Below, one piece after another: positions 1-64,000 of a DNA stretch of 64,000 bases. The DNA comes from Pycnococcus provasolii (lineage: Eukaryota > Chlorophyta > Pseudoscourfieldiophyceae > Pseudoscourfieldiales > Pycnococcaceae): positions 248,001 to 312,000 of the forward strand of contig OW568866.1 of assembly GCA_938743325.2 (NCBI GenBank). Direction: 5' to 3'. The notes beneath the pieces were generated by a model. It did no database searches, was not told the DNA's origin, and worked only from the letters and a program-made list of their open reading frames with translations. Within the stretch, counting starts at the first letter, position 1. Every line of letters begins with the position of its first letter. Made by a program: the position numbers and the translations under genes.

Positions 1-1
1 C

Positions 2-2602
2 GGGCGCGGGCGCGGGCGTGGCGACACGCCCGCGTGGATGAAAGGTGTTGACCAGCCCGTCGCTGGCCCGATTGACCTTGCAGCGCTGCCTCAGGGACTT
101 CCCCTACCGATGCCTCCCGCAGAGCTGTTCGCCGCCGCACAGGCACAAGCGCTGCAGGCAAAGGCACAAGCGGCGGCGGTGGAAGCATGCGCGGTAAAGC
201 AGAAATTCGAGACTGCGACTGCGACGGAGGGTGTTCAGGCGTTCGAAACGAAGCTGCAGATACAGGTGGCATTGCCAGCTGAGACAAAGATAGAAGCTGG
301 GAAAATCGATGACGACGATGGTACTTGGCAAGGTGATGATATGGACGGTGGCTTCTTCGGAGACGACGGTGATGACGACGACGACGACGAGTGGGAAGAC
401 GTCGTTCCTGCCACGAAAAATATCCCACAGCAGGTTTCCGATGGGACTGATACCGCTAAGCCCGTGGAGACGATCGTCGTCGATCCTGACGTCGACCAGC
501 ATGGAGCAGCGGCAAGTGCGGCGGCAGAATTGCAGTCACTTCCTGGCGGTATTGCAGAGGCGGCGGCTCCAGAGTCGATGCCGGAATGGAGCACAGTGAC
601 ATGGCGTGAACGGATGCGGCGTCGGCAGAAGTTCTGGTCACGCACACACGGATTTGGTCCGGGACGGAGTCTAGGCGACTGGGATGCTGAGAAAGATGAC
701 GACGAGGAGCCCGCATCGCAGGACGATGACAGAATTGAGGCGGAGCTAGATGCGCTTGCACCCAAGATTGCAAGGGGGACGCTGAAGCGGCGCCGCGCTG
801 TGCTCTCGGATTCTGATGGTGACGACGACGACGGTGACGATGAAGAAGATGACACGTCTCTACTGGCTGCAGGCCTCGCTGCAGGCCTGGTTCGGTCGCG
901 CAAGCGACCACCAGCGGACGCGCCTTCAGCACCGCCGTCGTCGCCACCACATGTTGCACCTGCGACACAGGCTGACACGCCATCACCGTCGCCATCGCCA
1001 CCACCGCCCGCCACAGCTTCCGTCCTACCAAGCGAACCAGCGGGCACGCCTTCAGCACCGTCGTCGCCACCGCCCGCCACGGCTTTCGTCCCACCAAGCG
1101 AACCAGCGGGCACGCCGTCACCTGCGGCACCAGCTGCCACACTGTCGCCGTTGCCGTCGCCGTCATCGCCCGCCACGGCTTCCGTCCTACCCAGTGAACC
1201 AGCAGGCACACCGTCACCTGCGGCACCAGCTGCCACACTGTCACCGTCGCCGTCGCCGCCACCGCCCGCCACGGCTTTCGTCCTACCCAGTGAACCAGCG
1301 GGCACGCCGTCACCTGCGGCACCAGCTGCCACACTGTCGCCGTTGCCGTCGCCGTCATCGCCCGCCACGGCTCCCGTCCTACCCAGTGAACCAGCGGGCA
1401 CGCCGTCACCTGCGGCACCAGCTGCCACACTGTCACCGTCGCCGTCGCCGATATCGCCCGCCACGGCTTCCGTCCTACCCAGTGAACCAGCGGGCACACC
1501 GTCTTTTGTGCGAGAATTGCAACAAAATGACACAGACGCCATGCTCGACTCGCTCGCCGAGGAAAGAGAAGGTTTGCGGGCAGAGATGCGCTCAGCCGCC
1601 GCCGGTGCGAGCGAGGTGAGCGCCGAGATGTTTGCCGATGTTCAGGACATGCTCTCCATTTTCGGCATTCCTTTCATCGTCGCACCTGCGGAGGCTGAGG
1701 CACAGTGTGCATGGCTCAATGCAAATGGCTTTGTCGACGCCGTGATCACCGACGACGCCGATGCATTCGTCTTTGGGTCGACGGAGGTTTACCGCCACAT
1801 TTTCTCGGAGAAAAATTATGTCGAGCGTTATCGCCTGCGTGACATCGAGCATAATCTTCACCTTACCGTGGAATCCATGCGCCTGCTCGCCTTGCTACTT
1901 GGATCAGACTACACAGAGGGTGTAACCGGCGTTGGGGTTGTGAATGCGGTGGAGATTCTGCAGAGTCACGGTAGCATTGAGGCACTCGGCGAATTCAAGG
2001 CGTGGGTGAATAGCCCGGACTTGAGCGCCTTTGAGAGAGCGCTGGGAGTCACGGCGAGGTCCAAAACGTCGACGTCAGATTCTGTGACCGACGAGGCGGC
2101 TGCCGCACGACGGGCAGAATTTCGCAAGACGCACAACTCCGTTCGAAAGCGCTGGGTGATTCCGGCGGATTTCCCGTCGGAGAAGGTTGTGCAAGAGTAC
2201 CGTTCCCCGCCCGTCGACTCGAGTCTCGCTTCCCTCGTTGCGGCTGGTGACCCGAGTGCGATTAAAGCGGCGTTTCACTGGGGCACACCAGACTTGCCCA
2301 TGCTGCGAAAGATGTGCCTCGAGAGGTTCGGATGGGAGCACAGCAAGACTGACGACCTGGTCCTTCCCGCCGTGCACAACTTTGAGGCTCGCAACAAGCA
2401 ACGCAGCATCGAGGATTTCGCGGTGAGCTTTACGAGCGACATTGCAAAATTCAAGTCCAAGCGCCTCGCCAACGCGCTGAAGGGCCTCGCGAAAGAGGGT
2501 TCCGCCTCCAGGGTGGTGGAGGAGATGACGCTTCTCACGGCGGGGGGTGAACCATCTCGTCCTCCACCTCCACCGCCGCCACCGCCAGATGATGAAGAAT
2601 GA
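2..2602 (+). CDS. XPG/ERCC5-family structure-specific endonuclease, 3' part
   Basis: The C-terminal half of an XPG-type flap endonuclease, which makes the 3' incision in nucleotide excision repair. The frame is open to the left window edge, and the first ATG (38) is probably internal because the XPG N-domain is absent; the gene starts outside. Counting from that ATG, residues 1-330 are acidic and disordered. A Pro/Ser/Ala-rich tandem repeat follows (about 330-490). The XPG-I catalytic region (about 527-600) shows APAEAEAQCAWL and ITDDADAFVFG, which carry the metal-binding acids. The helix-two-turn-helix region (about 615-650) shows GSDYTEGVTGVGVV. Near residue 787, QRSIEDFA resembles a PCNA-binding PIP box but lacks the second aromatic residue. 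It ends with a Pro run and an acidic tail. Family assignment is firm; XPG rather than GEN1 or FEN1 is inferred from the long acidic spacer. Confidence 0.9.
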   Translation, partial: GRGRGRGDTPAWMKGVDQPVAGPIDLAALPQGLPLPMPPAELFAAAQAQALQAKAQAAAVEACAVKQKFETATATEGVQAFETKLQIQVALPAETKIEAGKIDDDDGTWQGDDMDGGFFGDDGDDDDDDEWEDVVPATKNIPQQVSDGTDTAKPVETIVVDPDVDQHGAAASAAAELQSLPGGIAEAAAPESMPEWSTVTWRERMRRRQKFWSRTHGFGPGRSLGDWDAEKDDDEEPASQDDDRIEAELDALAPKIARGTLKRRRAVLSDSDGDDDDGDDEEDDTSLLAAGLAAGLVRSRKRPPADAPSAPPSSPPHVAPATQADTPSPSPSPPPPATASVLPSEPAGTPSAPSSPPPATAFVPPSEPAGTPSPAAPAATLSPLPSPSSPATASVLPSEPAGTPSPAAPAATLSPSPSPPPPATAFVLPSEPAGTPSPAAPAATLSPLPSPSSPATAPVLPSEPAGTPSPAAPAATLSPSPSPISPATASVLPSEPAGTPSFVRELQQNDTDAMLDSLAEEREGLRAEMRSAAAGASEVSAEMFADVQDMLSIFGIPFIVAPAEAEAQCAWLNANGFVDAVITDDADAFVFGSTEVYRHIFSEKNYVERYRLRDIEHNLHLTVESMRLLALLLGSDYTEGVTGVGVVNAVEILQSHGSIEALGEFKAWVNSPDLSAFERALGVTARSKTSTSDSVTDEAAAARRAEFRKTHNSVRKRWVIPADFPSEKVVQEYRSPPVDSSLASLVAAGDPSAIKAAFHWGTPDLPMLRKMCLERFGWEHSKTDDLVLPAVHNFEARNKQRSIEDFAVSFTSDIAKFKSKRLANALKGLAKEGSASRVVEEMTLLTAGGEPSRPPPPPPPPPDDEE
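963..1499 (+). repeat. Coding minisatellite, 96-bp (32-aa) units
   Basis: Inside the XPG gene a Pro/Ser/Ala-rich segment repeats with an exact 96-bp period. The GAACCAGC core recurs at 1100, 1196, 1292, 1388 and 1484, and a shorter 66-bp unit lies upstream (1034 to 1100). Units are nearly identical at the nucleotide level, which suggests recent unequal exchange. The period keeps the reading frame. Confidence 0.9.
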
Positions 2603-3988
2603 TCTAGAGGTTGTTGTTGTAAACCTAAGTTGTAGTAACCAAATTTTGACTTTGAAAGAAACAAAAAGAAACAAAACATTGTTTACCACTTTCTTTATAA
2701 ATGAGAGAGAAGCTCTTGCTTCCGCTCGGTTGAAGATCTTCTTCTCCACCGTGTCCGCGGCAACCGTGTCTCGCGCTCGGTTTGTGCATTACTACGCGCT
2801 TTTCGCTTTACCTTGCCCGCCTTAGGCTGAACCTAGTTGGCGTCCCTTCCGGAGCGTCCTTTCCGGAAAATTTCGCTGAATCCCCGTGGATTTGTAAAGG
2901 ATTTTTAGTCAACGGACAGTCTTACCTAGTTGGTGTCCTTTCCCTTTTGTCCCTTCCCTGTTCACTTTCACCCATTCCGATTTCGAACTTCCCGCCCATG
3001 GTGGATGGGGCTCCCGTCGGCGGCTCGGCGCCGTTCAGCTGGTTGCTGCTTCGTTGTCCTGCGGCCAGCTCGCAGCCCGCAGTTGTCCTACAGCTGACAG
3101 CCGTTGTACTTAAGGCGCTTCTGGCAGCTCGGAGGGGAGTAAAACCCCTCCGCAGCGGCTTCGCGGTCTGACTCAAACAGCGCGTCGACGGCCGCAGCCG
3201 CAGCAGCAGCAAGAGCAGAGGGCTCGTCGTTTTTGCCGCCAGCAGCACTAGCAACACCAGCAGCAGTGCCATTCTCTATGGGCTTCAAGGCCGCGCGTTT
3301 CTTGATCTTTTTCTGCGCCTGCTTCGCGCGGCGCCGACGCTCACACACAGCATCGCGCACGGTGCGCACGTCAGCAGCGTGCTGCACGCGGTGCTGGTTG
3401 TGCGGGTGCGGAGCGCGCGGCTGCCACGGGCGGCGCAGTTCTCCCACCGCGTACTTGAGCGTTCCGACCCACGCTTGGACGTTGGTCGGCAAGGAGCCTG
3501 GTCCGCCGTTGTCCTGACCAGATCGCGCGCCTTTCAGCGGCGAAGTACATCATGAGGCGGAAATGTTTTGTGCTCGCGGTCCACTTCCGCATGTAATTGT
3601 GCCTCCTGAGCCATTTGTCAAGCGATGTCCATCGGGTGATCCCTCTCTTGAGAAAAGCCATTGCTTTCTCGCCGAATTGTTTCGTGTATTCCCGAAGCGC
3701 GTTAGTCATATAATGGGTCCGGCACGGGCCCTCGGGCCCCCGACCGAACCCTTCGTCCCTACGTACCCGGGCCGGGGAGCAATGGCGTATCCCCACTCAT
3801 CCCTGGAGCAGGAAAGAGCCGGCAGAAGAGCAGAAATGCGCGCCCGGTCTGGTCTGGTCTCTCGCGGGTCGGCGGCGGAGAGCCACACGTCACCTTTCTC
3901 TTTCTGTTTTCTCCATCCCTTTTCTTTTCGTGATCAGTTGTTCAATTCTCGCTTGCTCGTTCCCTCCTCTCCTCGCGTCGTCGTCGTC
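2603..3988. other. Spacer between XPG and ADC synthase genes
   Basis: No gene is recognised here. The first 100 bases hold a TGTAA-type poly(A) signal for the XPG gene (TTGTAAAC near 2618) and AT-rich sequence. The part from about 3088 to 3800 contains long minus-strand open stretches, listed separately. The last 150 bases should hold the promoter of the ADC synthase gene; no clear TATA box was seen. Confidence 0.5.
3088..3796 (-). other. Unassigned coding-like stretch
   Basis: Two overlapping minus-strand open stretches of about 134 and 141 residues lie here in different frames. One has a regular basic and aromatic composition (for example TRWTSLDKWLRRHNYMRKWT); the other is Arg- and Ala-rich (for example KQAQKKIKKRAALK). 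Neither resembles a family I know. It could be a relic of a gene or mobile element, an intron-bearing gene that I could not model, or chance open frames in GC-rich DNA. No function is claimed. Confidence 0.2.
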
Positions 3989-6900
3989 ATGTCCACCTCC
4001 TCGTTGCCCTCCTCTTCTGGTGGTGCTGGTGTTGCTTGCGACTCCGGCTCGCTCCTCTCATCCCTGACGGCTCACGCTGACGGACGTGCCCTTGGCATGG
4101 GCTTGGCTCGTGATTCTCGTGATTCAAGGCACCCCCTTGGCATGATGGATTCATCGGTGGTTGGGGTGAGGCACGGTTGCGGCGTGTCGTCATCCTCGGA
4201 GAATCCTCTTCACATCCTGCTGATTGACAACTACGACAGCTACTCCTACAACCTCGCGCAGACGCTCGCCAGCGCAAATCACGCCACCATGCCAACCGTC
4301 ATCACGAACGACGCCATGACGTTCGACGAACTCGACCACTTCATCAAAAACAATAACGTGCACGCCGTCGTCGTCAGCCCTGGACCGGGAACGCCATCCA
4401 ACCATAAGGACGTCGGCGTGTGCAGAGCAATCTTCGAACGATCGTCAAACCTGCCGCTGCTTGGCGTTTGCTTGGGACACCAAATACTCGGACACGTCCA
4501 CGGCGCTGCCGTCGCGCACACCACGCCGAGAGAAACGCCGCACCACGGAAGAATCAGCAGAATCAAGCACGACGGCACGCACGACGAGCTATTCAGAGGG
4601 ATCGGAGAAACAGACGTCGTGCGATACCACTCGCTGTGCATACACGTCAACTCGCAGCAGGCCATGGACGCGCTCGTACCCACTGCGTGGACGGAAGACG
4701 GCGTCATAATGGCGATGAGGCATCGAACGAGACCTCACCACGGCGTGCAGTTCCATCCTGAGAGTGTGCTGACGACAGACGGCGCGACGATGATTCGCAA
4801 CTTCGTCGACTACGTGCGCGGATACTGGGCGCACCCCAATCGCGCAACAACCACGGTACGTACCAATATCTAGACAACATTTATCACGGCGCACACCGCG
4901 ATGCCAATGATTAGAATACACACCCTTGCGGCGGAACGGGGGGGGAATTTTCATCCTCGAATGACCGCTACTGCACAATTATATAGAATTACTACGGTTT
5001 CTGAGGCGCGGAGGGAAGGCGAACATCAATCACAAAAACGGAAAAACAAAGAACGCGAAAACCATCTCAACAACTCACTCACCACGAAATCAATTCCACA
5101 AAAACAACAAAAAAATCACAGATGACACCCGCGAAGCGTCATTTGCATTCGAACCCCTCACCAAGACTACCATCGCCATCGCCATCGCCATCGCCATCGC
5201 CATCACCGGAGCTACCAACAACACCGGTACATACTCTAGAAGGAAGATTGGATAACGCCGCACGTCGCGCGTCGGCGGTACGATGGCGCCTATTGCACAG
5301 ACGTGTTCCTCTTCAAGGGAATGTCGAATCTGGCACAGTTGCTGAGCGCCTCTTCTGGAGCCAAGTCGGGGCACGACGCGAAGACTGTGGCTGGTGGCTT
5401 GATACATCTGGAGGTGTCTCGGAAGGACGAGGGCGATATAGCTTCCTCGGCGGCCGAGGTGGTCCATTCTGGAGGAAGGTCTGCTACCATCGACAAGGAG
5501 AACGAGGGGAACGTCACCTGGTACTGGAGACCAGCGACGGTCGGCGATGGGAACCCCCGGCGCAGCGTGACGGGGCGGCACTTACCATGTGGCAATATGC
5601 AGACATACAGCTCGACGGAAATGTCATCGCGGCTGTGGAGGACGTGCTGCTGACATCGCCGGACAGCGCGCCACCGCATGGTAACGGCGTGTGGCCTCTC
5701 GCCTCCATGCAGTTCCTCGGCGGCCTTGTCGGGTATCTTGGATACGAGCTCGGCGACGACGGAACGATGGAGACGGACATGCCAGGCAGTACGGAAGAAG
5801 GTGGATTGCCCGATAGCGTACTTCAATTCGCAGATCGGTGGGTTGCCGTGGATCATCAGCCATGCGATGGTACGCGGGCGGCGGCGTACGTGTTTGCGCT
5901 CATCCCAGAGTGTTCTTCAACATCGACGGCGCCTTGCAGTGCGATGGAGTCGAGTGAGCACCGTGGCAGAGATACCGGCCATTCTGTTCGTGCGCAGCCC
6001 TCACCCGCAAATGCGGCTGAAAATGATGGCGGCGAAGACGACGATAACGAGGACGATGACGACAGGAGAGCCCACGGAATCTTCTTCCGATCAGCCTTTG
6101 ATGACGACGAAATTAAGCGAGCGCGTGTTCGTCAGATGGAATGGATTGAGGATGTTGCGCACTCCATCACGCGCATTGCGGCTGGATGGAAGAAGAAGCT
6201 TTTGTCGGCAGTTGGCGATGGAGACGCAAGCGTCGTGATCCCAGATTCCGAGCCGCCGAAATCGCCTCCCTTCATTCCGCGTCGATCGCAGGCACAGTAC
6301 GAGGAAGACGTGCGAACTTGCCAGGCGTTCCTTCGCGAAGGCGAGAGCTACGAGCTTTGTCTCACGACGCAGATGACGAGGTCGCCGGTTCACCCGAGTG
6401 ACTGGCGCCCGCACAGCACACTCGCAAAGGCGATGTGCGGTGAGGAGACTGGGCCGCTTGCTACGGCGCTCACGCGACGCGCTACGAGTCCCCACGACAT
6501 CCACCGCGACGATGACGATGCTGAGTACATGTGGCTTGCATCCTGCTACCACAGACTCAGACGCCTGAATCCCGCGCCATATGCAGCATTCCTTTCAGCC
6601 GGTGTCTCGCCTGCTGGATCGCGCGACGCCGCCCCCGTGATGCTGTGCTCAAGCCCCGAACTGTTTCTACGCCTCGGCCGAGACGGCACGCTCGAGGCAC
6701 GGCCGATCAAGGGCACGGCTGCGCGCGTTCCGAACGACACTGCGCGAGATCATGCTGTGGCTATGGAGCTCGTCAACAGCGAAAAGGATCGCGCGGAGAA
6801 TCTGATGATCTGCGATCTTCTGCGAAACGACCTCGGGCGCGTGTGCGACGTGGCCACTGTCCACGTTCCCGCATTTGCAAAACTCGAGTCGTATGCGACG

Positions 6901-7410
6901 GTGCATCAGCTGGTCAGCGTTGTGAAGGGCCGAAGGCGAGGTGACGTCGGGCCAGCGGAGTGCGTGCGCTGCGCGTTTCCACCAGGATCTATGACGGGCG
7001 CACCAAAGCGTCGATCCGTCGCGCTGCTGCGTGATGTCGAAGGCGCTCCGGTACGCGAGAGCCCTGGCAAGGGCATTGCGGGAGGTCGGCTTCGTGGTGT
7101 GTACAGCGGATCCGTGGGTTATTTCAGCCTACCCATCGCGGACGATGCGCTGGGAGTGCCGCCTATGATCGACGCCGCGAGAGGCGCCTCCTTCTGCCTC
7201 AACGTGGTGATCCGAACCGCCGTAGCGGCTGCCGGCAAGCTGCACATTGGCGCGGGAGGTGCCATCACGGTGCTCAGCGACCCGCACGAGGAGTGGGAGG
7301 AAGTGCGCCTGAAGGCTGAGAGGCTGCTCCGCGCCGTGGCGTCCGCTGACGCGGGTGCGAATCCCGACGAAAGTACAAGTGTGCACTTATCGACTGACGT
7401 CGCATGGTAA
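3989..7410 (+). CDS. ADCS: Bifunctional aminodeoxychorismate synthase (GAT-PabB fusion)
   Basis: Makes 4-amino-4-deoxychorismate from chorismate and glutamine, the first step to p-aminobenzoate and folate. Exon 1 (3989-4855) encodes a leader and a class I glutamine amidotransferase: DNYDSYSYN near residue 73, catalytic Cys in GVCLGH near 159, His in QFHPES near 254. Exon 2 (5122-7410) encodes the chorismate-binding half. PIKGT (near residue 818) carries the Lys typical of PabB, where anthranilate synthase has PIAGT; GSMTGAPK follows near 911. I join the two by a phase-0 intron 4856-5121 (donor GTACGT, acceptor CACAG), giving about 1051 residues in the same domain order as plant ADCS. The alternative is two adjacent genes, with an ATG that happens to follow the acceptor. 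The first ~65 residues, Ser-rich, may be a plastid transit peptide. Confidence 0.85.
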
Positions 7411-7539
7411 AACTACAATAAATATAAGAACTAAGAATATATGTTCAAATTTTAATTTATTTTGACATTTATTCTCACCAACGAACCTTAAGCTTAAAAC
7501 ACCATACACGCGGAGTTGCTCCCGTGCCGGATACCAAAA

Positions 7540-7552
7540 CTTTAGGGTTTTA
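7540..7552 (+). promoter_or_regulatory. Telo-box-like motif upstream of the MYND gene
   Basis: CTTTAGGGTTTT, the complement of the plant telo-box AAACCCTAAA, lies about 50 bp before the ATG at 7599. A promoter role is inferred from position and from similar motifs upstream of other genes in the window. Confidence 0.4.
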
Positions 7553-7598
7553 GATCTGCCGAGTCAAATCTTGAATTCCCGCGCAGTCTCCTCAAATC

Positions 7599-9323
7599 AT
7601 GCCGTCGAAGAAGACCAAGAAGCGCGCTCCGTCCGCATCTGCGTCGGCATCGGCGTCCGCGTCCGCGTCGACGTCCACCGAAATATCGTCTCGTGGTGGT
7701 GGTGATGAGAAGGAGGAGGAGTGCGTTTCGACGACGACAACAACGCAGGGTCTGTCGTCATTGGACTGCCGCAACAAACAGAAGGGCAAGCAGCCGGCAG
7801 AGTTTGATGAACGGCGCGAGTCTTTGATCAAGGTTGCCCGCGCACGGTTCCAAGCAATGGTCGCACCAGATGCGATTTCGCTTCCTCAAATCGTCTCGCC
7901 GTCATCATATCATTCGAATTTGTCGGGCATGATGTGGGTGGATTCAGATGCGTGGAGCAAGGAGGCGCAGGACTTCGTCGACCTCGCTAGAGACTCAAAT
8001 GACAACAATGATCTCATTGATGTGACGTTGTTAGACCTCGGAGTGCTTCGTAGTCTTGTGCGTATCATCAAGGCGTGCGGGGAGATCATTGAGAGCTCAT
8101 TGGGTTACCCAGGAACACACATCGAATGGCCATTCGTACAAGCCACACGCATCATGGCTCATTCCTTCGCCACGAAGAGCGATGCCACTGGGCGGATGTT
8201 GACCAAAACACTCAAGGCTGAGTTCGAATTGATCGTCAAGATGATGGTGGGGTCCCATGCGGCTCCACGAAATGGTAACATGGGCGATACGGCGCGACTA
8301 TTTTTTCAGAATGCGATGGCATCGCCGAGTGTGAACAAGTATCTGCTCCGGTCGCACCTGCTGCATAAATTGTGGATTGAAGCGCTTCGGATGAAGCTCG
8401 ATATGATCGTCTACCTCGAGCGACAAAGCCATCCAATCCCACCGAAGGCATTAGAAGATCTTGATGCCACCGATTTCAGTATCGTTGGCCAGCTCGCCGG
8501 AGCAATCTGCAATGCAATCGCCCTACAGGACAACATGGCAGAAAAGCAACACACCTCCGCCGCTGGTATCGGCGAGAAGAAGTGGGCGGCGGTATTCATG
8601 AGCGCACACATCCACACATACATGCTAGAAGTGCTTGAGGTGGGATGGCGCGCCCGCAAGCTCCCTGACGAAATGGCGTGCATTGTCTTACACAGCCTCA
8701 AAATGATGGCGAAGAATTCTGACAGCAATACCGGAATCACGTTCTTCCCGGTGGTTCCACCATGCAACCAAGACGACGACATGCGCATGTTGAGGAGCCT
8801 CGGACTTCCCGTCAATAGCCGTCGCGTCAGCCGTAGCGTGGTGGCTGAGAGGACGCGCAATGCGCTTCGTGCTGCGGAGCGACGATGGAGACGTCTCATT
8901 CTTGGTGCTGGGCTGATGCATCCGTCGGGTGCCGTGAATCTCCACGCCGTATCGCTAAACAGCGTGCTGCCGAAGAAGAACTTCGTTGAGACGCAAACCA
9001 CGGGAGACTTTTCCACGACGTGCAGAGATATGGGATGGAGCAACTACCGCGCCGACATGACAACAGGCGAACGTATTGATGCCGATTACGGCAAGATGAT
9101 TGAGCAGTTCAAAAAGGGTGACGTCCACACAACGCATTCGAGCATTTCAATGGTGTCAAATTCTGCGAGTATGGTACGTGCATGCTGGAATTGCCAAGCT
9201 ACGGAAACGAGCGAACTCAAGTTCAAATTTTGCCCGTTGTGCCACGCCGCGCTTTACTGCTCGCGCGCATGTCAGAAGGCGCACTGGCGCGATCACAAGA
9301 CGATGTGTCACGAGAAGACGTAA
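7599..9323 (+). CDS. MYND-type zinc-finger protein
   Basis: A 574-residue protein whose only recognised domain is a C-terminal MYND zinc finger (about residues 527-566). The spaced Cys/His ligands are visible: CWNC, CPLC, YCSRACQ, HWRDH and a final Cys. MYND fingers bind proline-rich peptides and act in protein contacts. The N-terminus is basic and Ala/Ser-rich (KKTKKRAPS, then alternating Ser-Ala), which could serve as nuclear targeting. Residues 60-520 look helical and are not recognised. No SET domain is seen, so it is probably not a SMYD methyltransferase. The start is the first ATG, 50 bp after a telo-box-like motif. Confidence 0.7.
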   Translation: MPSKKTKKRAPSASASASASASASTSTEISSRGGGDEKEEECVSTTTTTQGLSSLDCRNKQKGKQPAEFDERRESLIKVARARFQAMVAPDAISLPQIVSPSSYHSNLSGMMWVDSDAWSKEAQDFVDLARDSNDNNDLIDVTLLDLGVLRSLVRIIKACGEIIESSLGYPGTHIEWPFVQATRIMAHSFATKSDATGRMLTKTLKAEFELIVKMMVGSHAAPRNGNMGDTARLFFQNAMASPSVNKYLLRSHLLHKLWIEALRMKLDMIVYLERQSHPIPPKALEDLDATDFSIVGQLAGAICNAIALQDNMAEKQHTSAAGIGEKKWAAVFMSAHIHTYMLEVLEVGWRARKLPDEMACIVLHSLKMMAKNSDSNTGITFFPVVPPCNQDDDMRMLRSLGLPVNSRRVSRSVVAERTRNALRAAERRWRRLILGAGLMHPSGAVNLHAVSLNSVLPKKNFVETQTTGDFSTTCRDMGWSNYRADMTTGERIDADYGKMIEQFKKGDVHTTHSSISMVSNSASMVRACWNCQATETSELKFKFCPLCHAALYCSRACQKAHWRDHKTMCHEKT

Positions 9324-9480
9324 AATTAAAGGAGGCGAGAAATAATAAAAATATTTAAAAAATATCGTAAAATGCCAATTGGATCAGATTTTCGGAAAAA
9401 TTCTTCTGGTCAGAAATGCAATTCGGCAGATTTTCCTCCCCCCAATCCCGCCACGATCACACTCACAACTAACTTTCGTC

Positions 9481-10450
9481 ATGCCGCCGAAGAAGCGCGC
9501 TCCACCCGCGTCCGCGTCCGCATCCGCGTCGAAGCGCCCGCGTCGTGCTGCAGCTGCATCAGCGTACACGCCTGGCGCTTTCTCAGAAGAAACCTTGCAA
9601 GAGGATTCCTCCCGCAATCCTCAGCCTGCAGCTGCCGCTCCTGCGCGAAAGAATCCGAAGACCGCCGTTTCGCCAGCAGGTGCGGGTGCGGGAGGCGTCG
9701 CGCCGCTACCGCAACCAGCAAAGCCGTGCAACCCAGCCAAGGACCGCGATGCGAGGGGACGGCTCAAGTATGCTGGACACGCCGAGTTTCGTCCCAACCT
9801 CACTCCTCGTGACATGCTGACACGGGGCATGCACGGTGGCATCTACTTTCATCCCAAAGGTGGAAAACCAGGCGTGCTGTACCCTCGTGACAAGTTTCCT
9901 GAAGGCATTCCAGGTGTGACGGCTGACGAATTTCCCTCCGAGTGGTTTGACGGAGTCGAAGAGCGTCTATTTCGATCGCGAACGTACTCGACGAAAAACA
10001 ATAAGTACGGCGTGAAGAGCGGACTTGACCAAGTTGGCTGGGAGACAAGTGGCTGGATCCATCCTATCGACCCACGAGGGTGGACGCAGTGGTACTTCCG
10101 ATTCTTTCAAGGACGACGTTTGACGGGTGGCGAAGACGAGCGCCAAATTTCTAGGTGGACGGGCGTGTGCGGACCGAAAGGGCGCTGGAAGAGAAATCTG
10201 CTCAACAAGATCGTCGCAGCTGCTAGCCAACGTCGTGTGGAACCGCACACTTTACTCGACGATCACACCATCTCTCCGGTGGTTCGCCAAACACTGCTTC
10301 ACTGGGGTAAGTCTCCCCTCTAACCAGCCACGGCGCACAAACAGCAATCACTAACAACCTAACACACTAAATAAAACAGGCTACGAAGTCAACCGTGCCG
10401 ACCTCGACGAACACCTTCGTCAAGGCACGCCAGCTGGACCGTACGGCTGA
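9481..10450 (+). CDS. Conserved uncharacterised protein, one intron
   Basis: Exon 1 is 9481-10306. A 73-nt intron (donor GTAAGT at 10307, acceptor ACAG ending 10379, a CTAAC branch-like site inside) leads to exon 2, 10380-10450. The joined product is 298 residues. After a basic Ser/Ala-rich N-terminus, residues from about 100 on match a family that I recall in fungi and algae: FRPNLTPRDMLTRGMHGG, KYGVKSG, GWIHPIDPRGWTQWY, DERQISRWTGVCGPKGR and, across the splice junction, RQTLLHWGYE. Restoring the motif HWGYE supports the intron. The family's function is unknown to me. Its first codons resemble those of the upstream MYND gene. Confidence 0.75.
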
Positions 10451-10478
10451 CTTTTCATTTTTGTTCAAACTAAGATCG

Positions 10479-10673
10479 CTCATACAGTAATGAAGTGTAC
10501 TTTACTCTGTCCAACGGTCGGCCATTCACACCGTTCACTTTCATCGTTCAGCACATTCACCGGTGCCATTCACTGCGCGTTTTCGTACACGGCGCATTGG
10601 CGCAGGCGATTTCGAAGGTTGTATCACACTATCAGGGCGCTTTCGTTGGCGTAGTGAGGGCTCCGGTTGCGAA
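10479..10673 (+). repeat. Dispersed noncoding repeat, copy A
   Basis: A stretch of about 190 bp that recurs, inverted and by eye roughly 80% identical, at 43121-43307. It begins near CTCATACAGTAATGAAGT and ends near CTCCGGTTGCGA. Inside are several CATTCAC or GTTCACTTTCA motifs and the conserved core TATCAGGGCGCTTTCGTTGG. It lies between the 3' ends of two convergent genes and has no open frame shared with the other copy. Confidence 0.85.
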
Positions 10674-10702
10674 GATGTGAGGAAAAGTAGAAATGAAAGT
10701 TA

Positions 10703-11785
10703 CTAGGATGGCGTATGCTCGAGATGTGGTGCCGCCGCTGCCATAAGGTGCTCAGCCATATTGATCAAATCCACGAGATCGTCGTCGCCGCCGACGAAAG
10801 GTTGTGACCGAGGCACTGCTGAAGGTGGTGGTGGCGCGCTGGACTCGGCAGCGCCGCCTTCACCGCCAACGCCGTAAACGTCGTTGGCATCGTCGGCCTC
10901 CACTTCCTCGAAAAAAAAGCGTCCTGTCGCACCAACACTGGGATCGAAGCGTAGAATGCGCCGCCGCCCTTCAGCCGACGGCTGCTCCTCCGGCACAAGC
11001 CCTGGGCGCTCGAAAGCCGCGGGAGAAGTCGTCGGCTCAAGGGTGGCGGCGCATTCTACGCTTGCAGGAACCGCCGCTGGCGCGGAAGCACGCAACTTCG
11101 CCTCCATCGCACGTGCGAACGGTCCAGGCTCGCTCGCAAGTGCGACGCCACTTCTTCTATCCTCCAGCTTTCGCTGGTATTGCCGCAGCAAGCCGAGCGC
11201 GTGCGCAAGCTTCGAGCGAAGCTGCGCGTTGTCCGCAACAATCTCCGCATTCTGCTCTCGCAGGCGCCCCATGCGCGTATCCGCCTCCGCCGTGTGCTTT
11301 GCCAGCGCAGCCCTTGCTTCCTCGCACGAGCTCTTCCACCGCGCCGTCTCGCGCTGCAGCGACACCACCTGTGCAACCAGCCCCGCAACGCGTCGTTTGT
11401 CCTCGAGACAGAGGTCCTTGAGCCTGGCTGGCTTTGCCGCAAGCGTCACGGGGCTGGGCAACGCCGTGTCGTCCACCTGCACGGGCAGCGGCCTTTCCAT
11501 CCGTCGTCTCAGCATGGCCTCGAACTCGCGCGCGGCGGTCGCCGCCGACTCGCGCGCGCCCGAGCCTTTTGAGTTGACTGATGCTGACGCGGTGTGCTGC
11601 GCCTTGCGTCGCGCCGTGTGCCCTTGCACGCGCGCAGCCGCCGCGCGCGCCGCGGATGCTGCAGCCTCGAACGCCTCGCGCGTTCCCGGCTTGGGCGTCG
11701 ACAGGCTTGATCCGAACGCGTGCGTGTTTGGCGTGAACATTTGTGTTCTCCGGCCGTGCAAGTCGTACGACGCCGACGTGGGCAT
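10703..11785 (-). CDS. Coiled-coil protein, hinderin-like
   Basis: A 360-residue protein. Residues 1-120 are Ala/Arg-rich and disordered. Near residue 127 it has LKDLCLEDKRRVAGLVAQVV, followed by about 90 residues of coiled coil ending in a leucine- and Gln-rich LLRQYQRKLE. The C-terminal 130 residues are disordered with an acidic patch. The KDLC-EDKRR start of the coil recalls hinderin (KIAA1328), but this comes from memory of one short motif and is tentative. The ATG at 11785 is the first in frame. It converges with the gene ending at 10450. Confidence 0.55.
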   Translation of the reverse strand: MPTSASYDLHGRRTQMFTPNTHAFGSSLSTPKPGTREAFEAAASAARAAAARVQGHTARRKAQHTASASVNSKGSGARESAATAAREFEAMLRRRMERPLPVQVDDTALPSPVTLAAKPARLKDLCLEDKRRVAGLVAQVVSLQRETARWKSSCEEARAALAKHTAEADTRMGRLREQNAEIVADNAQLRSKLAHALGLLRQYQRKLEDRRSGVALASEPGPFARAMEAKLRASAPAAVPASVECAATLEPTTSPAAFERPGLVPEEQPSAEGRRRILRFDPSVGATGRFFFEEVEADDANDVYGVGGEGGAAESSAPPPPSAVPRSQPFVGGDDDLVDLINMAEHLMAAAAPHLEHTPS

Positions 11786-12752
11786 GTTTTAATAACAAAC
11801 GTTTGGGGATGCACAGGCAACACGAGCGTTGGTGAAAGTGCCAACAGACTGTCGCTGGAAGTGAGGAGGACACTATCGTAGTCAGGCAGGGAGGCAGACT
11901 ACGAGACTACAAGTGCGCACGCAAGGCCTGCCCAGCGAGTGCGCTACTTACAGTACGCAAGCAAACGCGACTAAATGAAATGAAATGGAAATGAAGTGGA
12001 AATGAGGAGGATGGCGAGTGGCCGTGCTGCATGATGCGCGTGGGCGGGAAAAGCGACGAAACAAAAGCGGAGACAAAGCAGCAGACTGGCAAAGCAGGCG
12101 ACGAAAGGAAGAGTGCGAGGGAGGGAGGCATACACAAGGCAGCAAGGAGCTTCGAAGACGTACACCATGACACCACAAAAGACGTCGTCGTGAACGTGTT
12201 CGTGAGGAATGAGGAACGTGTTGTTGTTCCTCTTCATGATGCTTATCAAGTGCTGATCCTCGTAGCTGCGTTCCTCAATCACCATGTATGTGCCTCACCA
12301 ATTCACCATGTGCCTCACCATGGACAGTTTCGTCCGCTGCTCAAGCTGGTCATAAGTAGCTGGTCATAAGTAGCTGTTCAGCCAATCAGCCTGAGTATTG
12401 AGTGCTTCTTACCAACTAGATGGTAAAGTTTACATACTTCGTGCAAGCTCTTGCTTGTCACCACCACGTCGTTCAGTCGACAATTTCGTTCCCCACAACA
12501 CAACACAACACAACTTTTTATTGAAATGAAATGTGCACAGGAAAGCAAACAAACAACACACGCGGCTCATTCTCATTTCGGATTTCAGGTAACTCACATG
12601 CACGTTTGACTTTGGCCATTTGTGCGTCTTATTTATTTATTAGGGACTCACTTGTTGATTGACTCACTTGTTGCTGTCTGTTTTTGACTCGTGCTATTGT
12701 AGTTCTTACAGCACACACGTTGGATTGTGTCTCCTCCACTTAGATACCTTGG
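11786..12752. other. Long spacer between divergent genes
   Basis: No gene is supported. The sequence has purine-rich simple repeats (ATGAAATGAAATGG near 11975), a direct duplication of GGTCATAAGTAGCT near 12350, repeated TGCCTCACCA near 12290-12320, an ACACA run near 12497 and a TTATTTATTTA tract near 12630. It must hold the promoters of both flanking genes. Confidence 0.5.
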
Positions 12753-13859
12753 ATGATCGTTCACGGCCTGTGCCTCTACAAGACGCTCACCGGCGCCTGC
12801 CTGCACGCAACCACGTACACGCCAGACTTCGGACTCGCGTCGTCGGCCGCGCAGAAGGTTGGAGGAGGACACGACGCTTCGGGAGCAGGAGCAGCAGCCT
12901 TAACGGCCAACGGCGGAATGGCACTGGCGGCTATGCTCAGCGCGCTGCAGATGCACGCGAAACAGGCAATCACGGCGCTGGACATGAACGAAACTACTGG
13001 CTTGCTGGACGAGAACGCCGCAGAAGGAGAAAGGAACGCAGCAGCCACGACGTCGTCGTCCATGCCAATGGTCAGGTGGGAAGCGAGCGACGCCGCGCTG
13101 CACTTCGCGGAGGACGAACAACGCGGCCTTGCCATCGCGTTGGCGGTGGACGCTAGCGCTGTGCCTGAATCGCTCGGCGCAAAACTTGCTCAGCAAGTGC
13201 TTGGCGCGCTCGTCGAAAAATACGACAAAGCGCAAGCGAAGGCGAAGGCTCGTGCGGATGCTGAAGAGGCGGCTGGGAGGGCGCTCACGCCTGCGCGTGC
13301 CGCTGCCGCCGTGCGCATACGCGGCGCGGACAAAACGCTCGCCAACGTGTGGCGAGACCTTCCCGCAAAACTTGCCGCCTCCGTCGGAGAAACGGCGGGT
13401 GCGAAGTGGGTGTACGCGGCGTCAGAGGGTGACGTTTGCGCGACAACGGCGCCAGCTTCGCCGCCGCCGCGTGCGACACCTGCACGCGCACGTTCGGCGT
13501 TTCTCTGCGCATGCTTTGGCGGCGGTGGCGCGTCGGCGGATTCACACATCGTCGCGCCACCACCTCCGCCGCCGTCAGCCGCGGCGGCGCATGCACCCGA
13601 AAGTGCTCTTCTGTGGAGGAGCTTATCCTTAGATCGCAAGCCCAACCTTCGCGCGTTGGCGGCCGAGATTCTGCCGCATCTCGACGACGGAGCCGAACGC
13701 GCCAACGTCGTCGCCGTACAAGTTGACGGAGAGAAAGCGCTCCTGCTCGCCACATCTGGATTTGTGGTCGTTGTCGGAGGTGCGTCGAACGAGCCTGCCG
13801 CCGACGCGGGTGTTCGCAAGATTCTCGACGCAATGCGCTTTGCCGCGTCAAATTTGTGA
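12753..13859 (+). CDS. Hypothetical protein with possible longin-like N-terminus
   Basis: A 368-residue protein that I do not recognise with certainty. It begins MIVHGLCLYKTLTGACLHAT. Around residues 110-165 a pattern of strand-helix-strand ends in GLAIALAVDASAVPESLGA and a helix with ALVEKYDKA. This order resembles the longin fold of trafficking proteins, but that is inference. The middle is Ala-rich, then Pro-rich (a Pro run near residue 270). The last 85 residues form a second hydrophobic alpha/beta block (VVAVQVDGEKALLLATSGFVVVVGG). TTTGTAAAC follows the stop as a probable poly(A) signal. Confidence 0.6.
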   Translation: MIVHGLCLYKTLTGACLHATTYTPDFGLASSAAQKVGGGHDASGAGAAALTANGGMALAAMLSALQMHAKQAITALDMNETTGLLDENAAEGERNAAATTSSSMPMVRWEASDAALHFAEDEQRGLAIALAVDASAVPESLGAKLAQQVLGALVEKYDKAQAKAKARADAEEAAGRALTPARAAAAVRIRGADKTLANVWRDLPAKLAASVGETAGAKWVYAASEGDVCATTAPASPPPRATPARARSAFLCACFGGGGASADSHIVAPPPPPPSAAAAHAPESALLWRSLSLDRKPNLRALAAEILPHLDDGAERANVVAVQVDGEKALLLATSGFVVVVGGASNEPAADAGVRKILDAMRFAASNL

Positions 13860-13899
13860 CATGTTTTGTTTGTAAACTTTGAAACTTTTTACATACTTT

Positions 13900-15219
13900 T
13901 TAGTCAAGGTTGCACGCGCGAACACACCTCAAGCCTTTGCGTTCAGCGTCTTGGCGCTCGACAAGCACGACAGGCTTGAAGTTGATGTATGCGATCGCCT
14001 GCCTGCCACCTCCCTCGAAGAGCCACCACGGCGGCGCCTCGCGAGGTCCCTCACGACCAAGACTGGCGCTCGCCTCGTCGGCGTGCACAAAGCGAAAAGG
14101 ACTCGGCGGCGGCTTACCGCCGACGTAGCCGTCGTCCGTGCTGCGACTCTCAAAATCGAGAAGGTTATCTTCAAAGTCGGGCCAAGCTGCCTCCTGCGCG
14201 CTGGCGAGTGCCACAGCCTCTTTGTAGGCACGGCGATCGTACCTCGACGCCTCGTCGAGAGCTGCGGAATCGTCTTCCGAGAGCGAGCTCCGTTCGCGCG
14301 AGCCCGAGCCCGCGTTGTGGTGGCGGTAGCGCGGGTTGCTCAAGCCGGCGACGTGACCAAGACGCAAGATGAAGCTGTTGAAGCGATCTGTCGTGCCAAC
14401 GACGTCGAATGAGCGCAAAATTTCAAGGTAGCGCTGTAAGCTCGCTTCGTCCACGTTGCACTCATCCTGCACCGGCTTGCGCTCGCCAGTGGCTGGGTCG
14501 AGCGGCGGGTCACGCATCTGCGGCGTGCACATACTGCCGAGAGTCTCGCGCACCTGCATGTCGTGCACACTCCTGGCCCAGTCTGCGACGGTCGTGCCGT
14601 ACTCTCTCGGGCGGTTCTGCTGCTCTCTCTTAATGTAGTAGTTATAGAAGCTGAGGTACTGCTTGAGCGGGTCACGCACGAGTATGCTCGTCGTGACCTT
14701 GCAGTGAGGAAAGTCGCTCTTTATTTTATGCACGTCAGCAAGCACCTCGTCGAACGACTCGGCACACCACCTCTCCGGCCAGTTGCCCCGCACTTCGACG
14801 AGCACACGAGGCCCATCCTCGTTCCGCTGACCTGCCGCCTGTCTGAACTTGGTGACGAGGTCGTCCCACTGCTCGCGCTTGAATCCGTACACCAGTGGGT
14901 ACTCCCACTCCCCCATGGCTGTATTTTTATCGAACACGAACCGTATCGTCGTTCCTCCCGTCTTGCTGACGTGCCGGAACAGGTGCAGGCCGCACGACGG
15001 CAGTCCCGTGTCTTCGGATGATGGCGTCAGCTCAACCAGACGATCGGGAGCGCGCGAGGCGGGTGTCGGCCCCCGCTCGCGCTCGAACCCGCCACCGTCG
15101 CCTCGCGCGAACTTGCGCGGGTGCCACGACCGCGGCGACGCGGACGCCACGGCGCTCGAGGCGGCGACGGCCCATGCGAGCAGCAGCATGGGCCGCAGGA
15201 CGACGGTGAGCTTCGGCAT
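13900..15219 (-). CDS. Secretory-pathway sulfotransferase
   Basis: A 439-residue probable Golgi carbohydrate sulfotransferase, transferring sulfate from PAPS to a glycan. The ATG at 15219 gives a hydrophobic N-terminal segment (VVLRPMLLLAWAVAASSAVA), a signal peptide or type II anchor. The 5'-phosphosulfate-binding loop is HVSKTGGTTIR (near residue 86), and the 3'-phosphate motif is SILVRDPLKQYLSFYNYY. The acceptor specificity cannot be read. A glycosyltransferase-like gene lies 130 bp upstream on the same strand, so the two may act on the same secreted or cell-surface polysaccharide. A TTAGGG-type motif lies about 65 bp before the start. Confidence 0.8.
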   Translation of the reverse strand: MPKLTVVLRPMLLLAWAVAASSAVASASPRSWHPRKFARGDGGGFERERGPTPASRAPDRLVELTPSSEDTGLPSCGLHLFRHVSKTGGTTIRFVFDKNTAMGEWEYPLVYGFKREQWDDLVTKFRQAAGQRNEDGPRVLVEVRGNWPERWCAESFDEVLADVHKIKSDFPHCKVTTSILVRDPLKQYLSFYNYYIKREQQNRPREYGTTVADWARSVHDMQVRETLGSMCTPQMRDPPLDPATGERKPVQDECNVDEASLQRYLEILRSFDVVGTTDRFNSFILRLGHVAGLSNPRYRHHNAGSGSRERSSLSEDDSAALDEASRYDRRAYKEAVALASAQEAAWPDFEDNLLDFESRSTDDGYVGGKPPPSPFRFVHADEASASLGREGPREAPPWWLFEGGGRQAIAYINFKPVVLVERQDAERKGLRCVRACNLD

Positions 15220-15280
15220 CGCGAGCACCGCTCGAGAGCGAGGGTGGTGCGGCCAAAAGGGGAGGGAAGGGAAGAGGGGG

Positions 15281-15303
15281 AAAGGGGTTAGGGTGTAGGG
15301 TTA
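15281..15303 (-). promoter_or_regulatory. TTAGGG-like motif upstream of sulfotransferase
   Basis: GGGGTTAGGGTGTAGGGTTAG lies 60-85 bp before the sulfotransferase ATG. It is one of many such upstream motifs in this window. Function is inferred from recurrence only. Confidence 0.4.
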
Positions 15304-15349
15304 GTATCGTAAAGTACACATCTGGATAGAGTAGCTTACATGTTTCACA

Positions 15350-16687
15350 TCAGGCCGCGTGGGACGGAACGCGCCTGTGACGAGCACGCAGAGCCGCCAG
15401 CTGCGCACGCGCGGACTTCGCGCGCGCGCGAACAGATGGATGGTAGTGATGCGACTCGTATTTGCGAGGTAGGGGATGGTGCGCTGGAGCTCGCAGAGGA
15501 ATCAAAGTCGTTTCTGGATCTCTGGCGCTGGCGCAGAGACTGCGCAGCACGGCGCACGTGGTGTTGGATATGGCGCTCGTGCGCTCTGGGCCGATGTAGT
15601 TCTGCGTCGCCAACGTTGCGTCCACAATCCTATTGCGGTTGTTCGCCTGCAGGATCGAAGTGACGTCTGAAGGACGGAGCTGGCCACGCGTGAGCCTTCC
15701 CTCTGGTGCGGCAGCGTTCGTGAACATGACGCCGAGCGAGGCATACTCGCGATCGAGTTCGGCGTCCGCGCTATGAGGCATGAGCACGGGAACACCTTGG
15801 CGAAGTACCTGGTTCACGCGGTGCGTAAGCAGCGGACACTCGTCGTAGAAGTAGTCAACGAATACCAGCTTCGCCTCGCGTATCTTGGCAACGAGGGCAG
15901 CACCCCAAAGTGCACCGTGGCACTCGATGCGCACACCTGGTGCGCGCGTGAGCTCGTTGCAAGTGCGCCTTCGCTGAGGATGGCCCATGTTCCCGAAAAA
16001 GACTGCGTCGATGGGTCTTCGGTGAACGAGTTCGCTCGCGTCTTCGCGCGTCATGACGCTTCCCCTTGGTACGCCCGTGCTTTCGTGCCACGTGTTCACG
16101 ACGTCCGGCGGGTCCGTGGCTGATAGTGGCAAGACTTCGCAGGGCACTTGGAGTTCCTTCCTCCAGTAGTTGCAGTTGTGAGGCGAGAAGTCCCAGAGTG
16201 CGGTCGCCTTTCTCATGCGTTGGCGCACGTCGTGTCCAAGCCACGCGCTGGTTAGAATTTCCATGTTGTACCACGCGTTTTGCACATTCGCGGATGTCGC
16301 TTTGACTTCGTCGTCGCGGTGGAAGATGACGCGCACGGTTTGCAGTTCCGGCGGGCACTCGGAGAGGCACCCGTTTCTCCGCGCGTTTTCGATGGACGCC
16401 GTCAAGCCTCTCTTGTTGGCTTGGAAGTAGTTGTCCGCGATGGTTCCGTACGTGAACTGCGGCCCCGACAACGAAGAAGAATCTGATAAGGCTGATGATG
16501 AGGCGGCCGAGACAACGACGACTATTGCATGTGCAATCATCATCATCATCATTATGACACTCATCCTCATCACATGATTATTGACACACGGTCTTCTGTT
16601 ATTATGATGATTAAAGGTATCATGCAAATAACCAAATCGAAACCGCCGACAAATGACGTGACGAGAACTGTAAGAATACATTGCCAT
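15350..16687 (-). CDS. Glycosyltransferase-like membrane protein
   Basis: A 445-residue protein starting at the ATG at 16687; the open frame extends further upstream, but the later Met fits better. A hydrophobic segment near residues 40-65 (MSVIMMMMMIAHAIVVVVSA) is a probable signal anchor. The lumenal part contains a GT-B-like C-terminal block: IDAVFFGNMGHPQRRRTCNEL, KLVFVDYFYDECPLLTHRVNQVLRQGVPVLMP. This pattern of a donor-site strand, then a helix, then a Gly-x-Pro-Val strand is typical of glycosyltransferases. I cannot name the family. It is tandem with the sulfotransferase. Confidence 0.55.
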   Translation of the reverse strand: MAMYSYSSRHVICRRFRFGYLHDTFNHHNNRRPCVNNHVMRMSVIMMMMMIAHAIVVVVSAASSSALSDSSSLSGPQFTYGTIADNYFQANKRGLTASIENARRNGCLSECPPELQTVRVIFHRDDEVKATSANVQNAWYNMEILTSAWLGHDVRQRMRKATALWDFSPHNCNYWRKELQVPCEVLPLSATDPPDVVNTWHESTGVPRGSVMTREDASELVHRRPIDAVFFGNMGHPQRRRTCNELTRAPGVRIECHGALWGAALVAKIREAKLVFVDYFYDECPLLTHRVNQVLRQGVPVLMPHSADAELDREYASLGVMFTNAAAPEGRLTRGQLRPSDVTSILQANNRNRIVDATLATQNYIGPERTSAISNTTCAVLRSLCASARDPETTLIPLRAPAHHPLPRKYESHHYHPSVRARAKSARAQLAALRARHRRVPSHAA

Positions 16688-16976
16688 GTTAAGAGATCGA
16701 AATGACAGGCACGGGAAAGTTGAATTAATCCACTTAATTAAAAGGGGGAACTTCCCAAGCAAGGGGAGGCCGCTGGTAAGTACTAGTAAGTAGGGGATCC
16801 GTCGTAGGTCCACCAGTTCACCAACTGTCCCCCCCCTGGCCCTATGGAACTGCTTTCCCCTCCTTTGCTTTCCCCCCCCTCACCACTGGCACGTGGGCTC
16901 AGAACCCTACGCGCAAGTTGCCCATCACAACACACCTCTTTTCGTTTAGTTTAGTTTCGTGTTCGAAGGGATATAC

Positions 16977-18284
16977 ATGGCGCCCGTTCATGTTCATGTT
17001 CATGAACCGGAGCCACTGACAGTACTGGTGCTTGAGTGCTCGCTGTGGAACGAGCGCGCATTCACGCGGGCGCCTCGTCCCATCTCAGACCCGTCCGCAT
17101 CGCCTCTGCTCGACCTATACGTCTGGCCAAACTGCGCCAAGCTCAACTCGCTGCATCATCAGTCCAAGCCTTCGCCTTCGCCTTCGCGTAACAACGTGTG
17201 CGTGGTGACATTCAGAGCGAGACCGCTATTGAACGCACGCGCATGCCCCGTGATTTCGACGGGAGTTCCCATGACACTCACAGAAGCGAAAGAATTCGCT
17301 GAAAAAGCAGCGACGCAACTCGCACCCCTGCCGTTCGCATCGGCGCTCGCGGAGGCGCTCGCGGAGGCGAAGCGAGTCGTCGACGTCGACGCGGCGCGAA
17401 GGGCGAACAAAGCAGGGGCGGCGCACCCGAACGCGCACGTTGTACTCAGCATCGCAAGCCCCACGTGGGAAAGAGACGCGACCGCGGCAACCAACCAGGC
17501 GGCTGCGGCGCTCACCGCCGCGGGGGTGTCTCTCAGCGTCGTCGCGCCGAACATGCAGGCGAACGTGTGGGAAGCCATGCAGAGCCTTCTAGGACTCAAA
17601 GACTCGACGGACGTCGCGGCTAAGGGTGTCGCGCCAGGACACTTAGTCCTGCTGTCGCGAAGATGGGTCAACGAAGCAGAAATTGTTCACAGACCGCCAG
17701 GAACGTCAAAGACACAGACGGTTGCACCGCACACTCCAAGCCCAGACACCGTGCTACAGCCGACGACCAATTCTGGACCACTTGCCGCCATACCCACCTC
17801 CGCACCCGCACCCGCACCCGCATCCGCCGCTGGAGCAACAGGCGCCATGCCGCAGACGCAGACGCAACCCCCCCGAGTTTCCGCACACTGGAGCGGTAAG
17901 CTGATTCTCGAACCGAACGCCGTTGCGTCGCAGCCGCAGGAGGTGGAGTTGTGGGCCATGCAGGCGATCGGCGCTGACGCCGCTTCTGTGGCTGACTTAG
18001 CGCGGTTCCCCGCACAGCTGCGCGTGACTGCCGAACGTCAGTTTGTGAAGAAGGAAAAGGTGGTGGAGTGGTGCCAACAGCCAAGGAAGAAGGCGCAGAT
18101 CCACATACCTCAGACAGGACTAACATCACACGGGGGCGCATACGTGCAGACTATGATGAAGAACAGCTACTCTCTTATGATCTCACCTCCCTCGGCTGGT
18201 GCAAATCCCATATTTCTCCTCATTGAGACGGTGAAGGATCCGAGCACGCAGAAGCCTGGCAATCGCCTGTACGCCTACTGGTAA
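16977..18284 (+). CDS. MED25-like Mediator subunit
   Basis: A 435-residue protein probably related to Mediator subunit 25, which links transcription activators to RNA polymerase II. The N-terminal region follows the plant MED25 von Willebrand A layout: LTVLVLECSLWN, then NAHVVLSIASPTWE (near residue 155), GVSLSVVAPNMQANVWEAM and HLVLLSRRWV. A Pro/Thr/Ala linker follows. The C-terminal block, starting SAHWSGKLILEP and ending FLLIETVKDPSTQ, fits a SPOC/ACID-like beta barrel. The match is by pattern memory, not alignment. The ATG at 16977 is the first in frame. It converges with the MFS gene. Confidence 0.55.
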   Translation: MAPVHVHVHEPEPLTVLVLECSLWNERAFTRAPRPISDPSASPLLDLYVWPNCAKLNSLHHQSKPSPSPSRNNVCVVTFRARPLLNARACPVISTGVPMTLTEAKEFAEKAATQLAPLPFASALAEALAEAKRVVDVDAARRANKAGAAHPNAHVVLSIASPTWERDATAATNQAAAALTAAGVSLSVVAPNMQANVWEAMQSLLGLKDSTDVAAKGVAPGHLVLLSRRWVNEAEIVHRPPGTSKTQTVAPHTPSPDTVLQPTTNSGPLAAIPTSAPAPAPASAAGATGAMPQTQTQPPRVSAHWSGKLILEPNAVASQPQEVELWAMQAIGADAASVADLARFPAQLRVTAERQFVKKEKVVEWCQQPRKKAQIHIPQTGLTSHGGAYVQTMMKNSYSLMISPPSAGANPIFLLIETVKDPSTQKPGNRLYAYW

Positions 18285-18382
18285 GCAGAACCCCGTTCAA
18301 CAAAAGACCTAAGATTAAGATTTTGCTCATTCAGTAATGGAACTTTGAGTTTACTTCGCTAACCAGCGCATTGCTTTTACTT

Positions 18383-20302
18383 TTATTGTCCTTCGCCGCC
18401 TAGCTCGCGCTCGATTTCCTCGAGCGTTTTGCCCTTCGTCTCAGGAACACTCGACTGAATGAACAGCCACGCCGCGACGGCGAACGTGGCAAACAGGAAG
18501 TACGTGCCACTCTCACCCAACGAGCTCTGCACCGCGGGGAGGACGAGTGCGACGACAGCATTCGAGCCGAAGTTGGTCAGGGTGGCGCATGCCAGCGCAG
18601 CATTGCGACTTGCGAGAGGGAACACCTCGCCGACAATGAGCCACGAGATGGGTCCGAACGAGATCTGGTACGACGCGACGTACAGGAGAAGAGCACCAAC
18701 ACTCGCGTACGCCACCGGCATGCCGACGAGTGTGGTCACGCCGGACGACATTGAGTACGCCGCGAATCCAAGAAGCACGAGCGCGCCCGTGAGTCCACCA
18801 ACTCCGAGAAGAAGCAGCGGGCGTCGGCCTGCGGAGTCGATGAAGGGTAGGCTCGATGCTGTGGCGAGCAGTTTGAACAGACCAAGTCCCACCGCGACGA
18901 GCTGCGCGACGCCACCTCCAGAAAATCCTGCGGACGACAGGATGTCACTTGCGTAGTACAGCACGCTTGGCTGGCCGGTGATCTGCTGGAAGAGCATCAG
19001 ACCAAGTCCAATTTTGAGGGCACTTCGCGTCGCCCTGATGTTCGCTCCACCGTTCGACGAATCTGCTCCTTCGCCGCGGAGCACTTGCGAGAAGAACTCG
19101 CCGATACTGAGCGTGTTTGCACGCGCTACCTGAGCACCAGCCTCCGTCTCGCGCATCTCGCTGGCGAGTGCACGCCAAGCCGGATCATTTGCATCCGCGC
19201 CAGAATGCGACTTAAGTCCACGCAACTTCGCCAGGTCCTGCGCGGCGGTGAGGCGTGCATCGGCGTTGACGTCGGCGCCGTCCATCTCTGCGGTCAGAAG
19301 CGTGTACCTCGGGCTTTCGGGAACCCAGAGAGCAACGCCAGCGAGAAGAATTCCCGCAAGCGGTGTCGCCACGGCGTATCCGATGCGCCACCCTGCGTCA
19401 ACACCCGAGAGCAGGTAGCTCGACGAGTATCCGAGCAGAATCCCCGCGACGATGAACGCCTCCTTCGCTCCCACGAGAGCGCCGCGCACGGACGGCGGCG
19501 CCGTCTCCGCGATGTAGATGGGTGCGACGTGCATAGCCACGCCGATGCCGAGTCCGTACAGTCCACGGCTGAGCACGAGCGATGCAAAGTCGTTGCTGAA
19601 GTATGTGCAAACGCTACCTCCTATGTACAGCAGAGCCGCGAGCGCGAGTTCCTGCCGGCGTCCAATCGCGTTCCCTCGCAGGAGCACGGCGGCGGAGCCG
19701 ACCAGCGCGCCGTACAAGCTTCCCGATGCGATGAGTCCCGTCTGCAGCGGCGTCAAGTTCGAGCCGGCCCAGCTAACTCCGGCGTGCACTCCCTTGAGTC
19801 CCGTGAGCGCGCCAGAGGTCGCGCCGATGTCGTATCCGAAGAGAAGTCCTCCAATGGCTGGGAAAATGAACAGAAGGAATGTGGCTAGCATGGCGATGTC
19901 AGGTCTTGACGTTCCCGTATCTCCCACCGCAGGGTCAAATTCAGCGGCGCCAGCGGCGTTGCCCTCCTCCGCCTCCTCTGCTGCCGGCGCGACGTCAGCC
20001 TGAAGCACAACTCTCGCGAGGAACTCGTCGCTCGTCTCGTACGACTCGCCCGAGTTTGCTCGTGCCAAGAGCGGCGAGGCGTCCGATATGCTGGGTGCAC
20101 CCGGCGCCGACGACTGCCCTGACCCCTTCCTGCGGTGGAACACGCGCATGCTTTTTACTGACGGCGACGGGGAGTGAAGTGATGCACCACAAGGGTGCGC
20201 GTTTGATACTACTACAGCAGTTCCACGAGAAAAATGAGAAGGATATCGCCTGTGAGCTGATGAGCGAGCAGAGTGAGCGCGATGCAGTCTAGACAGGCGC
20301 AT
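18383..20302 (-). CDS. Plastid sugar transporter (MFS, xylose/H+ symporter-like)
   Basis: A 639-residue member of the MFS sugar porter family, closest in my memory to the plant chloroplast D-xylose-proton symporter-like proteins. Twelve membrane segments start near residue 140 (FLLFIFPAIGGLLFGYDIGATSGA). Sugar-porter signatures are GLYGLGIGVAMHVAPIYIAE, VPESPRY, QQITGQPSVLYYA and, at the end, PETKGKTLEEIE. The ATG at 20302 starts a Ser/Arg-rich, acid-poor leader typical of a transit peptide. A further 40 residues before the membrane part are acidic. The substrate, a hexose or pentose, is unknown. Confidence 0.85.
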   Translation of the reverse strand: MRLSRLHRAHSARSSAHRRYPSHFSRGTAVVVSNAHPCGASLHSPSPSVKSMRVFHRRKGSGQSSAPGAPSISDASPLLARANSGESYETSDEFLARVVLQADVAPAAEEAEEGNAAGAAEFDPAVGDTGTSRPDIAMLATFLLFIFPAIGGLLFGYDIGATSGALTGLKGVHAGVSWAGSNLTPLQTGLIASGSLYGALVGSAAVLLRGNAIGRRQELALAALLYIGGSVCTYFSNDFASLVLSRGLYGLGIGVAMHVAPIYIAETAPPSVRGALVGAKEAFIVAGILLGYSSSYLLSGVDAGWRIGYAVATPLAGILLAGVALWVPESPRYTLLTAEMDGADVNADARLTAAQDLAKLRGLKSHSGADANDPAWRALASEMRETEAGAQVARANTLSIGEFFSQVLRGEGADSSNGGANIRATRSALKIGLGLMLFQQITGQPSVLYYASDILSSAGFSGGGVAQLVAVGLGLFKLLATASSLPFIDSAGRRPLLLLGVGGLTGALVLLGFAAYSMSSGVTTLVGMPVAYASVGALLLYVASYQISFGPISWLIVGEVFPLASRNAALACATLTNFGSNAVVALVLPAVQSSLGESGTYFLFATFAVAAWLFIQSSVPETKGKTLEEIERELGGEGQ

Positions 20303-20820
20303 CAAACTTGAGAAAGTACCAACCAAGCGCGTGACTGACACAAGTGCTGATGCGTGAACTGATTGATGCGTGCGGACAACGGAGGATGAAGCCAGGGACA
20401 GGGACAGGGACTTACAGGTGTGGATAGAACGGACGTTCTTGTAGGATAGGAAGTACCCTAGCGTAAAGGTTAGGTGTCCTCCCCTCCCCTAACCCCTAAC
20501 TGAAGAGTTCCAAGAGTTTTTCGGGGTTAGTTGGGTTGGCGTCGTATATCCCCCAACCTATTTCGGTATTCCCCCCTCCCCGGGCCCCGGCGCCCTCCCT
20601 CCCTCGAGATCGTATCAACCTCCCGGGACCCTGTGACCCTGTCAGCCTAAGTTTAGGTCCTAGGAGGTTCTAGAAGTCTGTCCGTGTATCTGTCAGTTTC
20701 CCACTTTCCCTTCCATTTTGGTGTGATGATTCAACGCACATACATGGCAACGATCCGATCCAGTCGTGGTATTGGATAGATCGTAGATAGTCTATCATTC
20801 ACACCTACTTCGAGTAGTAT
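20303..20820. promoter_or_regulatory. Divergent promoter region with inverted TTAGGG-like motifs
   Basis: The spacer between two divergent transporter genes. It holds GACAGGGACAGGGAC near 20395, CTAACCCC (20489-20496) and its reverse complement GGGGTTAG (20523-20530), with CCCTAACT between. No open frame is supported. Confidence 0.45.
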
Positions 20821-22116
20821 ATGTTTTCTAGCTTAGTCGTCAACAAACTGTCGCGTAAAAATAGTTGCGCGGGTATTGTTGACACAGCACCTGGACCACA
20901 ATCATTGGTGATGGCGCCATCATCGTCATCCGCAGCTGCCGGTCTTCTTGGTGGCACGGGAGCTCTTGGAGGAGGAGGAACAAAAATCAAAGATGGTGGT
21001 GGTGTCGTCGTCGATGGTGCGTCTTTCATCGCGGCGGCAACTTCCTCAGCGGCAGGATCAATCAACCAAGGGGGAGGAGGCGTCGCAATGTACCTCGCCG
21101 TTGGATACGCCATCTCGTCCAGCGCGCTTTCCGTCGTCAACAAATGGGCACTGCTCGCATTCCCCTATCCAACAACGCTCACGTTTCTGCAGTACGCAGG
21201 CAGCGCATCTTTCGCGTACGCCGTTGGCGCACTGGGGTACGCAAAAGTCGACCAACTCGAACCGAAAAAGGCGATCGCTTTCATGCCCGCCGTCTTGATG
21301 TTCTACGTCTCCATCTTCACGAATACGAAGCTACTGCAGTATGCTACCGTCGACACATTCGTCGTTTTTCGGTCGTGCTGCCCAATCATCGTGCTGCCAC
21401 TCGAACTCCTCATGCTGCGAGACACCACCAACACCCCAGGATCCGCACCTCGCCGACGCACTTACCCTTCAATGCTCACTGTACTCAGCTTAGTGATCAT
21501 CGTGATTGGCGCGGTGGGATACGGAGTCGCCGACGACAATCTACAGCTACGCAGCTACGCGTGGGGCTTCGCGTACCTCGCGACGATGGCGATCGACATG
21601 GTCCTCGTCAAGAAAGTTGTCACGGAGGTGCATCTCGAGCCTTGGGGTCTCGTCCTGTACAATAATGCGCTCGCCTTACTGTGCGTGCCCCTTGGGGTGA
21701 TCATGCAATACGGCGATACCAAGCTGGGAGGAGGAATAGAAGATGATGGGAGTATTCGAGATCATCTGGCCAGCATCGAGGTCGCATCGCCAGTGCTCCT
21801 CTCATGCGTGCTGGCGGTTGCGATCTCATTTTTCGGAATGAACGCGCGCAAGGCTTTGTCGGCGACAACATTTACAGTTCTCGGTGTTGCGAACAAGGTG
21901 GGCACAATTGTCATCAACACGACAGTTTGGAATCACCACGCACCATTCGTTGCCATCATGTGGCTAATCGTTTGCATGGGAGGTGCGGTACTGTACAGCG
22001 AATCAGTCAAACAGCAGAACAAAAGGAAACATTCAAACTTAAGTGATGAAATGGAGAAGGAGATAGAATATGAAAGTAAGGTGATGGCGAATGGGAAGTC
22101 ATCAGGAGCAGTATAG
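20821..22116 (+). CDS. Nucleotide-sugar transporter (GONST-like, DMT superfamily)
   Basis: A 431-residue Golgi-type antiporter that brings nucleotide sugars into the lumen. About ten membrane segments follow a low-complexity N-terminus of 90 residues. Family features are AISSSALSVVNKWAL in the first helix, FRSCCPIIVLPLE, and the strongly conserved FFGMNARKALSATTFTVLGV and NKVGTIVIN. The pattern fits the GONST3/GDP-mannose-transporter branch, but the carried sugar cannot be fixed from sequence. The ATG at 20821 is used; the ATG at 20911 is equally possible. A TTTGTAAAT poly(A)-like signal follows the stop near 22170. Confidence 0.8.
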   Translation: MFSSLVVNKLSRKNSCAGIVDTAPGPQSLVMAPSSSSAAAGLLGGTGALGGGGTKIKDGGGVVVDGASFIAAATSSAAGSINQGGGGVAMYLAVGYAISSSALSVVNKWALLAFPYPTTLTFLQYAGSASFAYAVGALGYAKVDQLEPKKAIAFMPAVLMFYVSIFTNTKLLQYATVDTFVVFRSCCPIIVLPLELLMLRDTTNTPGSAPRRRTYPSMLTVLSLVIIVIGAVGYGVADDNLQLRSYAWGFAYLATMAIDMVLVKKVVTEVHLEPWGLVLYNNALALLCVPLGVIMQYGDTKLGGGIEDDGSIRDHLASIEVASPVLLSCVLAVAISFFGMNARKALSATTFTVLGVANKVGTIVINTTVWNHHAPFVAIMWLIVCMGGAVLYSESVKQQNKRKHSNLSDEMEKEIEYESKVMANGKSSGAV

Positions 22117-22196
22117 GAAAATTCTGTGTTGTTGGGTGGAAATTTACTTTGTTAACATCATGAACTGTTTGTAAATGGCTGATCCATAACGAACGG

Positions 22197-23195
22197 TTAT
22201 AAGGCTTTGAATGCGTTTCGAAACTTCTCCAGCATGACGAACCTCACCATATTCAACGGAGCCTGTCGTGCCCATGTCGCCACAAGGCCCTTGTACAGTG
22301 CTAGCATGCCTTCGCTCTGCACCGTCACCATCATGCAGTGGAACGTGCCACGAAAGGGCATCGTGCCATCTGCAAGAGGCTTCATACTCTGCAGGCGCGT
22401 CTTCGCAACGTCGAAGGGATTGCTGCAAATCGCCGCGGCGCCGCCAGCGCAGAGAGAGGCGGCGCCGTGACACAAAACGCCGTCGTTCATCAACTTCGTG
22501 TCTATCATCAACTGCTTGCTCTGTTCGTAAAACGCCATCTGAGCCGCCGCGACAATCATCGCGCGATTCATAGTCGGCAGCACGCCACGCCAGAGCGCGG
22601 GAATCCCTTCATTTTTCCCAATAGTGTACAGCGCGTCAACCGCGTTTTTGTAGTTCCGCCGCAGCTCCGGTGGAAGACGTCCATCCGCCTGCATGCGCAC
22701 CATGACCATGTCAGCGGGTGAGCCGACGAGAGCGCCCAGTGCTCCTGCGAGCAGCCCACACGCCACCTTGCCGTGGAAGGCGAGACGCCCGTCCTCGTCA
22801 CGAAAAACGCTGCTTATTGCGTCGTACGAGCCCAAGCGCGTGCCGATGAGAAACGTCTGCCTCAGCACGTTCCCAGAGAGGCCTTGGTAGAGGCCGAGCA
22901 TACCTTCGTTTTTGACGATCTGGGAAAACGTGGATGTGAGCGTCTGCGATCGCGCGAGCGTGCGCGCTGCTGCGGGCGCAGCGGCGCCGGCGCTTGCGTT
23001 TGTTGGCGGTGCCGCCGCCGCGTCTATTCCCGCGAGCTGCATTCGCACTTTGAGGAGGTCGATCGGATGCGTGACCGCCCCGGCGCAGACTGCCGCCATG
23101 GCCCCCGCCGCGAACCCCTTCCACGGCGCATCTCTGACGACGACGCGCGGTTGGCTGTTACTTGCGGTTGTTTGGTCTGCCGTCGTCGTGCTCAT
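22197..23195 (-). CDS. Mitochondrial carrier, dicarboxylate/2-oxoglutarate type
   Basis: A 332-residue SLC25 carrier with three repeats of about 100 residues. Each has a P-x-[DE]-x-x-[KR]-type motif: HPIDLLKVRMQ, SPADMVMVRMQ and NPFDVAKTRLQ. The second repeat (GALVGSPADMVMVRMQADGR, RRNYKNAVDALY) resembles plant DTC and the dicarboxylate carriers. The Met at 23195 gives the usual carrier length. The open frame extends 163 residues further upstream (to 23684), but that part is low-complexity and poorly suited to a carrier. Confidence 0.85.
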   Translation of the reverse strand: MSTTTADQTTASNSQPRVVVRDAPWKGFAAGAMAAVCAGAVTHPIDLLKVRMQLAGIDAAAAPPTNASAGAAAPAAARTLARSQTLTSTFSQIVKNEGMLGLYQGLSGNVLRQTFLIGTRLGSYDAISSVFRDEDGRLAFHGKVACGLLAGALGALVGSPADMVMVRMQADGRLPPELRRNYKNAVDALYTIGKNEGIPALWRGVLPTMNRAMIVAAAQMAFYEQSKQLMIDTKLMNDGVLCHGAASLCAGGAAAICSNPFDVAKTRLQSMKPLADGTMPFRGTFHCMMVTVQSEGMLALYKGLVATWARQAPLNMVRFVMLEKFRNAFKAL

Positions 23196-24135
23196 GAGGT
23201 CTGCGTACTCGCACGCCAGGACGAACGGCGACGGATGTCGACGACCACGATTGCGCAAGGTTGTGGTTTCGGATGATGCGTTGGAGAGAGAGGCGTTGTG
23301 GTTCTTCGACTTCGAGGGAGCGCGTTTCTTCTTCTTGTTGTTCTTCCTTGAAGTCTCGTCGTCCTCCAGATTCGTTGTGGTTCGCCGTCGATGATGATCA
23401 TGCTCATGAGCGTTGATGGTGGTCAGGCATGCGTTCGCATTATTCTTCACCCAAGAAGACCTGAAACCTCCCATCGGCGTGGAGATCACCATCACAGTGA
23501 TAAAAATGATTTGAATGAACCAATGAGCCAACGAGCCAACGACAACGACCACGACCACGAGCACGAGCGTTTCCCCCTGGGGGCCCAGGCCGACAAGAAA
23601 GAAAAGGTGGATGATGCGCGGAAGAATGGAACAGACCAACTCACTCACCGACAAAGATGGGAGGACATGACGAAGGGATCCCAACGAACAAAGAGGAATG
23701 GCAGAAGACGCGACAACCTCGTACCGGGACGTAAGTACGGTAGTGCAAAAACAAGTTCGAGATTTCGAGAGGACACATTTATACCACTACCCGGTACTGG
23801 AAAAGGCTCCCTTCCCTCCCGAGGGTAAAAATGACTGACAGATTTCTAACTTAGCACTTAGCAGATGATTTCTACCACCTTTCTGATTTCTACCACCTAT
23901 TTCTACCCGGTAAATTAACTTGTCATATTACTCTTAGAGGGTGCAGATTCCTACCCGTACCGTAGGAGGTTGGGAGGTTGGGGCGGATGGATGGATGGAT
24001 GGATGGATTCATTCGGGGTTCATGTGGTTTCCTTGCACATGAACCCCGAAACCCGCCCCCGAACGCCTCCTCCCCTCGCGTCGTGATCGGTTCTCGTGAT
24101 CCCTTCGTTTTTGGGATTTCCCCTTTTCCCCTTTT
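23196..24135. promoter_or_regulatory. Divergent promoter region, carrier and eIF2D
   Basis: This covers the low-complexity leader of the carrier frame and the promoter of the eIF2D gene. It contains a TTCTACC run near 23885, a GGAT tetranucleotide repeat (23984-24007) and a perfect 15-bp inverted repeat (24012-24050), listed separately. Confidence 0.5.
24012..24050 (+). repeat. Perfect 15-bp inverted repeat upstream of eIF2D
   Basis: The left arm TTCGGGGTTCATGTG (24012-24026), a 9-nt spacer and the right arm CACATGAACCCCGAA (24036-24050) pair without mismatch. It ends 85 bp before the eIF2D ATG, so it may lie in the 5' UTR or core promoter. Confidence 0.9.
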
Positions 24136-25084
24136 ATGGCGCCGCCGCTTGACCTCAAGGACCTCAAGGAGTGCCGCAAGCACCTGCGCGCAGGCTACCT
24201 GAGCTTCAAAACCGCCACGCAGCTCAAGTCCAAGGATGTCAAAAAAGTCACGCAAACGCTCGCTAGTGCACTCAACGTGCAAGGCACGGACGACGTCGTG
24301 CAAGATGCAATACTCGCGTTGGCGGGAAACCCAAAGCCGCCCATAACGCAGCGCAAAATTGACGGCGCGGGCGGTGTGAGACTGACGTGCATCTGCGTCG
24401 CGAACGAACGCGCAGTCGCGGTGGAAATTGGCGCGGGCGCAAAGGCGAGTGACGGGGGGTTGTTAATACCCACGTGCGCTCTGCTGTGGAGAATTCTTGA
24501 CGCGGCAAACACACAGAGCACGACGCAACCTTGGACGACTGTCTTTTGCCCACCTTTTGTTGCGGAGAAAGTTCTGGGCGGTGCGAACCTTATGGCCCCA
24601 GGAGTCCTCGCGGTATTGAGAGGAGGCACGGATGACGGCAGTGACGCCGCTGCCCCTCTTGAACCGGGAACGCCCGTGGCGCTGAGCGTGCCAGGTACAA
24701 AACTATCTTTTTACAAACGTAGTTTGCTCTGCGATTTTATCTCTGCGCTAACACCACCACCACACCACCACCACCACCACCACACTCTTCTATCCTATAC
24801 CACTTCAGGAAATCCTGTGCCGTTTGCCACAGGTGTGCTTGGAAGAGCAGTTTCGGAGCTGCCTTGGATTCGAGGAAAACACGAAGGATTCGACGAGGGA
24901 ATCGCCGTGCACGTGATTACGTGCTTTGGCGACGGTCTTTGGGAACTAGCCGGTCGCCCGGTACCTAATGTGGGTTTTCGCGCGCCAGCCTCTGGATCGA
25001 CGATGAGTGTCACGAGCATTGGGATCGCCGTGGCTGGTTTGGAAGCGCAAGAGGATGACGACGAAAGCGACGGAGACGAAGATG

Positions 25085-25116
<32 letters not shown>

Positions 25117-26352
25117 AACGAGAAGGACAATAATGACGCTGGTCGCAGCGTCAATACCGCTCAAACTTCCAGCGGTAACGAGACAGAAGAAACACAAGGC
25201 ATCGACGGCGATGGCAGCGGTGGAGAAGAAGAGGACTGGATGCTCTTGTGCTTTCTTCAGGCGATCAAAACGCGTTTAGCGCCCAAGGGTGTGGCCAAGG
25301 CGAAGAAGGTATTTCCGCTCGCCATGAACGACGTTTACGCGAATCACATGCGTCCTTGTCGCCCGTGTGGCGTAAACCTCGACGCGAAGAAGAGTCGATA
25401 CGGCAGCCTGCGCAAGTTCTTCGAGGCGGCGGCGTGCGACGACACGTTCGAGGAAGGAGGTGCGCTCGTCTCGCTGACAAGGCCCAAGCCACCTAGCAAC
25501 GAGCCGATGATTTCGAGCGTGACGGCGGACCATCCGCTGCTCGCCGAATTTCGGCCGTGGCCACAGCACGCGACACACGAGGCTGCGGAGCGCGACGAGG
25601 AGTCTGCGGCTCGCCGTGCCGCCGGCGAGTGCACGGCATTCGAGCTTGCGCCTCTGACGATCCGCCGTGTGCTGCGCGCCACAACGATGGCCCAGGTGGA
25701 GGTACTAGGCGGGTCGCTGGGTGCCTCGCCCGCATCCGTTTATGTGGAGGAGGCGGACAAGGGAAACGCAAATTTGAAGGCCTGCATTGCCGCGCATGTC
25801 GTACGACAGCAAGGAGGCGGCGACGCGGCGTTGCCGCGCGGCAATGATCCTGTCACGCTGGATCCCACCCTAGTGGATGCACTGTTCCCTCCGAATCAGC
25901 GATCTAAGCTTTGGTCAGCCGACGTGCCTCTGCCAACTTCGCTGCCCTTCCACGACGTTGCTTCACGCCTCGAGCGTGCGCTCGACGCTGTGTGGCGCGT
26001 AGCTGGTGGCACGCTGCGCAAGGAGTACACGTACGCGACACTGCCACCGGTGGAGCTGAGGACGTACAAGGAGAAGGGCCACGCGCTCACAAGCGTGGGA
26101 GGTCTCGATAAGTATGGCGTGGACGTCGAGGCTACGGCGGTTGGCCTGAAGTCAGCGATGGGGTGTGCCGCACGCGTCGAACGAACGCCCAAAGCTGCAG
26201 GGGGAGAGACAACGCTGCTGGTGGTGCAGGGTGCACGAGAGGGCACGCTTGCTGACTACCTCGTCGACGCGATGCGTCTGCACAGATCGTGCCTATGCGT
26301 GGTTCAGGCGAAAGGCGTGAAGGAGCGTTCGAAGGATAAGCTCAAGTTGTAA
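24136..26352 (+). CDS. EIF2D: Translation factor eIF2D (ligatin)
   Basis: eIF2D delivers or removes tRNA on the 40S subunit during non-canonical initiation and recycling. The N-terminal region and a PUA domain (about residues 90-235) show TVFCPPFVAEKVLGGANLMAPGVL. The middle holds a long acidic insert (Asp run near 320). The SWIB-like region lies around 400-560, and the C-terminal SUI1 domain ends with TTLLVVQGAREGTLADYLVDA. An intron, 24695-24808 (donor GTACAA, acceptor TTCAG, phase 1), is placed inside the PUA domain. It is 114 nt and has no in-frame stop, so unspliced sequence reads on as a His-rich insert. Splicing restores SVPGNPVPFATGV, as in other eIF2Ds, giving 700 residues. Confidence 0.88.
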
Positions 26353-26386
26353 CATGTCAATAAAAAATAATCTTATTCACTTTACT

Positions 26387-28312
26387 TTACACAAAAGCCT
26401 CGTCGGCATCCTCCACCATCTCGCTCTCGCGCGAAGTCACGGGCAGAGGCGGGCGCAAAAACACCTCCACGCCCTTGGGCGCTGAGACGCGCAGCCAAGC
26501 AGAACTCGATTCGCCGTAGTTGCGACGCGCACCACGAGCGGTGCCAACGCGAATCCAACCGCCGATGCCGGACGGAGCGATATCGATTGCCGCGACGTCC
26601 GTGCGAGAATTTAGCTGCGCCTCAAACTCGCGAGCGATGTACATACCACCGCGGCGCGCCACCGCGGCAGCCCCGAACGGTGCGGTGTCGTCTTCACTTT
26701 CCTCCGAAGCCGCATCGAGCGTCTCGACAAGCCATGCAGCGCCATCCTCGTGCGTGGCAAGCCGCGTGATGCGAAGAGACTTTGGCCCGAGGAAGCGAAG
26801 CTCGAGCTCTGGCGGCGCGTCCTTGGCGACGTCAATGCGAATGAGCGCACCCCAGAACAGCGTCTGGCCAGCCAGCGGGGCGTCTGGGCCACCCACCGCG
26901 TAGCCGCGCATGGGAGAGCGGCCGGATGACTTGTGCAACGCCTTGATGTCATCTGTGCCAAGCATCTGCTCGAGTCTATGGTCGAGGTGCACGCCAGGCG
27001 TGTCAAGCAGCCGAGCACCGCTGCTGAAGGAGGCGAGCGCGAGCGGGCGCAGCGTCGTGCCCGGCATTGCGCTCACCGTTGGTTTAGCTCGCATCGCATC
27101 GTTCGACGCGGGGTCGAAGTTTGGCGACATGACGGTGCCCATGTCGTCAAGCATCGCATTGATGAAAGCGCTTTTGCCCACATTTGCGGCGCCGACCACG
27201 ACGACGTCGCGGCCGCGCTGCTCACGCCTGATAGCGGCGACTACATTTGGAAGGTTGCCACGTGGCATGCGCGTCGTTGGTGACGTAGACTGCTGGCTCT
27301 TCTGTCGGTTATTTTTGTTCTGGTTTCGAGGTGGTCGCCTTGTCGAGTCACTGCTGCTCGTCAGGTAGCATCCGGCGAGCGTGCCCACGCCACGTCGCTT
27401 AGCCTCAGACTCGAGCCATCGACGCACAGCCCCTGGCTCGCACGTCTTAGGAAGCAGGTCAGCCTTAGTTCCGACGACCATGATAGGGTTCCCACCCACG
27501 AGGTTTCGCACTCCTGTGAGAAGGCTCCCACTTGCGTCTGCGAGGTCGACGAGAAGCACGACGAGAACCTTCTGATCTGCATACGCCTGCAGTGCCGTTC
27601 TCAGTTCCTCGGGCGTCGAGACGAAGTCCTCGGCGGATAGCGCCGCCGCCCCAGCGACTCCCGAGACGGCGGACGTGAGGTTTCCGTGCGCAAGTCCCTG
27701 GCACCTTGCGCAGAGTGTCCTGGTGTTGTGCTGTTTATGCTTTCGCTTGAGTTTGTACGTCTCGTCGTCGACGAATCCGGCGGCGTTTGGCGTGATAATT
27801 TGCAGGCGTGCACCGCACCCATAGCACTTTCCTGTGACGTGTAAATCGTCGCCACCTTTCTTCATGTTTATTTTTGTATTTTCGGGGGATGCAGACGATG
27901 TTGTGGTTGTGGTTGTGTCCTGCTCCTGCTCCTGCTCCTCCTCCCAGTTGAGTTCATCTTGGAGTTCCCGCGCGAGGAGAGAGATTCCGTCGTCAAATAG
28001 AATTTCGTCGAGGTGGCCAATGTAATCGTCGACATCATTGCCCAAATTTTTAGCATCTAAATCTTCGCCAAGTTCGTTCGTAGCGAATTCACCACCACTA
28101 CTGTCATCCACCGAACTGTTGCCGCCGCCGCCGGCGTTCACATGAGACCGAGCCCTAAAAAGTGAGGGACGACCATGACAAGACGACGAAGTAACCCTAA
28201 CCCTCCCTTCTTGAAATAGAGGAGAATGACGACAGTGAGAGATAGAGCACTTGTTACGGAGCACGGAGGTTATTCTTCGAGGAGGAGTGGGAGTGGGAGG
28301 GAGCGCCGCCAT
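26387..28312 (-). CDS. Circularly permuted GTPase, BPG2/RIF1 (YqeH) type
   Basis: A 641-residue organellar GTPase of the YqeH/NOA1 group, needed for ribosome biogenesis in plastids or mitochondria. After a leader of about 150 residues comes a zinc finger (CYGCGARLQ ... CARCQGLAHG). The G motifs then occur in permuted order: G4 GTKADLLPK, G1 GAANVGKSAFINAM, G3 LDTPGVHLDH. Plants have two such proteins, BPG2 and RIF1/NOA1; I cannot choose. The ATG at 28312 is used. It converges with eIF2D, 35 bp away, and is divergent from the GPCR. Confidence 0.88.
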   Translation of the reverse strand: MAALPPTPTPPRRITSVLRNKCSISHCRHSPLFQEGRVRVTSSSCHGRPSLFRARSHVNAGGGGNSSVDDSSGGEFATNELGEDLDAKNLGNDVDDYIGHLDEILFDDGISLLARELQDELNWEEEQEQEQDTTTTTTSSASPENTKINMKKGGDDLHVTGKCYGCGARLQIITPNAAGFVDDETYKLKRKHKQHNTRTLCARCQGLAHGNLTSAVSGVAGAAALSAEDFVSTPEELRTALQAYADQKVLVVLLVDLADASGSLLTGVRNLVGGNPIMVVGTKADLLPKTCEPGAVRRWLESEAKRRGVGTLAGCYLTSSSDSTRRPPRNQNKNNRQKSQQSTSPTTRMPRGNLPNVVAAIRREQRGRDVVVVGAANVGKSAFINAMLDDMGTVMSPNFDPASNDAMRAKPTVSAMPGTTLRPLALASFSSGARLLDTPGVHLDHRLEQMLGTDDIKALHKSSGRSPMRGYAVGGPDAPLAGQTLFWGALIRIDVAKDAPPELELRFLGPKSLRITRLATHEDGAAWLVETLDAASEESEDDTAPFGAAAVARRGGMYIAREFEAQLNSRTDVAAIDIAPSGIGGWIRVGTARGARRNYGESSSAWLRVSAPKGVEVFLRPPLPVTSRESEMVEDADEAFV

Positions 28313-28404
28313 GACAAGCGTAAAATGATAAGGTCCGAAAAAGCGAAAAAGCGACCCGGACTTTTTTCCCCACCGGGTAAAGGTTTAGGGAGAGGGAGAC
28401 GGGT

Positions 28405-28425
28405 TTTAGGGGTTAGGGTTAGTGC
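28405..28425 (+). promoter_or_regulatory. TTAGGG-like motif in divergent promoter
   Basis: TTTTAGGGGTTAGGGTTAG lies about 140 bp before the GPCR ATG. A second motif, ACCCTAACCCTCCC near 28193, falls in the N-terminal codons or leader of the divergent GTPase gene. Confidence 0.4.
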
Positions 28426-28561
28426 CGTCCTCGCTGGAGGGCATGCACGTCCAGGTAGGTCGAGGTGGGTTGAGGTTGAGGCTGTTGTTGAGGCCGGTGC
28501 TCTCCCATCTCAAATCACGTATAGGTACACGTACCTTCCTACACGTGTGTCGTATAGTATC

Positions 28562-29782
28562 ATGATGGCGTCTCCGCTCAGCCTTGACGTTGACTTCGGT
28601 GTTGATTCAGCTCTTGTAAATTTCAGTCTCGTTTGGGATACGCACCGTCGTTGGCTTGGCTCGGATGCCGTATCATCGTCAACACAACCATCACCACCAA
28701 TATCATCCCCATCCCCATCCCCGTCCCACATGCTCCCGCCGCACGAAACGAGAGCACTCGCCCTCATGTCCGCCGTCCTCTCCGCATTCTCCACCACAGG
28801 ATCGCTCTTCATCGTACTCTCCATGCTCATATTCGACAAATTGAGAAAACAACCCGCCGGATCACTCATACTGTGGCTATCCGTCAGTGACGTCGGATAT
28901 GGCGTGTCGCAGGTGCTCCTATCCAAACCCGCGGACGTCGACGGTGCCATCGCCAAAGAGGCACACGGAACGGCGCTCTGCCAGACGCAGGCGATGCTCG
29001 CACAGTTCTTTGCCATCGCAAGCTTCGCGTGGACGGCAGCCATCGCGCACACCCTACACGCCGCGGTCGTCAAGAGAGACGTGCACCACAAAGAAGAGTG
29101 GTTCCCGAGATACCACAGGCTTATTTGGACGACGTGCTTCGTCTTCATGCTCATACCTCTCCTCGCAAACATCTACGGACCCACCGGGGGAGGGTTCTGC
29201 TGGATTAAGAACGACAGAACGGAAGGGCACGTGTTTCGCATGCTGCTATTCTACGTTCCGCTCTGGCTCGCCGTCGGTTACAACAGTATAAGCATGTGGA
29301 AGGTCACAAGTGTCATCACGCGCGCAATGCGCCTCGTCGTTGAGACTGACGGGGGCAACGACGTCGACGCCGCGGAAGATGCCCCGGATGCGACGATGGA
29401 CGACGACGAAAGCGCGAGCTCGGCGATGCGGCTGCGCAACTTGAAGCAGATGCGGCGCATTGGCCTGTTCCCGCTGATCTTAGTGGGTTGTTGGATGTTC
29501 GCAACCATCAACAGAATTTATGAGATGTTTGATGGATCGCCCGTCTACGGCCTCTACGCGCTCCAGGTGCTGAGCAGTAGCTTGAGTGGCTTGCTGAACG
29601 CATTGGTTTACGGGATGATGCCGTCCGTGCGGGGGGCGTGGTCTCGCGTTCTTGAGAAATGGCCAGTCGTCGGCCCGCTTCTGAGCAGTCAAGCGCGCGT
29701 CGGCACATCAAGCAGCGGCTACACAAGCTTTGGGAATGCGCTCGCCGCAGATGACGGCGACGGCGACATCCCTCCCCGCTAA
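28562..29782 (+). CDS. cAMP-receptor-like seven-helix receptor
   Basis: A 406-residue membrane protein of the Dictyostelium cAMP-receptor/plant GCR1-like GPCR family. A short extracellular N-terminus is followed by seven hydrophobic segments. TM1-2 read SAVLSAFSTTGSLFIVLSML and SLILWLSVSDVGYGVSQVLL; a Cys-bearing loop (TALCQTQAML) precedes TM3; FCWIKND lies before TM5. TM6 is LFPLILVGCWMFATIN, and TM7 contains LQVLSSSLSGLLNALVYGMM. Ligand and G-protein coupling are unknown. The frame is open further upstream, but the tandem ATGs at 28562 and 28565 give the expected length. Confidence 0.8.
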   Translation: MMASPLSLDVDFGVDSALVNFSLVWDTHRRWLGSDAVSSSTQPSPPISSPSPSPSHMLPPHETRALALMSAVLSAFSTTGSLFIVLSMLIFDKLRKQPAGSLILWLSVSDVGYGVSQVLLSKPADVDGAIAKEAHGTALCQTQAMLAQFFAIASFAWTAAIAHTLHAAVVKRDVHHKEEWFPRYHRLIWTTCFVFMLIPLLANIYGPTGGGFCWIKNDRTEGHVFRMLLFYVPLWLAVGYNSISMWKVTSVITRAMRLVVETDGGNDVDAAEDAPDATMDDDESASSAMRLRNLKQMRRIGLFPLILVGCWMFATINRIYEMFDGSPVYGLYALQVLSSSLSGLLNALVYGMMPSVRGAWSRVLEKWPVVGPLLSSQARVGTSSSGYTSFGNALAADDGDGDIPPR

Positions 29783-30051
29783 AAAACTCATATAGGTAAT
29801 AATTCTCTTTCCTTGCAATCCGATTGATTCAGGCATCTACTGTGTTCATGTAGGGCCAGGGGAGAGGCCCCTCGACATGATCGGAGCGTCCGATCAGACC
29901 CCCAAAAATGCAGGGCCAATATTCCCCAAAACTCCACCTTCCAGAACCAGCCTCCAGCTGGTGTTTTGCCTCCAGCTCCAGCTGGAGCAGGAGAGGCGCC
30001 ACTCTCAGGGTCAAATGGTAACGGAAGTCGCCATTGATTATTGATTGAATT

Positions 30052-31692
30052 ATGGGTGCAAAGATAGCGGCGTACCCTGAGGCACCTGCGGGGTCCGAGG
30101 AGCCGGAAAAGCCAGCGACAATGAACAACAACAACAACAACAACAACAAGATGATGATGAGGGCTAGCAATAATAATCATCATCATCATGGAGGGAGGCA
30201 CACGCACCGATCGCTCATGAGCACGAGTCGCACGCATCGATCGCACATGACGAGTCGAACGGAGCACGGCGGGCGAGCGCTGACGTACCGCCTTCACTCG
30301 GCACGCCCTGGAGGTGAGCTCGGCATCGGCGATCCGCACCTCAGCTGGAGTGTGATTATCAGCGAGCTTCCCGCGGAGCACTTTGATCTGTGGCCCAGCA
30401 TGACGCCTTTCGAGCAGCTCGGCGCGGTCAACGACATGAGGGTGGAGATCAAGGCAAGCGGCGTCGTGGGCGCGGTGGAGATTTGTCACGCGCCGACGCT
30501 GCACCGTTTCCTGCGCGCACGCGGATTCGACGTACACAAGGCTACCCAGATGTTGATGCAATACATCATCTGGAGACGCGACCACGCTGTCGACGGCATC
30601 CTCGACAGCTTCCACTACGGCGAAGAGCACGAGGTGATGAAGGTGTTCCCGCAGGGGTACTACAAGACGGACATTTTCGGGCGTCCTGTCTACTACCAGT
30701 TCCTCGCTGGCGTGAACATGGATGACCTGCGCCTCGTGACCACGGAAGAACGATGGCTGCGATTTCAGGTGTACGAGTACGAGAACACAATCCTGCGGCG
30801 TTTTCCCGCCTGCTCACGTGCGGTCGGACGCTACGTCGACCAGACGTGCGTGGTGCTGAACGTCGATGGAGTTTCCACGAGGCAATTTGGCGGAGAAATT
30901 CGTCAGATTCTCACCAAAATTGCGAGTGTGAGCCAGGACAATTATCCGGAGATGCTTGGAAAGATGTTCATCATCAATGCGCCTTTTACATTTCGCGTCA
31001 TCTGGGCAGCCATACGCCCGATGCTGAATGAGCGCACGAAGGAGAAGATCGAGGTGGTTGGCACAAAGAGTGTCGCACAGAGTCTGTTGTCGATAATCCC
31101 GGCGGAGAATCTGCCAAAGATGTTTGGCGGCAGTGACAATTGCTCTGCTGGCAAGCTACCATGGGAGTGGCTTGTGGACGACGTCGGGCCGTGGTCTGGT
31201 GGCAAAACTCGTCGCCAGGTGGAGGAGGAGGAGGACGAAGAAGACCGAGGCATGTATCACGATGCAGAATCGGGAGGAGAGGAGGAGGGGTGGTCCGAGG
31301 AGGAGAAGAAGAAGAAGAAGAAGAGGGAGGAGGAAGTGTCGTCGTCGTCGTCTACGGCGGCGGCGGAGCCAACATCACCAGCGACACCAACGAAGACGAC
31401 GGTGGGATACCAGCTCATGTCGATTCCTGAGTCGTCGTCGTCACTCGCACCAACCCCGGGATGGACACCACATAAAAGAAGCCTTCTGGATCGCATCAAG
31501 GAGCTGGAAGCACGCGTCGAGCAGCTTGAGGGAACACAGCAGCACTACGCAGGATTGCTTCCTCACATCGAGACGAACACTGGGCCGACGGGTGCTGCGC
31601 TACTGACACCGGCTCGAGGGGAAAAGGTGCACGGAAGTGCTACCACAGCAGTTGCTCGCTTCGCGGCATGCGGCGGTTGCTCGGTGCAGTAG
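30052..31692 (+). CDS. Sec14-like lipid-transfer protein (CRAL-TRIO)
   Basis: A 546-residue protein with a CRAL-TRIO N-terminal helix region (LHRFLRARGFDVHKATQML, near residue 150) and the lipid-binding domain (about 195-370). Landmarks are DIFGRPVYYQFLAG, YPEMLGKMFIINAPFTFRVIW and ENLPKMFGG. Such proteins exchange phosphatidylinositol and phosphatidylcholine between membranes. The N-terminus has Asn and His runs. The C-terminus holds an acidic/Lys stretch and a short coiled coil (DRIKELEARVEQLEGTQQ), which is unusual for yeast Sec14 but common in algal relatives. The ATG at 30052 is the first in frame. Confidence 0.87.
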   Translation: MGAKIAAYPEAPAGSEEPEKPATMNNNNNNNNKMMMRASNNNHHHHGGRHTHRSLMSTSRTHRSHMTSRTEHGGRALTYRLHSARPGGELGIGDPHLSWSVIISELPAEHFDLWPSMTPFEQLGAVNDMRVEIKASGVVGAVEICHAPTLHRFLRARGFDVHKATQMLMQYIIWRRDHAVDGILDSFHYGEEHEVMKVFPQGYYKTDIFGRPVYYQFLAGVNMDDLRLVTTEERWLRFQVYEYENTILRRFPACSRAVGRYVDQTCVVLNVDGVSTRQFGGEIRQILTKIASVSQDNYPEMLGKMFIINAPFTFRVIWAAIRPMLNERTKEKIEVVGTKSVAQSLLSIIPAENLPKMFGGSDNCSAGKLPWEWLVDDVGPWSGGKTRRQVEEEEDEEDRGMYHDAESGGEEEGWSEEEKKKKKKREEEVSSSSSTAAAEPTSPATPTKTTVGYQLMSIPESSSSLAPTPGWTPHKRSLLDRIKELEARVEQLEGTQQHYAGLLPHIETNTGPTGAALLTPARGEKVHGSATTAVARFAACGGCSVQ

Positions 31693-31882
31693 TGGTGAAT
31701 GAATGGCGGATTTTGTGTTTTAGTAGGCGAGATGAGAGAGAGAAATTCAGTCAATTCACAATACTACAATGATAACAAAATAAATCAAGGAGTGTGTAAA
31801 CGAACAGGTTCGTAAGAAATAATGTTGATGTCTTCTTTTTTATAGGCTTGCTTAAGCCCTGCATTTGTTTTGGCGTCGATTC

Positions 31883-33106
31883 TTACCACGTAGCGGATTG
31901 ATGACGATGACGATATTGATTTTGAGGAAAGTATTGCTCCATCTTGTTGCAATTCTCCAGCTCCATCTGCGCAGCGAAATCTCTCTGTTGCCTGCTTCCA
32001 AACCTTCTCATGCGCTCGCGCTGCACACGTTCGTAGTGGCACTGCGTCACAAGATGCTCGCGGAATTCCCCCTCAATGCGGCTTTCCATCTGATAGCGTG
32101 CGGTGCTCCTGGCGGGATACTGCACGTCGTACTTCTCCCTCGTATAGTACGGCACGTTGCTCCGGGTCGTCTTCTGCTCCACGGTGTACCCGTGCCTTGG
32201 CTCGTTCGAGAAGCTGTAGGGTGGCGAAGACTGTCCGAACAGCTGCAGCAGGAATACGGTTGCCATGAGGAAGAGGTAGATCAGGTTCATGTTGATGGGC
32301 GGCGCCTGCTGCGCCTGCTGTTGCTGCTGCCGACGCTGACCACCACCTCCTCCCGTGCGGAAGTGGTACGTGCGGAACCCAGGTCCGCCCGCGGCTGCGA
32401 AACCACCGGGGAAGCCACCTCCGAACATCATGTTAAAGATGTCTTCCGGGCTAAGTTCCGCCTCGAAACCGCCACCCGGTGCTCTTCGGAACCCTCCTCC
32501 GTGCATTCCGCCCCCTCCACGCGCTGCCGCCGCCGCCGCAGGCCCATCCTCGTGCCCGTATCTGTCGTACGACGCTCGGCTCTGTTCATCCGTCAGGCAC
32601 GCCACCGCCTTCGACACCTTCTTGAACGCATCCTCCGCGCCGTTCGCCTTATTTTTGTCGGGGTGAAGTTTCAGCGCAAGTTTCTTATACGCTCGTTTGA
32701 TGTCGTCTTCTAATGCGGACTTGTCGACGCTGAGTGTATCGTAGTAGTCTTTCGCGGCGTTGATTTTCCTGACGAGTGCGACTTGCTCCGGCGTTCCCTC
32801 CTCCTTTTTCGGCGCTGATGATGCCCCTGACGATGATGCCGTGTGCCTTTGTCGCGGTTGTTGCTGGGATGATGTGTACGAGGTGGAGGAGGAGGATGGG
32901 GATGGGCCCGTCTTTGGGGATGCACCTGGACCCGCGGAGGAAAGCAGTCTCTCGAACGCGAGCACTTCTGGGAGTCGAGGTGCAAGACGAGCCGCCTTTT
33001 CGTAGAAGCGCTGCGCCTTGGCGGAGTCGCCGGACTGGAGTGCGCGCTGCGCCACTAGCAGCGACTGCAGCGCGTTGTTGCGCTCGTCATCCGTGTACGG
33101 CGCCAT
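31883..33106 (-). CDS. DNAJB12/14-like ER J-protein
   Basis: A 407-residue J-domain co-chaperone of the DNAJB12/B14 class, tail-anchored in the ER membrane with the J domain in the cytosol, working with Hsp70 in ER quality control. The N-terminal helices (ALQSLLVAQRALQSGDSAKA) are followed by the J domain near residues 128-195, with the HPD motif in LKLHPDKNK. A Gly/Phe-rich stretch comes next, then one membrane segment (LIYLFLMATVFLLQLF) and a DUF1977-like C-terminal part. The ATG at 33106 gives the usual family length. It is divergent from the RRM gene. Confidence 0.85.
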   Translation of the reverse strand: MAPYTDDERNNALQSLLVAQRALQSGDSAKAQRFYEKAARLAPRLPEVLAFERLLSSAGPGASPKTGPSPSSSSTSYTSSQQQPRQRHTASSSGASSAPKKEEGTPEQVALVRKINAAKDYYDTLSVDKSALEDDIKRAYKKLALKLHPDKNKANGAEDAFKKVSKAVACLTDEQSRASYDRYGHEDGPAAAAAARGGGGMHGGGFRRAPGGGFEAELSPEDIFNMMFGGGFPGGFAAAGGPGFRTYHFRTGGGGGQRRQQQQQAQQAPPINMNLIYLFLMATVFLLQLFGQSSPPYSFSNEPRHGYTVEQKTTRSNVPYYTREKYDVQYPARSTARYQMESRIEGEFREHLVTQCHYERVQRERMRRFGSRQQRDFAAQMELENCNKMEQYFPQNQYRHRHQSATW

Positions 33107-33184
33107 CGTTCTGAGGTTTGGTAAACTGTTATGGCGGACGGCGATGACGACGGCCGGTGGATCGGAGGTTCCTGGGCCGGGGGG

Positions 33185-33222
33185 GGCTAACCCTAACCCT
33201 AACTGTGCTCTGTTAGGGTTTT
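33185..33222. promoter_or_regulatory. Inverted TTAGGG-like motif in divergent promoter
   Basis: AACCCTAAC (33195-33203) and GTTAGGGTT (33212-33220) form a perfect 9-bp inverted repeat with an 8-nt spacer, preceded by a further ACCCTA unit. It lies 90 bp from the DnaJ ATG and 175 bp from the RRM-gene ATG. Confidence 0.6.
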
Positions 33223-33395
33223 CAGGTGCTCCTTCCATGCTTTTTCTGTTCTCCTTTTTCTCCTTCCGGCGGCGCATCCGCATCGCATCGACGCATCCTC
33301 CCTCATCTTTCTCATTCCGGGCAGCGGTCTCATCTCAGTCCCCAGCGGCAGCGGCAGCGAAAAGCGTCTATACCTGCTCTTCTCTTCTTCCCCCG

Positions 33396-34289
33396 ATGCG
33401 CCGCTTCTACGTCGCGGGACTCGCACATGACGCCTCGTCAGAAGAGGTCGCGCGCATGCTCGCGCCCATGGGAAACGTGCTTGCTGTTGACATGCCACTG
33501 CCAAAGACGTTCAGACCGTTTGGAAAGCACCTCAGCCTCGCAACCAACCTCGCAACGTCGACGGAGGACACGTGTCGTGGATTCGCGTTCGTAGACGTCG
33601 AAGTCAAGGACGAACGTGCAGTCAGGCGCGTGACGGCGGCGTTCGAGGGAAGCAAGGCGAGGGGAGGCGGAAAGCTCAGAATTCGAGACGCCAAGCCGGC
33701 GTTCGACCTGGGCGAGTACAAGCGCAAGCGAGCGGAGGAGGAAATCGCGTGCGAAAAAGCTAGCGACGTGCACCAGCGGGAGAAAACCAGCGTGGTGGAG
33801 CCTGGGGCACACTTTGCACGCACGGTGCGCACACTGACCTTCACGCCTGACGCAAATCGCGTCGTCACATCGGCGACGAAGGCGAAGGCGAAGGCGAAGG
33901 AACTTCCAGTGGAAGCGCCAACGAAGACGAGAAAGATGGACAAGCGTGACAGTGCCACGCTCGTCGGACGACAAACCAACTATGACGACGACGACGACGA
34001 CGAGGAGGAGGAGGAGGAGGAGGAGGACTTCGAGGAGGCTCGTGCGAGAACGCGTTCCTTGCTTACAAGCTTTCTCGACGAGCGAGAGCAGAAGGAGGAG
34101 GAGAATGCTGTGCAAGCCGCGGCTCGCGTGGGAGCGCGCGTTGCAGCGGCGGTGTCACAGAGACACGAGGCGACGGAGGAGGAGGAGGAGGAGGATGGAT
34201 ACGATAGTGTCGTTGGGGAGGAAGAGGACAGCGACTCCGACGACTTTGGGATGAATATCGTCGGAGTCACGTCGTCGAAACGGCGATAG
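33396..34289 (+). CDS. RRM protein, possibly nucleolar (NOL8-like)
   Basis: A 297-residue protein that begins directly with an RNA-recognition motif: RRFYVAGLAHDASSEEVARM holds the RNP2 strand and CRGFAFVDV the RNP1 strand. The rest is charged, with a Lys-rich part and two Glu/Asp runs (DDDDDDEEEEEEEEDFEEA). An N-terminal RRM followed by an acidic tail recalls NOL8-like nucleolar proteins, but the link is weak. The ATG at 33396 starts the RRM exactly. A TTGTAACA poly(A)-like signal follows the stop. Confidence 0.7.
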   Translation: MRRFYVAGLAHDASSEEVARMLAPMGNVLAVDMPLPKTFRPFGKHLSLATNLATSTEDTCRGFAFVDVEVKDERAVRRVTAAFEGSKARGGGKLRIRDAKPAFDLGEYKRKRAEEEIACEKASDVHQREKTSVVEPGAHFARTVRTLTFTPDANRVVTSATKAKAKAKELPVEAPTKTRKMDKRDSATLVGRQTNYDDDDDDEEEEEEEEDFEEARARTRSLLTSFLDEREQKEEENAVQAAARVGARVAAAVSQRHEATEEEEEEDGYDSVVGEEEDSDSDDFGMNIVGVTSSKRR

Positions 34290-34466
34290 TTATTTGTATA
34301 ACATCTTGTAACATTATTCCTTCAGAGCGAGGAGCTTTGTCACGTAGCTGAAGAATCATGATAATCTCCAAAAGAACACCCAAAGACTTGCTGGGAAATG
34401 GCAAATTAGAATAAGCTGTGATACTTGTACCATGTCACCTCCCGAACCGGTATCCCCTGCTGAAAT

Positions 34467-34567
34467 CGGTGAGGGTCGGGAGATCGAAACTCCCTTTGAG
34501 TACTGTTCTGATGTAGTGTATTCTGATCATGCTTGAATAGCTCAGTGGAAGAGCATCACCTTTACAC
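34467..34567 (+). tRNA. Circularly permuted tRNA-Val (anticodon UAC)
   Basis: The 3' half lies upstream of the 5' half. The 3' half holds anticodon-stem strand GGTGA (34468-34472), variable loop GGGTC, T arm GGGAG-ATCGAAA-CTCCC (34478-34494), acceptor strand TTTGAGT (34495-34501) and discriminator A (34502). A 28-nt spacer follows. The 5' half has acceptor strand GCTTGAA (34531-34537), TA, D arm GCTC-AGTGGAA-GAGC (34540-34554), and anticodon-stem strand TCACC (34556-34560) with loop TTTACAC (34561-34567) and anticodon TAC. The anticodon stem pairs perfectly; the acceptor stem pairs over 7 bp with three G-U pairs. Seven Ts (34574-34580) form a pol III terminator. CCA is not encoded. The loop junction lies at about position 37/38, where such precursors are ligated. 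Confidence 0.85.
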
Positions 34568-34573
34568 ATCCTA

Positions 34574-34580
34574 TTTTTTT
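34574..34580 (+). terminator. Pol III T-run
   Basis: Seven consecutive Ts start 7 nt after the permuted tRNA's anticodon loop, as expected for a RNA polymerase III terminator. Confidence 0.7.
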
Positions 34581-34745
34581 GCGCCGTTTGACAAAAAAAA
34601 CTGATCGCATGAGGAAAAGTATGGCGGCGGGCGAGAGAGGGGAGGCCTGAGGCGGAGGGGGAACAAAAAGTCGGGCGAATCGGCAGGGGTTTGAAATGAA
34701 AGCTATGTTACGAAAAAATGAGTGATTATACAGGTACATTTTGTT

Positions 34746-35321
34746 CTAAGCGAGCGCGTAGAGACGGCTCGCGACGTCGCTCACCACCCAGTGGAAGGCG
34801 TCGAGCAAGCCTTCACCTGTCGCCGCTGAGCACGCAGCCACCTGCCAGTGTCTCGTCTTGCCCACGCTCTCGCCCGTCAGGCCAAGGCGCTTGGACACCT
34901 CGTCCACCGAAAGCGCGCCGCTCAGGTCCTGCTTATTCGCGAGCACCAGCAGCGTCGCGCCTAGAAGACGTTCCTCTCCCAGCAGAGCAGAAAGCTCGGC
35001 GGCGCACTCGTCCATCCGCATCACGTCGCCGCTGTCGACGACCCAGACGAGCGCGTCCGTCTTCTCGAAGTAGTTGCGCCAGTAGCCGCGCAGGCTGCGT
35101 TGGCCACCGACGTCCCACACGTTCAGTCGGTAGGACACGCCACCGACGTTGTACGCCATTGTCTTGATGTGGAAGCCCACGGTGGGTGCCAGGCCGGTGA
35201 TGTCTTCGCCGTTCACGCGGCGTACGACCGTCGTCTTGCCCGCGTTGTCGAGGCCAACCATGAGCAAGCGCATCTCGCGCTCTTTGCGCTTCACCTTGCG
35301 AATGATGGACAGGAGGCCCAT
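34746..35321 (-). CDS. ARL2: ADP-ribosylation-factor-like GTPase ARL2
   Basis: A 191-residue small GTPase of the ARL2 (plant TITAN5) type, a partner of tubulin cofactors in microtubule assembly. Nucleotide-binding motifs are all present: GLDNAGKTTVV (P-loop), the switch I Thr in APTVGFHIKTM, WDVGGQRSLRGYWRNYFE (switch II, the ARL2 form), NKQDLSGA and CSAATGEG. The ATG at 35321 gives the family length (184 in most species). MGLLSIIRKVKRKEREMRLL matches the ARL2 N-terminus, which is not myristoylated in known members. Confidence 0.92.
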   Translation of the reverse strand: MGLLSIIRKVKRKEREMRLLMVGLDNAGKTTVVRRVNGEDITGLAPTVGFHIKTMAYNVGGVSYRLNVWDVGGQRSLRGYWRNYFEKTDALVWVVDSGDVMRMDECAAELSALLGEERLLGATLLVLANKQDLSGALSVDEVSKRLGLTGESVGKTRHWQVAACSAATGEGLLDAFHWVVSDVASRLYALA

Positions 35322-35688
35322 ATTAGAGAAATATTCCACAACTGCTTCGTTACCGCGTTGTCGCTGCGGCTGCGAACAAGCACACGCGGCTGATCAGGGG
35401 CGAAGGAAATGAGAGCACGGGTTGGCGCGGGAGGATGGGGGCACACGAAAACATAGTTAGTCTAACAAACCCAGACGGAGAACGGAAAAGTCTGTCACTC
35501 GGGGATCCACTTGGAGAACGGAACAATTTACTATGTAAAGTACTTCAACCAAAACGTGACCAAGTGGGAAGGGGATCATTTTTGGTTCTCGCCGCACTGC
35601 GCCGCCGCCGCCGTCGCTCGCGTCGCGTGACGAGACAACCTGTGGACGCGGCGCCGTGGTCGTGTGTCTGCTCGTCAAGTTTCTTGCC
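35322..35688. other. Divergent spacer, ARL2 and RBMX2
   Basis: This should contain both promoters. No TTAGGG-type array, hairpin or small gene was seen. Confidence 0.4.
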
Positions 35689-36420
35689 ATGAACGCGCTA
35701 ACGCAAATCAAAAACACGCAGGCGTTGAACTGGCGCGAACTCGAACAGGGCATCGGCGAGCGCGCATCATGGCACGCCGAGTTCAGAGATTCCGCGTACG
35801 TGTACGTCGGAGGACTGCCCAAGGCACTCACCGAGGGCGACGTGCTCGCCGTTATGGGACAGTGCGGAGAAATCGTGCACTTGGACATGCCACGCGGAAA
35901 GGAGCCGCCTCACGCGCCGCGAGGTTTTGCCTTCCTTGCGTACGAGGACCAGAGAAGTACGGTCCTCGCAGTAGACAACCTCAACGGAGCGACGGTCGCG
36001 GGGCGAACCATACGCGTCGAGCATGTCAAGGACTACCGCGCGGCACGTGCAACCGAGGCTGGAGAAGGCGCGCCTCCCGCCGCGGCGGCACCCACGGCGG
36101 CGTCAGCGCGCGCTGTGGACGAGGACGCACCGGGAGCCGGTGGTGCGGACGATACCGCGCGTTGCGGCGCCGAGCCATCGGGCGGAAGTGTCTTCGACTT
36201 GCTTCGTAGCACAGTGAGCCTCGACCCGGAGGGTGCTACGCCAGCTGCGAACGACGAAAAGGGTGAGCGTAAGCGCCGCCATCACCACCACCACCGTCGT
36301 CGGCACGACCCGGAGGGTGCTGCATTGTCAGATGCGGTGGACGACCAAGGCGAGCGTAAGCGCCGCCACCACCACCACCACCACCGCCATCATCACCATA
36401 AGCGCCACGACAAGGAGTAG
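35689..36420 (+). CDS. RBMX2: Spliceosomal RES-complex protein RBMX2/IST3
   Basis: A 243-residue homologue of human RBMX2 and yeast Ist3/Snu17, part of the RES complex of the activated spliceosome. The N-terminus (NALTQIKNTQALNWRELEQG, then SWHAEFRDSAYVYVGGLP) matches the family closely. The RRM has AYVYVGGLP (RNP2) and RGFAFLAYEDQRSTVLAVDN (RNP1 plus the RBMX2 signature), ending TIRVEHVKDYR. The C-terminal tail carries His/Arg runs. The ATG at 35689 is chosen because it begins the conserved block. CCTGTAACC after the stop is a likely poly(A) signal. Confidence 0.92.
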   Translation: MNALTQIKNTQALNWRELEQGIGERASWHAEFRDSAYVYVGGLPKALTEGDVLAVMGQCGEIVHLDMPRGKEPPHAPRGFAFLAYEDQRSTVLAVDNLNGATVAGRTIRVEHVKDYRAARATEAGEGAPPAAAAPTAASARAVDEDAPGAGGADDTARCGAEPSGGSVFDLLRSTVSLDPEGATPAANDEKGERKRRHHHHHRRRHDPEGAALSDAVDDQGERKRRHHHHHHRHHHHKRHDKE

Positions 36421-36528
36421 TGCTTCACCAAATAACTAAACCTGTAACCTGTTTTTCAAAGCCAAGCATCCACGTGGTTGGTTGGGTTTGACCGTTATAT
36501 GCTACGGTCTTAGAGTTGGAACCCCTAA

Positions 36529-36562
36529 CTAAAGGTACCTAACCCTAACCCTAACCCTAACG
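36529..36562 (+). promoter_or_regulatory. CCCTAA array upstream of 36619 gene
   Basis: CCTAACTAAAGGTACC followed by three or four CCTAAC units ends about 57 bp before the ATG at 36619. Confidence 0.5.
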
Positions 36563-36618
36563 GCACGGTTCTTATTTTTCGTTTCCTTCGCCCCGTCCCC
36601 CCCCATTTATCCAGGGCG

Positions 36619-37317
36619 ATGCTCTCCGTGCTCTCGTCGCGCCTCGTGCCGTCAGCCTCACCGGCGGCGTCGGCGGCGCTGGACCCGCTGCTCGCCGTGT
36701 TCGCGGGAGCAGGCGCGGCGCCGGCACGCATCGCGGCGCGCGTCGAAGAGGAGGACCTCATTCAAGAAGAAGAGGAGCGAGAGCGCGCACTGATAGCGGA
36801 GGCAGAGGCGGCGGCGGCGGCGGCGGCGGCGGCAGAGCAGCCGCAGCAGCACGGCGAGCAAGGAGCGCCTACGAGTACTGCGGAGGCCATTGAGGGTGAC
36901 GAGGTTGATGAAGAGGATGACGAAAAACGCACAGACGACAAGGAGAAGTCGGAAGGGGGCATCAGACGGGTGAAGCGTGCTCGCGCGCGCGACAGTACGT
37001 CACAGGCAAAGAAGCTCTCGCGGAAGAAGTTCAAGGGTGACAAAACCAACACAGGCTTCGGTAGTGGCAATGCACAAAAGGCGCCTGGTGCTACAGCATC
37101 AGTTCCACCGTCGGATGCGTTGCTCAATGCGCTCGCGATGGGTGTTGGTGGCGTGCAACGCGCAGGGTCAAGGTCGTCCAAGGCGAAGCGACGCGAGAAG
37201 GACGTGGAGCCTCGTAAGCTTGCGGCGTGGGGAAGCAGTCACGCCGGCGCGCCGCAGGCTGGTGGCCGATCTCACGCCTACCCGCGGAGCGGAAACCGCA
37301 CGGCCAACTTCAAATAA
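36619..37317 (+). CDS. Hypothetical charged protein
   Basis: A 232-residue protein that I do not recognise. Residues 1-45 are hydrophobic and Ala-rich. An acidic Glu/Ala stretch follows (a run of Ala near residue 68), then a Lys/Arg-rich part (VKRARARDSTSQAKKLSRKK). The tail is basic and ends SGNRTANFK. It looks disordered and nuclear or nucleolar, perhaps RNA-associated, but no domain is visible. A TTTGTAAAA signal lies near 37350. Support for a real gene: the upstream motif, an open frame without alternatives, and codon use like its neighbours. Confidence 0.6.
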   Translation: MLSVLSSRLVPSASPAASAALDPLLAVFAGAGAAPARIAARVEEEDLIQEEEERERALIAEAEAAAAAAAAAEQPQQHGEQGAPTSTAEAIEGDEVDEEDDEKRTDDKEKSEGGIRRVKRARARDSTSQAKKLSRKKFKGDKTNTGFGSGNAQKAPGATASVPPSDALLNALAMGVGGVQRAGSRSSKAKRREKDVEPRKLAAWGSSHAGAPQAGGRSHAYPRSGNRTANFK

Positions 37318-37591
37318 ATGGTTTCTTTTTACTTACAGTACATACTTACTTTGTAAAATTGCAACACGAACTAAAAAGCTATTCTTGTACAGTAGTCCCA
37401 ACCTGCCACATCCTGGGCGCTTGTGCCAAAGTGCCGCCCAAGTGGCACGCGAGGCTATCGACGGTGTAAGGACGACGTGACGTATGCCATTACGTCAGCT
37501 CGGTGCCGCATGGGCGGGGCACGTTCGTGGGTGGAGGTTCTCTCAATATATTTAATGTTGTTACAAGTAAGCGATTCCCTTGTCGACCGTG

Positions 37592-38552
37592 TCACGCGCC
37601 CGCCTTAGCCTCCAGAGCGGCAATCTTCTCGAGGAGCGTTGCCTCTTGTGCCTGGAATTGAGCCTCGAGTTCCTCCTTCATCACAGCGAGCCTCTTCTCG
37701 AGCACCGTGTCCACCTTTTCACCAACCTCGGCGGGAATGCTCTCCGCAAACTCCTTTTCGATCGCCGCGAGGCGTGCCGCTTCCGCAGCGGCCGCAGCCT
37801 CCTCCTCCGCTTGCTTTGCAGCCTCCTCCGCTGCAAGGCGCTCCTCCTCTAGTTTCGCGTTATGCTCCTCCTCCGTGAGCGCTTCGGTGAGCGGTTGCAC
37901 GCCGTCGGGGAAGCGCACGGAAAACATCTCGACGATGTGCCCAGGCTCGTCCGTCGCGACGTCGAGCGTCACTCGTTTGCAGAACGCGTACTGGTACAGC
38001 TTGTAGTGCCTGTAGTACGTCGCGAGCATCCACTCGGTGAGGTCCTTCGTCTCCGCGACGGTGAATATTCCCACTGAGTACGGTGGTCTGTGCGCGGAGT
38101 GCATGACCATGAGCTGCTGAAAGTACTCGAAGCTCTTCTCAACAGTCAAGCCGGTGTTCGTGGGAGGCTTCAAGTCCTCGATTGCCCTAACAAAGGGAGG
38201 CGGGTGTGTGTGTTATCGTAAGTTTATGAAAAGGTGGACGTTGACCATTTGTTTTTTTTCCCTTTCCCGCAAATAGGCAAAAACGAAGGAGGTGAATGGC
38301 GTACTTGAAATGGTTCGCCTTGACGATAGAGAAGAACGTCGACGTCTTCTCGGGCGTGAGTTTGCGCTCCTTGCAAGCAGCGAGCGTCATGACGTAGAGG
38401 TCAAGCAGGATACGTTCGCGCGCATCCGTCTTGTAGTGTTTTAAGTCGAGCGCCTTGGCGAGCGACGAGTCGCCGTGGTGGTCGACGGGGCGTGCCGAGA
38501 TAGCCTCCAACGTCTGTGCGGTTAGGTCGCACCAGCACAGAGACTTCGCCAT
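37592..38552 (-). CDS. CFAP119: Cilia-associated protein CFAP119 (CCDC189)
   Basis: Exon 1 is 38305-38552 and exon 2 is 37592-38186, separated by a 118-nt intron (donor GTACGC, acceptor TTAG; phase 2). The joined product is 280 residues and reads IVKANHFKAIEDLK across the junction. It matches the CFAP119/CCDC189 family of axonemal proteins: DLYVMTLAACKERKLTPEKTSTFFSIVK, then SFEYFQQLMVMHSAHRPP and MLATYYRHYKLYQYAF. The last 90 residues form a Glu/Ala-rich coiled coil. This implies a motile cilium at some life stage. The ATG at 38552 (AKSLCWCDLT) is the likely start. Confidence 0.85.
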
Positions 38553-39491
38553 GGATGACTGGTTATCTATCAAACAACTAAGAGGCCCGAGTAGACACAG
38601 GTGAGATGCAACCGAGCGACGAGGTTTTTCGTAGGGTAGTAAGGCCGCCGACGTACTACGAGTAAGTTTAAGGGTAATGTTGTGCCGAGCAAGAGCAGAG
38701 GGGAGAGGCCGACGCCTTGCCCACCCACCCACCCAGCAAGTCACCCTACCCTGTCACCGAGATGCGAGCACCGAGACAGACGGCAACTCGGCAAGTATGG
38801 AAATAATGGGCAGAACCGGTGTGGTCGGCAACCTGTAATTCCTTCTCTGTCTTGTCGATCTACCGTAGTGGTACCTTGTTACACTATTCGAGAAGAACTG
38901 CAACTACAGTATTCGATACACAATAAGGCAGTTCTGAAGCATCGGGTCCCACAGTGCCAATCATCGGCCATCGATTAAGTTACAAGAAAGAGTACCAGAG
39001 CAATTCATGTGTTGGGGAGGCTCCCACAACAACAACATTTACAACAGGCATCAGATACAGCAGTACATACACTGTACAGAAGAAGAAGAACAGCTTGAAG
39101 GAGAGCTCCCAGTGAGTTGCCAGTGAACGGTTCTCGACAAATGCGACGTTTCTTTTGAGTGGTTCTTACACGCACCGAACGGTGATCTGGTGCAGGGATC
39201 TGGTGCAGGGGGGAGGAGCCAGCAACCCACACTACGATAACAACCCTAACCCATAACCTATAACCCTAACCCATAACCCTAACCCGAAGTCCCGAACCCT
39301 AATAGAGTTCGACGGTGCCTTCTTGCCGTAACCCTAACCCTAAAAGTACCATATCCTTATCCGCATAAAACCCTAACCCAAGCTACCCTATTGTTGGAAA
39401 CGCCATCATCATCGCACAAAAGGCGCACTTGTGTTTGTGTGTTCATCCCACCTCCCCTCCCTCCTCGTTAACAGGGTACATACACCGCCCG

Positions 39492-39527
<36 letters not shown>
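38553..39527. promoter_or_regulatory. Divergent spacer with CCCTAA arrays
   Basis: No gene is supported in this spacer of nearly 1 kb. From 39236 to 39383 it holds several blocks of CCCTAA or CCCATAA units. Directly before the next ATG is a CCTG tetranucleotide run (39491-39527), which may form a slippery 5' UTR. Confidence 0.55.
39491..39527 (+). repeat. CCTG tetranucleotide repeat
   Basis: About nine tandem CCTG units abut the ATG at 39528. The upstream open frame reads through it as repeated Leu-Pro-Ala-Cys, so the true start is taken after the repeat. Confidence 0.85.
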
Positions 39528-40685
39528 ATGGCGCCTGTCTCAGGTGACGAAGACAACAGTCTCAAGGAGGAGAAGGAGGAGAACAACAACAACAATAACA
39601 ATGCCGCCGCCGCTGTCGATGACGACGAAGACAACGACTCCGACGACGATCTCGACTTTGGAGAAGACGAAGACTTCGGGCTCGGAAACACAAAAGTCAC
39701 ATCCGTACAGGCGGGTACAGCCGCACCTGCAGTACCTTTACCGGCGCAGGATCAAGGCGTAGCACACGCTGCGAAAAAATTAAAAGTGGGTGCCGGAGGA
39801 GCCGCACAGCCGACACTCGCAACGGCCGCAGAAGCGGCGCCTATCGCGCCGGACGACGACCTGTACGGCGACATAGGAACAGCGGCGGCAGCTGCCGCGG
39901 CGGTCACGCACAGGAAGGAGCTACAAGATCAACGAGGAGACGGCGACGACGAACAAGGCGAAGGCGACGCCGATGCGAGGCACGACGACGCCGACGCGAA
40001 CGTGCCCAACGTCGTCGATGCGCAGCCTCCGCCGCCACGCATCAAGAGCTCGTTCGACGACGGAATCGTCACGTTCCTCGCACCGCCCATGGACGGAGCG
40101 TGCGTATTCCTGACGAACATGGCGTGGCACGCAACCGAACGAGACGTCGAGGCGCTTGTGCGCGATGCAAAAGCTGTCGCTAAACATGTCGAATTTCTTG
40201 CTGACCCTGTCAACGGAAAGAGCAAGGGGTGGGCGGTCGTCGAGGTCGGCGACGCGGACGAGGCAAAGGAGCTCATCAAAGTCGCGAACACGTCCAAGCT
40301 ACAGGGAAAACCCGTCGTCGCGACGCTCGCCGACGTGAACGCCGTGAGGCAGATGTGTGAACGAGCTGGACCCACATACGTTGCAGCGCTCGTGAACCAA
40401 AAAGTGCAGTCGCGTATATGGGGCGCGCCCATGGGACACCCGGGAATGGGTGGGCCGCACGGTGGGAACCCGATGATGGGTGGCTATGGCATGCCGGCGT
40501 ATCCAGGTGCAATGCAGGGTATGCCGCCATGGGCAGGACATCACGGTCACGGTCGACCGCCGATGGGCATGATGATGATGGGCGGTCCGATGCCTGGCCG
40601 AGGCATGCAGCATTACATGCCTCAGCAGGGCGGTGGCGGAGGAGGCGGCGGTGGAGGTGGCGGAGGCCGCAAGCGCAAGAACTGA
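39528..40685 (+). CDS. CPSF6-like RRM protein (CFIm68)
   Basis: A 385-residue protein resembling the large subunit of cleavage factor Im, which sets poly(A) site choice. The N-terminus is acidic with an Asn run. The single RRM (about residues 185-265) shows CVFLTNMAWHATERDVEALV and GKSKGWAVVEVGDADEAKEL, the CPSF6-like form in which the protein binds CFIm25. The C-terminal part is rich in Met, Gly and Pro and ends in a Gly run and RKRKN; the usual RS domain is absent. Its distinction from other single-RRM hnRNP proteins is moderate. Confidence 0.65.
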   Translation: MAPVSGDEDNSLKEEKEENNNNNNNAAAAVDDDEDNDSDDDLDFGEDEDFGLGNTKVTSVQAGTAAPAVPLPAQDQGVAHAAKKLKVGAGGAAQPTLATAAEAAPIAPDDDLYGDIGTAAAAAAAVTHRKELQDQRGDGDDEQGEGDADARHDDADANVPNVVDAQPPPPRIKSSFDDGIVTFLAPPMDGACVFLTNMAWHATERDVEALVRDAKAVAKHVEFLADPVNGKSKGWAVVEVGDADEAKELIKVANTSKLQGKPVVATLADVNAVRQMCERAGPTYVAALVNQKVQSRIWGAPMGHPGMGGPHGGNPMMGGYGMPAYPGAMQGMPPWAGHHGHGRPPMGMMMMGGPMPGRGMQHYMPQQGGGGGGGGGGGGGRKRKN

Positions 40686-40813
40686 TGTTGTGTGAGCGCG
40701 CGCGCTTGTGCGTTGTGTATATTATCTACGTAAGCAGATAAGAGTAGGTACCTAGAAATTTTAAGAGAAACAAAAACTTTTTAGTTTACTTTACTGGCTG
40801 ACTGGGTACTATT

Positions 40814-41776
40814 TTATCGATTCATAACCCCTTTTGCATAGTCAGCCCCAGATGCGAGCGCAAGTGCGGCGGATATGTAGAGTAATACAACGCCCACCTT
40901 CACGGCACTCTCGACAGCGGCTGATGCGAATGCGCTCGGTCCTGCGCCAAGCAGAAGGAAGCTGATCGCGACGAGCTGAGTCGCGGTCTTCAACTTTCCC
41001 CAGATGCTCACGGGAATGGCAACGTCGTCGGCGTCACTGCCTTCGTCGCCGTTGTTCCCCTTCGGCATGGTGGCTGCCCATTCGCGCAGCGCGGACACTG
41101 CAATTTCGCGTCCAACGATTGCGCACGTGGGTAGTGCCAGCAGCCACGCCGGCGCGGCGGCGAGTGCCGCTGGCGTGCGGGAGCACAGGAGCACGAGGCT
41201 CGTGCACACCATCACCTTGTCAGCGACTGGGTCGAGGAATGCGCCGAACGGCGTCATGGCATCCCACTTGCGCGCCAGTACGCCGTCCAGCCAGTCTGTG
41301 ATTGCCGCCGCCACGAAGATGGCGAGCGCCGCGGGCACGGGCATTCCCCACGTGGCATTTGTGCAGTACGCGACACCAACCGCCGGCGTCGCGAGAACAC
41401 GTAACCAAGTCAGGTACGTGGGAATTGCCTTACGCCGCTCTTCCCACGGCACCGTCGACGCTGACGCAGACTGTGATGATGGTGACGCACCCGTTACACG
41501 CTGCGGCGTCCTCGTGCACCGCCTTCGGGCCGCGTGGAATGGCGTGTGTGCCTTTTCAAAGCAGCCTGAGTGCCTGGATGTGGGAAGTGGTTGTGCCCTA
41601 ACCCCCCCGAACCCTCCGGCATCACAGTTATGTCGTGCGTTTGCGCGCACTCTCACGAGAGTCAAGGAGGGCCGTCTATGGTAAGGTGACGAGTGCCCAT
41701 GGGATGGATAGCCTTTTTGGAAAGCAGCCTTACCCTCTCGAGAGAGAGGCCGTAACGAGATTGCGCTCATCATCAT
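40814..41776 (-). CDS. PGP1: Phosphatidylglycerophosphate synthase, plastid type
   Basis: A 320-residue CDP-alcohol phosphatidyltransferase that makes phosphatidylglycerophosphate from CDP-diacylglycerol and glycerol 3-phosphate, the committed step to phosphatidylglycerol of thylakoids and to cardiolipin. The signature is complete: TDWLDGVLARKWDAMTPFGA and FLDPVADK, with the spaced Asp residues of D-G-x2-A-R-x8-G-x3-D-x3-D. IPTYLTWLRVLATP opens the first membrane helix, as in bacterial PgsA. The first 100 residues are basic and Ser-rich, a likely transit peptide. Three tandem ATGs start the frame; 41776 is the first. Confidence 0.9.
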   Translation of the reverse strand: MMMSAISLRPLSREGKAAFQKGYPSHGHSSPYHRRPSLTLVRVRANARHNCDAGGFGGVRAQPLPTSRHSGCFEKAHTPFHAARRRCTRTPQRVTGASPSSQSASASTVPWEERRKAIPTYLTWLRVLATPAVGVAYCTNATWGMPVPAALAIFVAAAITDWLDGVLARKWDAMTPFGAFLDPVADKVMVCTSLVLLCSRTPAALAAAPAWLLALPTCAIVGREIAVSALREWAATMPKGNNGDEGSDADDVAIPVSIWGKLKTATQLVAISFLLLGAGPSAFASAAVESAVKVGVVLLYISAALALASGADYAKGVMNR

Positions 41777-42391
41777 CTTTTGACGAGTGCAGAATTAAGA
41801 CGAGGGAGGACGGGAGGAGGGATTAATGCGGATAAGAAAAGATAGACTAAACTCACTAATGAACCTTGGTAAGGTTTAAGGGGGAGAGTCAGTTAGGGGT
41901 TAACCGGTGGAAGTCAACCCCTAACTAGAACTGGTCAGTCCAGTTGGAGTTGGTCAGCCCCTTCCGGCCACAATTAAAAAAAAAAAAATAAGAACTAACC
42001 TTACTTAACCTTAACGACGTTGATTGATCAACGAACTTAAGGGCGCCCTTCCTACCACCCTAAACTTACCTACTTTCCTAAGGTACCTCGTGCGCATCCA
42101 CTTCATTATCCCCTATGTAGTACTACTGTAACGAAGATGGTGGGCCGTCACTGGGCCCCTGCAACCCAACGAGTCGTATGTAGTCTTCGCACCATGCCTC
42201 AGGCTCGTTCTGACCCTGGAACTCCTGTTATCTTAAGCTTAGGGCCCTTGGAGGCTTGGAGGTGATCAGGTAGGTGGGGTTCAAGGCCTTCCCTTCCCTT
42301 CCGCGTGTGAGGTACTGTAGGGTCGGAGCACCTCGTAGGCCATCTCTGTTCTCATCTCATCGCGCACCCTTCACCTCTTTTTTAAAACATC
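41777..42391. promoter_or_regulatory. Divergent spacer with an inverted TTAGGGG repeat
   Basis: AGTTAGGGGTT (41891-41901) and AACCCCTAACT (41916-41926) are perfect reverse complements around 14 nt, 115 bp before the PGP synthase ATG. An A-run (about 12) lies near 41976. Short CTTCCCTTCC repeats precede the next gene. No open frame is supported. Confidence 0.55.
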
Positions 42392-43048
42392 ATGAAAATG
42401 GCAAGACACGTTCTACTTGTAGTTCTATCGTGTTATGTGGGATGCTCGGGCCTGATCCGCACAGACGCCGCAACTCTTGCCGCGCAGACTCTTGCCCCTA
42501 ACTCTATGGGCCGATCAGGGACGGCCCCTAGACGCATGCTTCCCTTCGATGTAAGCAAACAAGGGACGGTCGCGTTTGAGATCACTAAGGCCGACGCGTT
42601 CAGGCGACGACGCCTGCTGGAAGACGACGAGAACGAGGAGGGGGAGGAGCAGACAGAAGAGCAGGAGGAGCAGACCGCTGACGAGACGAGCGAAGGAGAG
42701 GAGTCCGAGCAAGGTGGCGAGGGGCAGGAGGAAGAGGAGGCGCCAGCGGAGGAAGAGGAGGCGCCAGCGGAAGAAACTTCGGAGGAGAAGCAGGAGGAGG
42801 CGCAGGAGGAACCAGAACCGACAAGCGACGAGGTGCCCGACGACGAAAGCGCACCACCTTCCAAGTCTGCGCGCGAGGAGGCACGGGAAGCACGACGCTC
42901 CGCGCGCCTCGAGGCGCGCAACCAGCGTCGCGAGAAGCGCAACGAGGCACGTATGCTTCGTCGAGCTGGGCGCTTCGGCCGACTTAAGGCTGGCGAGGAG
43001 GCAGAGAAGGCGGCGGAGAACACGGCGATCGCAACAAGTATCTTATAG
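42392..43048 (+). CDS. Secreted acidic protein, unknown
   Basis: A 218-residue protein that I do not recognise. A clear signal peptide (ARHVLLVVLSCYVGCSG) is followed by about 50 ordinary residues. From about 75 to 155 it is extremely Glu-rich, with a repeated EEEEAPAEE unit. The last 60 residues are Arg/Glu/Ala-rich and helical (REEAREARRSARLEARNQRR). It may bind cations or cell-wall material; that is a guess. The reading frame is supported by the signal peptide and by neighbours on both sides. The dispersed repeat copy B lies just downstream. Confidence 0.6.
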   Translation: MKMARHVLLVVLSCYVGCSGLIRTDAATLAAQTLAPNSMGRSGTAPRRMLPFDVSKQGTVAFEITKADAFRRRRLLEDDENEEGEEQTEEQEEQTADETSEGEESEQGGEGQEEEEAPAEEEEAPAEETSEEKQEEAQEEPEPTSDEVPDDESAPPSKSAREEAREARRSARLEARNQRREKRNEARMLRRAGRFGRLKAGEEAEKAAENTAIATSIL

Positions 43049-43120
43049 AATCTATCTTATACCAACCTCTGTCCATTAAAAATCCCCTGGTGGCGCTGGC
43101 GACAACATCAACGAAAACAA

Positions 43121-43307
43121 GTCGCAACCGGAGACCTCACCGAGCCAACGAAAGCGCCCTGATAGAGTGATACAACCTTCGAAATCATCTGCGCAATGTA
43201 CAAAAACGCGAAGTGAATGGCTCCGGTGAATGGGCTGAATGGTGAAAGTGAATGATGTGAATGGACAACCGCTGGATAGAGTAAAGTAAACTTCTTTACT
43301 GAATGAG
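43121..43307 (-). repeat. Dispersed noncoding repeat, copy B
   Basis: Read on the minus strand, this matches copy A (10479-10673) along its length with few gaps, including CGAAGGTTGTATCA, TATCAGGGCGCTTTCGTTGG and the CATTCAC motifs. In this copy GTAAAG and CTTTAC near the 5' end form a small inverted repeat. It too sits between convergent genes. Confidence 0.85.
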
Positions 43308-43362
43308 GGTTTAATGAATGTATTCTTCTCAGTCCGCCGATATCCCGTCTTGGTGGTTGATC

Positions 43363-43752
43363 TTACTCCATCGCCTTCTTCATGGCATACGCACCAAGAG
43401 CCACGTTACCCGCGGCGTTGAGCCAGCGCAGCTCAGGCTTGACCTGCTCCTTCATGAAGGGGTGGACGACAAACATCGCGGTTGCGGCGGCGGACTGCGC
43501 GGCGATCATCTGGTTCACCTTCTTTTCGGTACTTCCTCCGCTCTTGGCTGCGTAGTAGAGACCGCCAGCGCCCGCGGCACCGACGATTCCCATCATGCGC
43601 CACGCGGCGTCCGCCTCCTTGTTGGTTGCTTTTTGGTCTTTGTCGTGCGACTCCTTGGTGTGGTAGACTTTGGTGACGGCACCACGCGGCAGGCCGAGGC
43701 ACGCGGCGAAGTTGCCTGAGTTCAACAGCAGGTTCGCGGTCGCTGGGTTCAT
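43363..43752 (-). CDS. Small membrane protein, unknown
   Basis: A 129-residue protein with two or three hydrophobic helices: MMGIVGAAGAGGLYYAA (near residue 53), AAQSAAATAMFVVHPF (near 84) and LNAAGNVALGAYAMKKA at the C-terminus. The N-terminus, ATANLLLNSGNFAACLGLPRGAV, is mildly amphipathic. It may be an organellar or ER membrane protein, but no family is recognised. The ATG at 43752 is the first in frame. It converges with the secreted acidic protein gene across repeat copy B. Confidence 0.6.
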   Translation of the reverse strand: MNPATANLLLNSGNFAACLGLPRGAVTKVYHTKESHDKDQKATNKEADAAWRMMGIVGAAGAGGLYYAAKSGGSTEKKVNQMIAAQSAAATAMFVVHPFMKEQVKPELRWLNAAGNVALGAYAMKKAME

Positions 43753-44084
43753 CGTGGTATTATTATTTAGAAGTGTGAAGAAAGAAAATGAATAAGGTTA
43801 AGGTGCTCCGGAGGAACAAGAGGACAATGTATTACGTGGTGGTGGGCTAATACAACCCTCTTATATAACCATATAGTGCAAGGGCAAGGCCGCTCGGCTC
43901 TGACACGTGGGGCAAAATATCAGGGCAGCACACCTTTGGAAAACCCACCCCCCTCGACCTCGGACAGACAGGCGGAGCTTGCAAGTGCATCACGTGATGT
44001 GATTTCGATGAGCTCAGAGCTCGAGAATCCCCGAACAAAGAAACCCTTCCTACCTTACCCCCTAATCAATCCATCAGCTCAGCG

Positions 44085-44133
44085 GTTAGGGTTTTCAGTT
44101 AGGGTTAGGGTTAGGGTTCGGGTTCGGGTTCGG
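44085..44133 (+). promoter_or_regulatory. TTAGGG/TTCGGG array abutting the NDUFAF6 start
   Basis: GTTAGGGTTTTCAGTTAGGG is followed by further TTAGGG units that drift into three GTTCGG units and end exactly at the ATG (44134). It is therefore likely to be in the 5' UTR or at the transcription start. Confidence 0.6.
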
Positions 44134-45207
44134 ATGCTACCAACTACGTCACAAGTTGTTCCCCTCCACACTGCTGTTACGTTCCAGTACCTCATCATGG
44201 ACCTGCGCCGACAAGCCGCGGCGTTCTGCGTGAACCACGTGCGCGCGAACGACTACGAGGGATTCCTCACAGTGCTCGCGCTGCCAGCGAGACACAGAGC
44301 GTCCGCGTTCGCGGTGCGCGCACTCAACGCAAGGCTCGTCGACGCGGTGGACCGCGCGCACGATGGCGGCGATGCGGGCGCCGCGCGTTTGCGACTCGCG
44401 TGGTGGCGTGAGGCGATGGCGCGCATATACGACGGAAGGACGCCGGACGACCCGGTGTGCAGGGCGATCAGCGTCGCGCTTGCCGCAGCAGGTGGAAATG
44501 GCATCGAGCACATGTCAGCACTCGTCGAGACGCGTGAGCGTGACGTCGAGCAAGTCACCGCCTCGCCGCTCGTGCCGCCGGCGAGCGTGCAAGCGCTCGT
44601 CGACTACGCGGATGGCACGCACGGCATGCTCATGCGCGCTACCGCAGAGCTGACGAGCGGAACGGCGGTAAGCGGAGAGGCGAACCGGGCCATCACGCAG
44701 GCTGGCATCGGCGCCGGCATCGCGACGGTGCTGCGTGGCACGGCACGCCACCTCGGGCAGGGACTTCTCTACGTTCCAAGCGACGTTCTCCAGCAGGCTG
44801 GGATGGAGGCGCGCGACGCGAAGCGGCTACTTGGACTAGGCCCTGGTGCGGTGGGTGCACGCAGTGACGAGCCAAAGGACAAGCTCGACGAGCAGCGCAG
44901 GCACCTCATCGCAACGGCGGTGCGCCCGCTTGCGGAGCAGGCGAAGAACGCCCTGCGGCTTGCCGACGCACGGCTCGCGGCACTGCCGCGGACAACGATA
45001 GGCAAGGAGGCGCTGTCGCCAGATGCGGCTGCGCGTGCCGCCTGCCTTCCGCGCGTCTCCGCCGGAATCTACCTACGAAAGCTTGAGGCGTGCGGCTACG
45101 ATCCCGTGCATCCAAACTTGCTGGACCCCAAGCGAGGCGTTGGCGTGCCGCGCCTCGAGCTGCAGATGAGACTCGCGTATCGCCACTTGGTGGACGGCGT
45201 TCGCTGA
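44134..45207 (+). CDS. NDUFAF6: Complex I assembly factor NDUFAF6-like
   Basis: A 357-residue protein of the squalene/phytoene synthase fold that lacks synthase function in known members and instead assists mitochondrial complex I assembly. Family features are YEGFLTVLALPARHRASAFAVRALN, RLRLAWWREAMARIYDG, ETRERDV, ADGTHGMLMRATAEL and QAGIGAGIATVLRGTARHLGQGLLYVP. The Asp-rich catalytic motifs of true synthases are not seen. The C-terminal PVHPNLLDPKRGVGVPRLELQMRL also fits. The start is 44134; an ATG at 44197 (DLRRQAAAFCVNHV) is possible. Confidence 0.82.
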   Translation: MLPTTSQVVPLHTAVTFQYLIMDLRRQAAAFCVNHVRANDYEGFLTVLALPARHRASAFAVRALNARLVDAVDRAHDGGDAGAARLRLAWWREAMARIYDGRTPDDPVCRAISVALAAAGGNGIEHMSALVETRERDVEQVTASPLVPPASVQALVDYADGTHGMLMRATAELTSGTAVSGEANRAITQAGIGAGIATVLRGTARHLGQGLLYVPSDVLQQAGMEARDAKRLLGLGPGAVGARSDEPKDKLDEQRRHLIATAVRPLAEQAKNALRLADARLAALPRTTIGKEALSPDAAARAACLPRVSAGIYLRKLEACGYDPVHPNLLDPKRGVGVPRLELQMRLAYRHLVDGVR

Positions 45208-45293
45208 GGTGGGGGCAAGTTATCTTCTTAAGTATTGATGTGTGCAATATCATGAAACAGAAAATAAATATTACTTATTTTTAATACTCACTC

Positions 45294-46262
45294 TCAATTT
45301 GTTGCCTTGCTCGTCGTCTTCGGCATGCGCTTCATGAGGTTGATGACGGAGTACGAGATCCCTCCCGCAAGTCCAAGGCCAAGTCCGGCGAGGTTGGTTC
45401 TGTTGAACGTCACGTCGCCGAAGAGAAACAATCCAACCGTCGTCAGAAGCACGTCTTTGACATTGCCAACGATGGTTGTTGCCAGCGCGCTGTTCACCGC
45501 CGTGCAGCGGTAGATGGCGAGGTTTAGCAAGAGAGCCTGACTTGCGGATACCAGCAGGAATCCGATGAACGACGGTTCGCTGAGTCGCGGATAGCTCCAT
45601 ACGTCCACGCACTCGTTGGTGCCACCGCACGTCCACAGGAGCATGAGTGGAAAACTGTACATGTTATTGAGCCAGAGCAGCGTCGCGTCTGAGAGTCCCG
45701 ACGACTCCTTGACTCTCTTCAGCAGCAGCAGGTAGGCGCACGTGCAGATTACGCAAACGACGGCCCAGAAGTACCCAAGCGCGTTGTAGTCCATGTCTCC
45801 TATACCTGCGACCCACGCTCCCGCTACCATGAGAGCTATTGCACCGCCGCTGGGAAGGCTTGGCACGCGGTTGTAGATGAGGTACTCGCCGACGAGCACG
45901 GGCAGCACGGACGTTCTCCTGATCACGTTGAACATGGGCACGTTGAGGTGCTGCAGCGCGTACACGCCGCTGACGACGTATGCGATCCAGAAGAGCATCA
46001 TCGGCGTGGCATTTCTCCTCTGCTCCGCGGTGGTTTGATCTCTGCGCACGAGCGGGTTTTTGCGCAGCACTTGCAGGAGCACGAGGCTGATGAAGAGCTG
46101 CAAAAGCAGGACGATGTTTGGGAAGTTGAAGTTGTATACACTGAAGACCGCCTTGTTGAAGAGCGTGATGGAGATGGACACGGTTCCGTACGCGACGCAC
46201 GTCGCGATGGACTCCAGCTTGGACACGGGTCGGTCCGCGGCGTCCGCCACAATCGCTGTCAT
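45294..46262 (-). CDS. Nucleotide-sugar transporter (SLC35D-like)
   Basis: A 322-residue transporter of the DMT superfamily with ten predicted helices and almost no extra termini. Features include ISITLFNKAVFSVYNFNFPN in helix 1-2, LNVPMFNVIRRTSVLPVLVGEYLI, GDMDYNALGYFWAV and SALATTIVGNVKDVLLT near helix 9. It resembles SLC35D and the plant UDP-sugar group more than the GONST-like gene at 20821, so the two probably carry different substrates to the Golgi. Six CCCTAA units lie 80-125 bp before the ATG. Confidence 0.85.
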   Translation of the reverse strand: MTAIVADAADRPVSKLESIATCVAYGTVSISITLFNKAVFSVYNFNFPNIVLLLQLFISLVLLQVLRKNPLVRRDQTTAEQRRNATPMMLFWIAYVVSGVYALQHLNVPMFNVIRRTSVLPVLVGEYLIYNRVPSLPSGGAIALMVAGAWVAGIGDMDYNALGYFWAVVCVICTCAYLLLLKRVKESSGLSDATLLWLNNMYSFPLMLLWTCGGTNECVDVWSYPRLSEPSFIGFLLVSASQALLLNLAIYRCTAVNSALATTIVGNVKDVLLTTVGLFLFGDVTFNRTNLAGLGLGLAGGISYSVINLMKRMPKTTSKATN

Positions 46263-46342
46263 CTAATCCGGGAGGAGGAGAATGACAAAACCTGAACGAA
46301 AGGGGCCGGAGGGTGTTCACTGACCCGGAGCGGCGAGGGCGA

Positions 46343-46388
46343 CCTAACCCTAACCCTAACCCTAACCCTAACCCTAACCCTAACCCCC
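46343..46388 (-). promoter_or_regulatory. CCCTAA array upstream of SLC35D-like gene
   Basis: Six or seven perfect CCCTAA hexamers are the longest uninterrupted telomere-like run in the window. They sit between the 3' end of the gene at 46461 and the start of the transporter gene. Confidence 0.6.
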
Positions 46389-46460
46389 CTTGTTTTGTTT
46401 CCGGGGGCTGCGCATGGATATGGATGGCCTCACCAACATGTTTCATGGCGTCAAACGTCG

Positions 46461-47330
46461 TTACAACGACCCATCGAATCTGTGCGTGAACGGTGCGTAT
46501 GTCGAGTCAAACGACGAGCCCGCGACGCTGCGAACCAGCATCAAGCCGCCCTTGTCGCGCTTCACGGCGTTCTTCTCCCAGTCGATATCCATAAGCACCC
46601 AGTCGTCAATCGTGAACGCGTAGTTCGGGTCGAACGTCTCCACTCGATAGAGAAGACCGCCGCCCTGCTCCACCGTCTCCTTCTTTACGCCCAGAGCAGG
46701 CAGCTGCGCGTGCAGGCACTCCGCCGTCATCTTTATTGCCATCACGCTCGTTTTCTTCGGGTCGTTCACCGCAAAGTACCACTGAGACCGCCGGCCCAGC
46801 TGTGCGCGATATGAGAATAAAATGTTCTGCACGAGCGCAATCTTTTCCTGCGTAAACGTTTCAATGAACGACTCTGGCAAGCCACTTGTTCGGAGTTCGT
46901 TGATGAGCGCTTGCCCGAAGTCCACCATGCGCGTTGGGTCGATGAGTTCGTTGGGAACTGGCTTAGTCACTGGGTCGTATATCGCCTCGCAGTCCTTGTC
47001 CTTCTTCGGATAGCACTCAAGGCTTGGTGTCGCGAAGTTGAAGATGAGGTTTTTGCCCTGGCAGTTGCTCATCGCCTCCTCGTACGTCTGGCCGGTTTTC
47101 GTCTTTATCACCGCGCGCACCTCTTGACGCACCACGACGGCGGCAAAGTCGGGCGCGGAGTCCTCGGGGTTGAAAGGTAACACGAGCACGGGCGCACGCT
47201 TCACCCATAGCGTGTTGGTCTGGTGGTGGTTTGCGAGCACGACAGGCCCGAACGCGTCCACGAATGTTTCGCGCGCGATGGGCGACACCTTCGTGCCCGG
47301 CGAACCTTCGACGTCCATGGTGTCCGTCAT
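46461..47330 (-). CDS. Hypothetical conserved-looking protein
   Basis: A 289-residue globular protein that I do not recognise. It has balanced composition without low complexity, unlike many neighbours, which suggests a folded alpha/beta protein. Notable segments are ARETFVDAFGPVVLANHHQT, ECYPKKDKDCEAIYDPVTKP and KIALVQNILFSYRAQLGRRS. No signal peptide or membrane segment is seen. The ATG at 47330 (TDTMDVEGSPG) is the first true ATG in frame. Confidence 0.65.
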   Translation of the reverse strand: MTDTMDVEGSPGTKVSPIARETFVDAFGPVVLANHHQTNTLWVKRAPVLVLPFNPEDSAPDFAAVVVRQEVRAVIKTKTGQTYEEAMSNCQGKNLIFNFATPSLECYPKKDKDCEAIYDPVTKPVPNELIDPTRMVDFGQALINELRTSGLPESFIETFTQEKIALVQNILFSYRAQLGRRSQWYFAVNDPKKTSVMAIKMTAECLHAQLPALGVKKETVEQGGGLLYRVETFDPNYAFTIDDWVLMDIDWEKNAVKRDKGGLMLVRSVAGSSFDSTYAPFTHRFDGSL

Positions 47331-47915
47331 GTTTGCGGCCTGACAAGAATGGCAAGGCGAGGGACGCACGGTGCAAGGGCAGGCCGGGGAGTTGGTATTG
47401 ACTATTGAGGACTGACTGACTGAGGAGAGGAAAAACGTTAAAACGGTCGGGCCCAGAACTCATCAGCTCTGTGGGAAAAATGCAGTAAGAACTAAGATTA
47501 TATCACGAAATTCAACCACAGGCTGACAGGTGACAGGGCTCTACCAACTAGTTGGTACATAGTAAGGTTAGTACTTAGTAGACCCCTCCACCAGGCGAGA
47601 CCTGTATGCGAGAAAAATCATACCACTCGTACAACTGCAGGATGTAACTTTAAGGATGGTATGATGGACCTGTATGATGGGCTTTTACCTTTCTGGGGCA
47701 ACACGGTGGCAGTGGTCAGGTATGTACTGTAGTACTATAATGATGAGGAATTTGGTAGGTGGACGTTGCGAACCTTCGCAATTCTTTGTGACCTTTGGAC
47801 TGTCTCTACATGGCGCTCGCGGGCCCCATCAAATTTCACCCACATCTCAAACTCGCCAGACACCAGAGACATCTGAAGAATCGAAAAACAGAGGATTTTT
47901 TTACACATTTAAGAA
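47331..47915. other. Spacer between two minus-strand genes
   Basis: No gene is seen. There are short direct repeats around GGTATGATGGACCTGTATGATGG (47655-47677) and an AT-rich end near 47900 that should hold the 3' UTR of the DCAF13 gene. Confidence 0.45.
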
Positions 47916-49412
47916 TTACTCGTCCGATCGAAGCAGCTTGCGTACGCGCTCGCCCTTCTCCACGACGGTGCCAGGCTTGCTGTGCGCCTTGACGCGGTCG
48001 CGCTTGCGCTTCTCGGAGTCGAGCTGCACCTTCTTCTTTGCCGACTCGCTCTTGATCACCTTCGGAACCTTGCGCGAGTTGGCAATCTGTCTCACGGACT
48101 GAATGTGCTTGTGCTTAGAGACGAGCGCCCTGCGATACGCGATCGCCTGACGCTCTGCCGGAAGCACAACGCCGACGGGCTCGCTCGCGCGCGCCTTCCA
48201 TATGCGCACGTTGAAGTCGTCGCTGCCTGAGACTACGTACGAGCCATCCGCGGCGAAGCGCGCCGCCATGACGCGGCCCATGCGCTTCGTGTGGTAGACA
48301 TCCCTAGACCTCTGGCCGCTCGTGTCGAGCGCCGACACGCCACCGCTGCCGCCGGCACCTGGCGCCGACGCACTCACAGCCACACCGCCGCTGCCACCGT
48401 GGCTGGGGAAGATGCGCACCGTGCGATCGTAGCTTCCCGTCACGAACTCGCGCCCCGTAGGCGAGAAGTCGATGTCCATGATGGCGCTGACGTGGTCCTT
48501 GTGCACGCACAGCGCGCGCTCGAGGTTGCGCATGTCGTAGCTGTACGCGTTGTGGTCCTCGTTTCCGCAGACGAAGTTGTAAGGCTCCATGGGATTCCAG
48601 CTCACGCAGTTGGATCGCGTTTGCTGCTTAAGCTTGCGTACGGGCGTCGAGCTTCTCAGGTCGTACAGCACGACGCACCTGTCGGTTCCCGCCGTGGCGA
48701 ACAGGTTGCTCTCCGCGGCGTTGAATCGAACGTACACGAGAGTGTCGCATCCCCACGAGAATGTGCTGACAGGTTCTTTGGTTAACTTGGCGCCGTCGTA
48801 CACCTCCACGCAGCTTCCCGCGACGGCGAAGTACGTCGAGCTAAGGCTGCTCGTCTCGTACGCGTGGTCGACGCCTCTCAGCGCGCCACCTCCCTTGGAG
48901 TGGAAGCTGAAGAGGGCGTCGTCTGCGCTCGTCGTCGTCGCCGTTCGGTTGGTGACGTGTCCCATCGCATTGTCCGTGACAGCCATCTGCGGCAGTCTCC
49001 ACATTCGCACGGTGGTGTCGTCAGAGACGCTGATTGCGGTCGCTCCCGTGGGTGCGATGCAGCACCCCCTCACCGCCGCGGTGTGCCCTCGAAAGCTTCG
49101 CGTCGCCCTCGCCGTAGGCACGTGCCACAGCCTGAGCTCTCCATCCGCGGCACCGGACACGAACGCGTCGAGGCGCGCGCACGTCGACGACAGCGCGTAC
49201 ACGGCGTCGCCGTGTCCCTCGAGCGCGCACCTGAGCGGCTTGGCGAACATGCGGTCGAGTTTTGCGGCGGTGACTGCTCGCGCGAGTTCTCGCGCGCGCT
49301 CCATGGGGTGTTGTGCGGGGTCGAGGTTGCGAGGTATTGCGTGCGCGTCCCCGGTTCGCTCGCGGCTGCCCTGCGTGTGCGCGTCGCGCTGCATCAGCTT
49401 GACTTTCACCAT
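47916..49412 (-). CDS. DCAF13: DCAF13/Sof1, U3 snoRNP WD-repeat protein
   Basis: A 498-residue homologue of yeast Sof1, needed for 18S rRNA processing in the small-subunit processome. The N-terminus (NLDPAQHPMERARELARAV) precedes about seven WD repeats, such as LEGHGDAVYALSS, FRGHTAAVRGCC, RSNCVSWNPMEPYNFVCGNE and HKDHVSAIMDIDFSPTGREF. The C-terminal Sof1 domain has HTKRMGRVMAARFAADG, YRRALVSKHKHIQSVRQIAN and a basic tail with RKVPKVI. A Gly/Ala insert sits between blades near residue 365. The ATG at 49412 begins the conserved N-terminus. Confidence 0.93.
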   Translation of the reverse strand: MVKVKLMQRDAHTQGSRERTGDAHAIPRNLDPAQHPMERARELARAVTAAKLDRMFAKPLRCALEGHGDAVYALSSTCARLDAFVSGAADGELRLWHVPTARATRSFRGHTAAVRGCCIAPTGATAISVSDDTTVRMWRLPQMAVTDNAMGHVTNRTATTTSADDALFSFHSKGGGALRGVDHAYETSSLSSTYFAVAGSCVEVYDGAKLTKEPVSTFSWGCDTLVYVRFNAAESNLFATAGTDRCVVLYDLRSSTPVRKLKQQTRSNCVSWNPMEPYNFVCGNEDHNAYSYDMRNLERALCVHKDHVSAIMDIDFSPTGREFVTGSYDRTVRIFPSHGGSGGVAVSASAPGAGGSGGVSALDTSGQRSRDVYHTKRMGRVMAARFAADGSYVVSGSDDFNVRIWKARASEPVGVVLPAERQAIAYRRALVSKHKHIQSVRQIANSRKVPKVIKSESAKKKVQLDSEKRKRDRVKAHSKPGTVVEKGERVRKLLRSDE

Positions 49413-49833
49413 CGTGTTTTTCCACTCGAGAAAGGTTATGAGACACACCACACCCCCGCGGAGGGACGGAGAACGAATGTCGGCGTGATGCCGACGGCGG
49501 AAAGTCGACGGCGGAAGGCGGCCGACGAAGCCGAACAATGGGTTCAAGGGTGGATCTCCTACTATCTACTGTATGCCTTGCTACCACAGACCACAGTAAA
49601 TCCAGAGGACAAAATGACAAATACTGTAAACCCCTAACAGCCTTAACAAAACTCGGGGTTACTTCCAGATTCATGGGGCCGGGGACTGGTAAACTTTGCC
49701 TTGGGGGAAGAGGTTTCCCGTACCGGTATCCCCTCGAGGCTCGAGCCGAGCAACCTTCAGAGACCTGTCGGCGGCGGCCCTCCCCCGTTTCCCCATCAGC
49801 TTTCGCGAAACTTTGTGTATTTGTAAAGCAGTC
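49413..49833. other. Divergent spacer, DCAF13 and uL23
   Basis: Promoter region of two ribosome-related genes. AAACCCCTAAC (near 49629) is a telo-box-like motif. No small gene was seen. Confidence 0.45.
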
Positions 49834-50419
49834 ATGGCGAAGGACGACAAAACCTCCAAGGCGAAGGCGGCGGCGAAGGCGACCAAGTCCGGAGTGACGA
49901 AGGCCATCTTAAAGAAGAGGACCTCAGTCACCTTCCACCGCCCAAGCACGCTCACGCGCAGCCGCACGCCCAAGTACCCGCGCAAGTCGCTGCCGGGACG
50001 CACCAAGCTCGACTCCACGACCATCCTCAAGTACCCGCTCACCACCGAGTCGGCGATGAAGAAGATCGAGGACCAAAACACGCTCGTCTTCATCGTGGAC
50101 CTGCGCGCGGACAAAAAGCAGATCAGGGAGAGCGTGCGCACCATGTACGACATCCAAACCAAAAAAGTCAACACACTCATCAGGCCCGACGGGACCAAGA
50201 AGGCGTACGTGCGACTGACATCGGACGTGGACGCTCTTGACATCGCAAACAAGATTGGAATCATGTACGTTTGCCTTGTCTCTTTTCTGCGCTTTTCCAT
50301 CCCTGCTTGGGAATTTTTGCTTCTGGAACTTCACTGAAGTGCTTGCTTCAACGTCAAAACCACCACAACATATACTAACCTTCCCACCCACCCTCTTCTT
50401 CTTAACCGTGTTCAGATGA
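49834..50419 (+). CDS. RPL23A: 60S ribosomal protein uL23 (L23a), one intron
   Basis: A 144-residue ribosomal protein uL23 at the peptide exit tunnel. The N-terminus is Lys/Ala-rich; the conserved core reads [41 protein letters not shown] and [20 protein letters not shown]. Exon 1 runs 49834-50264. The intron, 50265-50415 (donor GTACGT, acceptor TTCAG, phase 2), leaves exon 2 with only one coding base plus the TGA stop (50416-50419). The spliced protein then ends IANKIGII, the usual family end, whereas unspliced sequence would add about 24 unrelated residues. Confidence 0.92.
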
Positions 50420-50963
50420 GCTGCTTGGCGCCTCGACCTTCCAAGTTGTTACAGCGTACCAAAACTTTCTATAAAAATCAACAACAACAACATCCACGTC
50501 AAAGTTATACCCCATCACCCACAAACGCGATGGAGATCCCCCACCGCTCCGGACCACGCAAGAATTCAGCCTTGCGCGTTTGCGATGCGCCGTACACGAC
50601 GTGAGAAGGTAGGTGCACAGCCTGCCTATCCGCGCGGATTGCAAAGCAGCACCTTCGTCCATGGTCTCCTGTTGTGCGAAGATAGATTTCGAAATCCCAT
50701 GTCACACAGAGCTGCCACCGCGGCGGCATAACTCTCCTCGCGTATCATGCCAATCATCACGCTTCGTCTCCTCATCCTCGTCGTCGTAGGTGATGGCAGC
50801 AGCGGCAGCAACGTCGAGTGCCGCCATAGATTTACGAGTCGAGCAGGGACGGAAGCTTCCTTCCCCCGAAAAACGCGTAGGGTACGTTCTTCATCATACG
50901 GCATGCAGGCCAAAATCTCATTCCCATTCTCTCACATCATTTTTCCATCATTTTTCATTCTGT
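50420..50963. other. Spacer, uL23 3' UTR and next promoter
   Basis: No gene is supported. A CAACAACAACAACA tract lies near 50480. The frame of the next gene is open back to 50790, so a longer N-terminus cannot be excluded. Confidence 0.4.
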
Positions 50964-51752
50964 ATGAGTGACAGCATCTCCGTCTCCAACATCACGGACC
51001 TGCTTGCGCGCGCTGCCCTCCTCGTAGAGGACTCCGACAACAACGACGACGAAGATAGCTCACGGCGTCACAAAATGCTCGATCAAGCGGCACGCCTGTA
51101 CCTATCGGCATCCAACGCTCTGCAGGATGAATCGAAATCATCTTCGAATCCAAAACGTGACAAGCAAGCGGCGGCTGCGTTTCGGGCGCGGGCAGAGGAG
51201 CTGTTCAGGCATGATGACGACGACCGACGAGTGGGGCATGGAAAGAAGAACAAGAAGACAAAGGTGCTGGGTGCCGCGGGCGCCGCTGGACTTGTCACGG
51301 GTGCCGTCCTTCTCGGACCCTTCGGCGCTGTTTTAGGGGGACTTGGTGCAGCGTACGCGGCAACGCGAAAAGACGATGTGGGAGACAGGGCTCGCGCCGT
51401 CGGAGAGGGAGCAGCCTCGTTCGCGGAGAGCGTGTGGACATTCAATCAACGACACAATCTCGGCGAAAAGGCTGCTGCTGCCGCCAAGGCATCTTACCAG
51501 GCCGCGGCGGACTTCGAATCCGAGCATAATGTGAGTGAGCGAGCGAGCCAACTCGCGAGCGAAGGATGGCAAACGCTGAACGAATTCAACGACAATACGC
51601 AGTTGACTACACGTTTAGGAAATGCCGCCGGCGCGGCGCTTGACAGCGTGACGGCTCTTATGAGCGGAAGAGACAACATGCCCGAGAGCCGCGGCGAATT
51701 CGAGGCACGTCTGAAGAGGTTCTGGGAGAGGGTGAACGACGTCGACGATTGA
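50964..51752 (+). CDS. Hypothetical protein with a glycine-rich hydrophobic segment
   Basis: A 262-residue protein that I do not recognise. Residues 1-60 form helices that could be MIT-like (ITDLLARAALLVEDS, KMLDQAARLYLSASNAL). A basic stretch (GKKNKKTKV) comes before a Gly/Ala-rich hydrophobic segment near residue 98 (GAAGAAGLVTGAVLLGPFG), typical of a membrane-inserting hairpin. The rest is helical and polar with repeated Ala/Glu patterns (AAAAAKASYQAAADFESEHN), ending in a Glu/Arg helix. It may be a peripheral or tail-inserted membrane protein. Confidence 0.6.
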   Translation: MSDSISVSNITDLLARAALLVEDSDNNDDEDSSRRHKMLDQAARLYLSASNALQDESKSSSNPKRDKQAAAAFRARAEELFRHDDDDRRVGHGKKNKKTKVLGAAGAAGLVTGAVLLGPFGAVLGGLGAAYAATRKDDVGDRARAVGEGAASFAESVWTFNQRHNLGEKAAAAAKASYQAAADFESEHNVSERASQLASEGWQTLNEFNDNTQLTTRLGNAAGAALDSVTALMSGRDNMPESRGEFEARLKRFWERVNDVDD

Positions 51753-51888
51753 CTGACTGGCTGACTGATGATAGGAGAAGTCACAACATGATGGTGGGAG
51801 AGCGAAATTGGCAAAAGCTTTAAGGATCGTTCACGCAATAACATTACCAACCATCCGTACATACAGCAGCAACAACAACCAAAATCAA

Positions 51889-52965
51889 TCAACAACCTAA
51901 TTCCGACATGGCACGGAATGCGTCAACGAAGTCGCGACTCCACGCCAAGCCGTCGTTCGCGTACTTCTCAATTAGCGGCCTCACGCGCGCGTAATCAGCG
52001 AGGCTTTTGTCAGAAGCGAGACCAATCATCTGCGCCATATCGTCGCCACCCACCCACGGCTTTGCAAGCAAAACCTGGTAGTAAGCGTTGTCGAATGTGA
52101 ACCCGTCGCCGAATCCTTTCGCACCTACCGTGTGCGCACCTGATAAGACGACCATTCGATTTTCATCGAATCCATACTGTTCGTCGAAGACGCGCGCTAG
52201 TTCGGTCGCACCCGCCTTCTCGGACGGCATCCGTCCCGTCGGATCCGAGGCGTCGATAGGTGCGTCCACACGTCCGACGCGCATTGCGTCGAGAACACGC
52301 GACGTCGCGAGAGCGTCGTCGGGAGTCAGAAGTTCGATGCAAGCGGCGGCACACAGCTGCACGGCATCGGCGAACGACACTTGACTTAGGACGTTCGGCG
52401 ACTTTGCAATCGCCGCTTCCACGGCTTTGATGCCACGCTTCAGTCCAATGCTTTCAGGGCGCTCGAGTTCGTTTCGAATCGTTCCGTTCGCCCCGCCCGT
52501 TCGTGTGCGTCGGTCGTACGTGCCTGCGTCGTGGAACGCCAGCCTGATGACGGCAGGTGCTTTCGCCTGCGGGATGGCACTTTTGACTGTCTTGCGTACG
52601 TCGTCCAGTTCTTCAGGTGTCAGAGAGCGCAGCGTTGAACTCTCCGCAAGCGCCGGCCAGAACGCCTGCGGCGAGATCGCGGCGAGGAGTGCCATCGCCG
52701 CCGATGCGGTCGCAGACTTGGACAAAAGCATGCGTCGCGACGTCGTCGGCGACTCGACGTCGCCGTGCGAACTCGCTGCGTCACACTGCGCCGCGCCGCG
52801 GCACACGGGCCCCCGAGTTCCAGTTCGAACCGCGAACCCGCTACGTGAAGTCGGTGAACGTTTTCGATGTGCGGCAGACGCTTTTCTTCCCCCAAGAATA
52901 TCAGAAGACAAAAAACGGCAACCACCACGAGCGTCGCCGCCACAAGAGCGCATGACAGACGTCAT
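51889..52965 (-). CDS. Ascorbate-peroxidase-related protein APX-R (APX6-like)
   Basis: A 358-residue class I haem peroxidase that matches the plant APX-R/APX6 branch. The distal site is VIRLAFHDAGTYD, with Arg and His present and Phe where classical APX has Trp. GGANGTIRNELERPESIGLKRG follows; the proximal His lies in VVLSGAHTVGAKGFGDGFTF; NAYYQVLLAKPW completes the pattern. Known APX-R proteins are plastid enzymes that act in H2O2 detoxification without the standard ascorbate site. The leader of about 110 residues contains a twin-Arg stretch, SRRMLLSKSATASAAMALLA, suggesting Tat-dependent lumen targeting. The start is the ATG at 52965 or 52953. Confidence 0.85.
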   Translation of the reverse strand: MTSVMRSCGGDARGGCRFLSSDILGGRKASAAHRKRSPTSRSGFAVRTGTRGPVCRGAAQCDAASSHGDVESPTTSRRMLLSKSATASAAMALLAAISPQAFWPALAESSTLRSLTPEELDDVRKTVKSAIPQAKAPAVIRLAFHDAGTYDRRTRTGGANGTIRNELERPESIGLKRGIKAVEAAIAKSPNVLSQVSFADAVQLCAAACIELLTPDDALATSRVLDAMRVGRVDAPIDASDPTGRMPSEKAGATELARVFDEQYGFDENRMVVLSGAHTVGAKGFGDGFTFDNAYYQVLLAKPWVGGDDMAQMIGLASDKSLADYARVRPLIEKYANDGLAWSRDFVDAFRAMSELGC

Positions 52966-53356
52966 GCCAAACCAAACCAATTCCAATTCTATGAGTAACG
53001 CCAAAGGCAGAGGGATAATAAAGGTATCAATAGAAGAAGAAAACGCGACAAAGTTACTGATAAGAAGCGGTAATAAGATACACCTAACGGTTCCTCACAA
53101 CCGTTAGGAACCGTAGTTAGGAACCGTGTCTGTAGTGACGGCTGTGTGTGCAGGTACTGGCTGACTGGCCGTGGCAATATCAAGGTGGCTCAATGGACCA
53201 AACCCTAAACAGAGATCGAAACCCCTAACCCAAACCCCTAACCCAAACCCCTAACCCAAACCCCTAACCCAAACCCCTAAGGGGTTGGAAGTGAGAAGGG
53301 ATCATCGCCCCCCTGGATTGGGATTGCGAGCGCCATTCCTTGTTGTCATCTTCATC
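52966..53356. promoter_or_regulatory. Divergent promoter region with hairpin and ACCCCTA array
   Basis: ACGGTTCCT (53087-53095) and AGGAACCGT (53106-53114) form a perfect 9-bp inverted repeat; TTAGGAACCGT recurs just after it. From 53222 to 53280 a 13-bp unit (ACCCAAACCCCTA) is repeated four to five times and ends in the palindrome AACCCCTAAGGGGTT (53273-53287). Confidence 0.65.
53222..53287 (+). repeat. 13-bp tandem repeat ACCCAAACCCCTA
   Basis: Four to five copies of a 13-bp unit lie 70-135 bp before the phosphatase ATG. The unit looks like a degenerate, lengthened telomere-like repeat. Confidence 0.85.
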
Positions 53357-54544
53357 ATGAGGGCACACGCTTGTCAGCCCAGGATCTTCTCAAGGATGTC
53401 CTCGTCCTTGTTGTTGCACCTTTCTCTATACCCATCTCTCCTCCTCCTCTTAACAATAACTTCGTCTTCGCATATGGGTTGGTTAGGGGTTCAGGCGTTC
53501 CACTACTCACCTACCGAGGCTCGACTCGTCGCGATCGCTGACGTGCACGGCGACGTGCGCGTCGCCATGCGCGCACTCACGACGGCGAAGATCGTAGACG
53601 AACACGCACACTGGATCGCGGGAGATACCACGCTCGTGCAGACTGGAGACCTCGTCGACCGAGGCAACGCGAGCCTCGCGGTGCTTGAGCTGTTCGCAAG
53701 ACTCGAGGAGGAGGCGCCGTTGCACGGCGGACGCGTCGTCCCGCTGCTCGGAAACCACGAGTGGCTCTGCCTGTCATCCGACTACCGCTACGCATCCAAG
53801 CACGAACTCGCTTGGCTTGGCGAAAATGTGCCAAGCGGAAAGGCGAGCGACGTGAGACCAGCCGTAAGTCGATGGCTAGATAACTTTCTGCGTCTCTACG
53901 CCGGGGGCGCGAACCTCGACGTGCTCGACCGCGTGTATACGGAGGAGGAGAGGCCGAAGCTGAACAATATCATTCGTCAAGGCGCGGATATCTGGATGGA
54001 CATATTCGGTTCGGGAGGACCGTACGCGCAGCTGCTGTCGTCGCGCCGCATCGCAACCGTCGAGGGCAAGGGAAAGTGCCGCACGCTATTTGTGCACGCC
54101 GGACTTCCCGAGTCGGTAGTGCCGAAGCTCTACGGGACTGTCGATGCGCTCAACGAGGCTGGGGGTGCGATGCTCAAGTACCACGCCGCGCCACGTGGCG
54201 CCAAGCCAGACGCGCCGTCGAAGGACGCTAAGCGCATCATCACGGGGAACGATGGGCCGCTATGGATCCGCTCGTGGGCCATGGACCGTGCCGCACGCGT
54301 GTGCCCAGCAATCGAGACCGTGGTGGAGGAATCTCAAGTACGGCGAGCCGTCGTGGGGCACACCGTGCAGGAGGAGGTGACGGAGAAATGCCACGGGCAC
54401 CTCACCTTGCTTGACGTGGGCATGAGCGACGCGTACAACCCAGGTGGCAAGCCAACTGTGTGGGAGTGCGAAGACGGTCAAGTGCGTATCGTGACGCCCA
54501 GTGGACGAAAGAATTTCGGATCGCGGCACGACGACGAATTGTAG
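53357..54544 (+). CDS. Shewanella-like protein phosphatase (PPP superfamily)
   Basis: A 395-residue metallophosphatase of the Shewanella-like (SLP) group, found in bacteria, plants and algae but not animals. Metal-binding motifs are IADVHGD (near residue 58), GDLVDRGN (near 96) and GNHEW (near 132); later His residues are in FVHAGLPESV and VVGHTVQEEV. Substrates are probably phosphotyrosine or phosphothreonine proteins. A hydrophobic leader (LLLHLSLYPSLLLLLTITSS) suggests a signal peptide or plastid import signal, as in SLP1. The ATG at 53357 is the first in frame. Confidence 0.87.
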   Translation: MRAHACQPRIFSRMSSSLLLHLSLYPSLLLLLTITSSSHMGWLGVQAFHYSPTEARLVAIADVHGDVRVAMRALTTAKIVDEHAHWIAGDTTLVQTGDLVDRGNASLAVLELFARLEEEAPLHGGRVVPLLGNHEWLCLSSDYRYASKHELAWLGENVPSGKASDVRPAVSRWLDNFLRLYAGGANLDVLDRVYTEEERPKLNNIIRQGADIWMDIFGSGGPYAQLLSSRRIATVEGKGKCRTLFVHAGLPESVVPKLYGTVDALNEAGGAMLKYHAAPRGAKPDAPSKDAKRIITGNDGPLWIRSWAMDRAARVCPAIETVVEESQVRRAVVGHTVQEEVTEKCHGHLTLLDVGMSDAYNPGGKPTVWECEDGQVRIVTPSGRKNFGSRHDDEL

Positions 54545-54576
54545 TAATGTGTACAGGTAACAACTTGTTTTTATTT

Positions 54577-56628
54577 TTACAAAGACGACAGTAGAGTCGA
54601 TGGAAAAAGGCAGTCCGTGCGTGCGACGTACTTCGTCTGCCCGCTGAGCACCGCGCCACCCTCGTGGAGAGCCGATTTGCGATCATCCCCGTGGGGGAAG
54701 CAAAGAACGCATCCAGCATGTGGCTTTACGTGCCGCCTATCGATGGCAACAACACGTCCGCTTGCATCGCGACGCGGAACGTAGAATGTGGTATGTCCAC
54801 CCTCGCAGCCGTCGCTGAGATAGATCAAGAACGTGAGCCTGCTTCTCTGCGCGCCGGCGAATGCGTCGCGAATGTACTTTCCTTTCTCGTCAAGCGCACA
54901 TGCAGGCCAGCTACCATCAAGATGTGGTCTGTATACGCCACCCTGAGAGTAACGAAAGAGTCGCAGGCGGCGATTGATTCCCGTCGCACCTGGAATATGC
55001 GGAGCAACTCGCTTGAAAATTCGTTCGTGCATGTGAGGATCGCACAGCCATTCCACGTTATCGATGCCAGTGGCGATTGGAGTGGATGCTCCCAAGTCCT
55101 CCCGAGTCGTCGTCTCCAAGATCGACGTCGTTGAGGCCGCGGTCGCGGCTGTCGCGCGCACGGGCTCGTCCCGTCGAAAGTGCAGTGCTTCTGCTGTTCG
55201 TACGATGCTAATGCATTCCCGTCGGCTCAGAACGTTGGTCAAAACAAACGCACCGGGCACGCCTGGAACGTCGAAACGGCTCACCCCAGCTTCCACAGTC
55301 GTCCAGGCTGGTATATTCTTAAAAACTGTGGATGCCGTGTCTTCGCAGTAGAACAGATCCAAGTCTTGATGATTGCGAGGCATTCGTTCCTGGCCTGACT
55401 CGTGGTACACGACGCGGAAGTGACTTTGCAGAGTGTCGCCGCCGTTAATTGCACTCTCCTCCCCTTGAGCATCCTCAACGACATTTGCCTCGCACGGTAT
55501 GGCAAACGGTTCCTGCTCCTCGACGGGTGCCAGCGGCTCGTCTGCTGTCGCACCATTCTCCTCGGCACACAGCATTTGCAATCCTTTTAATGCACCACCA
55601 CCCTCGACATCGCATGCGCGCAGAAAGACGCGGTAGCTTACATCCTCCGGCATGACATTTGGCTTGAAGTCGCCTCGTTCCGCCCTGATGTAAATGGACA
55701 GCGCCTCTCGCAGGCGCGGCGGATTCGCACTCACGCAGGCAAAGAGCACGAGGCGCACGGACGCCGCGTCTGGCGGAGTTGCGTCAGCACCCCCATCAGG
55801 CGCCATGAGCGCAAAAGTCTCCATAGCCTCCCGCCATCTGCCGTTCTTCTCGAGAGCGCTGAGAGCCGCGTTGTACGTTCGGGTGTTTGCACACTTCGCC
55901 TCGCGGGCCCTCTGCAGCAGAGCCAGCGCGTCTTGCGACCGGTCATCGGTAGCACGTGAGCACGCCAGCTGTGCATGCGAGTAGCTGATTGCATTGGCAC
56001 TCGGCATGCGTGCAAGGAGCGCAAGCGCCGCGTCAGCTTCGCCGAGCGTATCAAGCAACTTCAGCATAGCGTTGAACACAATCACGTCCGCGAGCTTGCG
56101 CGACTCTGCACGAGCGAGCAGCGCGCGCGCATCTTCGAGGTGCTGCCGCGTTCGACATGCCGTAATTGCAGTCGCGTATGCAATTGCATCGGGAGTGAGG
56201 TCTCCGCTGTTCTCCAGCTGCCCCATCGCCTCGAGAGCCGCCTTCGTGTCCCCCGCACCTCCGAAGAAGCGTATCGCCGCGCCGTACGTGACCGTGGACG
56301 CCTTCACGTGGCGCAGGCTTGGTATTGCGGTGCCCTCGCCCACTCCGCGCATAGCGTCAAACATGCGCCGCACCGTCGCCACGTCGCCTCCTCGTCCAGC
56401 CGCAGACATCGCCTTGTTCGCCTCCATGGTCGATATGGGACCGAGGCGTGACATCTGCTCGAGCGCCGAGAGGGCCATCGATGATGACGACGCCGCGTAT
56501 GCCGATGCGAGCAGCTTCAAGGCCGCACGTCGCGCGCCCGGATGCGAAACCGAATGCGACGGCGTAGCGGCATTCTCGGACCGCAGGTTTTGCTTTCTCT
56601 TCGCCTCGCGCGCACGCGTCTTTCCCAT
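54577..56628 (-). CDS. PPR protein fused to a 2-oxoglutarate/Fe(II) dioxygenase
   Basis: A 683-residue fusion. Residues 30-345 are pentatricopeptide-like helical repeats (for example VIVFNAMLKLLDTLGEADAA and TRTYNAALSALEKNGRWREA), which bind organellar RNA in most PPR proteins. The C-terminal 230 residues form a prolyl-4-hydroxylase-type jelly roll. Fe ligands appear in RYSQGGVYRPHLDGSW (His and Asp) and ALHEGGAVLSGQTKYVARTD (His, then the Lys for 2-oxoglutarate); GGHTTFYVP is the strand between. VLSRRECISIVRTAEAL starts the domain. The target, protein or RNA, is unknown. The frame is continuous, so the fusion needs no splicing. Confidence 0.85.
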   Translation of the reverse strand: MGKTRAREAKRKQNLRSENAATPSHSVSHPGARRAALKLLASAYAASSSSMALSALEQMSRLGPISTMEANKAMSAAGRGGDVATVRRMFDAMRGVGEGTAIPSLRHVKASTVTYGAAIRFFGGAGDTKAALEAMGQLENSGDLTPDAIAYATAITACRTRQHLEDARALLARAESRKLADVIVFNAMLKLLDTLGEADAALALLARMPSANAISYSHAQLACSRATDDRSQDALALLQRAREAKCANTRTYNAALSALEKNGRWREAMETFALMAPDGGADATPPDAASVRLVLFACVSANPPRLREALSIYIRAERGDFKPNVMPEDVSYRVFLRACDVEGGGALKGLQMLCAEENGATADEPLAPVEEQEPFAIPCEANVVEDAQGEESAINGGDTLQSHFRVVYHESGQERMPRNHQDLDLFYCEDTASTVFKNIPAWTTVEAGVSRFDVPGVPGAFVLTNVLSRRECISIVRTAEALHFRRDEPVRATAATAASTTSILETTTREDLGASTPIATGIDNVEWLCDPHMHERIFKRVAPHIPGATGINRRLRLFRYSQGGVYRPHLDGSWPACALDEKGKYIRDAFAGAQRSRLTFLIYLSDGCEGGHTTFYVPRRDASGRVVAIDRRHVKPHAGCVLCFPHGDDRKSALHEGGAVLSGQTKYVARTDCLFPSTLLSSL

Positions 56629-56806
56629 GAGAGGAAGAGAGAAAGAGCGTCGGCGGCGGAGAATGAATAATGGCCGGGGGAGGGAAAAATGGGGTTGGGC
56701 ACGAAACCCCAGTTGTGGGGATCCCTCGCGGGACCGGGGAGATTTACGGGATTGTGACTCATACCTTTACGCATGACTAATAATAAACACGTGACAACAG
56801 AGATGA

Positions 56807-58318
56807 TCAGTAGAGCAAGTACCGCGCGCGCACGCCCAGAAAGGCGTCGCGTTCCGCTGACCACAGACGAGGCAACGACGCCACGGACGACGGATCGCGA
56901 TCGAGCGCCTCGCGAATGCGGCTCGTCCCCAGAAGTCGGTCGACCCACGCGATGCCACCGCCGGTGGCGACGCCAATGCCGTCAAAGCGCCAGCCGAACG
57001 AGCTTGCGGGATCTGCGGTCGTCATGAACGACGCGAGCAGCGCAAGCGCGATGCGAATCGGGTCGAACGATGGGTCGAGCATGCCGAGAGGCAGCGAGGA
57101 GGTATCCGGGTACACATGAACGCCGGCACAAGACACGCCAGCGCATCGGTCGGCGACGGGTGCGAAGAAGGATAGGCGAAAGCGCGCGTAGCTTGTTGTG
57201 CCGGCCAACGTGGCGGCGCGCTCCGCCACGTCGCGTCCAGCCCACGGAGCGCCAACTTGCACGAACGGCAGCGTAGTACCACGCCCCTCGGTCGCATTCG
57301 CGACGCCCTCGAAGAGGCCCATTCCAGGATAGATGAGAGCAGTGAGCGCATTGGGCATGTTCGGCGAGGGTGGCACGAACGGAAGACCGAGGTCGTTGAA
57401 GCTCGCACTGCGGCGGTAGGCGTTCATTGGGACGACCGTCAGCATGCCATCCAACGCGCTCGGCGGCACACCCGCAGCGTCGCCGACGAATTCGCCCACA
57501 AAGTAGCGAGCAACCTCGCCCACCGTCATTCCGTGCCTCAGCGCGATCGACTTTCGTCCGACGAGGCTGGAGAGGCGCGGCTCCACCGTCACCGGTCCTT
57601 GCACAGCAACGCCGCCGAGCGGGTTTGGCCTGTCAAGCACCACCACGCGCAAGCTCGTATCACCCATGCGATGCCTTGCCTCTGCGAACGCGACGAGCAG
57701 GTCGTAGAGCGTCCACACGTACGTGTAGAATCGGCAGCCCACGTCCTGGAGGTCTACGACGACCACAGACGCACCGTCGCGCGTCGCCTCGTCGACGAGC
57801 GCCTTGCCCGTCTTGCGATAGATGGAGCGCACGGGAAGTCCCGTGGAGGGGTCGATGCCGCCCTTCCCGCCCTCACCCGCGGGTGCGACGCCGCGGAAGC
57901 CATGCTCCGGCGCGAGAATGCTCACGGTGCGGACGTCAGGCGTGTGCAGCGCGAGTGCGTCGACGACGCTCGACAGGTTCGGAAGCACGGACGCTGCGTG
58001 CGCGAGAACTGCCACCACGGGCTTCACACCTCCGGTGTTAGGCAGGTATCGCGTAGGCTGCGCCAGGAACACCTCCGCGCCGAGCTGAAATGTGGCAGCC
58101 TTGTTGGCGTTCGCCATTCGGTTGGTCCACGCCGTCGTAAGGCTTGCGACAGTCAGTTGCTTTCGCCCTTGCATGTCGTCATCGTTCCTTTGTCCTGCGC
58201 GGGGAGTGTCAGCCGCGGCCGCCGCTGCCATCGCACCAGCGATTCCTCCGAGCCAACCGTTGCCATGTGCGAGCGCGAGCGAGCACACCGCCGCGACAAG
58301 ACACCCGAACGGCACCAT
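56807..58318 (-). CDS. NamZ-like exo-N-acetylmuramidase (DUF1343/YbbC)
   Basis: A 503-residue protein of the bacterial NamZ family (formerly YbbC/DUF1343), exo-enzymes that release N-acetylmuramic acid from peptidoglycan fragments. Conserved blocks are ILAPEHGFRG, STGLPVRSIYRKTGK, VVVDLQDVGCRFYTYVWTLY, VVVLDRPNPLGG, IALRHGMTVGEVARYF and IYPGMGLFEGVANATEGRGT. The ATG at 58318 starts a hydrophobic segment (VPFGCLVAAVCSLALAHG), a signal peptide or anchor. A eukaryotic copy implies transfer from bacteria or retention from the plastid ancestor. It could act on plastid peptidoglycan or on ingested or environmental bacterial walls. Confidence 0.85.
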   Translation of the reverse strand: MVPFGCLVAAVCSLALAHGNGWLGGIAGAMAAAAAADTPRAGQRNDDDMQGRKQLTVASLTTAWTNRMANANKAATFQLGAEVFLAQPTRYLPNTGGVKPVVAVLAHAASVLPNLSSVVDALALHTPDVRTVSILAPEHGFRGVAPAGEGGKGGIDPSTGLPVRSIYRKTGKALVDEATRDGASVVVVDLQDVGCRFYTYVWTLYDLLVAFAEARHRMGDTSLRVVVLDRPNPLGGVAVQGPVTVEPRLSSLVGRKSIALRHGMTVGEVARYFVGEFVGDAAGVPPSALDGMLTVVPMNAYRRSASFNDLGLPFVPPSPNMPNALTALIYPGMGLFEGVANATEGRGTTLPFVQVGAPWAGRDVAERAATLAGTTSYARFRLSFFAPVADRCAGVSCAGVHVYPDTSSLPLGMLDPSFDPIRIALALLASFMTTADPASSFGWRFDGIGVATGGGIAWVDRLLGTSRIREALDRDPSSVASLPRLWSAERDAFLGVRARYLLY

Positions 58319-58801
58319 GATGGCGAGGCCGAGACGACGGCAAGACGGCAAGGCTGCTTGCTAATCCAATATATGAATGAATCACGCGCGCGCATGCCGA
58401 GCCCGACCATGACCCTAATCCACACGAGTTCAGGTAAGAAGGCAAGATGCATGTGCGATTAACGTGGAGGTTGACATCACGTACTGAACTGTTTTTCTCG
58501 TACTGTACATGAAGGAGTCCTTCCCTGGCAAGCTCGCTTCCTTCCCTTTTCAATCCCTCCCGTCCTCGTGTCCAACTTACAATTTCGCGCCATTTAGGAA
58601 TCCATCCGAAGAAGGAAGTGGCTGTGCTCGTGTCAGCGTGTCAGCGTTAGCCGTGACAGCTCGTGACAGCTTGTGTCAGCAGGGTCAGGGTCTTGCCGGG
58701 TTACGCAGGTGCCCTTGTACCTGCCTTTCTCGTTCGTGAGGGTTAATTAAGGTCACAACTAGCCCTGACATAGGCCGACCCTTGTGATCAGGGCGCTCCC
58801 C
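58319..58801. other. Divergent spacer
   Basis: No gene is seen. There are clustered GTGTCAGC and GTGACAGC repeats around 58633-58680, of unknown role. Confidence 0.4.
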
Positions 58802-59113
58802 ATGGAGTACACAGCGGCGCACCACGCCGCGGCCACGTGCATAGCACGCCACGCGCGCGGCTACTCGACGCGCCAACGAGTCGTTCACGCCGTGCGTTCC
58901 GCGTTCGAGCAGGCGATGAAGGACGTTACAGGTAACGACGACGTGAACATCTCGTATAAGAGCCACCGCCACGTGTGCATGCCCCGATTCGAGAGTCGCG
59001 ACGACGGCGACGACAACACCACGAGGAGAGAGCAGCTCGAGCGCGAGCTCGCGTGGGCCGAGGCGACGCTCGCGCGACGCGTGGCTTTTCTCGCAGACCA
59101 AACGAGGTGCTGA
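58802..59113 (+). CDS. Small IQ-motif protein, IQCC-like
   Basis: A 103-residue protein. An IQ-like motif, AAATCIARHARGYSTRQRVV, lies at residues 8-28 and should bind calmodulin or a myosin-light-chain-type partner. PRFESRDD and a C-terminal helix (REQLERELAWAEATLARRVAF) follow. The order of IQ motif, short basic-aromatic segment and ERELxWxEATLxxR helix resembles the N-terminal part of IQ-domain protein C. The similarity is from memory and tentative. The start is 58802; no upstream ATG is better. Confidence 0.6.
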   Translation: MEYTAAHHAAATCIARHARGYSTRQRVVHAVRSAFEQAMKDVTGNDDVNISYKSHRHVCMPRFESRDDGDDNTTRREQLERELAWAEATLARRVAFLADQTRC

Positions 59114-59159
59114 CGATGTCTACAAGTTTGTAATTCAAGTAAGTTTGTGTAGTGATCAC

Positions 59160-60539
59160 TCAGAACGGCGGATTACTGCCGCCGTCGCCGGAATTATTTT
59201 GGCGGTTTCTTTGATCCATTTCAGCGACAGCCTCCTTCACGTTCTCCGGCGCCGACCAGAGCCAGATGGCTGCGTCTTCTCGCTGAAAGTCTATGTGCGT
59301 AAAATCTGGATAATTTCCCCCAATGTTGCCATCCGCCTTGTCGGGACGGTTGTCGAAAAAGTTCTGCAGCGACGGTCCTTGACAATCTTTGATGAGCTCG
59401 TCGAAGATAACTTTCTTCGCTGCTTCCTGCACACCGTACAACTCGTTCAAGCGCTTCGTCACTTCACTTGGCACCTGCATACTAAGCCAAATCACGTCTT
59501 TTGTCCGTTTATGCTTGAAGTCGGGCGCGCGCGGGTTCCTTTTCGTTAAGCGGTTGTCCCACAGGTCATCGTAGTTCTGGATAATCCACTCGTGCTTCTC
59601 GTTCTCGCTGCGAAACCGCAGTTTGCCATCGCCAGAAGATATAGGCTGAGGACTTATCGCCGGTCCACGATGCTCCACGTTGGTCGATTGTGGCACCGGT
59701 TGTGACACCGGTTGCGGCATGCTACGGCTGACGAACTTCAATTCGTCTGCACGAAAAATGATGACGGGGTCGTCGTTCTCGCCGCCGTCAAGAATTTGAC
59801 CACGCAGGTACACCTCGGCATTTGTCGTCACGTACTCCCTCGCACGCACAGCCTCTTCACCGTGCATCTCGACGTCAATTGTCTGTATCTTCTCCTCACC
59901 GTTGTCCTTGATATCGACGTCGACGGAGAAGGTTGCAACCTGAACGACATTCCCGTTTGGCCCTTGTGCCTCAACTAAGTCAATTTCACTGCTGACACGT
60001 CCCGTGATGTGCACGCAGTTGACTAGGTCGCTCTGGAACGGAACCTCACCCGGCGGATTTGTCGTTCTTATGTGGTATTCAACAGCTTCTCGGGCAGGGG
60101 CACCGAGGTCTTCGTCTTGAACCTCGTCAGCGTCGATGCCGTCATGCTCTACTTCGTAGTCTGCACGCTCTGGGTCGTCGTCGTCCTCCGCGAACCCCCC
60201 TTCTTCTTCTTCTTCTTCTTCTTCGTCGTCGTCACGTTTCGTTGACGACGCAGCAAAACCTCTGTGCCCCCGCCCGAATCGCGCACGCGACGTGAACGTG
60301 TTCGCAAGAAGGTGGTGCACTTGGATGAGATGTCTGCTTTCCCTTGCCTTCTTCTCTGGTGTGTGCGCGAATGAACTGAACTGTGCGACCGAACAAGCTG
60401 AAGAGTGCTGCGGACCACACCACCCTAGCCAACCAGTGGATGTGAGCAAGCGTACCGCAACACCACTGGGAGTTGCGCCCACCAAGCCAAGCCCACCAAG
60501 CCTGGGAGGGAACAGACGCCGGACGACGGAGTTGGCCAT
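59160..60539 (-). CDS. Organellar ssDNA-binding protein OSB (copy 1)
   Basis: A 459-residue plant-type organellar single-stranded-DNA-binding protein. An Arg-rich leader is followed by a Glu/Asp stretch, then an OB fold (about residues 175-290: NCVHITGRVSSEIDLVEAQG, VYLRGQILDGG). A PDF motif near residue 350 (DLWDNRLTKRNPRAPDFKHK) binds single-stranded DNA in plant OSBs, which suppress recombination in mitochondria and plastids. The C-terminus ends SGDGGSNPPF, like a bacterial SSB tip. The ATG at 60539 is used; the CCCTAA motif is 70 bp upstream. It is tandem with a second OSB gene. Confidence 0.88.
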   Translation of the reverse strand: MANSVVRRLFPPRLGGLGLVGATPSGVAVRLLTSTGWLGWCGPQHSSACSVAQFSSFAHTPEKKARESRHLIQVHHLLANTFTSRARFGRGHRGFAASSTKRDDDEEEEEEEEGGFAEDDDDPERADYEVEHDGIDADEVQDEDLGAPAREAVEYHIRTTNPPGEVPFQSDLVNCVHITGRVSSEIDLVEAQGPNGNVVQVATFSVDVDIKDNGEEKIQTIDVEMHGEEAVRAREYVTTNAEVYLRGQILDGGENDDPVIIFRADELKFVSRSMPQPVSQPVPQSTNVEHRGPAISPQPISSGDGKLRFRSENEKHEWIIQNYDDLWDNRLTKRNPRAPDFKHKRTKDVIWLSMQVPSEVTKRLNELYGVQEAAKKVIFDELIKDCQGPSLQNFFDNRPDKADGNIGGNYPDFTHIDFQREDAAIWLWSAPENVKEAVAEMDQRNRQNNSGDGGSNPPF

Positions 60540-60604
60540 GGCCGCAAGGGGGGAAGGAGGATGTCGACCCGGACGACCCGAGCCGAGCCCGAGCGAGCTG
60601 GGGT

Positions 60605-60636
60605 GGGGGACCCTAACCCTAAAACCCTAACCCCCT
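60605..60636 (-). promoter_or_regulatory. CCCTAA motif upstream of OSB copy 1
   Basis: ACCCTAACCCTAAAACCCTA lies about 70 bp before the OSB ATG, between the two tandem OSB genes. Confidence 0.5.
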
Positions 60637-60808
60637 TGGCCTGCTCCTCTCGGGCGTACCACCCAGTCAAAAAATTAGTTCTGGGCACACACACGGCTGA
60701 CGGTGTTGTGTTGTGTTGTGTTGTGTTGTGCTTTCGTTGGATTTTTATGCTGTGCTTTTCCAAGGGTTGATGTCACGTAACAAAGAGCTCGAGAGGGGGA
60801 AAAAAAAT

Positions 60809-61777
60809 TCAAAACGGAACATCCAGGTCGTCGTCGTCGCCGAAGCCGTCGCCTATGCCGAAGTCCCGCGAGTCATCCGCGACGTACGCGTCGCCGCCCG
60901 CGAACGCACCCGCCGCGTACGCAGACGGACCACCCATGCCGACTCCGGGCATCTGCATTGTCGGCCGCGCGTCGCCGCCGCGCGCAATCGTCAGCTCCTC
61001 GAGACGCTCGAGAACGGCGACGGGTGCGCTGTCCACCCAAATGGCCGTGTTGGTGGACTTGTGCTTGAAGTCGGGCGCGCGCGGGTTGCGTTTCGTCAGG
61101 CGGTTGTCCCAGTACTCGTCGAAGTGCGCGATGAGGTGCTCGTACTTCTCACCCGGTGAGCGAAGGCGTGCGGGGCTCGAAGACGACGACGCGTTGTTGC
61201 GCGCCTCACCCGCACCCGCACCCTCACCCGCAGCGCCGAACGGCCGAACGAGCTGGAACGACTTCAGGCGCACCTTCGGTTTCGAGCGCATGGCTCCCGT
61301 GCGAGCATCCTCCCATTTGTCTATGCGCAACACACCCTGCATGCTCACCTCCGTTCCCTTTGAGACGCGAGCGCACACGTCAAGTGCCAGCTCCTCCCAC
61401 GCCTCGATTTCTATCCAGTCGGGCGGCACCTCTGCGCCGTCGGGCATGCGCGGTCGCTTGACGGCAATGTTGAGCTTTGCGACGCGTGCGCCCGACGGCA
61501 GCACCCTCATCTCCGCATCCGAGCCCGCGCGTCCTATCAGCTGCACGCTGTTGATGAGCTCGGGAGCCCAGTCGACGTACTCGTCGTGCAATGGTGCTGA
61601 CTGTGCGTAGGAGCCCTCTTGCTGTTCGCCGCCGTAGCAGCGACGTCGAGTGAGCAGAGCGCTTCTCAGTCTCCGCACTGCGTGTGGGCGCACGTGCACT
61701 GGCGTGGCGTGTCGAGTTACTCGCAGAGTTACGCAGAGTTTCGTGTGGTGCGTTGATTTTGGGGTCGTGGTCGCCAT
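60809..61777 (-). CDS. Organellar ssDNA-binding protein OSB (copy 2)
   Basis: A 322-residue paralogue of the neighbouring OSB. An Arg/His-rich leader typical of a mitochondrial or plastid presequence starts at the ATG at 61777; an in-frame ATG at 61888 would add 37 residues. The OB fold (NSVQLIGRAGSDAEMRVLPS, VAKLNIAVKRP, DWIEIEAWEELAL) is followed by the same PDF motif, EYWDNRLTKRNPRAPDFKHK. The C-terminus, DDDDLDVPF, closely copies the acidic tip by which bacterial SSB recruits partner proteins. The shared motif strings suggest a tandem duplication followed by divergence of the OB folds. Confidence 0.88.
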   Translation of the reverse strand: MATTTPKSTHHTKLCVTLRVTRHATPVHVRPHAVRRLRSALLTRRRCYGGEQQEGSYAQSAPLHDEYVDWAPELINSVQLIGRAGSDAEMRVLPSGARVAKLNIAVKRPRMPDGAEVPPDWIEIEAWEELALDVCARVSKGTEVSMQGVLRIDKWEDARTGAMRSKPKVRLKSFQLVRPFGAAGEGAGAGEARNNASSSSSPARLRSPGEKYEHLIAHFDEYWDNRLTKRNPRAPDFKHKSTNTAIWVDSAPVAVLERLEELTIARGGDARPTMQMPGVGMGGPSAYAAGAFAGGDAYVADDSRDFGIGDGFGDDDDLDVPF

Positions 61778-63425
61778 GAGGTGCCTATGCGCGGTGTTGT
61801 GTTGCCTCCACCTGGGCAGTGGATAGTGGGTGGGAAGGGAGGGGGAAGGGGGCAACAACAACGAATTCATGACGGCCCCTCCCTCCATGTGGCTGGGGAA
61901 AACACCACGGGTCGTCCGGAAGGGGTTGAAACCAGTTGAAACCTGAAACCAGTGTTGAAACCCCGCCCTTTTTCTGGTTGGGGGTTAACCCATCCGTCCA
62001 GCGCTTACCCTTTTCCCCTCGGCGGGCAGTCGGGGATCCACAATGGAGTTGGTACTCTGTCGCATAGACTATGGTTTAGGGTTACTGTAGCTCGTGACCC
62101 TCCTCGTGACGTTGGGATCCGTTCAAGCTGTTGCGCTTTTCTCTCTTCGGCGGTGGGCGGTGGCTTCTGGCGGTGGCCCTGACTCCACCTGACGAGACCA
62201 CTGTTTGGCAAGTCACACATCACGAATGTAGCAGGATGGGTCATATGCAGAGATCGTTGCCTTCGACTCCCGGCAGCCCGGAGAAGAAAAAAATCAATCT
62301 GACTGGCGGAAACGCCCTTGCGAACGATTTGAGGTGCGGATTTTCTTTGGAAAATGCAGAAAAAGAGAGGGCCGAGGCCATTGAAGCCATTTTACACAGC
62401 AAACAAATTACGAGCCGACGAGAGGAAGCTGGCCATGCGTACGTGTGCGTCCCGAGCATGGGTAGGAAAATTCACAAAATGCTGGTAAAAAGCGCCAAAG
62501 AAACAGGTGGCCCTAAAGAAACAGAAAAAAAGGAGGAAAAAAGCTCGAAAAACGAAACACCACACCCACACCAAACCAAACCAAACCCGTGTTTTTTGGA
62601 GGGTTTGGGACACAACCCTTGTGCTTGTGTGTTGTGTTGTGTTGTTTTGACGGGCTGGCGTTCCGTTTCCGTTTAGGGTAGGAAGGGTAGGGTGGGTCGG
62701 AGGGCGCCCCCCCCGGCCCTGCCAATCTGCCCAATAGTTATGGGTTTCCCGGAGAGCATGAATTGGTGGAGCAACCAACCCCTCCTCTCCTCTCCTCTCC
62801 CTGTCGTCCCCTTCTCCCGGTCCCCGCCCCCTCCCCCCCTCCCCCCCTCTCCCGGGCCCGACACATCTCCATTGGGTCACCGTCACCGCCATTTCCTATC
62901 TCCCAAGTAATAACCCGTCTATCCGTACCAGGCGGTCTCACCTTCGCACGCGCGCAAGCAACGAGCTGCTTGCCGTACCACAGCAACTACACGGGACCTG
63001 CTGGTGACTTTCCTGACGCAAATCGGTCGACTCGCACACCTGTACCGGGATACAAAAAGGACACATGTACGTGCAGATTTGAGCGGGATGGACCCCTACG
63101 GGGTGGGGGGAAATATTTTGTGGGTGTGCGTTGCGCGGCTGAGGCAACCACGTGGATTCTTTGCCCTGCGTGTGCCCTGCGAAATAAATGGCGTGCTTGC
63201 TTCGTGCGCACACGTTTGCGCAGTGCGCAAGAAAATACCACGACACGGAACACCGGGGAAAACGCAGCCATTTTGGTCCCCTGGGCGAAAAATATCCTTC
63301 CACGGCAAAAGGCATATGCACGACACAACTCACTCGAAAACTCGCCCACGACACACAACACAACCAAATTCACTGCACGCAGACTTTCACGGTAACGCCG
63401 CTGGAGTGTAGGGCGAACTTGCACG
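61778..63425. other. Long AT-richer spacer before SIN3
   Basis: The longest stretch without a firm gene. It holds TTTAGGGTTA (near 62076), an open frame from about 62236, a GTGTTGTGTTGT run (near 62630), CT- and C-rich simple sequence (62790-62850) and, from 63170, A-rich sequence with ACACAACACAAC. Base composition around 62240-62600 and 63220-63380 is clearly less GC-rich than in neighbouring genes. Confidence 0.45.
62236..62676 (+). CDS. Doubtful open reading frame
   Basis: An open stretch of about 146 residues. Its first 95 residues look protein-like (LTGGNALANDLRCGFSLENA, KIHKMLVKSAKETGG). The rest is Lys/Pro-rich and then follows a GT-rich simple repeat. No family is recognised, and composition differs from neighbouring genes. 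It may be a short lineage-specific gene, part of a spliced gene, or chance. Confidence 0.2.
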   Translation: MGHMQRSLPSTPGSPEKKKINLTGGNALANDLRCGFSLENAEKERAEAIEAILHSKQITSRREEAGHAYVCVPSMGRKIHKMLVKSAKETGGPKETEKKEEKSSKNETPHPHQTKPNPCFLEGLGHNPCACVLCCVVLTGWRSVSV

Positions 63426-63589
63426 ATGGTTCCTCCCCCCGTCCCGCCGCCACCTCAGTCAGAGAAGGACCGCAGGCTTACGCAGCGTGACGCACTGACT
63501 TACCTGCGCGAGGTGAAGGAGAAATTCAAGAACGAGCGTTACGTCTACGAGGCGTTCCTGGACATCATGAAGAAGTTCAAGTCACAAGA
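63426..63589 (+). CDS. SIN3: SIN3-type corepressor, first exon
   Basis: The first exon of a SIN3 histone-deacetylase scaffold gene that continues beyond the window. After a Pro-rich start, residues 18-54 hold the start of the PAH1 paired amphipathic helix: RDALTYLREVKEKFKNERYV and YEAFLDIMKKFKSQ. The exon ends in phase 2 at a GTACGT donor (63590). The continuing PAH1 sequence (normally R-x-D-x-x-x-V-x-x-R-V) was not found in the remaining 411 bases, so the intron is long or the next exon lies outside. Confidence 0.82.
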
Positions 63590-63858
63590 GTACGTTTTTG
63601 TTTTGCATGCTTCGTGGGTGCACACACACGGGACGGGAGACTGCTGTGAGCCATTCGGACTACCGCAAAGCTGGGACGGATATGGGCGAGATGATCCGCG
63701 CTGACGGAGGCGAACGTGCGCAACCAAGCCTGATCATGCGAGATGATTTGATTCTACGCGACTGCACGGGCAGCAGCACGGAGGCATCTGCACGCGCGTG
63801 TCAGCATCTTGGAGCTGCGGAGGAGGCATCAGCCGTGGAGTCTTCCATGGTCCAGCTC

Positions 63859-63928
63859 GGGGGGCCCCGCCCCGCCCCGGGAGGCGGGGGGCCCTGAGAG
63901 ACCCCCCGGGTCTCCCTCCGCTGGAGGG
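63859..63928. repeat. GC-rich hairpin cluster in presumed SIN3 intron
   Basis: A run of C and G tracts with nested inverted repeats: GGGCCCCGCC against GGCGGGG, then GAGACCC-CCC-GGGTCTC (63898-63914), then CTCC-GCT-GGAG. It is unlike the rest of the window in base composition. Confidence 0.55.
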
Positions 63929-64000
63929 TGCGCGGTGGAAACAGCTCTCCTGCTTTCGTCTCGCGGCTCGGGAGGCCTTTGGCGAGTCCAGCTGGGTTTG

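Follow-up and report, generated by a model that had tools for sequence, protein, structure and literature searches.

A tRNA gene with its two halves in reversed order was identified in the 64-kb window, i.e. the whole stretch of DNA that was analyzed, and it is best regarded as a circularly permuted tRNA-Val(UAC) gene of type II, with the junction between positions 37 and 38. We consider it probable that this is a functional nuclear gene and that it belongs to a photosynthetic eukaryote, with a green alga as the most likely host. The original prediction of such a gene is supported by the outcome of ARAGORN with the rejoined molecule, by the similarity to tRNA-Val, by a permuted covariance model and by the 37/38 junction.

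Results

The 3' half of the tRNA-Val(UAC) at 34467-34502, which comprises C38, positions 39-43, the variable loop (GGGTC), the T arm, the 3' strand of the acceptor stem and A73, is situated upstream of the 5' half at 34531-34566, which comprises the 5' strand of the acceptor stem, the D arm, the 5' strand of the anticodon stem and the loop up to A37. Both halves, as well as all other elements of the gene described below, are located on the + strand, and CCA is not encoded. The borders, which are based on the sequence, ARAGORN and the permuted covariance model, place the T arm and the 3' acceptor strand before the 5' acceptor strand, D arm and anticodon, exactly to the base as the original prediction had proposed. 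A spacer of 28 nt (34503-34530) separates A73 from position 1. Across this spacer, TTTGAGT (34495-34501) and GCTTGAA (34531-34537) form the predicted acceptor stem of 7 bp with 7/7 positions paired, including the three G·U pairs that had been mentioned as a warning sign. The anticipated pairing of GGTGA (34468-34472) with TCACC (34556-34560) was confirmed, and GGGAG (34478-34482) together with CTCCC (34490-34494) indeed closes a T loop of 7 nt, which reads ATCGAAA. The expected anticodon loop TTTACAC is present at 34561-34567 with the anticodon TAC at 34563-34565, which was also assigned by ARAGORN on the rejoined molecule and is predicted to read GUA. Upon rejoining, 21 of 21 cloverleaf pairs are intact, 12 of them bridging the two halves, and the conserved nucleotides U8, A14, G15, G18, G19, U33, A37, C48, U55, C56, A58 and A73 are all found.

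Putative signals for transcription were found inside and around the gene. An A-box-like sequence TAGCTCAGTGG covers positions 8-19 (34538-34548) and the B-box position (52-62) is occupied by AGATCGAAACT (34481-34491), which matches the usual consensus weakly. The run of seven T's that had been proposed as terminator was found at 34574-34580, following a trailer of 7 nt; it is the predicted stop for RNA polymerase III and, in a T-run scan, the sole run of at least four T's in 34251-34700, with none between the halves. The AT-rich stretch AAATTAGAATAA at 34403-34414, which precedes the 3' half by 53-64 nt, was noticed by eye and might act as a TATA-like element, given the AT-rich upstream regions described for other permuted genes (PMC3978253). 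The entire locus resides in a 456-bp stretch of 44% GC between an ORF of 381 aa, which ends at 34289 and has no Pfam match, and an ARL2-like gene downstream at 34746-35321 on the opposite strand. GUA accounts for 72 of the 954 Val codons in a manual selection of 26 ORFs.

In its native order the gene escapes ordinary searches. ARAGORN reported no tRNA gene in the 64-kb window, and Rfam yielded no match at the gathering level; at a permissive threshold only YrlA, snR5 and SNORD74 appeared, all below their cut-offs. The rejoined 72-mer, in contrast, was recognized by ARAGORN as tRNA-Val(tac). A strict scan for type II permuted genes, which demands the stems and conserved loop bases, found one match on both strands of the window, namely the site at 34467-34566, and none in 2,797 simulated 64-kb strands (179 Mb), its criteria being set after the candidate was known and the simulation preserving dinucleotide frequencies only. 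A covariance fit of the rejoined halves had been suggested as a check of the original prediction. A model was trained on 15 real tRNAs after permuting them in silico; it assigned 63 bits to the site, with a roughly calibrated E of 9.3e-19, against 11.5 and 8.9 bits for the remaining two matches in the window. When 37 of 131 control loci were searched with the same model, 173 matches up to E 10 were obtained, all of them below 63 bits (best 53.4 bits), while some of these loci had also supplied training tRNAs. A chance origin was rejected on the grounds of the strict scan, which had no match in simulated sequence, and of the 63 bits in the covariance model.

Other measures place the molecule less favorably. 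At 66.7, its profile score is higher than that of just 15.5% of the real class I tRNAs used for comparison, 148 of which remained from a set of 166 after 18 had been dropped by class, length or parse. The minimum-energy fold of the precursor differs from the cloverleaf (-34.8 vs -28.4 kcal/mol with the cloverleaf imposed). The rejoined molecule is modestly more stable than its shuffled versions (z -1.63, 14 of 200 being equally stable) and its best fold has a slipped anticodon arm (-22.5 vs -20.8). By eye, the leader sequence CTCCCGAACC (34439-34448) is nearly complementary to GGGTCGGGAG (34473-34482) in the variable loop and T stem, and the precursor might form this pairing at the expense of the cloverleaf. 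The folding and profile results, A54 and the G·U pairs count against a working tRNA, yet they are all compatible with function.

The surroundings of the junction contain a possible splicing motif of a relaxed form. The leader TGAA (34461-34464) represents the predicted leader strand of a 4-bp central helix with TTTA at 34561-34564 (loop positions 32-35), in which 4/4 pairs are possible, one being U·G. By chance such a helix is expected in about 2% of cases, since 1,265 of the 63,996 4-mers in the window (2.0%) can pair with TTTA. It is flanked by the 3-nt bulge ATC (34465-34467), where the predicted cut would fall between 34466 and 34467 according to the motif definition in PMC3978253, and by a second 3-nt stretch CAC (34565-34567), for which the motif analysis predicts a cut between 34566 and 34567. 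The 3-nt bulge and the 4-bp helix are compatible with the hBH motif, the relaxed form of BHB defined in the legend of Figure 2 in Soma 2014 (PMC3978253); the outer helix of BHB was not seen. Maturation could then follow the pathway of red and green algae, with the circular-intermediate model stemming from Cyanidioschyzon merolae (Soma et al. 2007, as reviewed in PMC3978253). In such a case RNA polymerase III would produce a transcript with the order leader, 3' half, spacer, 5' half and trailer, from which the tRNA splicing endonuclease would cut at 34466/34467 and 34566/34567, and a ligase would close the ends into a circle. The 28-nt spacer would subsequently be removed by tRNase Z and RNase P and CCA be added, resulting in a mature tRNA that would read GUA.

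The search for relatives of the tRNA body pointed mainly to bacteria and their phages. By blastn, the rejoined 72-mer matched 278 of 50,697 phage records, 217 of which are named Synechococcus phage, cyanophage or Prochlorococcus phage. The best phage match was the tRNA-Val of Synechococcus phage ACG-2014i (81.4% over 1-70, E 3e-10, 69 bits), and the annotation below 40 matches spread down the ranking was tRNA-Val in 25 cases, tRNA-Asp and tRNA-Thr in one case each and no tRNA in 13. In a plasmid collection 17 records matched, with Halomonas sp. PA16-9 at the top (85.5% over 5-66, E 8e-11, 73 bits), where the matched gene is a tRNA-Gly(gcc) according to ARAGORN with 56/72 identical positions. 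Matches were also found in two of 5,426 E. coli genomes, both in tRNA-Val. Among 164 distinct tRNAs the nearest one, with 59/72, was a Val(tac) from an IMG/VR contig, some other Val genes were as low as 68.5% and the Halomonas tRNA-Gly was closer than many of the Val genes. Because the tRNA-Gly(gcc) of Halomonas has the stronger BLAST score, the body by itself cannot distinguish between Val and Gly; it is the anticodon UAC, in a loop of 7 nt, that says Val and on which the predicted isotype is based. The Halomonas tRNA-Gly(GCC) is alike in the D arm, anticodon stem, variable loop and T stem, but differs in its GCC anticodon, its other acceptor stem, T54 and ordinary order. The tRNA-Val(UAC) of cyanophages and bacteria (S-SCSM2R, ACG-2014i) shares the length of 72 nt, the 7-nt D loop, the acceptor strand GCTYGAA and the TTTACAC loop, while it differs by the ordinary gene order and T54.

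The two halves do not behave alike in these comparisons. With the tRNA-Val(tac) of S-SCSM2R the 5' half shares 34 of 37 positions, the 3' half only 23 of 35. Correspondingly, a search with 34300-34600 in native order matched the 5' half to phage tRNA-Val (91.9% over 37 nt in S-SCSM2R), with no match to the 3' half among the ten matches listed, and the 3' half searched alone gave weak and mixed matches with E of 1 or more. Pattern searches of the viral contig set for either tRNA half or for the permuted acceptor-to-D-arm order found nothing, and one for a closer ordinary Val(UAC) returned none. The 5' acceptor strand GCTTGAA of the algal gene recurs in ordinary tRNA-Val(TAC) genes of cyanophage S-SCSM2R and of 12 IMG/VR contigs (L119-L131). 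The impression that the body looks bacterial or organellar was borne out as far as the best tRNA-Val matches of bacteria and phages agree in 57-59 of 72-73 positions compared to 38-44 for four human cytosolic tRNAs. This comparison covered bacterial, phage and human cytosolic tRNAs, and an organelle origin of the body may be possible.

The elbow of the molecule is unusual. The D loop AGTGGAA and the T loop ATCGAAA result in A20, A54 and A60, which the original prediction had not mentioned, together with G15, C48, A58 and A59, and there is no U17. Position 54 is T in all 132 parsable T loops from the 166 distinct tRNAs (34 were not counted), and A60 occurs in one of the 132. The rule for elongators in C. 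merolae and eukaryotes is U54 U55 C56 (PMC3978253); the permuted tRNA departs from it with A54 U55 C56. In the yeast initiator tRNA, A20, A54 and A60 are the non-canonical nucleotides of the elbow and likely conserved in eukaryotic initiators, with a network of m5C48, G15, A20 and A59, and the absence of U17 is characteristic (PMC10602860). The set of A20, A54 and A60 is thus common to the permuted tRNA-Val and the eukaryotic initiator tRNA-Met. Since A20 and a D loop of 7 nt also occur in ordinary tRNA-Val (loci L107 and L044), the odd part of the elbow is A54 in combination with A60. The permuted tRNA differs from the eukaryotic initiator by its anticodon UAC instead of CAU, by G1·U72 and by an anticodon stem other than GGG/CCC, the latter being a feature of initiator tRNAs. 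The initiator-like elbow may be genuine, or it may have arisen by chance in a gene under decay.

Discussion

The main rival to a working permuted gene is a pseudogene, i.e. a formerly working permuted (or tandem) tRNA-Val gene that is now unexpressed or uncharged. A54, A60, the three G·U pairs of the acceptor stem, the weak B box and the profile score at the 16th percentile of the 148 real tRNAs would fit with such decay. On the other hand, all 21 pairs are still of standard type, the listed conserved positions are kept except for 54, and both the T7 run and the putative junction motif are intact. Moreover, in comparison to the cyanophage acceptor GCTCGAA/TTCGAGC three changes have occurred, all of them from C to T and all retaining the pairing, whereby the cyanophage need not be the true ancestor. 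Decay is regarded as unlikely. It is very improbable that the site instead consists of remnants of two adjacent ordinary tRNA genes that have lost their outer halves, for example as nuclear scrap of organelle or phage DNA. The body looks bacterial, and the model can indeed mistake clusters of ordinary tRNA genes for a permuted gene, because the control matches in L120 (50.6 bits) and L123 (52.3 bits), the only two of the 173 that were placed, straddle two neighboring ordinary genes; these matches nevertheless scored lower than the 63 bits of our candidate, which surpass every match in the 37 loci searched. The flanks are no more similar to tRNA halves than shuffled sequences, of which 449 to 986 out of 1,000 did equally well, hence, there is no sign of lost outer halves, and no ordinary tRNA was found by ARAGORN. 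The explanation by two broken neighboring genes was rejected because the stems that connect the halves are fully paired (5/5 and 7/7), which is not expected of unrelated halves.

A structured RNA such as a Y RNA that only mimics a tRNA was considered as well, because YrlA (Rfam RF02553) was the best of the three permissive Rfam matches in native order (21.0 bits, 34470-34558). In the family model of YrlA, too, a T-arm-like stem precedes a D-arm-like stem, and this shared order explains the sub-threshold match. The score of 21 bits is far below the gathering score of 69, on which YrlA was rejected, and the anticodon arm of the site is complete, including UAC in a loop of 7 nt, A73 is present and the rejoined molecule resembles tRNA-Val; a mere mimic is therefore hardly credible.

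Compared to these alternatives, a circularly permuted tRNA-Val(UAC) gene remains our preferred interpretation, and its history can be discussed. It might be possible that the algal nucleus acquired a tRNA-Val(UAC) of bacterial type, either from an organelle or from a source resembling a cyanophage, and that this gene became permuted at 37/38 under the use of nuclear splicing and Pol III signals and gained the elbow of a eukaryotic initiator. Taken as a whole, this scenario appears rather unlikely; if it is true, a valine tRNA would be matured via a circle and would follow a route of T-loop modification unlike that of other elongators.

The neighboring genes in the window give some indications on the host. 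A peroxidase related to ascorbate peroxidases and a CDP-alcohol phosphatidyltransferase have N-terminal extensions that, by eye, resemble transit peptides of primary plastids. A flagellar gene for FAP119 at 38552-37592 (- strand) consists of two open pieces, probably split by a short intron, and its best PDB match is FAP119 of 7n6g, the Chlamydomonas axoneme. The putative plastid transit peptides together with the FAP119 gene suggest a flagellated green alga. The window furthermore contains a protein with matches to 7-TM receptors of the Dicty_CAR, secretin-type, rhodopsin-type and Frizzled families (28226-29779, + strand), an open frame with PPR repeats and a 2OG-Fe(II) oxygenase domain, which is either a fusion or two genes (54580-56628, - strand), and a NamZ exo-beta-N-acetylmuramidase (56810-58318, - strand), from a family of bacterial cell-wall enzymes, in a eukaryotic contig. 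Among the viral contigs, the ARL2 protein matched three loci with 35-39% identity and the neighboring DnaJ protein had no match; for a squalene/phytoene-synthase-like protein, nothing was found in PDB at E 1e-5.

Permuted tRNA genes have been described in a small number of algae and archaea. Table 1 of Soma 2014 contains 34 of them, none being specific for Val, and 18 of its 19 green-algal genes belong to type II (37/38), with the isotypes Ser, Leu, Cys, Arg, Asn and iMet (PMC3978253). The spacers in this table range from 1 to 74 bp overall and from 11 to 64 bp in green algae (PMC3978253). In a comparison based on the table, our candidate is similar to the green-algal entries with its upstream 3' half, the 37/38 junction and the 28-nt spacer that falls in their range. 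The permuted genes of Cyanidioschyzon merolae are alike in their layout, the AT-rich stretch upstream, the T run downstream and the missing CCA, but they include no Val among those tabled and use four junction types, 20/21, 37/38, 50/51 and 59/60 (PMC3978253). Two permuted Ser genes exist in the Amorphochlora nucleomorph (PMC4494063), and permuted genes of Auxenochlorella, shown only in a supplement, were the subject of a later report. A permuted tRNA-Val is not named in the titles or abstract openings of the papers listed in literature searches.

The present gene thus adds the isotype Val, which is absent from the table of 34 permuted genes (PMC3978253). As ARAGORN misses the gene in its native order, reliance on ordinary finders alone may leave apparent gaps in the tRNA sets of small algae. 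If the combination of a bacterial-type body with an initiator-type elbow is real and working, the gene would provide a test case for the domestication of foreign or organellar tRNA genes by permutation, and for the question whether A54, A20 and A60 mark initiation or can also suit a valine tRNA.
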